From positions 1 to 41,974 of IMG/VR virus record IMGVR_UViG_3300006845_000026: a DNA stretch of 41,974 nt. One strand, given 5' to 3'. Under the pieces are notes generated by a model. The model ran no database searches, was not told the origin of the DNA, and worked only from the letters and a program-made list of their open reading frames with translations. The stretch comes from a virus. Each line of letters starts with the position of its first letter. Position 1 is the first letter of the stretch. Made by a program: the position numbers and the translations under genes. This document shows, piece by piece, positions 1 to 41,974 of the stretch.

Positions 1-57
1 CGCAAGTACGAGTCGAATCAGAGCGCCCCCGCGAAGTCACAACAGGAGAATGCATCC

Positions 58-1488
58 ATGGCCGCCGAACTCGAAGAGAACGCAAGGAAGGGCAAGAAGA
101 GGGGCAAGAAGCGCCGCAAGGGTCGTCGCAAGGGTCGTAAGACCAAGCGACGCGCCAAAGCCCGTTCTCGAAAAGGCGGACGTCGCAAGAGTCGTCGTGG
201 CAAGCGCAGGGCCGTGCGTACGGTCAAGACCCACGTCGTGTCTTTGCCGCGCAGCACCGTCGCCGTCACGGAGAAGAAGCGTCGTCGCCGCAAGAAGAAG
301 GCCGGCAAGAAGAAGCGTCGTGGCGGAGGTCGTCGGAAACGCGCGCTGATGGAGAACCCGTCTGGATTCTTCAGCGGCCCGGGACCGATGGCTCTCTACG
401 AGAACCAAGCCGGCCCGTTCACGATGGCCGGACTCCGCGCCTACGGCGTCGCCGCCGTCGGTGTCGGCCTCGGTTTGATCGTCGCCGACGTGACGGATCG
501 CTTGATCGCGACCCGCACGCCGAAAGACGGTCGCAACCCGTGGTACGGCAAGGACGCGGCCGGAGCGATCCGGATGCGCCCCGATGCGTGGCGTCTCGGC
601 GGACAGGCCGGTGGTGCGGTTGCCGGTATGGCGGTCGCCTACTGGGCGCGCGGTCGCGGCATCATCCCGTGGCTCGTCGGCGGCATCGCTGTCGGCTTCG
701 GCGCGAACCTGGTCAAGCAACTCTGGGACTGGTACCTCGCTCCGACTGTCATGAAGGTCGAGCTCGCGGACGCGGGCAAGCCCAGCATCGGCAATCGGCT
801 CTACTCCCTGGAGCAGAATTACATCCAGGAGCAGGTCGCGAAACTCTTCGCGCAGCGTCCGTTCGTCGCGTCGCTCGCGCCGGGACAGAACGACCCGCCC
901 CAGATCACGTCCCCGCTCGGCGGTGGCGGAACCGGCGCCGGTCCGATGTACCAGCTCTCGGGTCAGCCCGGAGTTGGTCGCCCCGGACAGAACGCGCGCT
1001 CGGTCATCCGCACCGGTCGCGTCGGCACGTGTCAGGAGTGCGGTTGCTCGGACGGTTGCTACAGCAACTGCCCGACGCTGTGCCCGGACTGCCCGGAGTA
1101 CAACCAGAACACGATGTGCCGTCACCAGGTGCAAGCCGGCGACGACATCAACGCGTTCGCTTCGGCGGGTGGCGTGTCGGTCGAACAGATCCTCGCGCTC
1201 AACCCGAACACTCCGTGGACACCCGGCAGCGTCGTCTTCCTCCCTTACGGAGTTTGCTCCGCGATGGAGAAGGGCTCGTTCAACCCGGTGGTCGCTGAGC
1301 TCAATCCCGTCGCTCCTCCGAGCCCACTGCCCGTCCCGCTCACCGCGGAGACGATGGTGGAACCGCCGGGTGGTCCGGTCGCGCCTCCGGCTGCCTTCGC
1401 GGCTCCCGGCGTGTACGGCACACCCATGAACGGCGACGATCACATCAAGAAGGCGATGATCTTCTCGGGCGGTCTTCGCAGGGACTGA
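58..1488 (+). CDS. Membrane protein with protamine-like basic arm and LysM domain
   Basis: A 476-residue protein. Residues ~10-98 are almost wholly Lys/Arg/Gly, like a DNA-condensing arm. Hydrophobic segments follow near 125-146, 178-200 and 202-220. A Cys-rich stretch (~325-354) leads into a LysM-like module (~353-399; pattern H.V.AGD....A...GVSVE.ILALNP), a fold that binds peptidoglycan or chitin glycans. The tail is Pro-rich. The arm ends at two LxEN sites (LMENP at 346-360 and LYENQ at 394-408), which could be processing sites. The start at 58 has an AGGAG about 10 bases upstream, but the frame stays open to base 1, so a longer protein is possible. I infer a virion protein joining DNA, membrane and host wall. 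No named family was recognised for the whole protein. Confidence 0.8.
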   Translation: MAAELEENARKGKKRGKKRRKGRRKGRKTKRRAKARSRKGGRRKSRRGKRRAVRTVKTHVVSLPRSTVAVTEKKRRRRKKKAGKKKRRGGGRRKRALMENPSGFFSGPGPMALYENQAGPFTMAGLRAYGVAAVGVGLGLIVADVTDRLIATRTPKDGRNPWYGKDAAGAIRMRPDAWRLGGQAGGAVAGMAVAYWARGRGIIPWLVGGIAVGFGANLVKQLWDWYLAPTVMKVELADAGKPSIGNRLYSLEQNYIQEQVAKLFAQRPFVASLAPGQNDPPQITSPLGGGGTGAGPMYQLSGQPGVGRPGQNARSVIRTGRVGTCQECGCSDGCYSNCPTLCPDCPEYNQNTMCRHQVQAGDDINAFASAGGVSVEQILALNPNTPWTPGSVVFLPYGVCSAMEKGSFNPVVAELNPVAPPSPLPVPLTAETMVEPPGGPVAPPAAFAAPGVYGTPMNGDDHIKKAMIFSGGLRRD

Positions 1489-1574
1489 TCGAAGAGACGT
1501 CAACAAGAGTTCTGAGTTTTTGAACAAAGGGCCCGGGGCGGAAGAAGCCGTCTCGGGCAGGAGAAAGAAAGACA
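1489..1574 (+). promoter_or_regulatory. Intergenic leader of the candidate major capsid gene
   Basis: An 86-base gap before the 404-residue gene. It holds an imperfect GC hairpin (gcccg near 1530 pairing with cgggc near 1556), with no T-run after it, and a strong ribosome site (AGGAGAAAG) about 8 bases before the ATG. I see no clear -35/-10 pair. Confidence 0.3.
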
Positions 1575-2789
1575 ATGGCCAATATCGACAATCGATCCGG
1601 TGCGTGGAAGAAGTGTGCCACCATCGGTGAAGCTGCTGCGGTGCCCTGGTCGGCGCTTACGGCAATCATCAGCGACCAGACGCAGATCAAACTTCCGATG
1701 ACTCCCGAGGAGTTTCAGAAGTTCGAAGGCAACATCAACTTCTTCGATGTCGATACCGAGGCCAATCCGTGCCCGGGACGGCAGATCACGGGAGCGTTTA
1801 CCGGCGCTCGCGTCGAGACGCCGTTCCTCGCGCTCGGAGCCTTCTTGATCCTCATCGGCGAGGGCTACTCCAAGACGCTGCCCGGAGCGCTCATCTCGGA
1901 ACCGGCTTCCGAGTCGAGTACCCCGTGCTTCGACGGGTGCATTCCCGTTGGAGGTCTCGGTGCAGACGCAGCCGCGCGCAACGCGGCTCTGTACTGGGGT
2001 GGACCGACTCAGCTCTTCCTCGAATCGTTCAGCCAGGCGTACCGCTTCCAGGTGCGCATGGGTCGCCGCATCGTCGTGGTCGACGAGCTCGCCGACCACA
2101 TCGGTGTGTGGCCCCGCGCGAAGGCGTTCTGCGGAGCGAGTGACTCACTCGCCCCGATGATGCCCGAGATTCAGGAAGTGAACTCGGTCCTCCACGACAA
2201 GGACTTCGACCGGCTCTTCATCCCGCAGAACGTCGTCGTGGGCGATGCGGGAACCGAGTGCATCGGCGCACCGACCGCTGGAGTGACCTACGGCCACTTC
2301 ACGCAGTCGGGTATCGCGCACAAGGCGTACATGTTCCAGCGGCCGCTGCTCTACGTTCCGACGACCACCATCCGGATTGGTCTGACGCGCGTGGAACAAG
2401 ACTGCTGCTTCCTCGACTCGATGCGGCGCCAAGCGGTGCTCGATCTCGGCGTCGTGCCGACGCCCGCACCTGGCATCCTCAGCGAGACCTTGGACTGCGG
2501 CGCCGGCTACTCGTCGGCGTACACCATCCCGGGTGGCTGCCTCACCTACGGCGTCGGACTCTTCGGCGTCGAGCTCTTCCCGAGCGCGTGCATCGATTAC
2601 CTGAACTACATCCTCCCCGAGAGCTTGCAGTTTCAGATGCTGCTCGAGAACAGCTTCATGCAGGGTCTGCTCCAGGCCAACTCCCTCAAGGGCGCCGGCC
2701 AACAGATGCTCAACGGCCTCACGCCGCAGGGCAAGCAGAACCTCAAGGCGCTGCTCGAGCGCAAGCCGATGGCGATCCTGGACGAGTAA
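1575..2789 (+). CDS. Candidate major capsid protein (Cys-rich, soluble)
   Basis: 404 residues, mostly polar with no membrane segment or signal peptide, and more than a dozen Cys spread along the chain (CPG, PCFDGC, QDCC, LDCG, GGC). The strong ribosome site, the lone position between gaps, and the hairpin just downstream suit a highly expressed structural gene. It is followed by two more Cys-containing soluble proteins. No capsid family (HK97 or double jelly roll) can be assigned by eye. The C-terminal ~80 residues look helical (QMLLENSFMQGLLQANSLKG). The call rests on context, and it could instead be another abundant virion protein. Confidence 0.5.
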   Translation: MANIDNRSGAWKKCATIGEAAAVPWSALTAIISDQTQIKLPMTPEEFQKFEGNINFFDVDTEANPCPGRQITGAFTGARVETPFLALGAFLILIGEGYSKTLPGALISEPASESSTPCFDGCIPVGGLGADAAARNAALYWGGPTQLFLESFSQAYRFQVRMGRRIVVVDELADHIGVWPRAKAFCGASDSLAPMMPEIQEVNSVLHDKDFDRLFIPQNVVVGDAGTECIGAPTAGVTYGHFTQSGIAHKAYMFQRPLLYVPTTTIRIGLTRVEQDCCFLDSMRRQAVLDLGVVPTPAPGILSETLDCGAGYSSAYTIPGGCLTYGVGLFGVELFPSACIDYLNYILPESLQFQMLLENSFMQGLLQANSLKGAGQQMLNGLTPQGKQNLKALLERKPMAILDE

Positions 2790-2827
2790 TCGTCCAAGCG
2801 CTCGCGTCACACACTAGCAAAAAAGGC

Positions 2828-2855
2828 GCGGGCGCTCGGTCACTCGGGCGCCCGC
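2828..2855 (+). terminator. Strong GC hairpin after the candidate capsid gene
   Basis: A perfect 8-base stem (GCGGGCGC at 2828-2835 pairing with GCGCCCGC at 2848-2855) around a 12-base loop. It follows an A-run (2819-2824) and precedes T-rich bases (tattctattc). This fits an intrinsic terminator or attenuator that sets the capsid gene apart from the genes downstream. The AT-richer bases after it could hold a promoter for the next gene. Confidence 0.55.
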
Positions 2856-2889
2856 TCCAGTATTCTATTCCGGAAAAAGTGGTGAACCG

Positions 2890-3558
2890 ATGATTGGAGG
2901 AAAAAGGGTCAGGGAACTCGGTGTCGGGGACATCCCGCTCATCGCCCAGTACGACCCGCGCCTCGCGGTTGCGCTGGCATACGGCGGAGCGTTCGCGCCG
3001 AAAGGCGTGATCCTCAACGGCATCGCGTCCGCCGTCGGTGGTTGGGAGATCTTGACGCTCCGAGCAACGTTTCAGAGCGGCACGGCCAACCAGACCATCC
3101 CGGTCACGCTGCCGGACGTGGCTGAGGTCGACATGTGGGTGCGCGACATCCGCGCGACCGTGCGTCGACCGAACTACTTCCCCGGCAACCCGCTGCGCGA
3201 TATCGCGAACACCGCGTACGCGCAAAACCCGGACATCGACTTCACGCTCGAGGTGAAGACGTGGTGCAACTTCGCCATCAGTCTCGACCCCGTGCCGCTC
3301 GGCTTGATCGCCGAAACGTTCGAGTGTGTTTGCCCGGTCGGCCTCGTGCTCACGTGCGGTGCGTCGATCATCGGCAGCTTCACGAACACGCGCGCGCTCG
3401 TCGACCCGGACGAGATCCCGACCGAGGTCACCGTCGCGTTGCACGTCACTCGTCTGCCGCGCACGAACTGCTACGCGCAGATCGACATCGCCACAGCACT
3501 CAGCGTGCTCAAAGAACAGAAGATCCTGCCCGACATCGATCCTGGTTGCTGCGGGTGA
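2890..3558 (+). CDS. Candidate minor capsid protein
   Basis: 222 residues, soluble and predicted beta-rich, with no membrane segment. It has a Cys cluster in the middle (ECVCPVGLVLTCG) and ends in DPGCCG. It lies between the candidate major capsid gene and another beta-rich protein, with a 100-base leader and a weak ribosome site (gtggtgaacc). Size and place would suit a vertex or minor capsid protein, but no family was recognised and the role is inferred only from neighbours. Confidence 0.5.
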   Translation: MIGGKRVRELGVGDIPLIAQYDPRLAVALAYGGAFAPKGVILNGIASAVGGWEILTLRATFQSGTANQTIPVTLPDVAEVDMWVRDIRATVRRPNYFPGNPLRDIANTAYAQNPDIDFTLEVKTWCNFAISLDPVPLGLIAETFECVCPVGLVLTCGASIIGSFTNTRALVDPDEIPTEVTVALHVTRLPRTNCYAQIDIATALSVLKEQKILPDIDPGCCG

Positions 3559-3569
3559 GGTGGTGATGG

Positions 3570-4520
3570 ATGGCGCAGAGTCGAGCAGATGCGAGGAAGC
3601 ACGAGTCGGAGATCACGGTAGCGGCTGAGCTACTATCCGAGACGCCCGAGCTCGCCCACCTCTCTCGAGACTACTGCGGTTGGCGCTCGCGCTGTCCCGT
3701 CGTCGTCGACATCGTCAGTTCCGCGTTCGACATCGACAACATCGGTCTCGGCAGCTCGCCGTACACCGGCGACATGAGCCGCACCGGCATCGCGGTACCT
3801 CTCGCGCCGACGGTCAACCAGCAGCACCGTTACCTGTTTCGTCTCGCGACCATGGAGGTGCCGAGCGGGGCGGCGGCGGTCATCCTCGGAGTCCACACCG
3901 CGCAGACGCTGCGCACCGTGCTCGAGGGGACCGACGGTGAAGGCTCGAGCTGTTTTCGACCGCTCGAGATCTTGGTGCGCGAGCCGTTCTGGCAACCGCC
4001 GAACGGCAACATCTCGTGGCACTTGAGGCAGTGGCAGTTGCGCGAGCACCGTCGCTTGCTGACCGCCGGCCCGGCAGCGGCCGGCTTCGACATCCACGTG
4101 GACGGCAATGACACCGCGCTCATGTTCGCCGAAACCGTGTCGTTCGCGCCGTACACCCCGCCGTTCTCCGGCATGCCTCCAGGGCGCGCGATCGGTGCAC
4201 TCGGCACGTGGCGCGACAATCGCGACTGGGAGGTGCACATCCCCATCTTCGGTCCGAAGAAGATCGGCCTCTGGGCGTCAGTGCACCAGTTCGACTCGTT
4301 GCTCATCTGCCCGACAACCGCACCGACCGACCTCGGCGCCATCTCGCAAGAGGACCGCTTCCTGTACGCGTTCGGTTCGACCGGGACCGGCGTCCAATAC
4401 GGTCGGGTGGCTGGCGCCATCACCGTGGAGCTCTGGCCGAATTGCAACGACCTGAGAGACCACCTGCGCGCCGGGGGTAAGCTTTTCCAACCGAGTTCAA
4501 CAAGGAGATTGCAGCCGTGA
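3570..4520 (+). CDS. Candidate structural protein, beta-rich
   Basis: 316 residues with no membrane segment. It contains many short hydrophobic strands (e.g. RYLFRLATMEV, AAAVILGVHT, ITVELWPNC) and a Trp-rich middle (REPFWQPPNGNISWHLRQWQL). The gene starts 11 bases after the previous one, behind a GAGGTGG ribosome site, and its end overlaps the next start as GTGA. The strand pattern and context suggest a virion surface or vertex protein. No known family is visible. Confidence 0.5.
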   Translation: MAQSRADARKHESEITVAAELLSETPELAHLSRDYCGWRSRCPVVVDIVSSAFDIDNIGLGSSPYTGDMSRTGIAVPLAPTVNQQHRYLFRLATMEVPSGAAAVILGVHTAQTLRTVLEGTDGEGSSCFRPLEILVREPFWQPPNGNISWHLRQWQLREHRRLLTAGPAAAGFDIHVDGNDTALMFAETVSFAPYTPPFSGMPPGRAIGALGTWRDNRDWEVHIPIFGPKKIGLWASVHQFDSLLICPTTAPTDLGAISQEDRFLYAFGSTGTGVQYGRVAGAITVELWPNCNDLRDHLRAGGKLFQPSSTRRLQP

Positions 4521-5587
4521 GCAAAGTCAATTGGACGGGACGCATCAGTCCGGACAACCGCCGCGGCTCTGTGGGAGCTCCCCCGCCCGTGTTCTGGTGG
4601 TACTTCAAGGTCTACGCGAAGTACGGAGGCGAGGTCGTGCACTCGGAGGGCCCGAGCGGCATGACCGGAGCTCAGGGCAACGCGCGCATCTTGATGCTCG
4701 GTCAGCAGTACGGGACCGAGTACGTGGTGTGCGGCACGTACCTCGGCGGCTACGGCGGCAAGAGCACGTACTGCACTTACGACGGTGGCGTCACGACCAA
4801 GTACGGTGAGCCGCCGGCTTTCCCGCCGGTGCCGACGTCGCCTCCGGTGCCGATCATCCCGCTCTTCTTCAACACGCCTCGCGTCCCGTATCGACCGTTT
4901 TTCGGTCCCGCTACCCTCAATCCATTCACGCCGATCTTTCCCGGCTACCGCACCCGCGTCTCGTGGGTCGCGCCGTCGCCGCGTCCGTTCTTCGTGTTCG
5001 GAGCGCGCAGGGTCGAGTGGCTCGGCAGCCGCCTCGGTCAGAACGCTTGCAACGACCTGAACAACGCGGTCGCGAGCGCGAAGGCTTCGAGGAACGGGTT
5101 GCAGCAGAACTTGAGCGCGGTGAACAACGCGTACAACCAAGCGGTGCAAGCCGGTAATCAAGAGGCCATCGCGGATCTCTACGCGACCAAGCTCGGAATC
5201 CAGGCCGACCTCGCGAAGCTCGACGCCGACATCGTCGCGCTCGAGGCTCAGGCGAAGGCCGCGTGCGCGCCGCCCCCGCCGTCGACCGGCTGCACGTCGG
5301 ACGCTGACTGCGGTCCTGCTGGCTTCAAGTGCGTCGACGGGAACTGCGTTCCGTGGGACTGCTTCAAGGACTCGGACTGCGGAGCCGGTCTGAAGTGCGA
5401 CGGCAAGGGCAAGTGCATCCCCGCGACCACGACCGCGAGCGTCGGCGGTGGTGGGATCTGGCTGCTCGCCGCCGCGGCGGCTGCCGCGATCTTCTTCGCG
5501 ATTAAACCACCGAAGCTCCCGAAGACTGCCGCCGGTCGGTTGCAAGAGAACCGTCGGCGTCGACGTCGACAGGCGGCCGCCGCTTGA
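4517..5587 (+). CDS. Membrane protein with two VxW/RRVEWLG motifs, coiled coil and Cys-rich repeats
   Basis: 356 residues from a GTG start in a GTGA overlap. It opens with SKVNWTG, a short form of the window's shared N-terminal motif. A full copy, RVSWV..RRVEWLG, lies inside at residues ~147-170 (4955-5026). A helical coiled-coil-like stretch (172-250) follows, then two Cys-rich units (~255-302; TSDADCGPAGFKC..GNC and KDSDCGAGLKC..GKC) of a kind common in Myxococcota, a membrane segment (~311-330) and an Arg-rich tail after LQEN (5540-5554). The internal motif suggests fusion of two module types. I infer a virion membrane protein. Confidence 0.75.
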   Translation: MSKVNWTGRISPDNRRGSVGAPPPVFWWYFKVYAKYGGEVVHSEGPSGMTGAQGNARILMLGQQYGTEYVVCGTYLGGYGGKSTYCTYDGGVTTKYGEPPAFPPVPTSPPVPIIPLFFNTPRVPYRPFFGPATLNPFTPIFPGYRTRVSWVAPSPRPFFVFGARRVEWLGSRLGQNACNDLNNAVASAKASRNGLQQNLSAVNNAYNQAVQAGNQEAIADLYATKLGIQADLAKLDADIVALEAQAKAACAPPPPSTGCTSDADCGPAGFKCVDGNCVPWDCFKDSDCGAGLKCDGKGKCIPATTTASVGGGGIWLLAAAAAAAIFFAIKPPKLPKTAAGRLQENRRRRRRQAAAA

Positions 5588-5602
5588 GCGGGAGGAGGCT
5601 AA

Positions 5603-5980
5603 GTGCGGGTCACTTGGGTCAAAACAAACCGGCGAGTCGAATGGCTCGGTAAGATTCCGAGCGGGCGCGTCGGTCTGACCGACCAGGAGCGCGTCAACGA
5701 GGCGCGGTCGTACTTCCCTGGGTGCTACTCGAAGGCATTCGATGATTGCATCGATAAAGGCTTGGTGACCGCCTACCCGAATTGTGCGCGAATCCTCGAG
5801 CTCTGGGGCAACGACAAGACGGCACCCGTCTCACTCCAACTCGACGCCGTGATCGATCAGATGCCGTATTGTTCCGCGCCGAGCACGGCAACGTCGTCGA
5901 GCGACAACACGGTGATCTGGGTCGTCGGCGCGGTGGCGCTCGCCGCCGTCGCTGGTTACGCGCTCGCGGGAGGTTTCTGA
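5603..5980 (+). CDS. Small tail-anchored protein, RVTWV/RRVEWLG family
   Basis: 125 residues with a GTG start and a strong GGAGGAGG ribosome site. It has the clearest N-terminal motif (RVTWV, then RRVEWLGKIPSG), a middle region with four Cys (residues ~41-90; PGCYSKAFDDC..YPNC..PYC) and a C-terminal membrane segment (~102-122). With no signal peptide and a terminal anchor, it would display its N-terminal part on one side of a membrane. The function is unknown. The motif ties it to the following genes. Confidence 0.7.
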   Translation: MRVTWVKTNRRVEWLGKIPSGRVGLTDQERVNEARSYFPGCYSKAFDDCIDKGLVTAYPNCARILELWGNDKTAPVSLQLDAVIDQMPYCSAPSTATSSSDNTVIWVVGAVALAAVAGYALAGGF

Positions 5981-6192
5981 TGAGGGTCAACTGGGTCGGA
6001 ACCAGTCGCGAACTCGAGTTTCACCGCGCGCAGCGAACGATGCTCAGCGGACCACGTCGTCTCGGTGTCAGTGCCGGCGGCGTCTCGGTCGCGACATCCG
6101 GCATCATCGCGCCGCTCGTCGTGGTCGGCATCTTGGCGCTCGCCATCTACGGCGGCGTGAAGGCGATCGGGAAACTACCAGAGGGGCGTTGA
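5980..6192 (+). CDS. Very small membrane protein, RVNWV family
   Basis: 70 residues; the ATG overlaps the previous stop (ATGA). It starts RVNWVGTSRELEFHRA, a degenerate form of the shared motif (ELEF in place of VEWL), followed by one membrane segment (~42-60) and a short basic end. There is no enzymatic domain. The ATGA coupling supports this start over a longer frame opening upstream inside the previous gene. Confidence 0.65.
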   Translation: MRVNWVGTSRELEFHRAQRTMLSGPRRLGVSAGGVSVATSGIIAPLVVVGILALAIYGGVKAIGKLPEGR

Positions 6193-6195
6193 TGC

Positions 6196-6468
6196 ATGCG
6201 CGTCGACTGGGTGCAGAGTCGACGCCGCGTGGAGTGGCTGGGCGCGCTCCCGTCAGGCGAGAGTGCGGAAGCTCTCGTCGGCGGCGACTTAACAGCGTTG
6301 CCCGTCGTGACGTTTCATACCGGCTTGCGTGCTGGACTCATCGGTCTCGGTCTGTACGTGGCAGGTTTTCGAGGCGAACAACTCGTGAAGGGTGCGATCG
6401 CCGGTGCGGTCGGCATCGAGGCGTTCGTGCTAGCGTGGGCTCTATACGAACGAGGTAAGAAAAAATGA
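6196..6468 (+). CDS. Small membrane protein, RVDWV/RRVEWLG family
   Basis: 90 residues. The N-terminus reads RVDWVQSRRRVEWLGALPSG, the most compact copy of the shared motif. Two hydrophobic segments (~47-66 and ~71-86) are separated by FRGEQLVKG, and the protein ends in KKK. It is likely a two-pass virion membrane protein of unknown role, in one operon with its neighbours. Confidence 0.7.
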   Translation: MRVDWVQSRRRVEWLGALPSGESAEALVGGDLTALPVVTFHTGLRAGLIGLGLYVAGFRGEQLVKGAIAGAVGIEAFVLAWALYERGKKK

Positions 6469-7217
6469 ACGCCGTCAATTGGGTAAACGCACGAGGACAA
6501 ACTTCGGCGGTTGGTCCGAAAGGTCGCAAGGCGCGTCGCGTGCAGTGGCTAGGTGCGCCCGCGTTCGGCGTCGGCGCGCTCGACGTCGCCTCGAACGGGT
6601 TCGCGAAGGGGCTGCTCGCGTCGTGGAACGCGACTGACGGCGCGAACTGGATCAATCAGTACGGCTTGCAGCCGGGTGACGTCGACCCGAACGCCTGGTA
6701 CGACCGAGACGGCTACGTCCTCGCCGGCTTCGTCAAGTGGTGGAACGGCACGAACGCGCAGAAGCTTCCCGAGCCGGGGACGAAGAACGGCGTCGCTTGG
6801 GTCGACCTGACGCAGCAGCACTTGACCACGCTCCAGAATTGGGCGCTGTCGAAGGGTATCATCAACCCGGGTCAGCTCCCGGCTTCGCCGCAGCCGACTC
6901 CTGTGCCGATGGACATGTCGACGTGCCTGGCCAATTGCCAGAACACGTACGGGCTCGATCCGATCTCGCTCGCGACGTGCGCCGCTGCGTGCGCTCAGTC
7001 GTTCCCTCTCACTCCTCCACCGGTGCCGATCTCACCGACACCGACGACGCCGGCGCCGACTACCCCGCCCTCCACTCCTCCGCCTACCATCCCGACGGCG
7101 CCCGTCACGCCGGGCACCACGACGACCAGCGAGAGCAAGACGAACGTCTGGCCCTGGGTGATCGGTGGCACTGCTTTGGTGGCACTCGGTGCGTTGGTTC
7201 TTTCTGGAGGGAAGTGA
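6465..7217 (+). CDS. Tail-anchored protein with Trp-rich domain and Pro/Thr stalk
   Basis: 250 residues, with an ATGA overlap. The motif is spread out (VNWV...RRVQWLGAPAFG). Residues ~45-135 form a Trp-rich domain (YDRDGYVLAGFVKWWN) that recurs in the next gene, so the two are paralogues in that part. A four-Cys helix pair (~152-180) and a Pro/Thr stalk (~182-220) lead to a C-terminal membrane segment (~226-247). The build is that of a domain held off a membrane on a stalk. No enzymatic motif was seen. Confidence 0.7.
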   Translation: MNAVNWVNARGQTSAVGPKGRKARRVQWLGAPAFGVGALDVASNGFAKGLLASWNATDGANWINQYGLQPGDVDPNAWYDRDGYVLAGFVKWWNGTNAQKLPEPGTKNGVAWVDLTQQHLTTLQNWALSKGIINPGQLPASPQPTPVPMDMSTCLANCQNTYGLDPISLATCAAACAQSFPLTPPPVPISPTPTTPAPTTPPSTPPPTIPTAPVTPGTTTTSESKTNVWPWVIGGTALVALGALVLSGGK

Positions 7218-7220
7218 GCC

Positions 7221-8360
7221 ATGCGCGTCGAATGGGTACAGAGGCGTCGAGTCCAGTGGGTGCGTGAGACACGCGCTCAGCTCGGTGTTGGTCTGATCGG
7301 CATTCTTGAATGGGAAGACCCCGTCGAGAAGAACCCGTCCGGCGCGCAGCTTCACGCCAAGAACATTCTCTGGCTGTGGGGAAAGGCGAATCCGACGTAC
7401 AGCCCGATCGCCGGCTACGGGACTGCGGCCGACCTCACGAGCAATTGGATGGATCGCGATCGTCAGATGATGTCCGCGTTCTGCAACTGGTGGAACATCA
7501 CGCACCCGAGCCAGGCGATCCCCATCTCGCAAAACGTCACGAACGCGAACATCAAGGCGCTCGACCAGTGGGTCAAGGAAGAGAACGCCAAAGCGTCGCA
7601 GGCTCAACCGATCACACCCGGGCAATTCCCTCCGGGTAGTGGACAGCCGCAACCGCAGCTCACTTTTCCTCTGCTCACTCTCACGCCGCTCGGCTGGCCT
7701 CCCGGCGTGCCGTACCCACCGCCGAAACCTTCCTGGTGGCCCGACGGGCTCAATTACCCACCGGTCGGCGACTCGTGGGCGCCCGTTCCTCCTGGTTGGT
7801 GGAATCTCTCGCCGAACCCGCTGCCGTGGCCGCCGCCGAAACCTGACGGCTGGCCCACGTTCCCGTACCCGCTCCCGCCCACGGCGCTCGCGTCGGTCAT
7901 GTCGTGCGATCAGGTGTGCGACGCTCAGTTCGGAACCAAGGGCACGACTCCGAACCAGACCGCGCTCGACGTCTGCAAGAAGGGTTGCTCGACGGCTGCG
8001 ACTCCGCCTCCGCTGACGTTCCCGATCGGTCCGCAGAATCTTCGCCCGCTCCCACCCGACACGGGGACGGCTCCGAGCACGGGGACGACGTCCACGCCGA
8101 AGTCGAGCGTCGTGCCGATCGTGCTCGGTCTTGCAGCGCTCGGCGGCGTCGCGTGGTTGTTGATGCGCGGCAGCGGCACGACCTTGCTCGAGAACCCGCA
8201 GTTCAGCTTTCTCGGCTGGACGTTCGGTGCCCACAAAACGGGCAGGGGCAAGGTCAAACCGCCGAAGATGAAGCTCACGAAGAAGGGTAAGAAGGAATTC
8301 GCCGCGGAATGGAAGCGCGTGTTTCCCACACTACCCGTCCCGGATATTGACGAGCCATGA
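7221..8360 (+). CDS. Stalked membrane protein, paralogue of the upstream gene
   Basis: 379 residues. It starts RVEWVQRRRVQWV. It shares the Trp-rich domain with the upstream protein (MDRDRQMMSAFCNWWN). It then has a long Pro/Trp repeat (~155-220; WPPPKP, YPPPKP), a Cys pair (VCDAQFG..DVCKKGC), a membrane segment (~296-314) and a ~60-residue basic tail (KVKPPKMKLTKKGKK). LLENP occurs just after the membrane segment (8184-8198). The Pro/Trp repeat also appears in the next gene. I infer a virion spike or anchor protein. Confidence 0.7.
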   Translation: MRVEWVQRRRVQWVRETRAQLGVGLIGILEWEDPVEKNPSGAQLHAKNILWLWGKANPTYSPIAGYGTAADLTSNWMDRDRQMMSAFCNWWNITHPSQAIPISQNVTNANIKALDQWVKEENAKASQAQPITPGQFPPGSGQPQPQLTFPLLTLTPLGWPPGVPYPPPKPSWWPDGLNYPPVGDSWAPVPPGWWNLSPNPLPWPPPKPDGWPTFPYPLPPTALASVMSCDQVCDAQFGTKGTTPNQTALDVCKKGCSTAATPPPLTFPIGPQNLRPLPPDTGTAPSTGTTSTPKSSVVPIVLGLAALGGVAWLLMRGSGTTLLENPQFSFLGWTFGAHKTGRGKVKPPKMKLTKKGKKEFAAEWKRVFPTLPVPDIDEP

Positions 8361-8821
8361 AAGTTGATTGGGTCCGTCCGATGCAGAATGCCTCGCGCTT
8401 CGGCGCGCTGGGGCAAGCTGCGACTCCACCGGCGCCGCCGGGGTGGACGGGTCCGTGGCCGCCTCCGAAACCCCCGTTCTGGGACCTCACCGGGCTGCCC
8501 TGGCTGCCCACGGCCCTCCCTGCGCAGCGACCGCCCTTGTACCCGCCCACGCTGCCCTGGCCGCCTCCGCCGCCCCCGTACTGGCCCGCGGGGTGGGACT
8601 GGCCGCCGCAGCCGCCGGCGAGCTGGACGACTCCGCCTCCGGTGCCTGCCTCGACCCCCGTAACACCCCCCTCCGGCGGCGCGGGGCCGGCACCGACTTC
8701 TTCTGTCTCGAGCTCGGGCGGCGACAGCGTCGCTTACGTGATCGGTGGCGTGCTGGTCCTCGGACTGTTCGCACTTGTCGCGCTCGGCGGCATGGCGTCG
8801 CAGGAGGAAGATGCGGCGTGA
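8357..8821 (+). CDS. Pro/Trp-rich tail-anchored protein
   Basis: 154 residues, with an ATGA overlap. It begins KVDWVRPMQ, the first half of the shared motif. Residues ~25-95 are a Pro/Trp repeat (PWPPPKPPFW, LPWPPPPPPYWP) that would form an extended polyproline rod, followed by a Ser/Gly linker and a membrane segment (~124-146). It resembles the stalk of the upstream protein without its N-terminal domain. No catalytic motif was seen. Confidence 0.65.
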   Translation: MKVDWVRPMQNASRFGALGQAATPPAPPGWTGPWPPPKPPFWDLTGLPWLPTALPAQRPPLYPPTLPWPPPPPPYWPAGWDWPPQPPASWTTPPPVPASTPVTPPSGGAGPAPTSSVSSSGGDSVAYVIGGVLVLGLFALVALGGMASQEEDAA

Positions 8822-9531
8822 CTCACCCGCTGGACCTCTTCATGCCCGTCGGCGCCGTCGCGATGCCGAGCGCTTGGTTCGATTCCGGATGCGGTGGACC
8901 GCGTGCGCGGTGGACCGCTGAAGGTCTGATCGAGGTCGAGGGCGAGGGTGCGAAGTCGCGTGCACTGCCCGCGGACGTGAAGAAGTGGCGTGACCTGATC
9001 ATTACCAAGTCGACCAAGTACGGCGTGCCGGCACAGTTCACGACCGGCATCATGGGTCTCGAGAGCAGCGGAGATCAGAACGCGAAGTCGCCCGCGAACG
9101 CGTGTGGGCTGATGCAGCTCATCCCGTCGACCGCGTCTGACCAAGCCGGCCGCCCCGTCACGTGCGCGGAGCTCTTGAGCGACGCCGACCTCAACGTTGA
9201 TCTCGGCACGAAGTTCTTGGCCGAGCTCCTGACGAAGTACGGCAACAACCCGATCAAGGTCGCGGCCGCCTACAACGCCGGCTCGGCGAAGTGTGGGATG
9301 AGCAGCAAGTGCACCTCACCGAATCGATGGAACTTGCTCACCGACTGCGGTCAGAGCGGCGCGTCCGCTGATTATCCCGGTATCGTGTTCGGCTACACGA
9401 ACGCGGCCGCAGCGTGGCTCGGCGCCAATCCAACGGTGAGCCCGTCTTCGTCAGGACCGAGTCTCGGCGCGCTCGTGCTCGGTACCGCGGCCGCAGGCGG
9501 TCTGCTCTGGGCATGGGGAGCATTTAAATGA
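8818..9531 (+). CDS. Lytic transglycosylase (SLT-like), tail-anchored
   Basis: 237 residues from a GTG in a GTGA overlap, with AGGAGG about 12 bases upstream. A longer frame exists, but this start is favoured by the coupling and gives the N-terminus THPLDLFM, one of the HP.D.F tags. The core matches lysozyme-like SLT domains: GVPAQFTTGIMGLESSG with catalytic Glu82, then GLMQLIPSTA and AAYNAGS. Such enzymes cleave the glycan strand of peptidoglycan. A membrane segment closes the chain (~215-237). In a virion it would open the wall during entry. Its peptidoglycan-hydrolase neighbours support this. Confidence 0.85.
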   Translation: MTHPLDLFMPVGAVAMPSAWFDSGCGGPRARWTAEGLIEVEGEGAKSRALPADVKKWRDLIITKSTKYGVPAQFTTGIMGLESSGDQNAKSPANACGLMQLIPSTASDQAGRPVTCAELLSDADLNVDLGTKFLAELLTKYGNNPIKVAAAYNAGSAKCGMSSKCTSPNRWNLLTDCGQSGASADYPGIVFGYTNAAAAWLGANPTVSPSSSGPSLGALVLGTAAAGGLLWAWGAFK

Positions 9532-10565
9532 ACCGCGTCAATTGGTGCGTTCCTATCCGGCGTCTCGAGTTTCTCGGCGCGTACACGGGCTACGACAAGA
9601 TCAAGGACAACGCGCTCGCCAAGGAGATCATCGGGCGACGCGGCGCTGTCGACGAGGAGTCGCTCAAGGCGTACGGCAAAGTCGGCGGCACGATCGCGGG
9701 TGCGGGACTCTGCGCGGCGACTGGCGTAGGCGCAACGGTTGCGGTCGGGTGCGGCATCATCGGCGGCATCATCGGCGAGTGGATCGCGAGCAAGATCCCC
9801 GTCGCGCACGGTTCGACGATGGAAGACCTCGTCGGCGACACGATCAACAACTTCATCAAGCCGAAGGCGAAGCTCTCCGCCAACGGCATGTACGCGGTGC
9901 GTGCCTACCTCACGATGCGCGACCTCGCGATCACGAAGGGCCTCGCGACTGACGCTTCGTTGACCGCGGCCGGTATTCCTCCGGCACCGGTTGACCCGCG
10001 CTGGGCGCCGAACGCGCAGCGGTACTCGCGAGCGAAGAGCAACTACTCAGACGTGCTCGTCCAGCTCGCGCAGTCATCTGCGTGGCAGAAAGAGTGCAAG
10101 GCCGCGAAGAACATCAAGGCCGTGAATTCCAAGTTCTCGTGCCAGGACTACCTCTATGCCGTCTACTACGAGGGATACATCGGCCCGGTCGCGGCGCCGG
10201 GCGAACCGATCGACTGGTACGCGGTCGGGCGCGACGAGATCGCGTTCTATTGGAAGGTGCTCAAGTACAAGAAGGACTGCGAGGCGTGGATTCGCGGGCC
10301 TCAGTTCATCGGCACGAAGCTCGACCCGAACTTGACGTGCCCGATGAATGCGCCGAGTACGCTGGCGAAGATCTACCTCGACAAGCTGAACGCGACGGTG
10401 AAGTGGCCCGCTAAGGGCAGCCCGCTACTGCCCGACGTCCTCGACATCTCTCAACACATCTTTGGTTCGTCCGGTACCACCAGTACTCCGTCGAAGACAA
10501 GTCCGGTGCTCGTGGTCGGAGGACTCGCCGCCGCTGCTGCGGCGGTGTGGTACTTCTTCCTGTGA
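9528..10565 (+). CDS. Membrane protein with glycine-rich segment, RVNWC family
   Basis: 345 residues, with an ATGA overlap. The N-terminus NRVNWCVPIRRLEFLGAYTG is a variant of the shared motif. Residues ~50-83 are a Gly/Ala-rich hydrophobic segment (VGGTIAGAGL..VGCGIIGGIIGEW) that resembles pore or glycine-zipper segments. A helical middle carries scattered Cys (KECK, FSCQDY, KDCEAW, LTCP), and a membrane segment ends the chain (~321-345). No enzyme signature is visible. With segments at both ends it could span or bridge membranes, but this is inferred. Confidence 0.65.
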   Translation: MNRVNWCVPIRRLEFLGAYTGYDKIKDNALAKEIIGRRGAVDEESLKAYGKVGGTIAGAGLCAATGVGATVAVGCGIIGGIIGEWIASKIPVAHGSTMEDLVGDTINNFIKPKAKLSANGMYAVRAYLTMRDLAITKGLATDASLTAAGIPPAPVDPRWAPNAQRYSRAKSNYSDVLVQLAQSSAWQKECKAAKNIKAVNSKFSCQDYLYAVYYEGYIGPVAAPGEPIDWYAVGRDEIAFYWKVLKYKKDCEAWIRGPQFIGTKLDPNLTCPMNAPSTLAKIYLDKLNATVKWPAKGSPLLPDVLDISQHIFGSSGTTSTPSKTSPVLVVGGLAAAAAAVWYFFL

Positions 10566-11152
10566 GGGTGAACTGGGTCGGAGCCGTCAACGGCCCGACG
10601 GTCTTGATCGGAGACTCGCTCGCGGTCGGGCTCGCGCAACCGCTCAAGGCGGAGTTCGGCGCCGAGCCGTTTCAAGCGTTCGCGAAGGGCGGAACGGCGG
10701 TCTCGCAGTGGCTCAACGGCTCGCAGGCGGGCGAGCTCGCGAAGGCCCTCGAGCTCGGCCCGAAGCGCGTGCTCGTCTCGCTCGGCACGAACGACACGAA
10801 CTCGAAGGTGCCCGCGGACCAGCTCAAGCAGCAGGTCGCCGCTCTCGTGCAGAAGATTCGCGACGTCGGCGCCGAACCGGTGTGGCTCAGCCCGGGAAAA
10901 CTGCCGTGGCCGTATCCGGACTTGATCGCGGCCGTCGCGTTCTCGAACGCGCGCGTGGTCATGCAGCCGGACGTCAAGAAGTTCGACGGCATTCACCCGA
11001 CCGGCGACGGCTACAAGGAGTGGGCGAAGGCGATCTATCAGGACTTGAACCCGTCGGCGACGATGGGCACGAGCTCGTCGACGACGAAGACGATCACCAA
11101 CTTCGCGGTGCTCACCGGTCTCGCGTTGCTCACGTGGTGGGTGCTGTCGTGA
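10562..11152 (+). CDS. SGNH/GDSL hydrolase, tail-anchored
   Basis: 196 residues from a GTG in a GTGA overlap. It starts RVNWVGAVNG. All SGNH blocks are present: block I IGDSL (Ser19), block II Gly43/44, block III GTND (Asn77) and block V DGIHP (Asp142, His145). These enzymes remove acyl groups from glycans or lipids. Beside wall-cutting enzymes, a peptidoglycan or polysaccharide O-deacetylase role is likely. A Ser/Thr linker and membrane segment (~176-195) anchor it. A second SGNH gene is encoded on the minus strand at 18563-19138. Confidence 0.85.
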   Translation: MRVNWVGAVNGPTVLIGDSLAVGLAQPLKAEFGAEPFQAFAKGGTAVSQWLNGSQAGELAKALELGPKRVLVSLGTNDTNSKVPADQLKQQVAALVQKIRDVGAEPVWLSPGKLPWPYPDLIAAVAFSNARVVMQPDVKKFDGIHPTGDGYKEWAKAIYQDLNPSATMGTSSSTTKTITNFAVLTGLALLTWWVLS

Positions 11153-12000
11153 AAGTCGATTGGGTGCAGACGAAGCGTGCTCACCAGCGCGTGGAGTGGC
11201 TCGGTCAGACCGTCGAGCTCTTCCAACCCACGACGACGCTCGAGGACATCGTGCCGGAGCAGCGGCCCAAGTTCGAGGCGCTCATCGCGTACGCGAAGTC
11301 ATTCGGCATGACGATCAAAGTGCGCTCGGCGGGCCGCACGTGCGCGACGCAGCAGTCGTACTACGACCTCGGCGAGCAGATCACGCAAGCGAACTTGTGC
11401 CGTTCCATGCACGTGTTCGGTCACGCCGTGGACTTCGACCTCGTGCCCAACACCTGCCTCTCGTACACGAAGCTTGGCGAGTGGTGGGAGAAGCAGGGCG
11501 GCGTCTGGGGCGGCCGCTGGAAGCAGTTCGGCCCGTGCGGGGACATGGGACACTTCCACATCGGGATGAACGGCGCGCAGGCCGTGCCGACGTCGCTGTG
11601 CCCGGCAAACGTCACCGAGTCCGAGTGCAAGAAGATCCGCGAAGACTACCTCACCAAGGCGTTTGGTCAGGCGACGCCGACAACCTCGACGAGCTCGCGC
11701 ATGGGCATCCTGTCAGGACTCTTGATCGCGGGCGCTGCCGCGGCACTCCTCTACGCGACGTTGAATGTACGGGCGCCGGTCCGCGTGCGCGAGAACCGAG
11801 CGAGGACTGTTGAGCAAGCGTACAAAGATCTACTTGAAAAATTCGACGAAGAGATGGCTCTCGCGCAAGAAGCGGAAGATCAAGGTCTCTACGAACGAGC
11901 CGACGTACACTCCCGAGCGGCCGACGCCGCGGACCGACGAGCCGCCAAACTCTCGCAAGAAGTGATCGACGGCAAACGCCGTTGGGAAGATCCGTACTGA
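11149..12000 (+). CDS. M15-type peptidoglycan peptidase, membrane-anchored
   Basis: 283 residues from a GTG in a GTGA overlap. It starts KVDWVQTKRAHQRVEWLGQT, a full shared motif. The zinc-peptidase signature of the VanY/endolysin M15 group is clear: SMHVFGHAVDFD (His88, Asp95) and GHFHIG (His135, His137). Such enzymes cut peptide bonds of peptidoglycan stems. A membrane segment (~184-205) is followed by a charged helical tail of ~75 residues starting near VREN. Together with the transglycosylase and SGNH hydrolase it covers glycan strand, acyl group and peptide. Confidence 0.88.
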   Translation: MKVDWVQTKRAHQRVEWLGQTVELFQPTTTLEDIVPEQRPKFEALIAYAKSFGMTIKVRSAGRTCATQQSYYDLGEQITQANLCRSMHVFGHAVDFDLVPNTCLSYTKLGEWWEKQGGVWGGRWKQFGPCGDMGHFHIGMNGAQAVPTSLCPANVTESECKKIREDYLTKAFGQATPTTSTSSRMGILSGLLIAGAAAALLYATLNVRAPVRVRENRARTVEQAYKDLLEKFDEEMALAQEAEDQGLYERADVHSRAADAADRRAAKLSQEVIDGKRRWEDPY

Positions 12001-12011
12001 GGAGAAAAAAC

Positions 12012-12308
12012 ATGAACAAGCAACCGAATGGAAAAGTTGGCAACCTCCAGGTGCTGAACTCGATGAAGGCTGCTGTCGCGCAGCAACGAGCCGTGGGCAG
12101 CGTCCCTGTTCAATGGGTCGATAGTTGGATCGCGCAGCTCCAGGCCGAATACGGCGGATACGGTGGTTACCCGTACAGCGGTTACCCGTACACGTACTCC
12201 CCGCTCCTGCCCTACTCGCTCGTCGACTTTCACCCCGTCGACACGTTCTTCTCGCCGTTCTTCACCGAGCGCGTGAACTTCCGCGTGACCTCGTCGACGA
12301 TGAAGTGA
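12012..12308 (+). CDS. Small Tyr/Gly-rich protein with HPVDTFF tag
   Basis: 98 residues. The ATG at 12012 has GAGGAG 7 bases upstream. A Gln/Ala helical start is followed by a Tyr/Gly/Pro run (GGYGGYPYSGYPYTYSP) and then FHPVDTFFSPFF (12231-12251), a copy of the HP.D.F tag, here near the C-terminus. It has no membrane segment. The reading frame continues past its TGA into a 22-codon open stretch, described separately. The role is unknown, and the tag suggests the same particle as its neighbours. Confidence 0.7.
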   Translation: MNKQPNGKVGNLQVLNSMKAAVAQQRAVGSVPVQWVDSWIAQLQAEYGGYGGYPYSGYPYTYSPLLPYSLVDFHPVDTFFSPFFTERVNFRVTSSTMK

Positions 12309-12317
12309 GGCGGTCAG

Positions 12318-12386
12318 TTGCCTCCGCAGTTGGCGGAGGAATTGGCGAAGCAGTTCGCTGAGCTGCGCAGGGAGAACATGACGTGA
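12318..12386 (+). CDS. Possible 22-residue peptide or readthrough extension
   Basis: A TTG-started frame coding for an amphipathic helix (LPPQLAEELAKQFAELRREN) with its stop in a GTGA overlap with the next gene. It lies in the same frame as the previous gene, four codons after that gene's TGA, so it could be a leaderless mini-gene, a C-terminal extension made by TGA readthrough, or a remnant. The overlap fits the coupling style used everywhere else here. Confidence 0.35.
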   Translation: MPPQLAEELAKQFAELRRENMT

Positions 12387-12934
12387 AACACCCGACTGAG
12401 ACGTTCTTGCACCTCGGGCACGCGGGCGGGAGCGGTATCCCGTCCCGCTGCCGCATGCGCGACCTGTGGGACGAGCACGTCCAGTACACGCGCATGGCGA
12501 TCGTTGCCTTCGCGAATGGTCTGCCCGAGCTCGACGCAACGGTGGCGCGTCTCCAGCAGAATCAGGACGCACTCGGCGCGTTCTTCGGCGAGCGGCTGGG
12601 TGCCGCAGTCGGGCAGAAAGTCGCGGCGCTGCTGCACGAGCACATCGACGGCGCCGTCGCACTCTTGAAGGCCGCGAAGAGCGGCAGCGGCTTCGAGCAG
12701 GCGTACGGAGCCTGGAGGCAGAACGGCATCGAGATCGCCGACGCCCTCGCGTCGACCGGTTTCTGGTCACAGCAGGCGCTGCGCGAGGCGATGCTGAAGC
12801 ACTTGGAGACGACGGTTGCCGAGGCAGACGCCGAGATCAAGGGTCGCTGGGCGGAGAGCGTCGCCGCTTACGACGTCGCGCGCGAGCACGCGCTGATGAT
12901 GGCGAGGGTGTTCTCGGACGGGTTATCACTATGA
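12383..12934 (+). CDS. All-helical protein of a widespread uncharacterised family, HPTETF tag
   Basis: 183 residues from a GTG in a GTGA overlap. It begins KHPTETFLHLG (12389-12409), an HP.(D/E).F tag. The rest looks like an all-helical family I know from Firmicutes and large viruses: W..H...TR..I.....GLP....T..RL..NQ...G, then LL..HI..AV.L..AAK and W..N..EIA..L. That family has no settled function; some database labels (glycosyltransferase and similar) are not supported by sequence. No membrane segment was seen. Confidence 0.7.
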   Translation: MKHPTETFLHLGHAGGSGIPSRCRMRDLWDEHVQYTRMAIVAFANGLPELDATVARLQQNQDALGAFFGERLGAAVGQKVAALLHEHIDGAVALLKAAKSGSGFEQAYGAWRQNGIEIADALASTGFWSQQALREAMLKHLETTVAEADAEIKGRWAESVAAYDVAREHALMMARVFSDGLSL

Positions 12935-13188
12935 ATCAACATCCGACAGACATGTTCATCGGGCAGCTCGTTTACCCGAACACTTTTTGGCGAGACAAGT
13001 GGGTCTGGTACACGAACGCTTGGAGCCACGCAGGTGGAGACTACGATTACGGTCCCGGTGCCTATCCACCGTGCGACGACAAGGGGATCAGCTCGTGCAC
13101 GAGCGGGCCTCCGTACGTTGCGGAACACATCTGGCGGCTCGACGGACCCGGTCTCTGGACCGATCTCGGTTGGGAATACAATTATTGA
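12931..13188 (+). CDS. Small Trp/Tyr-rich protein with HPTDMF tag
   Basis: 85 residues, with an ATGA overlap. It begins NQHPTDMFIGQLVYP (12940-12960), the third N-terminal HP.D.F tag in this cluster. The body is rich in Trp, Tyr and Gly (WRDKWVWYTNAWSHAGGDYDYG) with one Cys pair (PPCDDKGISSC). It has no membrane segment or catalytic motif. It is likely a minor particle protein, and the role is unknown. Confidence 0.65.
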   Translation: MNQHPTDMFIGQLVYPNTFWRDKWVWYTNAWSHAGGDYDYGPGAYPPCDDKGISSCTSGPPYVAEHIWRLDGPGLWTDLGWEYNY

Positions 13189-14021
13189 TGGACGCAGTCT
13201 TCTGGCTCAAGGCACAAGCGCCGACGAAGCTCGCGTGGCCGAGCGGCGTGAAGCACGTCGGCCTCGACCCAGTCGCGGCGGGGTTCGTGTGCGGGCCGGA
13301 GGACAAGTACTGCTCGACGGCGTTCGGAAAACTCTACGGCTCATTGAAGGACTCGAGCGGGCGCATCACGCCGACGCTGCGCAAGAAGTACGGCGTCGAC
13401 GGCAAGCTCGTGTTCGTGAGCTTCTCAGCCGGTCTCGGGTTCACGAACCCGCTGCTCGCGAATGACGCCGACCGCGCAGACATCGCCGGCGTGGTGCTCA
13501 TGGACTCAACGTTTGGTAGCGGCTATTCCGGCTACCAGAAGGCGGCGAAGGACGCGAGCGCCGGCAAGTTCAACCTCGTCAGCGTGACGAGCGACAAGGG
13601 CACGACCGACTCGCACATGAACGGCGACTACGCTTGGCGTGAAGCCGTGCTCAAGCCGACGGGTCTGCTCAACATGTCTGAAACTTCACCGGTGTCCCCG
13701 ATGCCGAAACCTGGTGAAGGAGTCTTCAACCAGGGCACGCTCTGGTACTACCGCTACAAGGACGCCGAGTACTCGCACACGCAGCTCGGCAAGCTGCTCG
13801 CACCCGTGAGCGAGGCGCACATCATGCCGTGGCTCGCGGGCGGCGGAGTCGGTTCAACCGGTACGTCACGCGGCCCGTCAACGCTGCTGCTACTCGGCGG
13901 CTTGGCGGCGATCGTCGGCGGGGCGTACGCTTACACGACACTCAGGAGGAACGATGGCGGACGACAGCAAGGCAGAGCTCGTTCGACGAGCCGAGCAGGC
14001 GATCGTCGACGTCGTCGTTGA
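13188..14021 (+). CDS. Alpha/beta-hydrolase-like protein, membrane-anchored
   Basis: 277 residues; TGATG junction with the previous gene. A strand-turn-helix KLVFVSFSAGLGF resembles a nucleophile elbow (S.S.G, Ser in SFSAG). It is followed by GVVLMDSTFGSGY and a possible acid/His region (TSDKGTTDSHM). This points to a serine esterase/lipase-like fold, but the triad is not proven. A membrane segment (~227-248) and an Arg-rich tail end the chain. The last 68 bases overlap the next gene in another frame. The 35055 gene looks like a paralogue (LLGFSAS elbow). Confidence 0.6.
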   Translation: MDAVFWLKAQAPTKLAWPSGVKHVGLDPVAAGFVCGPEDKYCSTAFGKLYGSLKDSSGRITPTLRKKYGVDGKLVFVSFSAGLGFTNPLLANDADRADIAGVVLMDSTFGSGYSGYQKAAKDASAGKFNLVSVTSDKGTTDSHMNGDYAWREAVLKPTGLLNMSETSPVSPMPKPGEGVFNQGTLWYYRYKDAEYSHTQLGKLLAPVSEAHIMPWLAGGGVGSTGTSRGPSTLLLLGGLAAIVGGAYAYTTLRRNDGGRQQGRARSTSRAGDRRRRR

Positions 14022-14151
14022 GTGGGGGAAGAAGAAGGTCTGGCAGGAGCGCGAGCTCAGCGACCTGGAGCAGGAATTGAAAGCCGCACTTTGGGACCTC
14101 GAGCGAGCTAAGCGTGTGACAGGACAGGTGAAAGTTCCCGGTGGGGAATAG
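13954..14151 (+). CDS. Small coiled-coil protein
   Basis: 65 residues with a strong AGGAGGA ribosome site just before the ATG. The gene starts inside the previous one (68-base overlap, different frame). The chain is one charged helix (AELVRRAEQAIVDVVVEW...QERELSDLEQELKAALWDLERAK), likely a coiled coil. The ribosome site favours real translation. The role is unknown. Confidence 0.6.
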   Translation: MADDSKAELVRRAEQAIVDVVVEWGKKKVWQERELSDLEQELKAALWDLERAKRVTGQVKVPGGE

Positions 14152-14172
14152 TACGTGGTAGGATGACAAGCG

Positions 14173-14451
14173 ATGCGTCGACGTTTCAAAGCGCTCAAGA
14201 TGGACGGCAAGACCGCCGTCGCGTTCGTGGTCGCCTCGTGGCTCTTGGTATTAGAAGGGTGCGGTGCGACGTCGCACGAGCCGTGCACGCAAGCCGACAT
14301 CGCACAGGTCGTCGCCGCGCACGAGGCACGACTCGCGAGCAAGTGCGTCGGCCAGGGCAAGGACTGCCCGGAGCGCAAGGCGGAGGACGCGCGTTTCAAG
14401 GAAGAGCTCCGCACGTGGGTGCGCTGTGACGACGAAGGGCCGCAGCAATGA
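14173..14451 (+). CDS. Small secreted or lipoprotein-like protein
   Basis: 92 residues. A basic start and hydrophobic stretch (TAVAFVVASWLLVLEGCG) look like a signal peptide with a weak lipobox (LEGC; Glu at -2 is unusual). A charged domain with three more Cys follows (EPCTQ, SKCVGQGKDC). It could be a spanin-like or entry lipoprotein near the lysis genes. Its stop overlaps the next small gene (ATGA). Confidence 0.55.
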   Translation: MRRRFKALKMDGKTAVAFVVASWLLVLEGCGATSHEPCTQADIAQVVAAHEARLASKCVGQGKDCPERKAEDARFKEELRTWVRCDDEGPQQ

Positions 14452-14549
14452 CGGCGATCGTCGGCTACGCACACGAGCGGTTATCGCAGAAGTACATTCA
14501 CTTCTGCTGGCTCTTGCACTTCGTAGTGAACGGGAGGTTGATGCCATGA
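14448..14549 (+). CDS. Tiny 33-residue gene
   Basis: An ATG in an ATGA overlap with the gene before, and a TGA inside an ATGA overlap with the gene after, so it is coupled on both sides. It codes for TAIVGYAHERLSQKYIHF and then WLLHFVV, a short part-hydrophobic peptide. It is supported by gene packing rather than by similarity. It could simply relay ribosomes to the next gene. Confidence 0.5.
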   Translation: MTAIVGYAHERLSQKYIHFCWLLHFVVNGRLMP

Positions 14550-14806
14550 GCACTGTACCCGTACCGATTCCGGAGAATCTGCTGCCGCTCGTGAACAAGC
14601 TCACGACGCTGCAAGCCATGGAGCCGCTGGTCACCGACCACATCGCGCCGGTGATCAACAACATGCTCGACTTCGCTCTGACCAGCGGCAAGGCGACCGA
14701 CCCCGACGTCTGGATCCGAGCTCTGCAAGCCGCGGTCGTCTACGTCGAGACGCTCAAGGCCGACGACGAGTGGTTGTCACGAGTGCCGATTAACCGAGGT
14801 GGATGA
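14546..14806 (+). CDS. Small helical protein of unknown function
   Basis: 86 residues, with a GGGAGG ribosome site and ATGA junctions at both ends. The chain is acidic and helical (ENLLPLVNKLTTLQAMEPL, VWIRALQAAVVYVETL) with no membrane segment or Cys. It precedes the first C1q-like gene and could be a particle adaptor or chaperone, which is not testable from the sequence alone. Confidence 0.6.
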   Translation: MSTVPVPIPENLLPLVNKLTTLQAMEPLVTDHIAPVINNMLDFALTSGKATDPDVWIRALQAAVVYVETLKADDEWLSRVPINRGG

Positions 14807-15384
14807 TGGGAAGCGCGCTAGATCTTTGGAAGTCCAAGCAGAAGGATCGCTGGGAGCAAGTCGTCTCCCAGTTGATCGACGCCGTCGTCGCTGCGTTGGG
14901 TGGTGGCAGCGGTGGTGGCTCGCTCGGCGAGCTCGACGTCGTGGAGACGCGGCGAGCGGGCCTCGACCAACTCCTGGTCGGAGCGGGCAGCGACATCGTC
15001 CTGAACAACATCGTCTTCACGCGCGGCGAGATCGCGTACGACTTCAACACCGGCGTCTACACGCTCCAGCCGCTCAAGGTGTACGAGCTCGACTTCAGCG
15101 CTTTTTTCACCTCGTTCTCGGACGCGACCGGTGGAGGTCTCGAGATCGCGTGGGTGGACGCGAACACGAACGCGCCGCTCGACACGAACATCTCCGGCAT
15201 CTTCAAACCGAGCACGAGCACGGACCCGAGCAACGAGTCGCCGCGGGCGCACGCCGTGTTCATCTCGGAGCAAGCGGCGCAGGTGAAGTTGCGCTGCATC
15301 AACGCGACGGGCACCGCCACGCTGTCTGGACCTAGCGGCGGTGGCTCCTCGTCGTCGGGCGCGGTAGTCAAGCAACTGAGGTGA
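14803..15384 (+). CDS. C1q-like spike protein, copy 1
   Basis: 193 residues, with an ATGA overlap. It has an N-terminal helix (DLWKSKQKDRWEQVVSQLID), a Gly-rich hinge, and then a jelly-roll-like domain with the C1q/TNF-type pattern: IVFTRGEIAYDFNTGVYTLQ, followed by YELDFSAFF. It ends in VVKQLR. Such domains form compact trimers in phage tail tips, PRD1-type spikes and collagen-like fibres. Two close relatives in the window (15389 and 36602) share helix, hinge, core and end, so this is a true family. A receptor-binding spike is the likely role. Confidence 0.75.
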   Translation: MMGSALDLWKSKQKDRWEQVVSQLIDAVVAALGGGSGGGSLGELDVVETRRAGLDQLLVGAGSDIVLNNIVFTRGEIAYDFNTGVYTLQPLKVYELDFSAFFTSFSDATGGGLEIAWVDANTNAPLDTNISGIFKPSTSTDPSNESPRAHAVFISEQAAQVKLRCINATGTATLSGPSGGGSSSSGAVVKQLR

Positions 15385-15388
15385 CGTG

Positions 15389-15940
15389 ATGAGTAGGCTC
15401 CTGAAACTGCTGCTGTCTGGACAGAAGGAACGCTGGAAGCAGCAGGTCTCCGTCGCGATCGATGCTGTCGTCACCGCACTCGGCGGCAGTTCCGGCGGCG
15501 GTGTGCTCACCGAGCTCGACATCCTCGAGACGCAGCGCACCGGCGGGAACCAGACCGTGGCAAGCGGTGACGACCTCATCTTGCAGACCACGCTCTTCAG
15601 CCAGGGCGACATCGCTTACGACCCGGCGACGGGCATCTACACGCTCGTGCCGGGGAAGACGTACGAGCTCGCCGCATACCTGCACTTCATCAACTACGGC
15701 GGCGACGAGATGCAGATTAACTGGGTCCAGGCCGACACGGAATCGTTCCTTGACGAGTCGCTGATCGGTGTGTACGTCGCCGACGACGGCGTGAGCAGCT
15801 CGTCCTCGAGTCCGGGACCACACGCGATCTACAAGCCGGCGAACGCGACCGAGGCGCGCATCAAGCTCAAGAACGTGGGCGTGCAGACTGCCGACCTGCA
15901 ATCGTTCGTCTCGGGTGCCATCATCAAGCAACTGAGGTGA
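15389..15940 (+). CDS. C1q-like spike protein, copy 2
   Basis: 183 residues from an ATG; an in-frame GTG lies one codon upstream. It is a tandem relative of the previous gene: helix LKLLLSGQKERWKQQVSVAI, Gly/Ser hinge, core TLFSQGDIAYDPATGIYTLV and YELAAYLHF, and end GAIIKQLR. The helix and C-terminal tag are far more conserved than the middle, as expected when the outer surface varies and the attachment end does not. Confidence 0.75.
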   Translation: MSRLLKLLLSGQKERWKQQVSVAIDAVVTALGGSSGGGVLTELDILETQRTGGNQTVASGDDLILQTTLFSQGDIAYDPATGIYTLVPGKTYELAAYLHFINYGGDEMQINWVQADTESFLDESLIGVYVADDGVSSSSSSPGPHAIYKPANATEARIKLKNVGVQTADLQSFVSGAIIKQLR

Positions 15941-15943
15941 CCG

Positions 15944-16450
15944 ATGGTCAACTGGGTCGAGCCGTCTGAAGCCCTCGCGCCGCCCGACGCGCCGGTCGCG
16001 GACATCTTGCGCGACCCAGGCCAGGAGCCGGGGACGCTTGGCCTCCCGCGCGGCTTCGTGATCGCCGGTCAGAACCTCCCCTGCGACGACTCGTCGACGG
16101 CGTTCGTGCGCGGCGTGCTCGTGCCTAAGAACGTCTACGACTCGATGTCGGTCGAGCAGCGCCTGGCGCTCGACAACCCGAACGCGTACCCGCTCTGGCG
16201 CCTGTACGGCGGCCCGCTCGCGACGCGCGCGCTGGCGAACGACTGGGACCGCTGGCTCTACTTCTGGGCGTTCAACAACGGCCAGGTCTGGATCTCGCAC
16301 GGCGTGCCCTGCGTCGCGCCTCCGTGGGCGGTGGCGCCGCCCCCGGACACGAGCTTCCAGTGGAACTGGGTGTGGGAGGCCGGTCCCGGCAAAGTCGCGA
16401 ACCGGTACTACGACGCGCAGCAGGGCAAGAACGTCGTCGTGGTGGTGTGA
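15944..16450 (+). CDS. Protein with VNWV start, Trp-rich
   Basis: 168 residues, with a ribosome site in the previous gene's tail (GAGGTGACC). It begins VNWVEPSEA, matching the first half of the shared motif, but without a membrane segment. The middle has a Trp/Tyr-rich stretch (NDWDRWLYFWAFNN..VWISHG), and the end is hydrophobic (KNVVVVV). It overlaps the endolysin gene (TGATG). The function is not recognised. Confidence 0.6.
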   Translation: MVNWVEPSEALAPPDAPVADILRDPGQEPGTLGLPRGFVIAGQNLPCDDSSTAFVRGVLVPKNVYDSMSVEQRLALDNPNAYPLWRLYGGPLATRALANDWDRWLYFWAFNNGQVWISHGVPCVAPPWAVAPPPDTSFQWNWVWEAGPGKVANRYYDAQQGKNVVVVV

Positions 16451-17277
16451 TGGGCATCCACGCGGTCGAGCGCCAGTTCATCGTCGCGGGCTTCTACCGC
16501 GACTTCGCGCGCGAGCCGTCGCTCGTCGAGGCGCAGGTCTGCCAGGGCGTGAGCGGGCTCGAGACGAGTTACGGCAAGGGTTGGCGCAGCGAGGCCGGCA
16601 AGCGCTCGAAGAACCGCGGCGCGGTGCAGTCGGGTCGGCCGCCGTGTGACCCCGCCAACTCGTTCTTGTACAAGGACACGCACCCGAACCCGGACGGCTC
16701 CAGCACTTCGTACTCGATCTGCTTCCGCAGCTACGCGACCGACGAGGAGGCGTGCGCGGACATGATCCGGTACGTCGTCGGCACGGCGAGCAAGCCGAAG
16801 AAGAACGTGCTCGACGCCTGCGCGCGCGGCGACCTCTGGGGTGTCAGCGCCGGCATGCGCGCCAATCGCTACTACGAGGGCTTCGGTAAGACGCAGGCCG
16901 AGCGGATCGAGAACCACCGCAAGGCGCTCGCCGGCGCTATCAAGCGCCAGTGCGACGAGCTCGGCGAGGCGTTCCCGAGCGGCAAGCCCACGACCATGGG
17001 CGAGGTCAAGAAGCTCTTTCAGAGCGTCTTCAACGCGCCCAAGAAGCCGAAGATCGAGCGCGGCTCGCGCGGCGAGGCGGTCAAGGACTGGCAGCGGTTC
17101 ATCGGCGTCGTGGCAGACGGCATCTTCGGCCCGGTGACGGAGCAGGAGACGATCGTCTGGCAGGGCGCGCACAAGAACGTCGTCACCGGCGCGCCGCTCA
17201 AGATCGACGGCGTCGTCGGCAAAGAGACGTGGGCCGCTGCGGAGGTCGAGGCGCGTGCGTTGCCGGAGGCAGCGTGA
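16450..17277 (+). CDS. Lysozyme-like endolysin with peptidoglycan-binding domain
   Basis: 275 residues. The N-terminal lysozyme-like fold shows VSGLETSYGKGW with Glu38 as the likely catalytic acid, then a Cys-containing glucosaminidase-like region (CFRSYATDEEACADMIRYV). Residues ~195-270 are a type-1 peptidoglycan-binding repeat (SRGEAVKDWQRFIG, ADGIFGPVTEQ). It has no membrane anchor or signal peptide, unlike the transglycosylase at 8818, which fits a cytoplasmic endolysin released by a holin. The following gene is holin-like. Confidence 0.82.
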   Translation: MGIHAVERQFIVAGFYRDFAREPSLVEAQVCQGVSGLETSYGKGWRSEAGKRSKNRGAVQSGRPPCDPANSFLYKDTHPNPDGSSTSYSICFRSYATDEEACADMIRYVVGTASKPKKNVLDACARGDLWGVSAGMRANRYYEGFGKTQAERIENHRKALAGAIKRQCDELGEAFPSGKPTTMGEVKKLFQSVFNAPKKPKIERGSRGEAVKDWQRFIGVVADGIFGPVTEQETIVWQGAHKNVVTGAPLKIDGVVGKETWAAAEVEARALPEAA

Positions 17278-17280
17278 CGG

Positions 17281-17658
17281 ATGGTCGAAAACCTCCCCCA
17301 CCCGGCACTGGTCGCATCCTTCCTCCAGACGCAGGGCGTTACCGAGGGCGTGAACAACCTGGCAACGTCGGGACCTCTGGGTCTGGCGCTCGTCGTCGTG
17401 ACGCTGGCGCTGATCTGGACGATGAAGAAGTTGCTCGACACCAAGAACGAGCAGAAGAACGACGCGATCAAGAACACGGACGACATGCTGAAGTTGAGCG
17501 ACCGGACGAACACGGTCATCAACAAGATCGAAGTGATGATCAACACGAACAACGAGCGCCTGAGCCGCAACGACGAGACGTCGAAGGAAGTGGCCGAGGT
17601 GCTGACCGAAGTTCGGGAGATCTTACGAGCGCTGAGGGAACAACGGATGCGGAGGTGA
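17281..17658 (+). CDS. Holin-like membrane protein with coiled coil
   Basis: 125 residues. One strong membrane segment (~33-50; LGLALVVVTLALIW) is followed by a long charged coiled coil (KNEQKNDAIKNTDDMLKLSD..EVAEVLTEVREILRALREQR). Single-span holins with charged tails look like this and sit beside endolysins, as here. An early HPALVASF is only a weak look-alike of the HP tag. It could instead be a structural coiled-coil membrane protein. Confidence 0.55.
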   Translation: MVENLPHPALVASFLQTQGVTEGVNNLATSGPLGLALVVVTLALIWTMKKLLDTKNEQKNDAIKNTDDMLKLSDRTNTVINKIEVMINTNNERLSRNDETSKEVAEVLTEVREILRALREQRMRR

Positions 17659-17663
17659 CGGAC

Positions 17664-17945
17664 ATGGCTGCTGCGACATACAACGTTGAAGAGTTAGCGA
17701 TCCCCGACCCGTTCCCGTCGTCAGCGCCGCAGCCGATCATCCCGGTCGACGAGGAGGACGTCGAGGACCCTGACACAGACCAGATCGAGACGCTGAAGCT
17801 CACCGACCCGAAGGGGGCGCTCGAGTTGGCCCGCCAGAAAGTGCGCCACAGCTCGCAGCAGATGGAGAAGCTCGGCCGCAAGATGACTCCGTCGGAACCG
17901 GCTCCGGTGCCGAGCTCCGTGCCCAGCACCAAGAAAACGGACTAG
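17664..17945 (+). CDS. Small acidic protein, unknown
   Basis: 93 residues behind a GGAGGTGACGG ribosome site. A Pro/Asp/Glu-rich first half (PDPFPSSAPQPIIPVDEEDVEDPDTDQ) is followed by a helix (GALELARQKVRHSSQQMEKL) and a Pro/Ser tail. It has no Cys or membrane segment and is probably disordered in part. The role is unknown. Confidence 0.6.
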   Translation: MAAATYNVEELAIPDPFPSSAPQPIIPVDEEDVEDPDTDQIETLKLTDPKGALELARQKVRHSSQQMEKLGRKMTPSEPAPVPSSVPSTKKTD

Positions 17946-17954
17946 ACTTCCCGC

Positions 17955-18242
17955 GTGGGCAAGACACGCAAGGACAGCGACCAGCACAAGCTCGATCGGC
18001 TGACCAAGCCAGAAGAGCACCGCGACACGCTCGTGCCCTGCGAGGCGTGTGGCGGTCACGGCTTTCGCAACGTGCGCAAGACCATGTTCGACGGGACGCG
18101 CTATCGGTTCTTGGAGACGAAGGTCACGTGCAACTGGTGCCGTGGCGACGGTTCGGTGACCAAGAGGCTCTCGAAAGCGTTCCACCGCTGGACGCGTATT
18201 TTGCGGCGCAACCGCGCTGCTGGCCTCTGCCCACGGGAGTGA
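17955..18242 (+). CDS. Small zinc-finger protein with DnaJ-type CxxCxGxG pairs
   Basis: 95 residues from a GTG start. Two CxxCxGxG motifs (CEACGGHG and CNWCRGDG, ~29 residues apart) match one zinc site of the DnaJ cysteine-rich domain, without J or substrate domains. Basic residues surround it, ending in RWTRILRRNR. It may bind zinc and partner proteins or nucleic acid. Stand-alone copies of this motif occur in phages with unknown roles. Confidence 0.7.
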   Translation: MGKTRKDSDQHKLDRLTKPEEHRDTLVPCEACGGHGFRNVRKTMFDGTRYRFLETKVTCNWCRGDGSVTKRLSKAFHRWTRILRRNRAAGLCPRE

Positions 18243-18256
18243 GGTAGACTTCTCTC

Positions 18257-18562
18257 ATGGCAAGCAGACACTGGGGACTCCTCAAAGCCGCGGGCGGGCA
18301 GATCTCGCTCCACTCGCAGACTGGACGTTTTTTGCAGAAGGTCGCGTTCCTCGACGTGCCGCACATGTTCGTGAACGGCCCGCGCTCGCTCCTGATGTCG
18401 GTCGCTGGCGAGCAGTCGCTGCACAGCCAGGTCGGCCGGCACCTCCAGAAGATCGCGAACTTGGACACGGACACGCCGAAGCCCGTCGCGCCGAACGAGA
18501 TCGGCGGCGAGTTGCAGGTGCAGAGCCCGTACGGTTTGGCGCTCGGCGGCTCGCAGTTCTAG
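18257..18562 (+). CDS. SLHS-repeat protein, two copies
   Basis: 101 residues. It contains two copies of a ~15-residue unit, GGQISLHSQTGRFLQK (res ~13-28) and AGEQSLHSQVGRHLQK (res ~50-65), separated by a hydrophobic linker. One more copy starts the 39762 protein on the other side of the sugar island. It has no membrane segment. The stop abuts the convergent SGNH gene without a gap. The repeat may be a binding site for a shared particle partner. The role is unknown. Confidence 0.65.
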   Translation: MASRHWGLLKAAGGQISLHSQTGRFLQKVAFLDVPHMFVNGPRSLLMSVAGEQSLHSQVGRHLQKIANLDTDTPKPVAPNEIGGELQVQSPYGLALGGSQF

Positions 18563-19138
18563 TCACTCCCAGAGCACGCGCGACATGTACTCGGCCCACT
18601 GACGCGCCCCGCGTCGCGTGGGGTGCACGCCGTCGCTCTCGAGCGGCAGCGGTCCCGGGTCGATCGCGAAGACCTCGGACTTCGCCACCGCGTCGTGGAT
18701 GTAGCGCGTGTCCATCGCCAGCGGCGGGGGCAAGAGCCACACCGCGGACGGCGCCTCGTACCTCACCTCGTCGTCGCGCGCGTACATCAGGTCGTTGAGG
18801 AGGTTCACGATCGTCGAGATGTCCTCGGCGAGCTTGGGCCGCTCGACGCGCGTGCAGTTCACCCCGAGCGAGATGAGCAGGACGCGCGCCTTCGGGTGCT
18901 CCTTGACCACGCGCTCGAACCACTTCTTGCGGAGCCACTGACGGGCGCTCGACCCGCCCTTGGCCCACACCGCGGCGTCGACGTTGCGGATCTTAGCGAC
19001 CTCGCGGAACGACGGGCCGGTCACGTACGCCATCGAGTCGCCGCAGAGCACGTACTTCGCTTCGCTCGGCTTCGCCGCTACCTCGCACACAGGCGCGACG
19101 AGGGCGAGCGAGCCGGCGATGAAGCTCCGGCGGTTCAC
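18563..19138 (-). CDS. SGNH hydrolase with Tat-like signal
   Basis: 191 residues; GTG start in a GTGA overlap with the epimerase gene. The start NRRSFIAGSLALVA has twin Arg and a hydrophobic stretch, like a Tat signal. SGNH blocks are CGDS (Ser35), LGVN (Asn) and SDGVHP (Asp/His). It is related in plan to the hydrolase at 10562 but carries an export signal in place of a C-terminal anchor. A role in acylation state of an exported polysaccharide is plausible given the adjacent sugar genes. Confidence 0.8.
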   Translation of the reverse strand: MNRRSFIAGSLALVAPVCEVAAKPSEAKYVLCGDSMAYVTGPSFREVAKIRNVDAAVWAKGGSSARQWLRKKWFERVVKEHPKARVLLISLGVNCTRVERPKLAEDISTIVNLLNDLMYARDDEVRYEAPSAVWLLPPPLAMDTRYIHDAVAKSEVFAIDPGPLPLESDGVHPTRRGARQWAEYMSRVLWE

Positions 19139-19677
19139 GCGCGCGACTCCGTGAGCGGCGCGATGTACTCGCGCTTGAGCTCCGCGAGCACGTCGTCGAG
19201 TTTGGGGGCGCTCGCGTCCTTGTCGGACAGGATGGGGCCCGCCACGGGCCAGGGGACGTCGTAGCCGACGCTCTCCCAGTAGATCTGCCGCTCCGCGACC
19301 TCGTCGCGCGCGGCGTCGAACCGGTAGCGGACGCGGCAGAGCGGGCTCGTCGAGACGACGTAGCCGTGCGCGGTCCACGGCGGGATGATGAGCATCTTGC
19401 GGTCGCCCTCGCCGAGCCACAGCCAGTCGACGTGCCCCGTCTTCAGGTTCACCAGCACCTCGAAGATCAGGCCGATCTCGACCGTCAGGACCTTGATGAG
19501 TGGGGAGCGCCGCGGGTCCTGGAAGTGCACGCCGCGCAGGACGCGGCTACGCGACTCGACGACCAGCTCGCGGATCATCGGCACGGCGAGCGAGAACTCC
19601 ACGGCGCGACCGCGCTCGTCGTCGTGGTGGGGCGCCTCGAGCAGGCGCGCCCCGGACGCCATCTCCATGACGTTCAC
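19135..19677 (-). CDS. RmlC-like dTDP-sugar 3,5-epimerase
   Basis: 180 residues from a GTG in a GTGA overlap. The cupin pattern of RmlC is present: SRVLRGVHFQDP, IKVLTVEIGLIFEVLVNL (function strand with K), PPWTAHGYVVST, and VRYRFDAARDE. RmlC epimerises dTDP-4-keto-6-deoxyglucose on the path to rhamnose-type sugars. An RmlB-like gene lies in the island at 27953, but no RmlA or RmlD was seen, so host enzymes would supply these or the product differs. Related sugar isomerases of the same fold cannot be excluded. Confidence 0.78.
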   Translation of the reverse strand: MNVMEMASGARLLEAPHHDDERGRAVEFSLAVPMIRELVVESRSRVLRGVHFQDPRRSPLIKVLTVEIGLIFEVLVNLKTGHVDWLWLGEGDRKMLIIPPWTAHGYVVSTSPLCRVRYRFDAARDEVAERQIYWESVGYDVPWPVAGPILSDKDASAPKLDDVLAELKREYIAPLTESRA

Positions 19678-20357
19678 GACTGAGCCGCCCCGCGCATCTC
19701 GCTCCGCACGCGCGTGAGGACTTTCCGGAACATCGCCGCGCGGATCGGCGCGTACTTGTAAGCGATCGTCCCGGCGTAACCGGTGATGGTGCACGTCACC
19801 CAGTCCGCAGAGTAGCAGCGGCTCCGGTGCCCGGCCATGACCTTGCCCGCCTCGCGTGACGACTCGAGCAAGTGCGAGTCGGTGAGCCCGACGGTCTCCT
19901 TGATGCGCGCGTCGGTGAGGCCCTGGATCTGGAACGCGGTGGAGGCGTGGAAGACGACCGTGCCCCACTTGCTGTCCTTGCGGATGCCGCGCTCCCACTT
20001 CGGGACGGCGCCGATCGGGTAGAGCGCGCCGTCGCACTCGCGCTGGTTCGGCTTCGGCCCAAAGATCTCGCAGCCGCCGTTCTGAATTCGCGAATCGAGG
20101 CGCGACTCGAAGTAGCCGAGCGTGAGCTTGAGCGACGCCTCCTCCTCCGGCGGTCCGGGCCACTTGCGCTTGCAACCGTCCACGGCGAAGTCGCCGGTGC
20201 ACGTGTTCTCGTGAGCGACGATCGCCATCTGCGCCGTGAAGCGCGTCAGGTACTCGCGCCGCTCGACGGCGGCTTGTTCGGCCTTGTCCGGCGGGACGTG
20301 CGGCGGGGTCATCGAGTTCGCGACGGTGAAGAGTGCGGCTCCAAGTTTAATAGACAT
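19674..20357 (-). CDS. Lysozyme-like exported protein
   Basis: 227 residues from the ATG at 20357. A short hydrophobic start (SIKLGAALFTVANS) could be a signal peptide. The core LTLGYFESRLDSRI has a Glu in the place of a lysozyme-type catalytic acid, followed by a Cys pair (NGGCEIFG..ECDG), ALYPIGAVPKWERG and AFQIQGLTD. This fits a transglycosylase/lysozyme-like protein. A GTG start at 20444 would add ~29 basic residues. The 20357 start lacks a clear ribosome site, so the start is uncertain. Confidence 0.55.
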   Translation of the reverse strand: MSIKLGAALFTVANSMTPPHVPPDKAEQAAVERREYLTRFTAQMAIVAHENTCTGDFAVDGCKRKWPGPPEEEASLKLTLGYFESRLDSRIQNGGCEIFGPKPNQRECDGALYPIGAVPKWERGIRKDSKWGTVVFHASTAFQIQGLTDARIKETVGLTDSHLLESSREAGKVMAGHRSRCYSADWVTCTITGYAGTIAYKYAPIRAAMFRKVLTRVRSEMRGAAQS

Positions 20358-20454
20358 CGGGCGACCGTAGCGAGCTCGCGCGAGCGAGGCAAGTTCTCGA
20401 CAACGTTGCGTTCCGCGACGACCAGTTTTTTTGATTGCTCGCACGCGGGGTTAA
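20358..20454. promoter_or_regulatory. Divergent intergenic region
   Basis: A 97-base gap between diverging transcription units, so it probably holds two promoters. It contains a 12-base perfect palindrome (GCTCGCGCGAGC at 20374-20385), which may be a chance of high GC, and a T7 run at 20426-20432. No consensus -35/-10 pair is convincing on either strand. Confidence 0.4.
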
Positions 20455-20832
20455 GTGCAGAGTGGTGACACTTTGGCACCGCGTAACCGTCGTCAGCTCC
20501 GCAAGAAGAAAAAGCAGCAGTCGCGCAAGAAACCGGCGCGCGAGCCGAACGAGCTCGAGAAGATGGTGGCCCGCGGCGTGTCGCGCGTCGCCGACGTGGT
20601 GGACGCGGGGCTCGAGGTCTTCGAGCGCGACCCCGAGCGCGCGGTCAACGCCACCATCTCGTTCATGGACGGCGTCGGCAAGATCGGCGCGTTCATCAAG
20701 CAGAACCCGGACGAGGCGAAGCGCGTCGCCGCGTCGATCGCGGTCGACAGCGTCAACAAGCTCTCGCACGCCTTCATCTCGGCGGGCGCGCGGCAGATTC
20801 GCAAGGACTTGAACGGCAAGAGGAAGCGCTAA
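20455..20832 (+). CDS. Basic-arm helical protein
   Basis: 125 residues from GTG; TTG at 20473 is an alternative. It opens with a Lys/Arg-rich arm (PRNRRQLRKKKKQQSRKK) and continues as amphipathic helices (ELEKMVARGVSRVADVVDAG..GVGKIGAFIKQNPDEAKR) ending KGKRKR. It has no Cys or membrane segment. It could be a nucleic-acid-binding or chaperone-like protein, with no family recognised. It begins the plus-strand run that leads into the sugar island. Confidence 0.55.
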   Translation: MQSGDTLAPRNRRQLRKKKKQQSRKKPAREPNELEKMVARGVSRVADVVDAGLEVFERDPERAVNATISFMDGVGKIGAFIKQNPDEAKRVAASIAVDSVNKLSHAFISAGARQIRKDLNGKRKR

Positions 20833-20837
20833 CCGTC

Positions 20838-21275
20838 GTGATCTGGTTCTGGCTGTACATCGGCGGGTGCGTGGGTTGGCTCCTGTGCCAGCTCACGTCG
20901 CCGGACGTGCGCAACATGCACGCGCGAAACACCCACATCGCCAAGCAGCGATCGCCGTTCTGGGGGCCCGTGCTCTGCGTGGTCGCGGCGCTCGTGTTTA
21001 TCCCGCTCTGGCCGCTGATGATGCTCGGTTGGTTAGCCGGCGCCGAAAAGTTTCTCCTCAAGATCGCGGACCAGAAGTACATGCGCGTGAAGATCACGTG
21101 CCCGACGTGCAGCTTCCAGTCCGAGGTCTCCATCCCGCGCAACGCGCAGCGCTGGGTCGAGTTCCCGGCGGGGTGGTACGTCAACGAGCAATTCGAGTGG
21201 GCGTGCTCGCCGGCGTGCGCGCGGCACTCCGAGATCTGCCCGCATCAATCAGAAAAACAAGGAGGGGCGACGTGA
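20838..21275 (+). CDS. Two-pass membrane protein with zinc-ribbon-like domain, copy 1
   Basis: 145 residues from GTG. Hydrophobic segments ~3-19 and ~42-62 (FWLYIGGCVGWLLC and WGPVLCVVAALVFIPLWPLM) are followed by a cytosolic domain with CPTC and CSPAC pairs that could bind zinc. It is a tandem paralogue of the next gene (GTGA overlap). It directly precedes the glycosyltransferases. The function is unknown. Confidence 0.65.
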   Translation: MIWFWLYIGGCVGWLLCQLTSPDVRNMHARNTHIAKQRSPFWGPVLCVVAALVFIPLWPLMMLGWLAGAEKFLLKIADQKYMRVKITCPTCSFQSEVSIPRNAQRWVEFPAGWYVNEQFEWACSPACARHSEICPHQSEKQGGAT

Positions 21276-21706
21276 CCTGGTTCTGGATCTGGCTCGGGGG
21301 CTCGGTCGCTCACGCGCTATTCCTCTTCGCTAACGCATTGCTACTCGACCAGTTCCGCCACTGCGTGCACAAGCGCATGTGGGGCCAAGTCGTCGGGCTA
21401 CTGCTAACGATACCGCTCTGGCCAGTCGGCGTTGTCGCGCTCTTGATACCAAAGCGCGTTTTAAAGAAGTGGCTCGATCGTTTGGAGCCGGATAGCTCGT
21501 CGTACGTCGACGTGGTTTGCCCCGTGTGCGGCTTCAAGGGGGAGGTCGCGATCTGGGACGACGTCGAAGGTCACACCTGGGACAAGATTCCGATCGGTTG
21601 GTGGATGAGCTGTCAAGAAGAGATCGCCTGCTCGAAGAAGTGTGCCGACGACTTCGCGGTGCACAAAGCTCGTCGAGAAGACCCACGATTCCTGGAACTG
21701 CACTGA
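21272..21706 (+). CDS. Two-pass membrane protein with zinc-ribbon-like domain, copy 2
   Basis: 144 residues from GTG. Same plan as the previous gene: FWIWLGGSVAHALFLF, then VVGLLLTIPLWPVGVVALLI, then CPVCGFKGEVAIW and CSKKC. The parallel FWLYIGGC/FWIWLGGS starts and Cys pairs show a tandem duplication with strong divergence. TGATG junction with the first glycosyltransferase. Confidence 0.65.
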   Translation: MTWFWIWLGGSVAHALFLFANALLLDQFRHCVHKRMWGQVVGLLLTIPLWPVGVVALLIPKRVLKKWLDRLEPDSSSYVDVVCPVCGFKGEVAIWDDVEGHTWDKIPIGWWMSCQEEIACSKKCADDFAVHKARREDPRFLELH

Positions 21707-22833
21707 TGAAGCCGCTCGTCCTATTCGAGACGCTCTTCGAGCTCTTCTTCGACGGCTGGTGCGCCTCGTCCCGGGCCTACGCGCGCGGCATGGAGCGAGC
21801 CGGCGTCGACGTTCGGCTCCAGACGTGGCGAACGCCCGAGAAGGGTGAGGTGGTGCACCCGCAGGTGCGCGCCGAGATCGGGCACATGATGCGGCCCTGC
21901 GAGCGGTTGTGGGACGCCTACGTGTGGAGCGGCGCGTTCGGCGGACCGTTCGAGGGTACGGCAGTCGCGCTCTCGAAGATCTTGACCATACGGCGCACGT
22001 TCCGTAAACCGGTCGCGTTCTACACCATGTTCGAGCGCACCAACGTGCAGCGAGAACTCGTGCGCATGCTGAACCAGCTCGACAGCGTGATGGTACCCTG
22101 CAAGGCGAACCTGCGCGCGCTCCAGCTCGCCGGCGTCAACAACGCTCGGCGCATCCCGATCCCGTTCTTCTCCGACGACCCGCACCTAGCACTGCCGAAA
22201 CCAGCAACGCCGGCGAAGACGTTCTACTGGATCGGTCGCTGGGAACCTCGCAAGGCGCCGCACCGGCTGATCAAGGCGTTCATGCTCGCGTTCGAGCCGG
22301 GCGAGGCCAAGCTCGTGATGAAGTGCGGTCCCGCGCCGTGGGTGAAGAGCCCGTACGTGTCTCCGGAGGAGGCGATCGAGCGCGCGGTCGCGCAGACGTC
22401 GTGGCGGCAGAACGACGCGGCGCTCGGCATCGAGGTCATCCGCGAGAAACTCGAGCCGGAGGAGATGGTGGCGCTCCACGCGCGCGGCGACGTCTATTGC
22501 TCGGCGTCGCACGGCGAGGGGATCGACATGCCGGCGTTCGCGGCGAAGCTCGGCGGCCGGCGCATCGTCACGGTCGCGTGCGGCGGACCCGAGGACTTCG
22601 TCGACGACGGCGACTTCGTGGTGCAGGGCAAGGGGAACATCGCGATACCCGCGTACGACCGCATCTGGGGCGCCGGCTCGACCGCGGTCGACTACGACCT
22701 CGACGAGCTCGTGGCGGCGCTCAAGAAGGCGCGTCGCGCGACTGAGCCGCCCCAGCGGCTGAAGATCGCCGAGCACCACGTCGAGGCCGTGCAGCACGAC
22801 CTGGGTCGCTGGGTGAGGAGCATGGTCTCGTGA
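21706..22833 (+). CDS. GT-B glycosyltransferase, copy 1
   Basis: 375 residues, with a TGATG junction. The build is GT4-like: an acceptor-side N-terminal half with SRAYARGMERAGVDVRL, a linker near VAFYTMFER, and a donor-binding half with FYWIGRWEPRKAPHRLIKAF and SHGEGIDMPAFAAKLGGRR. The EGxxMPxxE-type donor loop is present with Ala in place of the usual second Glu, so the donor end is variant. It is a paralogue of the genes at 22830 and 28984. A soluble enzyme adding a sugar to a surface glycan is likely. Confidence 0.8.
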   Translation: MKPLVLFETLFELFFDGWCASSRAYARGMERAGVDVRLQTWRTPEKGEVVHPQVRAEIGHMMRPCERLWDAYVWSGAFGGPFEGTAVALSKILTIRRTFRKPVAFYTMFERTNVQRELVRMLNQLDSVMVPCKANLRALQLAGVNNARRIPIPFFSDDPHLALPKPATPAKTFYWIGRWEPRKAPHRLIKAFMLAFEPGEAKLVMKCGPAPWVKSPYVSPEEAIERAVAQTSWRQNDAALGIEVIREKLEPEEMVALHARGDVYCSASHGEGIDMPAFAAKLGGRRIVTVACGGPEDFVDDGDFVVQGKGNIAIPAYDRIWGAGSTAVDYDLDELVAALKKARRATEPPQRLKIAEHHVEAVQHDLGRWVRSMVS

Positions 22834-24077
22834 GCCGGCTCCACATCCGCCGCAAGCTGAAGTTCATCAAGCGACGGCCCAAGGGCCCGGTGCGTCGCCC
22901 GCACGGCAAGCACGCGGACGCGGTCGCGCGCCCGGCGCACGCGGTCAACGCCACGCTGTACCGCCCCAACGACGACCGGCCGGCGATCGTCTTCGACGTC
23001 CCGTGGGCGCGCCACAACGTCGGCTGGGACATCTTGGCGAGGCGCTACGCGCGCGCGATGGTCGCCGCAGGGCTCGACGCGCGCCTCTACCCCGTGACGG
23101 GTGACATGAGCCCCGAGGTGCGCGCGGAAGCGGCGGCGTACGCGATGCGCGTCGACCGCGCCGCTGTGAACATCTGGTCGACGTGCTTCCACCGGCCAGA
23201 CGTCTTGATCCCCGAGCTCGCGCGCCACCTCTTTCCGCGCCCGCGCCCGCGCGTGTTCTACACGATGTTCGAGCGCCTGCGCGCGACGCCGCAGATCGTT
23301 GGGTGGCTCAACTTCCACGTGGACGGGGTCTGGGTGCCGTGCAGCGCGAACCGCGACGCGCTCTGCGCCGCCGGCTCGACCAACGCGCGCTACATCCCGG
23401 TGCCGTGGTTCGACGACGACGCGTTCCTGCACCTGCCCCGCCCACGAGCGTCTCGAGCGTTCTACTGGATCGGCGCGTGGGAGCAGCGCAAGGCGCCTGA
23501 GAACGTCATCCTGGCTTTCATGCGAGCGTTCCGGCCAGCACAGGCGACGCTGCTCCTGAAGACGGCGAACTTCCAGGCCGGTTACCCGACGCCCGAGTTC
23601 TTCATCAAGCACGCGCTGCAAGACCCAGCAGCAATTCGAAACGGCTGGGTGGGTCCGACTGGTATAACGGTGGACCGGCGCGTCCTGTCGCGCGCGGAGA
23701 TGCTCGGCCAAGTCCACGGCCAAGGCGACGTGTACGTGAGCGCGAGCCGCGGCGAGGGCGTCGACATGCCGGCCTTTGAGGCGAAGCTCGCCGGCCGGCG
23801 CGTGGTGACGACCGACTCGGGCGGACCGCGCGACTTCCTCGGCGAGCGTGACATCCTCATCCCGCGCACGGGTGAGCAGGCGGTGCCGCGCATCTACCAG
23901 TGGGAGATGGGCTCGGCGCAGGCGGACTACTCGCTCGACGCGCTGGTGGCCGCGTTGCAGCGCGCTCACGCGGAGACGCCGCGGCTCGACATCGACTGGC
24001 CGCGCGAGAAGTTCCACTACTCGAACGTGGGCCGGATACTGAAAGAGTGGTTCGAGCAGATGCGGGGCCTCCGGTGA
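22830..24077 (+). CDS. GT-B glycosyltransferase, copy 2
   Basis: 415 residues from a GTG in a GTGA overlap. It has a basic N-terminal extension of ~40 residues that the other copies lack. The core repeats the family marks: VGWDILARRYARAM, RVFYTMFERLRA, FYWIGAWEQRKAPENV, and SRGEGVDMPAFEAKLAGRR with the GE..DMP.FE donor loop complete (Glu present). TDSGGPRDFLGE closes the loop. Sugar and acceptor are unknown. Confidence 0.82.
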   Translation: MSRLHIRRKLKFIKRRPKGPVRRPHGKHADAVARPAHAVNATLYRPNDDRPAIVFDVPWARHNVGWDILARRYARAMVAAGLDARLYPVTGDMSPEVRAEAAAYAMRVDRAAVNIWSTCFHRPDVLIPELARHLFPRPRPRVFYTMFERLRATPQIVGWLNFHVDGVWVPCSANRDALCAAGSTNARYIPVPWFDDDAFLHLPRPRASRAFYWIGAWEQRKAPENVILAFMRAFRPAQATLLLKTANFQAGYPTPEFFIKHALQDPAAIRNGWVGPTGITVDRRVLSRAEMLGQVHGQGDVYVSASRGEGVDMPAFEAKLAGRRVVTTDSGGPRDFLGERDILIPRTGEQAVPRIYQWEMGSAQADYSLDALVAALQRAHAETPRLDIDWPREKFHYSNVGRILKEWFEQMRGLR

Positions 24078-24754
24078 GCGACAAGAAAGTCATCCTCGGC
24101 GCGCCGTGCGTGCGTCGGCTCGACCTACTCGAGCAACTCTACCACTCAGCCGCGCGTGGTACACGGCCGCCCGACCTGTTCTACATCGTGGACAACGGCG
24201 CAGGTGTGCGGAGCGTCTTTAGCGAGGCGGCGTGCGCGCATTCGACGCCGAAGTTCGAGGTGCTCGACCACGGACGCAACCTGGGCGTCAGCACCGCGTG
24301 GAACATCATGTTCAACTTGTTCCCGAACGAGCATCTGATCATCTCGAACGACGACGTGAGTTTCCACGCGAACACGATCGAGGAGATGGTCAAGGCTGCG
24401 GAGGAGACCGACGCCGAGTTCATCTTCCCCGCGACGCCAACGCACACGACGTTCTGCGTGTTCCTGCTCAAGCACTCGGCCTGGCAGAAAGTCGGCCCGT
24501 TCGACGAGGGATTCTGGCCCGCGTACTTCGAGGACGTCGACTACTGGCACCGGATGCGCCACCACGGCGTGAAGATGCTCGAGATCACGACGACGTGCTA
24601 CGACCACGTGCTGAACGGCTACCTGAAGGTGATGACGCCGGCCGAGAACAAGCAGTTTCACCAGTACATGCAGAACAACTACCGCCGCTACGTGCGCAAG
24701 TGGGGTGGGGGACCAGGCAAAGAGACGCGCACCGTACCGAAGGAGCTTCCGTGA
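24074..24754 (+). CDS. GT-A (family 2-like) glycosyltransferase, copy 1
   Basis: 226 residues from a GTG in a GTGA overlap. A Rossmann-like start and FYIVDNGAGVRSV, then HLIISNDDVSFH with a DxD-like NDD metal motif, and GFWPAYFEDVDYWHRM with an ED.DYW motif as in rhamnosyltransferase-like GT2 enzymes. This fits transfer of a nucleotide-sugar (perhaps a deoxysugar made by the RmlB/RmlC-like enzymes). It has no membrane segment. Confidence 0.82.
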   Translation: MSDKKVILGAPCVRRLDLLEQLYHSAARGTRPPDLFYIVDNGAGVRSVFSEAACAHSTPKFEVLDHGRNLGVSTAWNIMFNLFPNEHLIISNDDVSFHANTIEEMVKAAEETDAEFIFPATPTHTTFCVFLLKHSAWQKVGPFDEGFWPAYFEDVDYWHRMRHHGVKMLEITTTCYDHVLNGYLKVMTPAENKQFHQYMQNNYRRYVRKWGGGPGKETRTVPKELP

Positions 24755-25407
24755 TGGACACGATCGAGAATGTGAAGAAACGGGCGTCCGAACAGTTCAA
24801 CGTCGCGGTGAGCGAGATCTGCGACGCGGGCACGGACAGCCTGTCGTTCTTCGGTCCGCTGTACACCAAGGAGGGCGGGCTCTCCCTCCAGCAGGACCCC
24901 GAAGAGTTCGGCGCGCTGCTCGTGTTTCTGAACAGTTTGTCGGACCGCTCCTCGTACCTCGAGATCGGTTCCGCGAGTGGCGGGACCGCCGTCATCATGC
25001 ACCGGTGGACCGGTTTCGAGGAGATGTACTCGATCGACGACGGTCAGCACCCGCGCTACGTCGAGCTCCCCGAGAACTTCAAAGACCTGCCGATGGAGCA
25101 CGTGCGCATGGACAGCCACGGTCCCGAAGCGCGCCACTTCCTCGACGGGCTCCAGTTCGACGTCGTGTTCATCGACGGCGACCACAGCGAGGCGGGCGTG
25201 TGGCAGGACGTCGAGCTCGTGCGCGAGCACGTGCGACCCGGCGCTCTCATCATCCTGCACGACGTCGTCGTCATGGACGGGTGCAAGAAGGCGTGGGAGC
25301 GCGGAGCGCGCGAGGGTATCTGGGTGCCGATCGCGGAGTACATCGGCCGCGGCGTCCCCGGCACGCTCGGCACGCCGCTCGGGATCGGGGTCGGATTCGT
25401 CCTGTGA
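24754..25407 (+). CDS. SAM-dependent methyltransferase (Methyltransf_24-like)
   Basis: 217 residues, with a TGATG junction. SAM-binding motif I is EIGSASGGTAV. Other marks are SIDDGQHPR, FDVVFIDGDHSEAGVWQDV and PGALIILHDVV. The layout matches small class I methyltransferases found beside sugar genes, often O-methylating glycans. The sugar site methylated cannot be read from the sequence. Confidence 0.82.
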   Translation: MDTIENVKKRASEQFNVAVSEICDAGTDSLSFFGPLYTKEGGLSLQQDPEEFGALLVFLNSLSDRSSYLEIGSASGGTAVIMHRWTGFEEMYSIDDGQHPRYVELPENFKDLPMEHVRMDSHGPEARHFLDGLQFDVVFIDGDHSEAGVWQDVELVREHVRPGALIILHDVVVMDGCKKAWERGAREGIWVPIAEYIGRGVPGTLGTPLGIGVGFVL

Positions 25408-26234
25408 GCGTGAATCTCCGTCTCGCCGTGATGTCGGTAAAGCCCGACTTGTTCGAGGAGACGCTCGCGCTCGCCCTCGACAACGCGACAGGTCCGATCT
25501 CCGTCGTCGCGTTTGGCAACGGCGTCGAGCTCGCGATGCCGGCAAAGTACGCCGAGCTCGACCACGTCATCACGAGCAAGCCGGAGAATCTCGGCGTCCC
25601 CGCTGGCCTGCACGAGCTCTGGCTCCAGGCCAAGCACCGGTGGCCGGACAATCCCCAGAACGAGGTCGTCGCTTACGTGCACGACGACGTCTACATCTAC
25701 GAGCGCGGGTGGGACGAGCGCGTGCGCGCCGTCTTCGAGCGCGACCCGAAGTGCGGGCTCGCCGGCTTCGGCGGCTCGACCGCGTACGGCTCGCCGAGCA
25801 TCTACAAGGCGCGCTACTCGTGGCAGCAGGTCGCTCGCCAGAACTTCTTCTCGAACATGCGCAGCGCCGAGACGCACGGGCAGCGCATCAAGAACGAGAT
25901 GCCGATCGTGTTCACGGACGGCTACTCGATGATCGTGCGCCGGTCGCTGCTCGACACAATCGGCGGCTGGTCGGTGATCCCGCGTCAGTACGTGCACTAC
26001 GGCTACGACTGCTTCATCGCGTGCATGGCGCGCCGACACGGCTACAACGCCTGGCTAGTGCCGGTCGACATCGAGCACGGCGTGGGTGGCTGGGGCGCGC
26101 TCACGCGCAACGAAGACGGTGGCAGCTACCAACAACTCGCCAACCAGAACGGCGGCGACAAGGCCGTGCACGACGGCGTCCACGAGTTCCTCTACAACCA
26201 CTTTCGCGACGTCATGCCACTGAGGCTCCGATGA
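25404..26234 (+). CDS. GT-A glycosyltransferase-like protein, copy 2
   Basis: 276 residues from a GTG in a GTGA overlap. VVAYVHDDVYIYERGWDERV carries an HDD metal motif, followed by LAGFGGSTAYG and FTDGYSMIVRRSLLDTIGG, as in GT2-type enzymes related to the viral family that reads HDD. Near the end is a Trp/Gly-rich region (EHGVGGWGALTRNEDGG). A glycan-modifying role fits its place between a methyltransferase and the next sugar genes. Confidence 0.75.
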   Translation: MSVNLRLAVMSVKPDLFEETLALALDNATGPISVVAFGNGVELAMPAKYAELDHVITSKPENLGVPAGLHELWLQAKHRWPDNPQNEVVAYVHDDVYIYERGWDERVRAVFERDPKCGLAGFGGSTAYGSPSIYKARYSWQQVARQNFFSNMRSAETHGQRIKNEMPIVFTDGYSMIVRRSLLDTIGGWSVIPRQYVHYGYDCFIACMARRHGYNAWLVPVDIEHGVGGWGALTRNEDGGSYQQLANQNGGDKAVHDGVHEFLYNHFRDVMPLRLR

Positions 26235-26518
26235 GATTCAACCCGAAGAAGTTCTACCGAAACGACCGGCGCGATGCAGAGGCGCGCGCATACGAGGCCA
26301 AGCAGAAAAAGCGCGTCGAGCACGTGCGCATGGTGGTGGCCTGGGAGATCGCCGAGGGCGTGCCCGGTCGACAGGTCGCCGAGTTCGAGATCCGCAACCG
26401 CGTCACCGAGCTCGGCATCTTGCACTGGGGGAGCAACGAGTTCTCCGACTACCAGAAGCGCGTCTTCGAGAAGTACCCGCTGCCAAAGGGTCACGAGCTC
26501 ACGCCGGTGAGCCCGTGA
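26231..26518 (+). CDS. Small charged protein, unknown
   Basis: 95 residues; ATGA and GTGA junctions on either side. It is basic and helical (KKFYRNDRRDAEARAYEAKQKKR) with VVAWEIAEGVPGRQVAEFEI and an HWGSNEFSDYQKRVFE end. It has no Cys or membrane segment. It lies inside the sugar operon. The function is not recognised. Confidence 0.6.
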   Translation: MRFNPKKFYRNDRRDAEARAYEAKQKKRVEHVRMVVAWEIAEGVPGRQVAEFEIRNRVTELGILHWGSNEFSDYQKRVFEKYPLPKGHELTPVSP

Positions 26519-27762
26519 AGCACTGCCGCTTCTGCCACACGCCGCTCGACGCGAAGCACGGCGTCGAGCTCGTGCTCGACCTCGGCGCGACGCCGCTCGC
26601 CAATGACTTGAAAGTGAGCCGCGAGTTCGCGCTGCAAGCCGAGACGTACCCGCTCACCATGATCAAGTGCGGCGGCTGCGACGGCTTCCAGCTCACGTAC
26701 GCCGTCGACAAGGAACTGCTCTTTCGCGACTACCACTACTCGACGCCCGACATGGCCTCGCTCAGCAAGCATTATGCCCGCGTCCGTCGCTTCTTGGGCG
26801 GTCGATACTTCGACAAGGTGCTCGAGATCGGCGGCAACAACGGCGCCTTCTTGCGCACGTTCCACGGGCCGTTCATGCCGGAATTGAAACTGAACGTCGA
26901 GCCGGCCTTGAACATCAGCGTCGACCTCGGCGACGCCAATCAGAAGGTCACCGTCCGAGAGTTCTTCAACCACGACCTCGCGTTCAACGTGATCTTACCC
27001 GAGTACGGGAAGATGGACTTGATCGTGGCGCGGCACTGCTTCGCGCACATCGACGACCTCGACCAGGTGTGCCGCGGCGTGAGTGAGATTCTGAACACGC
27101 GCAAGGGTGTCTTCTACATCGAGAACGCCTACGTCTTCGCGACGATGTTTGGTCTCCAGTTCGACCAGATCTACCACGAGCACATGAGTTACATCGCGCT
27201 CCGGCCCGTGCAGAAACTCCTCGAGCGTCACGGCATGCGCGTGTTCGACGTCGGCTTCTCAGACGTCCACGGTGGCTCGATCATGATCGCCGCGTGCCGC
27301 GAGGAGGCGCGCTTCACTGACGACTTGGTCCCGGTCTGGGCATTGTCGGAGCAGCAGCACCTCTTTCAAGAGGTCAACTACGAGTTCACCAAACGCTCCA
27401 AGCGGCGCATCAACGAGCTCGCGGACATGTTCACGAAGTTCGACGCCGAAAACAAGACGGTCGACATCTACGGCGCGACGGCGAAGAGCACCACGCTCTT
27501 GAACGTGGTGAAGGGTCGCGCTCGACGCTTCAATATCCGCCGCTGCTACGACCGCGCGCCGTTGAAGATCGGCAAGTTCCTGCCGGGCACGGGCATCCCG
27601 ATCGTCCCCGAAGAGCACATGAGCACGAACCCGCCCGACTTCTGCTTCATCACTGCGTGGAACTACGCGGACGAGATCATGAAACGCGAGAAGTGGTACA
27701 CGAAGGACTTCGGCGGGCAGTGGATCGTGCCCTACCCGAACGAGATCCGGGTGGTGTCGTGA
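26515..27762 (+). CDS. C-methyltransferase of the deoxysugar type
   Basis: 415 residues from a GTG in a GTGA overlap. Three parts are seen. An N-terminal zinc module has HCRFC.., LDLGATPLAND and IKCGGCDGFQLTY. A SAM fold has VLEIGGNNGAFL. A C-terminal module has DIYGATAKSTTLL. These mark the Methyltransf_13/23/14 domain set of enzymes that C-methylate nucleotide-linked 4-keto-6-deoxysugars. It is consistent with the dehydratases at 27953 and 30044 making branched deoxysugars. Confidence 0.85.
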   Translation: MKHCRFCHTPLDAKHGVELVLDLGATPLANDLKVSREFALQAETYPLTMIKCGGCDGFQLTYAVDKELLFRDYHYSTPDMASLSKHYARVRRFLGGRYFDKVLEIGGNNGAFLRTFHGPFMPELKLNVEPALNISVDLGDANQKVTVREFFNHDLAFNVILPEYGKMDLIVARHCFAHIDDLDQVCRGVSEILNTRKGVFYIENAYVFATMFGLQFDQIYHEHMSYIALRPVQKLLERHGMRVFDVGFSDVHGGSIMIAACREEARFTDDLVPVWALSEQQHLFQEVNYEFTKRSKRRINELADMFTKFDAENKTVDIYGATAKSTTLLNVVKGRARRFNIRRCYDRAPLKIGKFLPGTGIPIVPEEHMSTNPPDFCFITAWNYADEIMKREKWYTKDFGGQWIVPYPNEIRVVS

Positions 27763-27956
27763 GCAAGAAGCCGTACAAGCCGTCGCCTGATCACCCGTGG
27801 AACCTCAAGGCCCGCGCGCAGGTCCTCGCTGCGCAGGGCAAGAAGCGCCCGCAATCGGACTTGCTCGTGTTGCAAGCGCTACGCGAAGACGAAGAGCGGT
27901 TCGACCGTGAAGAGACGGCTGAGCTCGAACGAGGCATCAAGGAGTTTTTCGAATGA
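27759..27956 (+). CDS. Small charged protein, unknown
   Basis: 65 residues from a GTG in a GTGA overlap, with ATGA at its end. A Lys/Pro start (SKKPYKPSPDHPWNLKARAQ) leads to an acidic helix (LREDEERFDREETAELERGI). It may be a small partner of the flanking enzymes. No family was recognised. Confidence 0.6.
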   Translation: MSKKPYKPSPDHPWNLKARAQVLAAQGKKRPQSDLLVLQALREDEERFDREETAELERGIKEFFE

Positions 27957-28987
27957 GCGTCAGGGTCTTGATCACCGGATTGTGCGGTTTCATCGGTCAC
28001 CACGTCGCCGAGCACCTGCTCGAGGCCACGGACTGGGAGCTCGTCGGACTCGACCGCATCGACGCGACCAGCACGCTGCACCGCCTGCGCCACCTCGAGT
28101 GCTGGCCCGAGTGCGCGAATCGCGTGAAGTTCGTCTGGCACGACCTGCGCGCGCCGATCAACATGACCGTCGACCGCCAGCTCGGCCCCGTCGACGCCGT
28201 GCTGCACCTCGCCGCGTCCACGCACGTCGACCGCAGCATCACCGAGCCGCTCACGTTCGTGCACGACAACGTTGTCGGGACCGCTCACTTGCTCGAGTGG
28301 TGGCGAGCGCGTCAGGGTCTGGGCGGCGAGAGCGTTTTTCTTCAAAACTCCGAGAACCCGTTCTTCCTCTACTACGGCACGGACGAGATCTTCGGCGCGG
28401 CCAACGAGACTCAGGTGTTCTCCGAGTGGGACCGCTACCGCTCGACAAACCCATATTCAGCGAGCAAGGCGGGCGGTGAGGAGCTCGTCTGCGCGTACTC
28501 GAACAGTTACAAGCTCCATGCCTGTGCCACGCACTGCACCAACATCATTGGGGAGCGTCAGCACCCCGAGAAGTTCCCGCCGATGGTCATTCGCAAGGTG
28601 ATGCGCGGCGAAACCGTCAAGATCCACGCCGATGCGACGGCCACGAAGCCATCGACGCGCATCTATAACTACGCCGGCAACATCGGCCCGGTGCTGAAGT
28701 GGATCGTCGAGAACAACGAGCACGCACTCTTCGACAAGTGGAACATCGTCGGCGAGCGCGAGGTCACGAACCTCGAGCTCTGCGAGAAGATCGCGGCCAT
28801 CTGCGAGCGACCGCTCAAGTACGAGCTCGTGAGCTTCGCCACGTCGCGCCCCGGTCACGACTTCCGCTACGCGATGTCCGGTCAAAAGCTCAAGGACGCG
28901 GGTTTCGTCTACCCGTTCACTTTCGATCAAGGACTCGAGCGCACCGTGCGCTGGTTCCTCGAACATCCGGAGTGGCTGGAGGGATGA
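27953..28987 (+). CDS. RmlB-like NDP-sugar 4,6-dehydratase (extended SDR)
   Basis: 344 residues, with an ATGA overlap. The NAD-binding GLCGFIGHHVAEHLL start, LHLAASTHVDRS, and the STDE-like loop YYGTDEIFG (Asp, Glu), with active-site NPYSASKAGGEEL (Tyr, Lys), match dTDP-glucose 4,6-dehydratases. It would make the 4-keto-6-deoxy intermediate for the RmlC-like epimerase or the C-methyltransferase. The start codon is coupled to the previous gene. Confidence 0.85.
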   Translation: MSVRVLITGLCGFIGHHVAEHLLEATDWELVGLDRIDATSTLHRLRHLECWPECANRVKFVWHDLRAPINMTVDRQLGPVDAVLHLAASTHVDRSITEPLTFVHDNVVGTAHLLEWWRARQGLGGESVFLQNSENPFFLYYGTDEIFGAANETQVFSEWDRYRSTNPYSASKAGGEELVCAYSNSYKLHACATHCTNIIGERQHPEKFPPMVIRKVMRGETVKIHADATATKPSTRIYNYAGNIGPVLKWIVENNEHALFDKWNIVGEREVTNLELCEKIAAICERPLKYELVSFATSRPGHDFRYAMSGQKLKDAGFVYPFTFDQGLERTVRWFLEHPEWLEG

Positions 28988-30093
28988 TCGTCGAGTACCG
29001 CACCCCGTGGAGCCGGCAGACCGGCTGGGCGATCGCCGCGCGCGGGTACGCGCGAGCGATGCAGCTCGCCGGCCTCCACGTGCACCTGACGAGCTGGATG
29101 CAGTCCGAGCAACCCGAGGTGTTCAAGTTCCGATCACCGGACCCTTCGGTACTGTCCGAGGTGAGCGACATGCTCCTGCCACCCGGACGCGACCCTGACA
29201 TTAGCGTGCTGTCGAGCACGCTCGGCGCGGGCACCACGCTCGCGTTCGAGAACTGGCCCAAGCAACCGGGTCAGAGCGTCCTCTACACGACGTTCGAGCG
29301 CGAGCAACTGGCACCCGAGCTCGTCGATCAGTTGAACCGCTTGGACGGCGTCTGGGTGCCCTGCCGATGGAACAAGATGACGTGCATCGCATGCGGCGTG
29401 CGGCCGAACATCGTGGAGGTCTTCCCGCACGTGTACTTCGATGATGACCCGCTGCTCAAACTGGAGGCACCAGAAGCGAAGCGCGCGTTCCTGTGGATCG
29501 GTCAATGGGAGCCGCGCAAGGCTCCCCATCGTCTCATCAAGGCATTCTTGAACGCTTTCGACTGGCGGGATGAAGCTCATCTCTTTCTGAAGACGAACGG
29601 TCACTGGTCGATCGGCGACTACGAGTCGCCAGAAACGGTCATCGACCGCGAGGCGTTCGCGGCTGGCTGGCGACGCGAGGAGGCGTTCTCAGCGATCTCC
29701 GTTATCCGCAACGCGTTGCCACGTGAGGACATCGTCCAGCTCTACGAGGCGGCGAACGTGTACGTGTCAGCGAGTCGCGGCGAGGGTTTCGACCTGCCGT
29801 GCTTCCAGGCGAAACTCGCTGGGCGGCGCGTGGTCACCACGGACTCAGGCGGTCCGAGGGACTTCTTGGACGAGCACGACGTCGTGGTGCCGGCTACTGA
29901 CAGAGTTGCGATCGACCCCGCCTACAACTACGGCGAGAACGCACTGCACTTCGACCACGACCTCGACGCCTTGATCGCGGCGATGCGCTCGGCGGCCGAC
30001 ATGGACCCGCCGCCGCGCGCGGACATGTCGCGCTTCCGCGCGTTCACGGTCGGGGAGTGTCTACGGAGCTGGTTTCTTGAATTGTCCGGCTGA
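28984..30093 (+). CDS. GT-B glycosyltransferase, copy 3
   Basis: 369 residues, with an ATGA overlap. Family marks as in the 21706 and 22830 genes: TGWAIAARGYARAMQLAGL, SVLYTTFEREQL, FLWIGQWEPRKAPHRLIKAF, SRGEGFDLPCFQAKLAGRR. The last 50 bases overlap the 3' end of the convergent GDP-mannose dehydratase gene. Three copies with the same core but different acceptor halves suggest a multi-step glycan chain. Confidence 0.82.
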   Translation: MIVEYRTPWSRQTGWAIAARGYARAMQLAGLHVHLTSWMQSEQPEVFKFRSPDPSVLSEVSDMLLPPGRDPDISVLSSTLGAGTTLAFENWPKQPGQSVLYTTFEREQLAPELVDQLNRLDGVWVPCRWNKMTCIACGVRPNIVEVFPHVYFDDDPLLKLEAPEAKRAFLWIGQWEPRKAPHRLIKAFLNAFDWRDEAHLFLKTNGHWSIGDYESPETVIDREAFAAGWRREEAFSAISVIRNALPREDIVQLYEAANVYVSASRGEGFDLPCFQAKLAGRRVVTTDSGGPRDFLDEHDVVVPATDRVAIDPAYNYGENALHFDHDLDALIAAMRSAADMDPPPRADMSRFRAFTVGECLRSWFLELSG

Positions 30094-31039
30094 GCTCGGC
30101 GATGTCGTGCAGCACCATCCGGCGCACGAGCTCGTGGAAGCGTACTTTGGGCTGCCAACCCAGGTTCGCGAGCGCGCGTGTCGCGTCGCCGCAGAGGTCG
30201 GGCACCTCGGCCGGACGCTTGAAGTCCTTGTCGACGCGCACGTGCTTCTCCCAGTCGAAGAGTTTGCCTGTCGCGTCCTCCGCGAAGCGGAACGCCATCA
30301 CAACGAAGTCGCGCACGCTGAACGTCTCACCGGTCGCGATGACGTAATCTTCCGGTTTCTCTTGCTGGAGCATGAGCCACATGGCTTGTACGTAGTCGGG
30401 CGCGTAGCCCCAGTCACGGCGCGCGTCCAAGTTTCCGAGGACGAGCTCCTTGTCAAGGCCGAGCGCGATGCGCGCGACTCCGCGCGAGATCTTCCGCGTC
30501 ACGAAGCTCGGCGGTCGCCGCTCACCTTCATGGTTGAACAGGATCCCGGACACGCAGAAGAGTCCGTACGCGCGCCGGTAGAGGCGCACGGTCATGTGCG
30601 CGGCGACCTTTGCGATCGCATACGGGCTCTGCGGAGCAAACGGCGTGCTCTCGTGCTGAGGCGGCAACTCCAGCCCGAACATCTCGCTCGACGACGCCTG
30701 GTAGATGCGCGTGTTAGGCGCACTCTGACGAAAGTGCTCCAAGATGGTGATGATCGGCTCGGCCGTGACGCGAAACGTGTACGAGGGCTCGCGGAAGCTC
30801 GCGTGCACGTGGCTCTGCGCTCCGAGGTTGTACACCTCGTGGGGTGAGGACTCGTGCAACGCCTGTCGCAGGGTGGCCGGATCGGACATGTCGCCGTAGT
30901 GGACGCGCACCCGCTCGTCAACACGAGAACCTCTCCTCGCAAACCCATGGACTTCGTACCCTTTTTCGAGCAAGAGGTCCGTCAAGTGCGAGCCGTCTTG
31001 ACCCGTCACGCCAGTGATAAAAGCCCGGAGCTGCGCCAT
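30044..31039 (-). CDS. gmd: GDP-mannose 4,6-dehydratase
   Basis: 331 residues from ATG. A clear GMD match: FITGVTGQDGSHLTDLLLEK, VHYGDMSD, VYNLGAQSHVHASF, YQASSSEMFG, SPYAIAKVAAH (Tyr/Lys), ILFNHEGERR, FVTRKISRG, GNLDARRDWGYAPDYVQAMW, EDYVIATGE. It turns GDP-mannose into GDP-4-keto-6-deoxymannose, the start of GDP-fucose, rhamnose or perosamine routes. It is slightly shorter than E. coli GMD and on the opposite strand to the island. No GDP-fucose synthase or aminotransferase is seen. Confidence 0.9.
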   Translation of the reverse strand: MAQLRAFITGVTGQDGSHLTDLLLEKGYEVHGFARRGSRVDERVRVHYGDMSDPATLRQALHESSPHEVYNLGAQSHVHASFREPSYTFRVTAEPIITILEHFRQSAPNTRIYQASSSEMFGLELPPQHESTPFAPQSPYAIAKVAAHMTVRLYRRAYGLFCVSGILFNHEGERRPPSFVTRKISRGVARIALGLDKELVLGNLDARRDWGYAPDYVQAMWLMLQQEKPEDYVIATGETFSVRDFVVMAFRFAEDATGKLFDWEKHVRVDKDFKRPAEVPDLCGDATRALANLGWQPKVRFHELVRRMVLHDIAELSRTIQETSSVDTPRP

Positions 31040-31080
31040 CTTAGGTGTAGGATAACCGCAGCTCGGCTAAGCTGTCGACC
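31040..31080. promoter_or_regulatory. Short divergent gap
   Basis: A 41-base gap between the divergent dehydratase and spike genes. On the minus strand, TATCCT upstream of the ATG could be a weak -10 box. The region is too short for two full promoters without overlap into the genes. Confidence 0.25.
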
Positions 31081-32463
31081 GTGGGCAAGCTCCTCAGTTT
31101 GGCGAAGGCCGCGGTCGCGGAGATCCCCAATTACCGGAACCTGGTCAAGTGGATCCTCGAAGCGTCGACGGACATCGATTCGAGCTCTTCGACTGACAGT
31201 CAGAACTCTGAGATCATTCAAGGCTCGGGAATCTCTGTCACCGGCGGCTTCGAGTATCTAACACAAGCAAGTTGGGGCGTTAATTCGACCACCGGGAACG
31301 ATGGCGGACCCGGAACTGCTGCCGAGCCCCTGCTCACGCCCGAAGAACTGGCGCGTCGATGGCAAGGGCGAACGCTCAGCCCTGATCTGAGCTCGGTCGC
31401 TATTCAACTGGCCGGTTCGTTCACGACTGATGCGTTCTCACTCTCGGCGCACGTGCCAGGGAACACCGAGATCGAAGTCTTGGGACAGATGACGATCACC
31501 GACGGCCCGATGGCGATCGGTGTCTACACCGCCGAGGCGCCACCGACGCGCGCGTCACTCACGTCAGGAGCTTTTGACTTTTCAACGCGACTCCGGTCTC
31601 GAATCCGCATGACGACCGGCACGCAAGCAGGCGCCGTCGCGTACATCATGTCCGCCCCTGCGCTCGGGACCGCGAACATCAGTCAGTTCGAGCGCATCGT
31701 GAATAGCGCCGTCTCCACGGTCAACCCGACTGCCGGCGACCAGTTCGTCATCGAATCGCCTGCGACGCAGATCCGTGAGTACCACGTGCAGCTCACAGGA
31801 CCCGCAATATTTCGTCTGCGTGACTTCAAAGTTGGGTCGCTGGTGAGCACGTACACCCCGCAGAACTACATGAACGTGGGTGGGGCATCCGTCAACCGAG
31901 CGCAAGTGTTCGGTTGTGAATTCTCGGGCGCGGCGTCGGCGAGTCAACTTCAACGCGGATCGCAAACTTACGGAGGTTGTGGGATCACGGTCCCCTTCTG
32001 GACCGTCAGCTTTGGGACGCACACGATGCAAGGGTTGGCCCAGTACTCCTTCGTCCAGACGAGCCAAGGGGCGAACGTCATCGCAAACCGGTGGTGCGCC
32101 GACGGGAACGGTACGGCGCACGTTGGGTTCTTGCTCGGCAACGGCTCGTACTGCGAAGACATCGCACCGCGCGGCGTGTTTGGTTGCATTAACGGAACCC
32201 TCACCGAGCTCGTGCGCATCGAGGACTTCGCGCAGTGGGTCGAGTCGTCCGGTACGGCCGTCTTCTACGGGACTGCGGGAAACACCACGACCAACGCCAT
32301 GCGCGTTCGAAACGGTACCGGATTCGTCTACGTCACATTGCCCACTGCTCTCGGCGCAACACCGGGAGCGGACGTCATCTTTGGCACGGACGCCGCTGTG
32401 GCATGGGCCACGCTCCCCGCTACTGGCACTGCTCCGGACAACGCTTTCGCGCTAGTGAGGTAA
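31081..32463 (+). CDS. Tailspike-like protein, possibly beta-helix
   Basis: 460 residues from a GTG with no strong ribosome site. A helical N-terminus (KLLSLAKAAVAEIPNYRNLV) parallels the attachment helix of the C1q-like family, followed by a Ser-rich hinge. The body has many Asn/Gly-rich short strands (NISQFERIVNSAVSTVN, EYHVQLTGPAIFRLRDF, GTAVFYGTAGNTTTNAM), as in right-handed beta-helix or other spike proteins. It is probably a receptor-binding or depolymerase-type spike. No catalytic pair was identified. Confidence 0.6.
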   Translation: MGKLLSLAKAAVAEIPNYRNLVKWILEASTDIDSSSSTDSQNSEIIQGSGISVTGGFEYLTQASWGVNSTTGNDGGPGTAAEPLLTPEELARRWQGRTLSPDLSSVAIQLAGSFTTDAFSLSAHVPGNTEIEVLGQMTITDGPMAIGVYTAEAPPTRASLTSGAFDFSTRLRSRIRMTTGTQAGAVAYIMSAPALGTANISQFERIVNSAVSTVNPTAGDQFVIESPATQIREYHVQLTGPAIFRLRDFKVGSLVSTYTPQNYMNVGGASVNRAQVFGCEFSGAASASQLQRGSQTYGGCGITVPFWTVSFGTHTMQGLAQYSFVQTSQGANVIANRWCADGNGTAHVGFLLGNGSYCEDIAPRGVFGCINGTLTELVRIEDFAQWVESSGTAVFYGTAGNTTTNAMRVRNGTGFVYVTLPTALGATPGADVIFGTDAAVAWATLPATGTAPDNAFALVR

Positions 32464-32467
32464 GCGA

Positions 32468-32701
32468 ATGGACTTGGAACAACGAATCGAAGCTCTCGCG
32501 CCCGAAGAATTGCGCAACCACATGCGCGCGTTCATGGTGCGCCCCTCTGTCGTCTCAGACCCAGCCGTCGTAGAGAACGAGCTCGCGTTCTGCGAAAAAC
32601 TGGCGGCCGGAATCTGCCCGAGCTGTAATGACACGATCGATCGACTCGACGACTGCTGGTACTGTGAGTCGTGCAAACACCAAACCGCCTTCAGTAGCTG
32701 A
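32468..32701 (+). CDS. Small zinc-ribbon protein
   Basis: 77 residues; ATG 5 bases after the previous stop. An acidic helical start (DLEQRIEALAPEELRNHMRA) leads to CPSC...CWYCESC, a four-Cys zinc ribbon (the pattern CPSC-x10-CxxC). It lies between spike genes. Its role could be regulatory or structural and is unknown. Confidence 0.65.
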   Translation: MDLEQRIEALAPEELRNHMRAFMVRPSVVSDPAVVENELAFCEKLAAGICPSCNDTIDRLDDCWYCESCKHQTAFSS

Positions 32702-32706
32702 TTCCA

Positions 32707-33285
32707 ATGTCCGGACCCGGTAGTCCTCTCTGGCCCAAGATCGGCTTCCCGCCCGGCGGAGGCGGGGGTGGTGGTTTCTCTGGCCTCATCATCGAGCAAG
32801 GTGGCGTCCCGCTGCCAGGTACGTTCACCACGCTAAATTTCACGGGCGGCTTCACCGTCACGCCGACCGTCGACGGCGCTGACATCACGCTCAACGTCGC
32901 CGTCGAATTCGGTCCGGGTGCCGGACTCGTCCAAGCGGTCGCAACCGATCCACCGGGTGGCTGGACCGTGCTCTCGCCTGGCGCGTTCGTGTTCGAGAAC
33001 GACGCGACCGACCCGTTCGACTCGGCCACGTTCCAGGTCGTCGCACTCGTCTCGAACACCGCGCTCGTGGGCAGCATCCGACTCTTCGACGTGACCGACG
33101 GCGTGCCCGTCGCCACGAGCGTGCTCACGACGTCCAGCGGCACCGATGTCGTGCTCACGACGGGTGACATCTTGGGCGACTTGATCGATGGGCACCTGTA
33201 TCAGTTTCAAGCAGAGGCCACCGGCGGCTCGGCCTCGACCGACGTCGTCGTCGTGCGGTCCGCACTACTCATCGCAGAATTCTGA
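32707..33285 (+). CDS. Gly-rich-hinge beta protein, spike-like
   Basis: 192 residues. It has a Pro/Gly start with an eight-residue Gly run (PPGGGGGGGF), then a beta-rich region (TLNFTGGFTVTPTVDGADIT) and a C-terminal domain of Asp/Val strands (GSIRLFDVTDGVPVATSV..GHLYQFQAEATGG). A flexible hinge plus a beta domain suggests a short fibre or spike attached by its N-terminus. No known family was recognised. Confidence 0.6.
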   Translation: MSGPGSPLWPKIGFPPGGGGGGGFSGLIIEQGGVPLPGTFTTLNFTGGFTVTPTVDGADITLNVAVEFGPGAGLVQAVATDPPGGWTVLSPGAFVFENDATDPFDSATFQVVALVSNTALVGSIRLFDVTDGVPVATSVLTTSSGTDVVLTTGDILGDLIDGHLYQFQAEATGGSASTDVVVVRSALLIAEF

Positions 33286-33291
33286 GGTCCC

Positions 33292-34290
33292 ATGGCACTC
33301 CCGACTCTCATCAAGACGTGGCAATTCCAAGTCAACAACCAGGTTCCGGCGCAGGGTAGCTCGCTCGCGACCAGCCGCGCGATGATGCGCGCGATCAAGA
33401 ACTCTCTCATCGGTACCGGTGCTTGGACTAACAGCGCGAACGGCGCGATCGCCGTGACCAACCCGATGACCGTCGCTGGAAGCGCGAACGGCGCGGGCGG
33501 GTTCGGAATGGACGGCGTTGATCGCTGGGCGGCCGACGCGAACTTGGTCTGGGCCGCCTCCGGCTCACCGCATTCTTGGTTCGTCTTCAACCATCCAAGC
33601 GGCGCTCAGATCTTGTTCGACCTGAACAGCGCGACCGACACCGTCATGCGCATGGGCATCTCGCCGAGCGGCGCATACGCGGGCGGCTCGAACACGGATC
33701 GCCCGACCGCAGCCGACGAGAACATCTTTTCGCCCGCCATCTCGTGGGGGTGCGCCGGCAACGCGACGCACCGCTGGCACGTCTTGAAGTCGAGCGACGG
33801 TTTGATCTTCCGCGTCGTCATCAACACCGGCGGCGCGACACGCGGGTTCTGGCAGATGGAAACCGTCAACAACCGCATCGGAGCCTTCTGGCCCGAACCA
33901 ACCGTCATCACGCTGGACGGCTCGAACGCGAGCACGGTCGCGACCACGGGCGACCTCATGAGCACCGCGTCGACCGTCTTGCCGAAAGGTCGCGACGACA
34001 CCGCGAACATCTCGCTCGTGTGGACGTGCGAGGGCGTGAACTCGCAGGCGCTCAACCTGCTCGAGACGACGCCGATCGACAAGACGGGCGAGAACCCGAT
34101 GTTCCCGGCTGGCCTCTACTCGATCACGGCCGGACACATCGGACCGATCGCATCGCTCATCGACGCCTGGTGGGGCCTCGCTAACTTCGCGGACGGAACG
34201 ACGTACCCGGCGCTCGGCACGCTCGATCAATTCGTGCAATTCAGCGACGTGATCATGCCGTGGAACCAGACCGTACCGCAGTTGGCGTGA
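33292..34290 (+). CDS. Spike/fibre-like protein
   Basis: 332 residues. The N-terminus TWQFQVNNQVPAQGSSLATS and a following KNSLIGTGAWTNSANG resemble tail-fibre-like proteins in myxobacterial phage-type clusters (memory, not a search). The body has Trp/Ser/Gly strands (SWFVFNHPSGAQILFDL, MQMETVNNRIGAFW). It has no signal or membrane segment. It is probably part of the receptor-binding set. Confidence 0.55.
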   Translation: MALPTLIKTWQFQVNNQVPAQGSSLATSRAMMRAIKNSLIGTGAWTNSANGAIAVTNPMTVAGSANGAGGFGMDGVDRWAADANLVWAASGSPHSWFVFNHPSGAQILFDLNSATDTVMRMGISPSGAYAGGSNTDRPTAADENIFSPAISWGCAGNATHRWHVLKSSDGLIFRVVINTGGATRGFWQMETVNNRIGAFWPEPTVITLDGSNASTVATTGDLMSTASTVLPKGRDDTANISLVWTCEGVNSQALNLLETTPIDKTGENPMFPAGLYSITAGHIGPIASLIDAWWGLANFADGTTYPALGTLDQFVQFSDVIMPWNQTVPQLA

Positions 34291-34291
34291 C

Positions 34292-34561
34292 ATGGCTGAC
34301 GTACCCGGCATCTACATCGACACGATCGTCGCCTTCGCGAGCGGGAGCTTCCAGCAACCACGCTACGGCGCGCTGCTGATCGAGAACCCGGGCACGCTCG
34401 TCGCTTTTCAGCGCTACCTTATGCAGGCTTGGGACAGCGTCACGAACCAGCAGTTTGACTGGCTCGTTGAGTCGCCCGACTTCACCGGCGTCTTCTATCC
34501 CGGTCCGAATTCGCCGCTCAACATTGCCGTTGCCGCCATCGTGGTACAGTGCCTTGAATAG
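34292..34561 (+). CDS. Small protein with LIENP site
   Basis: 89 residues directly after the spike gene. It has a hydrophobic-aromatic sequence with LIENPGTLVAF (34376-34390), an (L/I).EN site, and a Trp/Asp-rich middle. It has no membrane segment. It could be a spike accessory protein. The function is unknown. Confidence 0.55.
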   Translation: MADVPGIYIDTIVAFASGSFQQPRYGALLIENPGTLVAFQRYLMQAWDSVTNQQFDWLVESPDFTGVFYPGPNSPLNIAVAAIVVQCLE

Positions 34562-34570
34562 GTGAGAGAG

Positions 34571-35050
34571 ATGGAAACGCAGCAAGACATCCAGCCCAAG
34601 ACGCAAGAACAAGAGTGGAAAGAATTCATGCCGCCCGACGACTACGTGCCGGAGTGGAAGAAGCAGTTCCAGGCGATCGAGCGTCAGACAATGTTCAAGC
34701 GTCTGTCCGAGCGCATCATGTTCGTCGCGTTGGGCGCGGCTCTGGCGATCGGGGCGACGTTCTTGTTTAGTTACCCGCTGCTCGTGCAAGCCCTGGTCGT
34801 GCTCGTGCTGATCGTGTTCGCTATGTCGGTCTGGATGTACGCCATCTTGATGCGCCTGCGCGCGGCCGAGATCGACAACAAGCTCAACGAAGAGGTTCGC
34901 ATCGAACCGATCGTGAAAACTGGCAACAACACGATGGCGATCGCGAAACCGGAAACCAAGAACGCGAAACCGTACGAGCCGCCAAAGATCCGCGACCTCG
35001 GCACGGTCGATGACAAGGCGCGCGCACTCGGCGACGAGTTGAAAGCGTGA
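34571..35050 (+). CDS. Two-pass membrane protein
   Basis: 159 residues from the ATG at 34571, behind AGGTGAGAG. A charged N-terminal helix (~1-45) precedes two membrane segments (~55-74 and ~77-97; IMFVALGAALAIGATFLFSY, VLVLIVFAMSVWMYAIL), then a charged tail. It could be a holin-like or structural membrane protein. The position next to the hydrolase gene suggests a membrane role in the particle. Confidence 0.6.
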   Translation: METQQDIQPKTQEQEWKEFMPPDDYVPEWKKQFQAIERQTMFKRLSERIMFVALGAALAIGATFLFSYPLLVQALVVLVLIVFAMSVWMYAILMRLRAAEIDNKLNEEVRIEPIVKTGNNTMAIAKPETKNAKPYEPPKIRDLGTVDDKARALGDELKA

Positions 35051-35054
35051 GCTC

Positions 35055-36602
35055 GTGGCCGAGGAGGACGTCCTCATCGCTTGGAACCACGGCGCCATCC
35101 CGCCGCAGGTCAAGTCGTCGTTCACTCGGCCCACGCGCTTCATAAACCTCCCGAACCCGGCGCAGGGTCAGAACTGGACGAGCATCGTGACGGCCTTCGG
35201 GCCGTCGCCCGTGCGCGGTATCCTCGCGAAGTACGCTCCTGGCGTCACGCCGCTCCGGATCGGTCTGCTCGGCTTCTCGGCGAGCTGCGCGGGCGTCGCG
35301 GCCGTGCTCGCGAGCGGGGACGGCGGCAACATCGACGTCGCGTACGCGTGCGACGGCATTCACGTTGGTTACGTGGACCCGTCCAAGCCCGGCGGCGAGA
35401 TGAAAGTCGCCGGGCTGCAACCGTGGTTGAACTTCGGCGCGCTCGCGGTCGCGAACGAGCGCCTGTTCGTGATCAGCCACTCGAGCGTGGTGCCGCAGAC
35501 GCCGGAAGGGAAGTTCTACGCGAGCACGACCGAGACCGCGAACTACATCTGGACGACGCTGACGAGCAGCGACGACCCGAACGCGGCCCAACCACCGGTG
35601 CCCGAGCTCTCGATTCCGGAGACGACCGTCTCGAGCAGCGTGAACGGGCCGAAGCGCACGGTCGTCTACCCAGCACCCCCGTACAAGCGTCGCAACCGAG
35701 ACGACGGGCTGATCATCTACGGCATGTCGAACCTCGACAAGTACGCCGGCACGACCGACCACGTCTACCAAGCCCAGCACGTGATGCCCGCGATTCTCGC
35801 GCAGGTCGTCGCGAGGAGGTGGAACGAGGTCGACCCAAAAGCGCTGGGCCAAACTTGTTTTTTAGGCGCCCCGCCGGCGCACCCGAGTGACTTCTTCGTG
35901 CTCGGTCAAGGGGCGCAGTGCGCGAAGAGCGTCGTGCTGCCCACGAACTACATGACGTCGAGCGACGCCTCGCCGCTCCCGAACGCGAACGTCGCTCCCG
36001 CGGCGCAGTTCACGCCCGCGAAAGGAATCGGCGTAGGGACCGTCGTCGCAGTCGGCGCACTCGGTCTAGGTGCGTGGTGGCTACTGAGCGGTGGACTGGT
36101 GTCGAATCCGCGACGGTCGGAGGGTATGTCGAGAGAAGACTTCGACCCCGACGAGCTCGAACGCGGAACGCTCCACGAGATGGAGCACACCGACAGTCGC
36201 GCCGTCGCCGAACGCATCGCCATGGATCACTTGGCTGAAGACCCGGACTACTATGAAAAACTCGAGGCGGTGCTGCCGAACCAGACAACACGACAACTGC
36301 CGTACACCGTCGACTTCGACGGCAACGTCGCGGTTATCCGCTATCGCAGCGCCGACGACGCGAAACGCCACTTCGAGTTGCGCGTCCGGCCCGCGGGGAG
36401 GCAGGGAGGGTTCTGGGAGCTCTACGACCCGGAAGGCCGGCACATCTCGCAGGGAACCGTGCAAGAATTCGGACAATTAGCCTACGCGCGGGGCCGAGCC
36501 TTGCCGCAGACCGTCGACAAAGCAGAGCGCGTGTTTCGCTCGACGGGCATCTGGGCGTACACTGGACCTAACAGAGAGCGCTGGGGAGTGAGTCAACCGT
36601 AA
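35055..36602 (+). CDS. Alpha/beta-hydrolase-like protein fused to a DUF5661-like and C-terminal module
   Basis: 515 residues from GTG. It has an elbow-like RIGLLGFSASCAG (Ser in GFSAS), followed by VAYACDGIHVGY and RLFVISHSSVVP, paralogous to the 13188 protein. An HPSDFFV tag lies at 35880-35900. A membrane segment (~324-346) precedes GGLVSNPRRSEG and a module (GTLHEMEHT..IAMDHLAEDPDYYEKL) that resembles the DUF5661 group found in phages. A last ~120-residue domain ends it. Large for its neighbours, it looks like a fusion of an enzyme-like head, an anchor and a cytosolic tail. The enzyme call is tentative. Confidence 0.62.
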   Translation: MAEEDVLIAWNHGAIPPQVKSSFTRPTRFINLPNPAQGQNWTSIVTAFGPSPVRGILAKYAPGVTPLRIGLLGFSASCAGVAAVLASGDGGNIDVAYACDGIHVGYVDPSKPGGEMKVAGLQPWLNFGALAVANERLFVISHSSVVPQTPEGKFYASTTETANYIWTTLTSSDDPNAAQPPVPELSIPETTVSSSVNGPKRTVVYPAPPYKRRNRDDGLIIYGMSNLDKYAGTTDHVYQAQHVMPAILAQVVARRWNEVDPKALGQTCFLGAPPAHPSDFFVLGQGAQCAKSVVLPTNYMTSSDASPLPNANVAPAAQFTPAKGIGVGTVVAVGALGLGAWWLLSGGLVSNPRRSEGMSREDFDPDELERGTLHEMEHTDSRAVAERIAMDHLAEDPDYYEKLEAVLPNQTTRQLPYTVDFDGNVAVIRYRSADDAKRHFELRVRPAGRQGGFWELYDPEGRHISQGTVQEFGQLAYARGRALPQTVDKAERVFRSTGIWAYTGPNRERWGVSQP

Positions 36603-37216
36603 TGGCGACTGCAATCGAAGAGTTGTTGGGCCTGCTCCGCGCCGCTGCCGGAGAACCGACCGGATCGTGGCACAGCCATCTGGGTATCTGGCGTCAGAGA
36701 GTCAGCCAGCTCCTCGGACAGGTGATCATCAACACCGGCGGCTCCGCAGCCGGCCCTCTCGAGTACGTGCAAGTCGGTTACCAAACGACCGACTTCATCG
36801 GCGGCGTGCCAAGCGGCTCGGGTCAGATCGGCGTCCTCGAGAACGGCGACGTGATCTTCAATGGAACCGTGTTCGGGAACATCCCGTACAGCACGGGCAT
36901 TCTAGGTGCTTTCACTCTCTCGCCAAACAAACTGTACGAACTGAGCGCGGAGTTCCAGCTCGGGTATTCTGACCCCGACGCTTTCGTCAGGATCTTCTGG
37001 GTCGAAGCGGGCACGAACACCGTGCTGCGCGACAGCGTTGGAGAAGCGGACGACGGCGGCTACGAAGCTACGCAGTACAGCGGCATGTCAACCGCTCAGC
37101 TCTTGTATGCAACGGGGGCTACTCCCGTCGACGTGAAACTCCGCGTTCTCTCACTCAGCAGCACATCGCTCGACATCTTGTACGGATCAAACGCGATCAT
37201 CAAAGAACTTCGTTGA
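36602..37216 (+). CDS. C1q-like spike protein, copy 3
   Basis: 204 residues; TAATG junction with the previous gene. It has an extended helical start (AIEELLGLLRAAAGE, then HSHLGIWRQRVSQLLG), a hinge, and a jelly-roll-like core (GNIPYSTGILGAFTLSPNKLYELSAEF) with end NAIIKELR. It belongs to the 14803/15389 family and is about 21 kb away, beyond the sugar island. The conserved helix and end suggest the same docking site. Confidence 0.72.
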   Translation: MATAIEELLGLLRAAAGEPTGSWHSHLGIWRQRVSQLLGQVIINTGGSAAGPLEYVQVGYQTTDFIGGVPSGSGQIGVLENGDVIFNGTVFGNIPYSTGILGAFTLSPNKLYELSAEFQLGYSDPDAFVRIFWVEAGTNTVLRDSVGEADDGGYEATQYSGMSTAQLLYATGATPVDVKLRVLSLSSTSLDILYGSNAIIKELR

Positions 37217-37223
37217 GGGTGTT

Positions 37224-37931
37224 ATGGAATGGGTCCAAGAGAATCCGAGGCGGCCACCTAAGAAGTGGATGCGCGACTGCGTCGCCGGCGCGAGTTCGAG
37301 TTCTCGTGACCCAGGCGCCGTGTGCGGCGCGCTCTGGTACCACAAGATGAGCGAGTCACAGCGCCGAGCCGCGCTCTCGCGCGAGCGCAAGCTCCAAGAG
37401 AACCAGTCCGGTAACCTGATCATCCCCATGCTGATCGGCGCGGCGATCCTCGGCGGCGTCCTGTGGTGGGCGAGCTCGAAGAAGCAAGAGGAGAAGGCCA
37501 CGGGACCGCTCCCGCCGCCGCCCGCGCCGCTGCCGCCCGGAACGACGTCGCCGTCTCCGATAGCGTGCGACGTGGACGCGACCAAGCTCAAGCAGTGGGG
37601 TCAGAGCCTGGGCCTCGCAGCGATCTACGCGCCCGGCATCTCGCTCTCGTGCGTGGAGATACCGGCGTCGCACGGCTCACCGGCGTCGACGCACTGCCCG
37701 ACCGCGGACGAGGTGCAGGGCGTCCTGACACCCGACGTCGTGTCGCAACTCGACAGCTTGCCGGCGAACACGGCCGTCCTGTTCGCGACCAAGGGCAAGG
37801 GCTTCTGGGAGTTCTGGTACTGGGCGAACGACACGGTCGTCGGCACGCTGCGCCAGGACCTGTACGCGAGCTACTGCGAGAACTTCGGCGGCGTCATCGC
37901 CGGGCACCCCGCTAACCTTTTCATGTTCTGA
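37224..37931 (+). CDS. Membrane protein with GHPANLFM tail, array member 1
   Basis: 235 residues. It starts EWVQENPRRPPKKW, combining EWVQ with an EN site (37233-37247). Its head (CVAGAS..DPGAVCGALWYHKM) looks like a Cys/His module I associate with phage structural proteins (a memory-based resemblance). Then come LQENQ (37392-37406), a membrane segment (~63-82), a Pro stalk and an ectodomain with three Cys (CDVD, SCVEI, HCPTAD). It ends GHPANLFMF. It is first in a four-gene array sharing this plan. Confidence 0.7.
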   Translation: MEWVQENPRRPPKKWMRDCVAGASSSSRDPGAVCGALWYHKMSESQRRAALSRERKLQENQSGNLIIPMLIGAAILGGVLWWASSKKQEEKATGPLPPPPAPLPPGTTSPSPIACDVDATKLKQWGQSLGLAAIYAPGISLSCVEIPASHGSPASTHCPTADEVQGVLTPDVVSQLDSLPANTAVLFATKGKGFWEFWYWANDTVVGTLRQDLYASYCENFGGVIAGHPANLFMF

Positions 37932-38422
37932 TGCAACCGAACGCTCAAACACCTGCCTGGGTCGTGCCCGCGTTGATCGGCGTCGGGGTAGTCGGCGGCT
38001 TGCTGCTCTTCTCGCGCTCGAGTTCCGCATCTTCTTCAGCTCCGTCGACACCGCCGAGCACGCCGAGCACGCCGGCGCCGCTCCCGCCCGCCGTGAAGTG
38101 CGTCGTCAGCCAAGAAGGTCTCGGAAAGTGGTCGATGACCGTCAACATGACGGCGTTCCATGTGCCGATGCTCGGCATCACGGACCCGGTGAGCCCGAGT
38201 CTCGCGTTCGATATCCTGCCTTCCGAGATCATGAACAAGATCTACGCGCTCCCTGCAAGCGAGCGCATCGTGCTCGTCGACAAGAACGACGTCTTCCACT
38301 TTTTCGAGGGCAACAAGTCCACGACGCCGTCAGTTCGACGTGACGACTTGCAAGCGGACTACTGCAACAAGGTCGGCGGCACGCTCGCCGGACATCCGGC
38401 AGATCTTTTCATGGCGTGGTGA
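37931..38422 (+). CDS. Membrane protein with GHPADLFM tail, array member 2
   Basis: 163 residues, with a TGATG junction. An N-terminal membrane segment (~9-28; WVVPALIGVGVVGGLLLF), Ser/Pro stalk (SAPSTPPSTPSTPAPLPP) and ectodomain (VKCVVSQEGLGKWS...) end in GTLAGHPADLFMAW. It lacks the N-terminal head of member 1, so only anchor, stalk and ectodomain are conserved. The membrane orientation would put the tag on the far side from the N-terminus. Confidence 0.7.
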   Translation: MQPNAQTPAWVVPALIGVGVVGGLLLFSRSSSASSSAPSTPPSTPSTPAPLPPAVKCVVSQEGLGKWSMTVNMTAFHVPMLGITDPVSPSLAFDILPSEIMNKIYALPASERIVLVDKNDVFHFFEGNKSTTPSVRRDDLQADYCNKVGGTLAGHPADLFMAW

Positions 38423-39096
38423 TGGCGGTTCAAGAAAAAACCTTTCACTTGAGAGACTACCTCACTCCGGGTGGTCGTTACCCGTACGAGCGCTTGCCGA
38501 AGGACATGCAGGCAGCCTACGACCAGGGTTTCGGCGTGATGCTCCTGAGCGTGCCCGGTTTCCCGATGATCTCGGCGTACCCCGAGTACAAGATGAAGAA
38601 ACCGTGGTGCGTGGATCCCACGCAGTACCGACCGAAGTGTTACAAGACCGCGGCCGAGGCGATGAGACGTCGCAGCTCCCAGAATGCAGATCTACAATCG
38701 AACGCAAGACCGACTTGGCTCGTGCCGGCGATCATCGGAGCTGGCGTGCTCGGAGCGTTGTTTCTCTTCTCCGGCAAGTCGTCCGCGGCACCCGCAGGAC
38801 CGAAACCTTGCCCGGTAGACATGAAGAAGTTCGAGGCGTGGCTCATCGAGAAAGGTCTCGCCGGCGAGTGCGCGCCCAACGAGACGAATCCACCCTACAC
38901 GTACGTCGACTTGCAAAAGGCAGGTCTCGCTCCGGCTGAATTCTCCCCGTACGTGCTCGTGCTCGGTGACGGTTCGTTCTGGTACTACTCCAACATCAAC
39001 GAGCCGGTCGTGAAGAGCGACAACTTGAAGAATCAGTACGCCGCTTACCTCGGCACATTGCAGGGGCACCCGGCCGATCTGTTCATGGTGGCGTGA
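38422..39096 (+). CDS. Membrane protein with GHPADLFM tail, array member 3
   Basis: 224 residues from the ATG in a TGATG junction; GTG codons at 38416 and 38419 are alternatives. An N-terminal domain with KKPWCVDPTQYRPKCYKTA is followed by a membrane segment (~96-117; TWLVPAIIGAGVLGALFLF) and an ectodomain with Cys (KPCPVDMKKFEAWL, AGECAPN), ending GTLQGHPADLFMVA. The pre-anchor domain differs from member 1, while the post-anchor part and tail match. Confidence 0.7.
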   Translation: MAVQEKTFHLRDYLTPGGRYPYERLPKDMQAAYDQGFGVMLLSVPGFPMISAYPEYKMKKPWCVDPTQYRPKCYKTAAEAMRRRSSQNADLQSNARPTWLVPAIIGAGVLGALFLFSGKSSAAPAGPKPCPVDMKKFEAWLIEKGLAGECAPNETNPPYTYVDLQKAGLAPAEFSPYVLVLGDGSFWYYSNINEPVVKSDNLKNQYAAYLGTLQGHPADLFMVA

Positions 39097-39758
39097 TGGC
39101 GAATCCTCATCCGAAGTCCGGTTACGCTTACGCGCTGAGTCACGCTGACGCGGCTCGAGCTGGTAGCTGGAGCCGCTCGGCTAACGACGACTGGGACTCA
39201 GTCATGATCACCCCTCGCCACACGAGCCACTACATGTGGGTGGGGCGACGGCACATCGACGGTGCCGAAGTGAACGTTTGGGACGACGCCCACGGTCGCC
39301 GTTACATTGCGCAGACGACCGTGATGACCGGTCGCTTGCTCGAGAACCAAAGTGACGCGACGCTGCCCACAGTGATCGTAATCGCGGTCGCTGGTCTCGT
39401 GTGGTGGCTCACGCGCACGAAACCTGCGAGCGCTGCACCCGCGAAGCAGCCGTGCCCGATCACCGAACCGATCTTGGCTTCGTACGTGAAGACGAAGCCG
39501 ACCACTTACAAGCTCTACTTGCCTCCGGACCACGTCACCACACCCGTCGCTGCGTGGCCTCCTGCGAAGGCCGACTACCTGGCCAACCCGAACGAGCATG
39601 CCTTCTCGCTCGTCGACTGTGGTTTTTACAAGTGGGACGGCACGAAGTGGGTCTCGGACGACGCCGAGAACCAGGCACTCGCGAAGCACATCGGCGCGAA
39701 CATCGTAAAGGGGCCACCGATGCTGAGCGGACACCCCGCCGACATGTTCATGGTGTGA
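39096..39758 (+). CDS. Membrane protein with GHPADMFM tail, array member 4
   Basis: 220 residues from the ATG in a TGATG junction. A His/Trp-rich N-terminal domain (RHTSHYMWVGRRHIDGAEVN) precedes LLENQ (39336-39350), a short membrane segment (~90-106) and an ectodomain with Cys (KQPCPI, VDCGFYKWDG). It ends LSGHPADMFMV. With member 1 it shares the EN site just before the anchor. Confidence 0.7.
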   Translation: MANPHPKSGYAYALSHADAARAGSWSRSANDDWDSVMITPRHTSHYMWVGRRHIDGAEVNVWDDAHGRRYIAQTTVMTGRLLENQSDATLPTVIVIAVAGLVWWLTRTKPASAAPAKQPCPITEPILASYVKTKPTTYKLYLPPDHVTTPVAAWPPAKADYLANPNEHAFSLVDCGFYKWDGTKWVSDDAENQALAKHIGANIVKGPPMLSGHPADMFMV

Positions 39759-39761
39759 CGA

Positions 39762-40136
39762 ATGGCGGCCCCCAAAACAGTCAAGAGTCTGTTGGCCTCG
39801 GTCGCCGGACAGATCTCGCTGCACTCCCCACAGGGGATCTGGATGCAGAGGTCTTCCAAAAACCTGATCACGTTCTTGAGCGGTTCATATGAAGGTGATG
39901 ACGTCCCGAATCGAGAGATACTCGTAGGCCACGGGTTCCGCCCCAAGAGTGTGTTTATCTTCTCGCCGCTCGCCATCGGCATCAAGATCGACGTTATGCC
40001 CGGCGCTCTGTCGTTCGTGGGCAATGGGATGACGGACGCGATCGAGCTCACAGATACAGGATTCAGGATCATCCCGGCGGCGACCGCGACTCTGAACAAT
40101 GCGGGGTCGACGTTCTATTACCAAGTCCAGCGCTAA
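39762..40136 (+). CDS. SLHS-motif protein, single copy
   Basis: 124 residues. The start has SVAGQISLHSPQGIWMQ, the third copy of the SLHS unit (two more at 18257). A beta-rich body follows (FIFSPLAIGIKIDVMPGALS..RIIPAATATLNNAGSTFYYQV). It has no membrane segment. It ends the plus-strand run and meets the convergent Nudix gene with a 4-base overlap. It is probably a particle protein. Confidence 0.62.
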   Translation: MAAPKTVKSLLASVAGQISLHSPQGIWMQRSSKNLITFLSGSYEGDDVPNREILVGHGFRPKSVFIFSPLAIGIKIDVMPGALSFVGNGMTDAIELTDTGFRIIPAATATLNNAGSTFYYQVQR

Positions 40137-40486
40137 GCCTCGCGCTCGACCACGACGAGCGAGAGCGACGGGTGGTGCGGCGTCGGCATCGCGCGCAGCG
40201 TGGTCCACTTAAAGTCGAGGTGCTCGTCGCTCAGCATGGGCAAGAACTCGCGCGGGACCTCCGCTCCGTACAACCAGAAGCCGTCGATCTCCGCCGCGCG
40301 CGAGCCGATGCAGAGGCGGCCGTGGAAGCCGGTCTCCTCCACGAACTCACGCAGCGCGGCCTGCTGCGGGCGCTCGTCGCGCTCGATGCCGCCGCCTGGG
40401 ACGTTCCAGTAGCCGTCAGTCCCTAAAAGAAACAGAAAGCGTCCAGTATCGCGCGCACGAACCAAGAGACCGGCCGCGTGAGGCAT
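40133..40486 (-). CDS. Nudix hydrolase
   Basis: 117 residues from ATG; TGATG junction on the minus strand. The Nudix box is complete: G-x5-E-x7-REUxEExGU reads as GGIERDE, then REFVEETGF. These enzymes hydrolyse nucleoside diphosphate derivatives, including NDP-sugars or oxidised nucleotides. The neighbouring sugar island makes NDP-sugar control one option, but phage Nudix enzymes have varied roles. Confidence 0.85.
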   Translation of the reverse strand: MPHAAGLLVRARDTGRFLFLLGTDGYWNVPGGGIERDERPQQAALREFVEETGFHGRLCIGSRAAEIDGFWLYGAEVPREFLPMLSDEHLDFKWTTLRAMPTPHHPSLSLVVVEREA

Positions 40487-40746
40487 CAGACGCTCTTCCG
40501 GAGCTCTCGCGGTCGCCGCGTCCACCACACGATGCCGCGGCGACGGTCACGGCGCCGGAGCGGGAGATGCGTCGCCTGCAAGTCCGGCTTGCGACGCAGC
40601 TTGATGTCGAGCTCGGCAGCGCGCACCACGTTGTGTGCCTCGTACATGTTGCCGCACTCAGGCGCAATCAAGAACGCGACGTACTCGACAGAGTTGCCGT
40701 CGAAGAGGGCGGCGCGCGCCCGCTTGAACGCTTGCTCGAACGTCAC
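40486..40746 (-). CDS. Small basic protein, unknown
   Basis: 86 residues from a GTG in a GTGA overlap, followed by a TGATG junction. A helical start (FEQAFKRARAALFDGNSVEY) with one Cys and a basic C-terminal half (LPLRRRDRRRGIVWWTRRPREL). No family was recognised. It may bind nucleic acid. Confidence 0.55.
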   Translation of the reverse strand: MTFEQAFKRARAALFDGNSVEYVAFLIAPECGNMYEAHNVVRAAELDIKLRRKPDLQATHLPLRRRDRRRGIVWWTRRPRELRKSV

Positions 40747-41183
40747 CGACAGTAGCTCCGGTCACCGACTCCTGGAACCGGCGAGCCGACGCCGTGCTTG
40801 CGCGCGTACGCCGGCGTGAGCTTCTTCCCGAACACGTAGGAGTACGCTCTCGGCAGCCACACGCAATTGAGCTCCTTCTCGGTCGCGTCCGGGAAAGCGT
40901 GGTGCAGGTTCTCGTGCACGTACACGAGCCAGTAACCCTGCGGCGTCATGTGCGCGTTCATCCAGATCGTGTTGCCGCGGATGTACGTGAAGCCGTGCCC
41001 GGCTCCTCGCTGACGACCCGACGCGATCTGCTCGTGCGTCATGCACTTCACGCGCGTCGGCCACTTGCCCTTGCGCCACGGCGCGGTCTTGTTCAAGAAC
41101 TCGAACGTCGCGGGCAGGTACGGGGCGATCGCTCGGACCTTGTCGTCGTCGAAGCAGCGGTCGAACGTGACCTGGCGCGGCAT
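40743..41183 (-). CDS. HExxH putative metalloprotease-like protein
   Basis: 146 residues from ATG. WLVYVHENLHHAFPDATEKELN holds HENLH, an HExxH zinc-binding motif, followed by Asp/Glu that could supply the third ligand. YSYVFGKKLTPAYARKHG follows. This is a zincin-like pattern, small enough to be a minimal domain. It has no signal peptide. Chance occurrence of the motif is possible, so the enzyme call is moderate. Confidence 0.6.
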   Translation of the reverse strand: MPRQVTFDRCFDDDKVRAIAPYLPATFEFLNKTAPWRKGKWPTRVKCMTHEQIASGRQRGAGHGFTYIRGNTIWMNAHMTPQGYWLVYVHENLHHAFPDATEKELNCVWLPRAYSYVFGKKLTPAYARKHGVGSPVPGVGDRSYCR

Positions 41184-41214
41184 CAAAACATTCTAACGCG
41201 ACACTTTCGCTGGA

Positions 41215-41412
41215 TCAATTCGGCCCCGACTCGAGCAGCATCTCGGTGTCACGGACGAGCTGCTTCGTCGAGGAAGTGTGTTTTTCGCAGCGAGCGTGGT
41301 GCGTCGAGATGCAACCCTTTATCTTCGACGACTTCGCGCACGTCTCCTGCTCGCGATAGTGGTCGAGCCAGCGCTTCAACGCCGCGCGCGCCATCTTCTC
41401 GCCGTGGGTCAC
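41215..41412 (-). CDS. Small Cys/His-containing protein, unknown
   Basis: 65 residues from a GTG in a GTGA overlap. Helical and basic (KMARAALKRWLDHYREQE) with three Cys and several His (CAKSSKIKGCISTHHARCEKH), which could bind zinc. No family was recognised. Confidence 0.5.
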   Translation of the reverse strand: MTHGEKMARAALKRWLDHYREQETCAKSSKIKGCISTHHARCEKHTSSTKQLVRDTEMLLESGPN

Positions 41413-41798
41413 TCGCTTTTTTCCTCATGCTTCGTCCACCATTCGCCTTCGACAGCCTTCAAGCGTTCTTTTTCTTTCCGCTCTCGCTCTTGCTCTTCTA
41501 GCCATCGCTCGTACAGGCCCTCGGCCTTCTTCGCCTGCTTCTCTGCGACCTCGAGCTCGTGCTTGAGTCGCTCGATTCGCATCTGCTTCTCAACCAGGTG
41601 CAAGTCGCAAGCTTCTTTTGCGCTCCAGGCGAGCGATGACGCTAACACCAGAGTGTCGACGTCCTGATGATCGTATTCTCTGAATCGAGCGATGCCGTTC
41701 TCCACGGTCGCTTCCTTCTCTATGATCTTGGGAAAGCTTCCGCGTCCTTGCGTCTTGATGAATTCGCCGACCCGATAAAACGTTTTTCGCTCGCTCAT
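41409..41798 (-). CDS. Coiled-coil protein
   Basis: 129 residues from ATG. After a short N-terminal domain (SERKTFYRVGEFIKTQGRG..) comes a long charged helix (MRIERLKHELEVAEKQAKKA..ERERKEKERLKAVEG), likely a coiled coil. It is coupled to the next gene by GTGA and to the previous one by ATGA. The role is unknown. Confidence 0.6.
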   Translation of the reverse strand: MSERKTFYRVGEFIKTQGRGSFPKIIEKEATVENGIARFREYDHQDVDTLVLASSLAWSAKEACDLHLVEKQMRIERLKHELEVAEKQAKKAEGLYERWLEEQERERKEKERLKAVEGEWWTKHEEKSE

Positions 41799-41974
41799 CG
41801 CTTCCTCTTCTTGAACTCGGCGTCCGTCAGCGTTTTGATCCCGCGAAACGTCCCCTTCAGCAAAACCGGACCGTTGAGTCGATAGCCCTCCTTCGCTGCA
41901 TAGTGACCACCCGTGTCGCGGTAAAACGAATCGGTCTTGCTGTGCGACTCCGAGTAGTGGAGCGCATCCTCTCG
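41795..41974 (-). CDS. Partial gene running off the window, unknown
   Basis: The last 59 codons of a minus-strand frame, open to the window edge, with TGA in an ATGA overlap with the coiled-coil gene. The visible end is basic (HYSESHSKTDSFYRDTGG..LLKGTFRGIKTLTDAEFK, then KRKR). The start is outside the window, so length and family cannot be judged. Confidence 0.5.
   Translation of the reverse strand, partial: REDALHYSESHSKTDSFYRDTGGHYAAKEGYRLNGPVLLKGTFRGIKTLTDAEFKKRKR

Follow-up and report, generated by a model that had tools for sequence, protein, structure and literature searches.

A short N-terminal motif recurs in one gene cluster

The window, which is the whole stretch of DNA analysed here, is an IMG/VR virus record of 41,974 bases for which 45 predicted proteins were counted. 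A common short motif, V-x-W (tag A), was counted as V/I-x-W followed by V/T/C/S/L/I within residues 2–9 of the predicted proteins. Tag A is carried by 12 of the 45 proteins, compared with 0.21 expected from their own composition (binomial P ~2e-18; the maximum across 2,000 trials was 3), and all 12 are confined to one gene cluster at 4.5–16.5 kb. This result bears out the initial annotation, which had described a shared V.W(V) tag on many unrelated proteins.

All features described here are on the plus strand. The first carrier (4517–5587) opens with the half-tag KVNWT and ends with a C-terminal transmembrane segment (TM) followed by LQENRRRRRR; the complete tag copy noticed earlier inside this protein, RVSWVAPSPRPFFVFGARRVEWLG at 4955–5026, was confirmed by translation. 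The second (5603–5980; RVTWV) bears the tag RVTWVKTNRRVEWLG and a C-terminal TM, and the third (5980–6192) has RVNWV, a degenerate second half, RELEFHR, and a TM. A small membrane protein (6196–6468; RVDWV) with the tag RVDWVQSRRRVEWLG is followed by two paralogues, one (6465–7217) with AVNWV...RRVQWLG, a Pro/Thr-rich stalk and a C-terminal TM, and the other (7221–8360; RVEWV) with the tag RVEWVQRRRVQWV, a Pro/Trp-rich stalk and a TM followed by LLENP. The Pro-rich protein at 8357–8821 has the half-tag KVDWV and a C-terminal TM, and the protein at 9528–10565 (RVNWC) has the tag RVNWCVPIRRLEFLG, a glycine-rich hydrophobic stretch and a C-terminal TM. The next two carriers are enzymes, and Pfam supports both assignments proposed from the sequence: an SGNH/GDSL hydrolase (10562–11152; Lipase_GDSL_2, 7.9e-11) with the single-unit tag RVNWVGA and a C-terminal TM, and an M15 peptidase (11149–12000; Peptidase_M15_4, 1.4e-5; KVDWV) with the tag KVDWVQTKRAHQRVEWLG and a TM, after which come VRENR and a charged C-terminal region. 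A weak form, VFWL, opens the 13185/13188 protein (13188–14021; AVFWLK...KLAWPSG, C-terminal TM), and the half-tag VNWV begins the protein at 15944–16450, the sole carrier without a predicted TM.

An RRVEWLG-like element had been said to accompany the tag, and this holds for six carriers. It is found at six N-termini, compared with 0.01 expected, and also in the internal copy; it is clear in the 5603, 6196, 6465, 7221 (RRVQWVR), 9528 (RRLEFLG) and 11149 (QRVEWLG) proteins, degenerate in the 5980 protein, and absent or doubtful at the 4517 N-terminus and in the 8357, 10562 and 15944 proteins. As the two halves are alike (RVDWV/RVEWLG), the tag can be described as one or two V-x-W-(V/L) units; spacer lengths in the tag vary from ~2 to 20 residues. 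No complete tag was found outside the cluster in 139 kb of six-frame sequence comprising the window genome and its relative described below. Without their tags, the bodies of the carriers have no convincing mutual similarity, except for the 6465/7221 paralogues.

When the same residue was compared across the tag copies of the window, codon pairs were identical in 98 of 206 cases, compared with 90.6 expected from codon usage. Since codon identity is about what codon usage predicts, the tag copies are not recent duplications at the DNA level, nor do they form a nucleic-acid signal, and the lack of an above-chance excess indicates that selection works on the peptide. Tag A is thus maintained at the protein level and is not conserved at the DNA level.

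The tags of a syntenic relative

The sole relative found is the IMG/VR contig IMGVR_UViG_3300050514_000135 (G001; 97,101 b), which was retrieved with the pattern GHPADLFM, a second short motif seen in the window. A 3,650-base repeat, exact in sequence, is common to its two ends and leaves a unit of ~93.4 kb; the contig encodes DNA polymerase A, a UvrD-like helicase, a primase-helicase, ThyX, dCTP deaminase and an integrase. G001 is syntenic with the window: the 1575, 2890 and 3570 proteins are 71%, 67% and 54% identical, respectively, and the whole tag cluster is present. Absence of the motif from related genomes had been named beforehand as evidence against the tag; in this sole relative, every orthologue of a tagged protein bears a full or half tag, the internal copy included.

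Searches of IMG/VR with a strict DNA pattern of the tag returned two contigs only, both unrelated, and a relaxed pattern matched 89 stretches, among which only those of the relative have N-terminal tags on several genes. IMG/VR searches with two-row alignments of the 2890, 9528 and 13185 proteins retrieved G001 only, and single-protein searches with 1575 and 3570 gave no match. Neither did searches of GTDB genomes with 1575, of GenBank phages with 3570, 58–1488 and the 1575 orthologue, or of plasmids with 1575 and 3570. MW202816, which shares a distant DNA polymerase, was rejected as a relative; its annotation is that of an ordinary phage with a tail.

V and W hardly vary between orthologues, unlike the other tag positions, and identity is 49% in the tags compared with 61% in the next 100 residues. 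The 4517 orthologue has HVNWT and an internal ITWT..RRVQWIG, the 5603 orthologue has RVTWVKQSAHGVQWLG, and the 15944 orthologue has VVDWI; the 13188 orthologue, 71% identical, opens with GVLFLK..KVAWPAG. Second halves have been gained or lost: that of 5980, degenerate in the window, is intact in G001 (RVTWVKQRTQRVEWLG), and the reverse applies to 6196, whose orthologue has none. The 10562 hydrolase carries a first-half type of tag in the window and a second-half type in G001 (ARVQWLGA), which suggests that either unit alone suffices.

At the variable positions, tags of different genes resemble each other more closely inside one genome than across the two (orthologue-swap test, 2/2048). The residue between V and W is N or D in 9 of 12 tags in the window vs 2 of 12 in G001, and K follows the tag unit in 1 of 12 vs 7 of 12, respectively. 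Such coherent drift within a genome is expected if all tags fit, and co-evolve with, one shared partner. From the sequences of the two genomes, the simplest cause would be a single partner in each genome to which every tag is kept fitted, although the drift could partly reflect general differences in composition between the genomes.

Tags A and B and the membrane

TM segments were called by a Kyte-Doolittle scan. A TM is predicted towards the C-terminus in 11 of the 12 tag A carriers (in the relative's 6196 orthologue its score is weak), which places tag A at the free N-terminal end.

The second short motif, tag B, reads HPxDxF(M/I/L). It is N-terminal in an SLT transglycosylase (8818–9531; Pfam SLT, 1.7e-23; THPLDLFM), which has a C-terminal TM and whose orthologue opens with MHPLDYMLGLG, and in two soluble proteins encoded at 12383–13188 (KHPTETFL in 12383 and NQHPTDMFI in 12931). 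The transglycosylase sits in the middle of the tag A cluster yet bears tag B. The 37224, 37931, 38416 and 39093 proteins (37224–39758) consist of an LQENP-like motif, a TM, a domain and a C-terminal tag B, GHPADLFMV; patterns of this type have 4 matches in the window vs 0 expected. As the TM is N-terminal in these four proteins, their tag B is again at the free end.

The LQENP-like motif is near the TM and always lies across it from tags A and B in about ten orthologous groups of both genomes, where the motif was defined by eye from these same sequences and only groups in which it could be placed were counted; this opposite-side placement is suggestive. A ~75-residue domain (NPHPKSGYAYA...) precedes LQENP in the 39093 protein of the window and follows it in the relative's 6465 orthologue, and it thereby comes to lie on the same side in both arrangements. 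The sidedness of the motifs gives no indication of which face would be turned to the capsid. Weaker forms of tag A had been proposed at the start of the 15944 and 37224 proteins. The former stands; in contrast, the 37224 start, MEWVQENPRR, was rejected because its orthologue, MKMQTNPRRPP, has no V-x-W, and judging from its sequence it looks like an LQENP-type motif.

Searches for capsid and packaging genes

The families listed for 70 G001 proteins (Pfam; 25 of 35 PHROGs families) include no terminase, portal, HK97 or other known MCP, or tail genes, of which divergent versions are possible, and no prohead protease. Scans of G001 for Walker A and for families of FtsK/HerA-type packaging ATPases gave replication-type proteins only. 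In the window, the 58, 1575, 2890 and 3570 proteins have no family match, and no HK97-fold encapsulin shell is among them or the G001 matches listed. PDB profile searches gave chance-level matches only. AlphaFold models of the candidate capsid proteins 1575 and 2890, built from two-row alignments, were unusable (pLDDT 28 and 33, respectively); no sequence match to a double-jelly-roll MCP was found, and these models are too low in pLDDT to judge this fold. We infer the virion context from the IMG/VR classification and the gene content of the two genomes.

Tag A as a putative docking peptide

We favor, with moderate confidence, a reading of these sequences in which tag A is a docking or sorting peptide that fixes membrane-tethered enzymes and stalks to one common component of the virion or its assembly. 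One or two V-x-W-(V/L) units would bind a single viral partner in the particle or in an assembly intermediate, probably in an extended, beta-strand-like form and possibly as a hairpin when both units are present. In most carriers the membrane segment towards the C-terminus would tether the protein while the free N-terminal tag reaches the partner; with the tag at the free end and the TM at the other, each carrier would thus bridge membrane and partner. Cell-wall enzymes (the SGNH esterase and the M15 peptidase, and the SLT enzyme via tag B) and proline-rich stalks would thereby be positioned together. We infer the binding, the identity of the partner, the location in the virion and the strand or hairpin form; as candidates for the partner we consider the conserved proteins without a tag encoded just upstream at 58–1488, 1575–2789, 2890–3558 and 3570–4520. 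A shared sorting, docking or proteolytic site had been suggested at first: docking or sorting is the best reading of a tag that is found on different domains, maintained at the protein level and kept in the relative, but a proteolytic site is disfavoured.

It is unlikely that the tag is a propeptide which brings proteins into a precursor particle, where a viral protease then cuts after WLG or further downstream as in the T4 CTS. The prohead-protease site consensus for T4-type CTS is (L/I)-x-E, and none of the 12 tagged proteins has such a site at the tag end, the one chance ILE inside the 7221 protein being away from it. The position of the tag and its length of ~15–20 residues do match T4 CTS propeptides of 10–20 residues (PMC5694885), and many copies end in WLG, which, with a following small or polar residue, was initially thought to suit cleavage. 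However, a cut after WLG would remove V-x-W, the sole invariant part; many other tags have no WLG, the next residue varies (K, A, S, Q, R) and in G001 is often a large, basic one (K or R), one copy lies in the middle of the 4517 protein, and no protease was recognised among the families listed for the relative.

Similarly improbable is targeting to the cell envelope, in which the tag would send lysis or wall enzymes to a partner in the host membrane or wall and the carriers would be non-virion proteins. This idea would fit the cluster's three enzymes that act on the cell wall and its many membrane segments, but small non-enzymatic membrane proteins and stalks are tagged as well, neither a signal peptide nor a Tat-like hydrophobic region follows RR, and the drift differs coherently between the viral genomes. 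A Tat signal was rejected because most carriers have no hydrophobic segment after RR (maximum 13-residue KD of 0.2–1.7 in residues 8–45) and half of them have no clear RR element.

We regard it as very unlikely that the carriers descend from one ancestor of which the N-terminus alone is still recognisable. The 6465/7221 paralogues and the adjoining carrier genes are consistent with duplication, but the SGNH and M15 folds are unrelated, the tags are less well conserved between genomes than the bodies are, and fixation of V and W only is unexpected of a mere relic. A translation or regulatory signal in DNA or RNA that encodes V-x-W by chance would explain why the copies are mostly at gene starts, but it is largely refuted by the codon test, in which codon choice varies as by chance, as well as by the internal copy and the variable spacers, and we give it hardly any weight.

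A wider version of the docking reading is tentative and, in our view, rather doubtful. Here a ~93-kb lineage, in which no capsid, portal, tail or packaging gene is recognisable, would build its particle with a small set of interchangeable tags: V-x-W where the N-terminus is free, HPxDxF(M) at a free terminus of either kind, and LQENP across the membrane from them. Each tag would be read by its own partner, giving unrelated enzymes and stalks a fixed site and side in a particle that has a membrane. If this is true, a 15-residue peptide is a directly testable handle on the assembly of an undescribed virus lineage. Such tags also let virion proteins of these viruses be recognised where homology fails, as HPxDxF(M) alone found the relative.

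Comparison with known systems

In phiKZ/SPN3US-like phages, a common pathway processes the N-terminal parts of several head proteins, and several of the propeptides described are >100 residues long and are cleaved by a prohead protease (PMC5694885). In contrast, no prohead protease was detected here among the families listed. P16 of PRD1/PR772, a vertex/cement protein of the virion anchored by a TM, links the membrane to the capsid vertex (PMC6750898), and such bridging between membrane and capsid recalls the bridge proposed for tag A. However, P16 is one dedicated protein whereas tag A is reused on a dozen proteins, and no sequence match to a PRD1-type capsid or ATPase was found here.

The T4 CTS is a short N-terminal sequence common to otherwise diverse proteins, which it directs into the head (PMC3012670, PMC5694885). 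Tag A is also short, N-terminal and shared by otherwise different proteins; however, the T4 sequence is cleaved off as a propeptide in a tailed phage that has a scaffold and a protease, whereas no protease was recognised here and the carriers of tag A are membrane-anchored enzymes and stalks. Two reports describe encapsulin cargo-loading peptides, e.g. those of Myxococcus xanthus EncB/EncC, as docking different cargo to the shell (PMC11866011, PMC11202242). The likeness lies in a short peptide on different proteins for docking to a common structure, which is proposed for tag A. Encapsulin cargo peptides are mostly C-terminal, have another consensus and serve an HK97-fold shell, whereas tag A is N-terminal and no HK97-fold shell was recognised here. 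The lack of an (L/I)-x-E site, of a recognised protease and of a recognised shell sets tag A apart from both. By analogy, tag A would work most like the T4 CTS or encapsulin cargo peptides, yet it fails defining features of both. If the wider proposal above is true, these viruses possess a natural multi-label sorting code that can be likened to these two systems, with membrane-anchored enzymes as its targets.

A second short tag, HPxDxF(M/I/L), is found at the N- or C-terminus of proteins. It is N-terminal at 8818 (the SLT transglycosylase), 12383 and 12931 and C-terminal at 37224, 37931, 38416 and 39093 in the window, and takes the forms HPADFFMV, HPINLFMI and MHPLDYM in the syntenic relative G001. 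A third, LQENP/LLENP-like motif, defined by eye, adjoins predicted membrane segments at 58-1488, 4517, 7221, 11149 and 37224-39758 in the window and in the G001 orthologues; wherever placeable relative to these predicted segments, it lies on the opposite side from the other tags. Spike-like proteins share the N-terminal pattern SLHS..G.W...R. (14803, 15386, 18257, 36602 and 39762 in the window, and the spike-like ORFs designated L009), which is probably a further attachment module.

Glycosyltransferases, a C-methyltransferase and two genes of the GDP-mannose dehydratase/epimerase type are located inside the virus genome at 21-31 kb of the window. The whole G001 contig represents a virus unit of ~93.4 kb with replication genes, and capsid, packaging and tail genes were not recognised in it among the families listed.

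The NPHPKSGYAYA... domain has been relocated between differently tagged proteins: in the window it lies in the N-terminal 80 residues of the HPxDxF protein 39093, and in G001 it stands at L010 (72495-72292), at the C-terminal end of a V-x-W-tagged protein. The gene for the 345-aa protein and that for the SGNH hydrolase have exchanged places between the window (9528-11152) and G001 (70145-68572).
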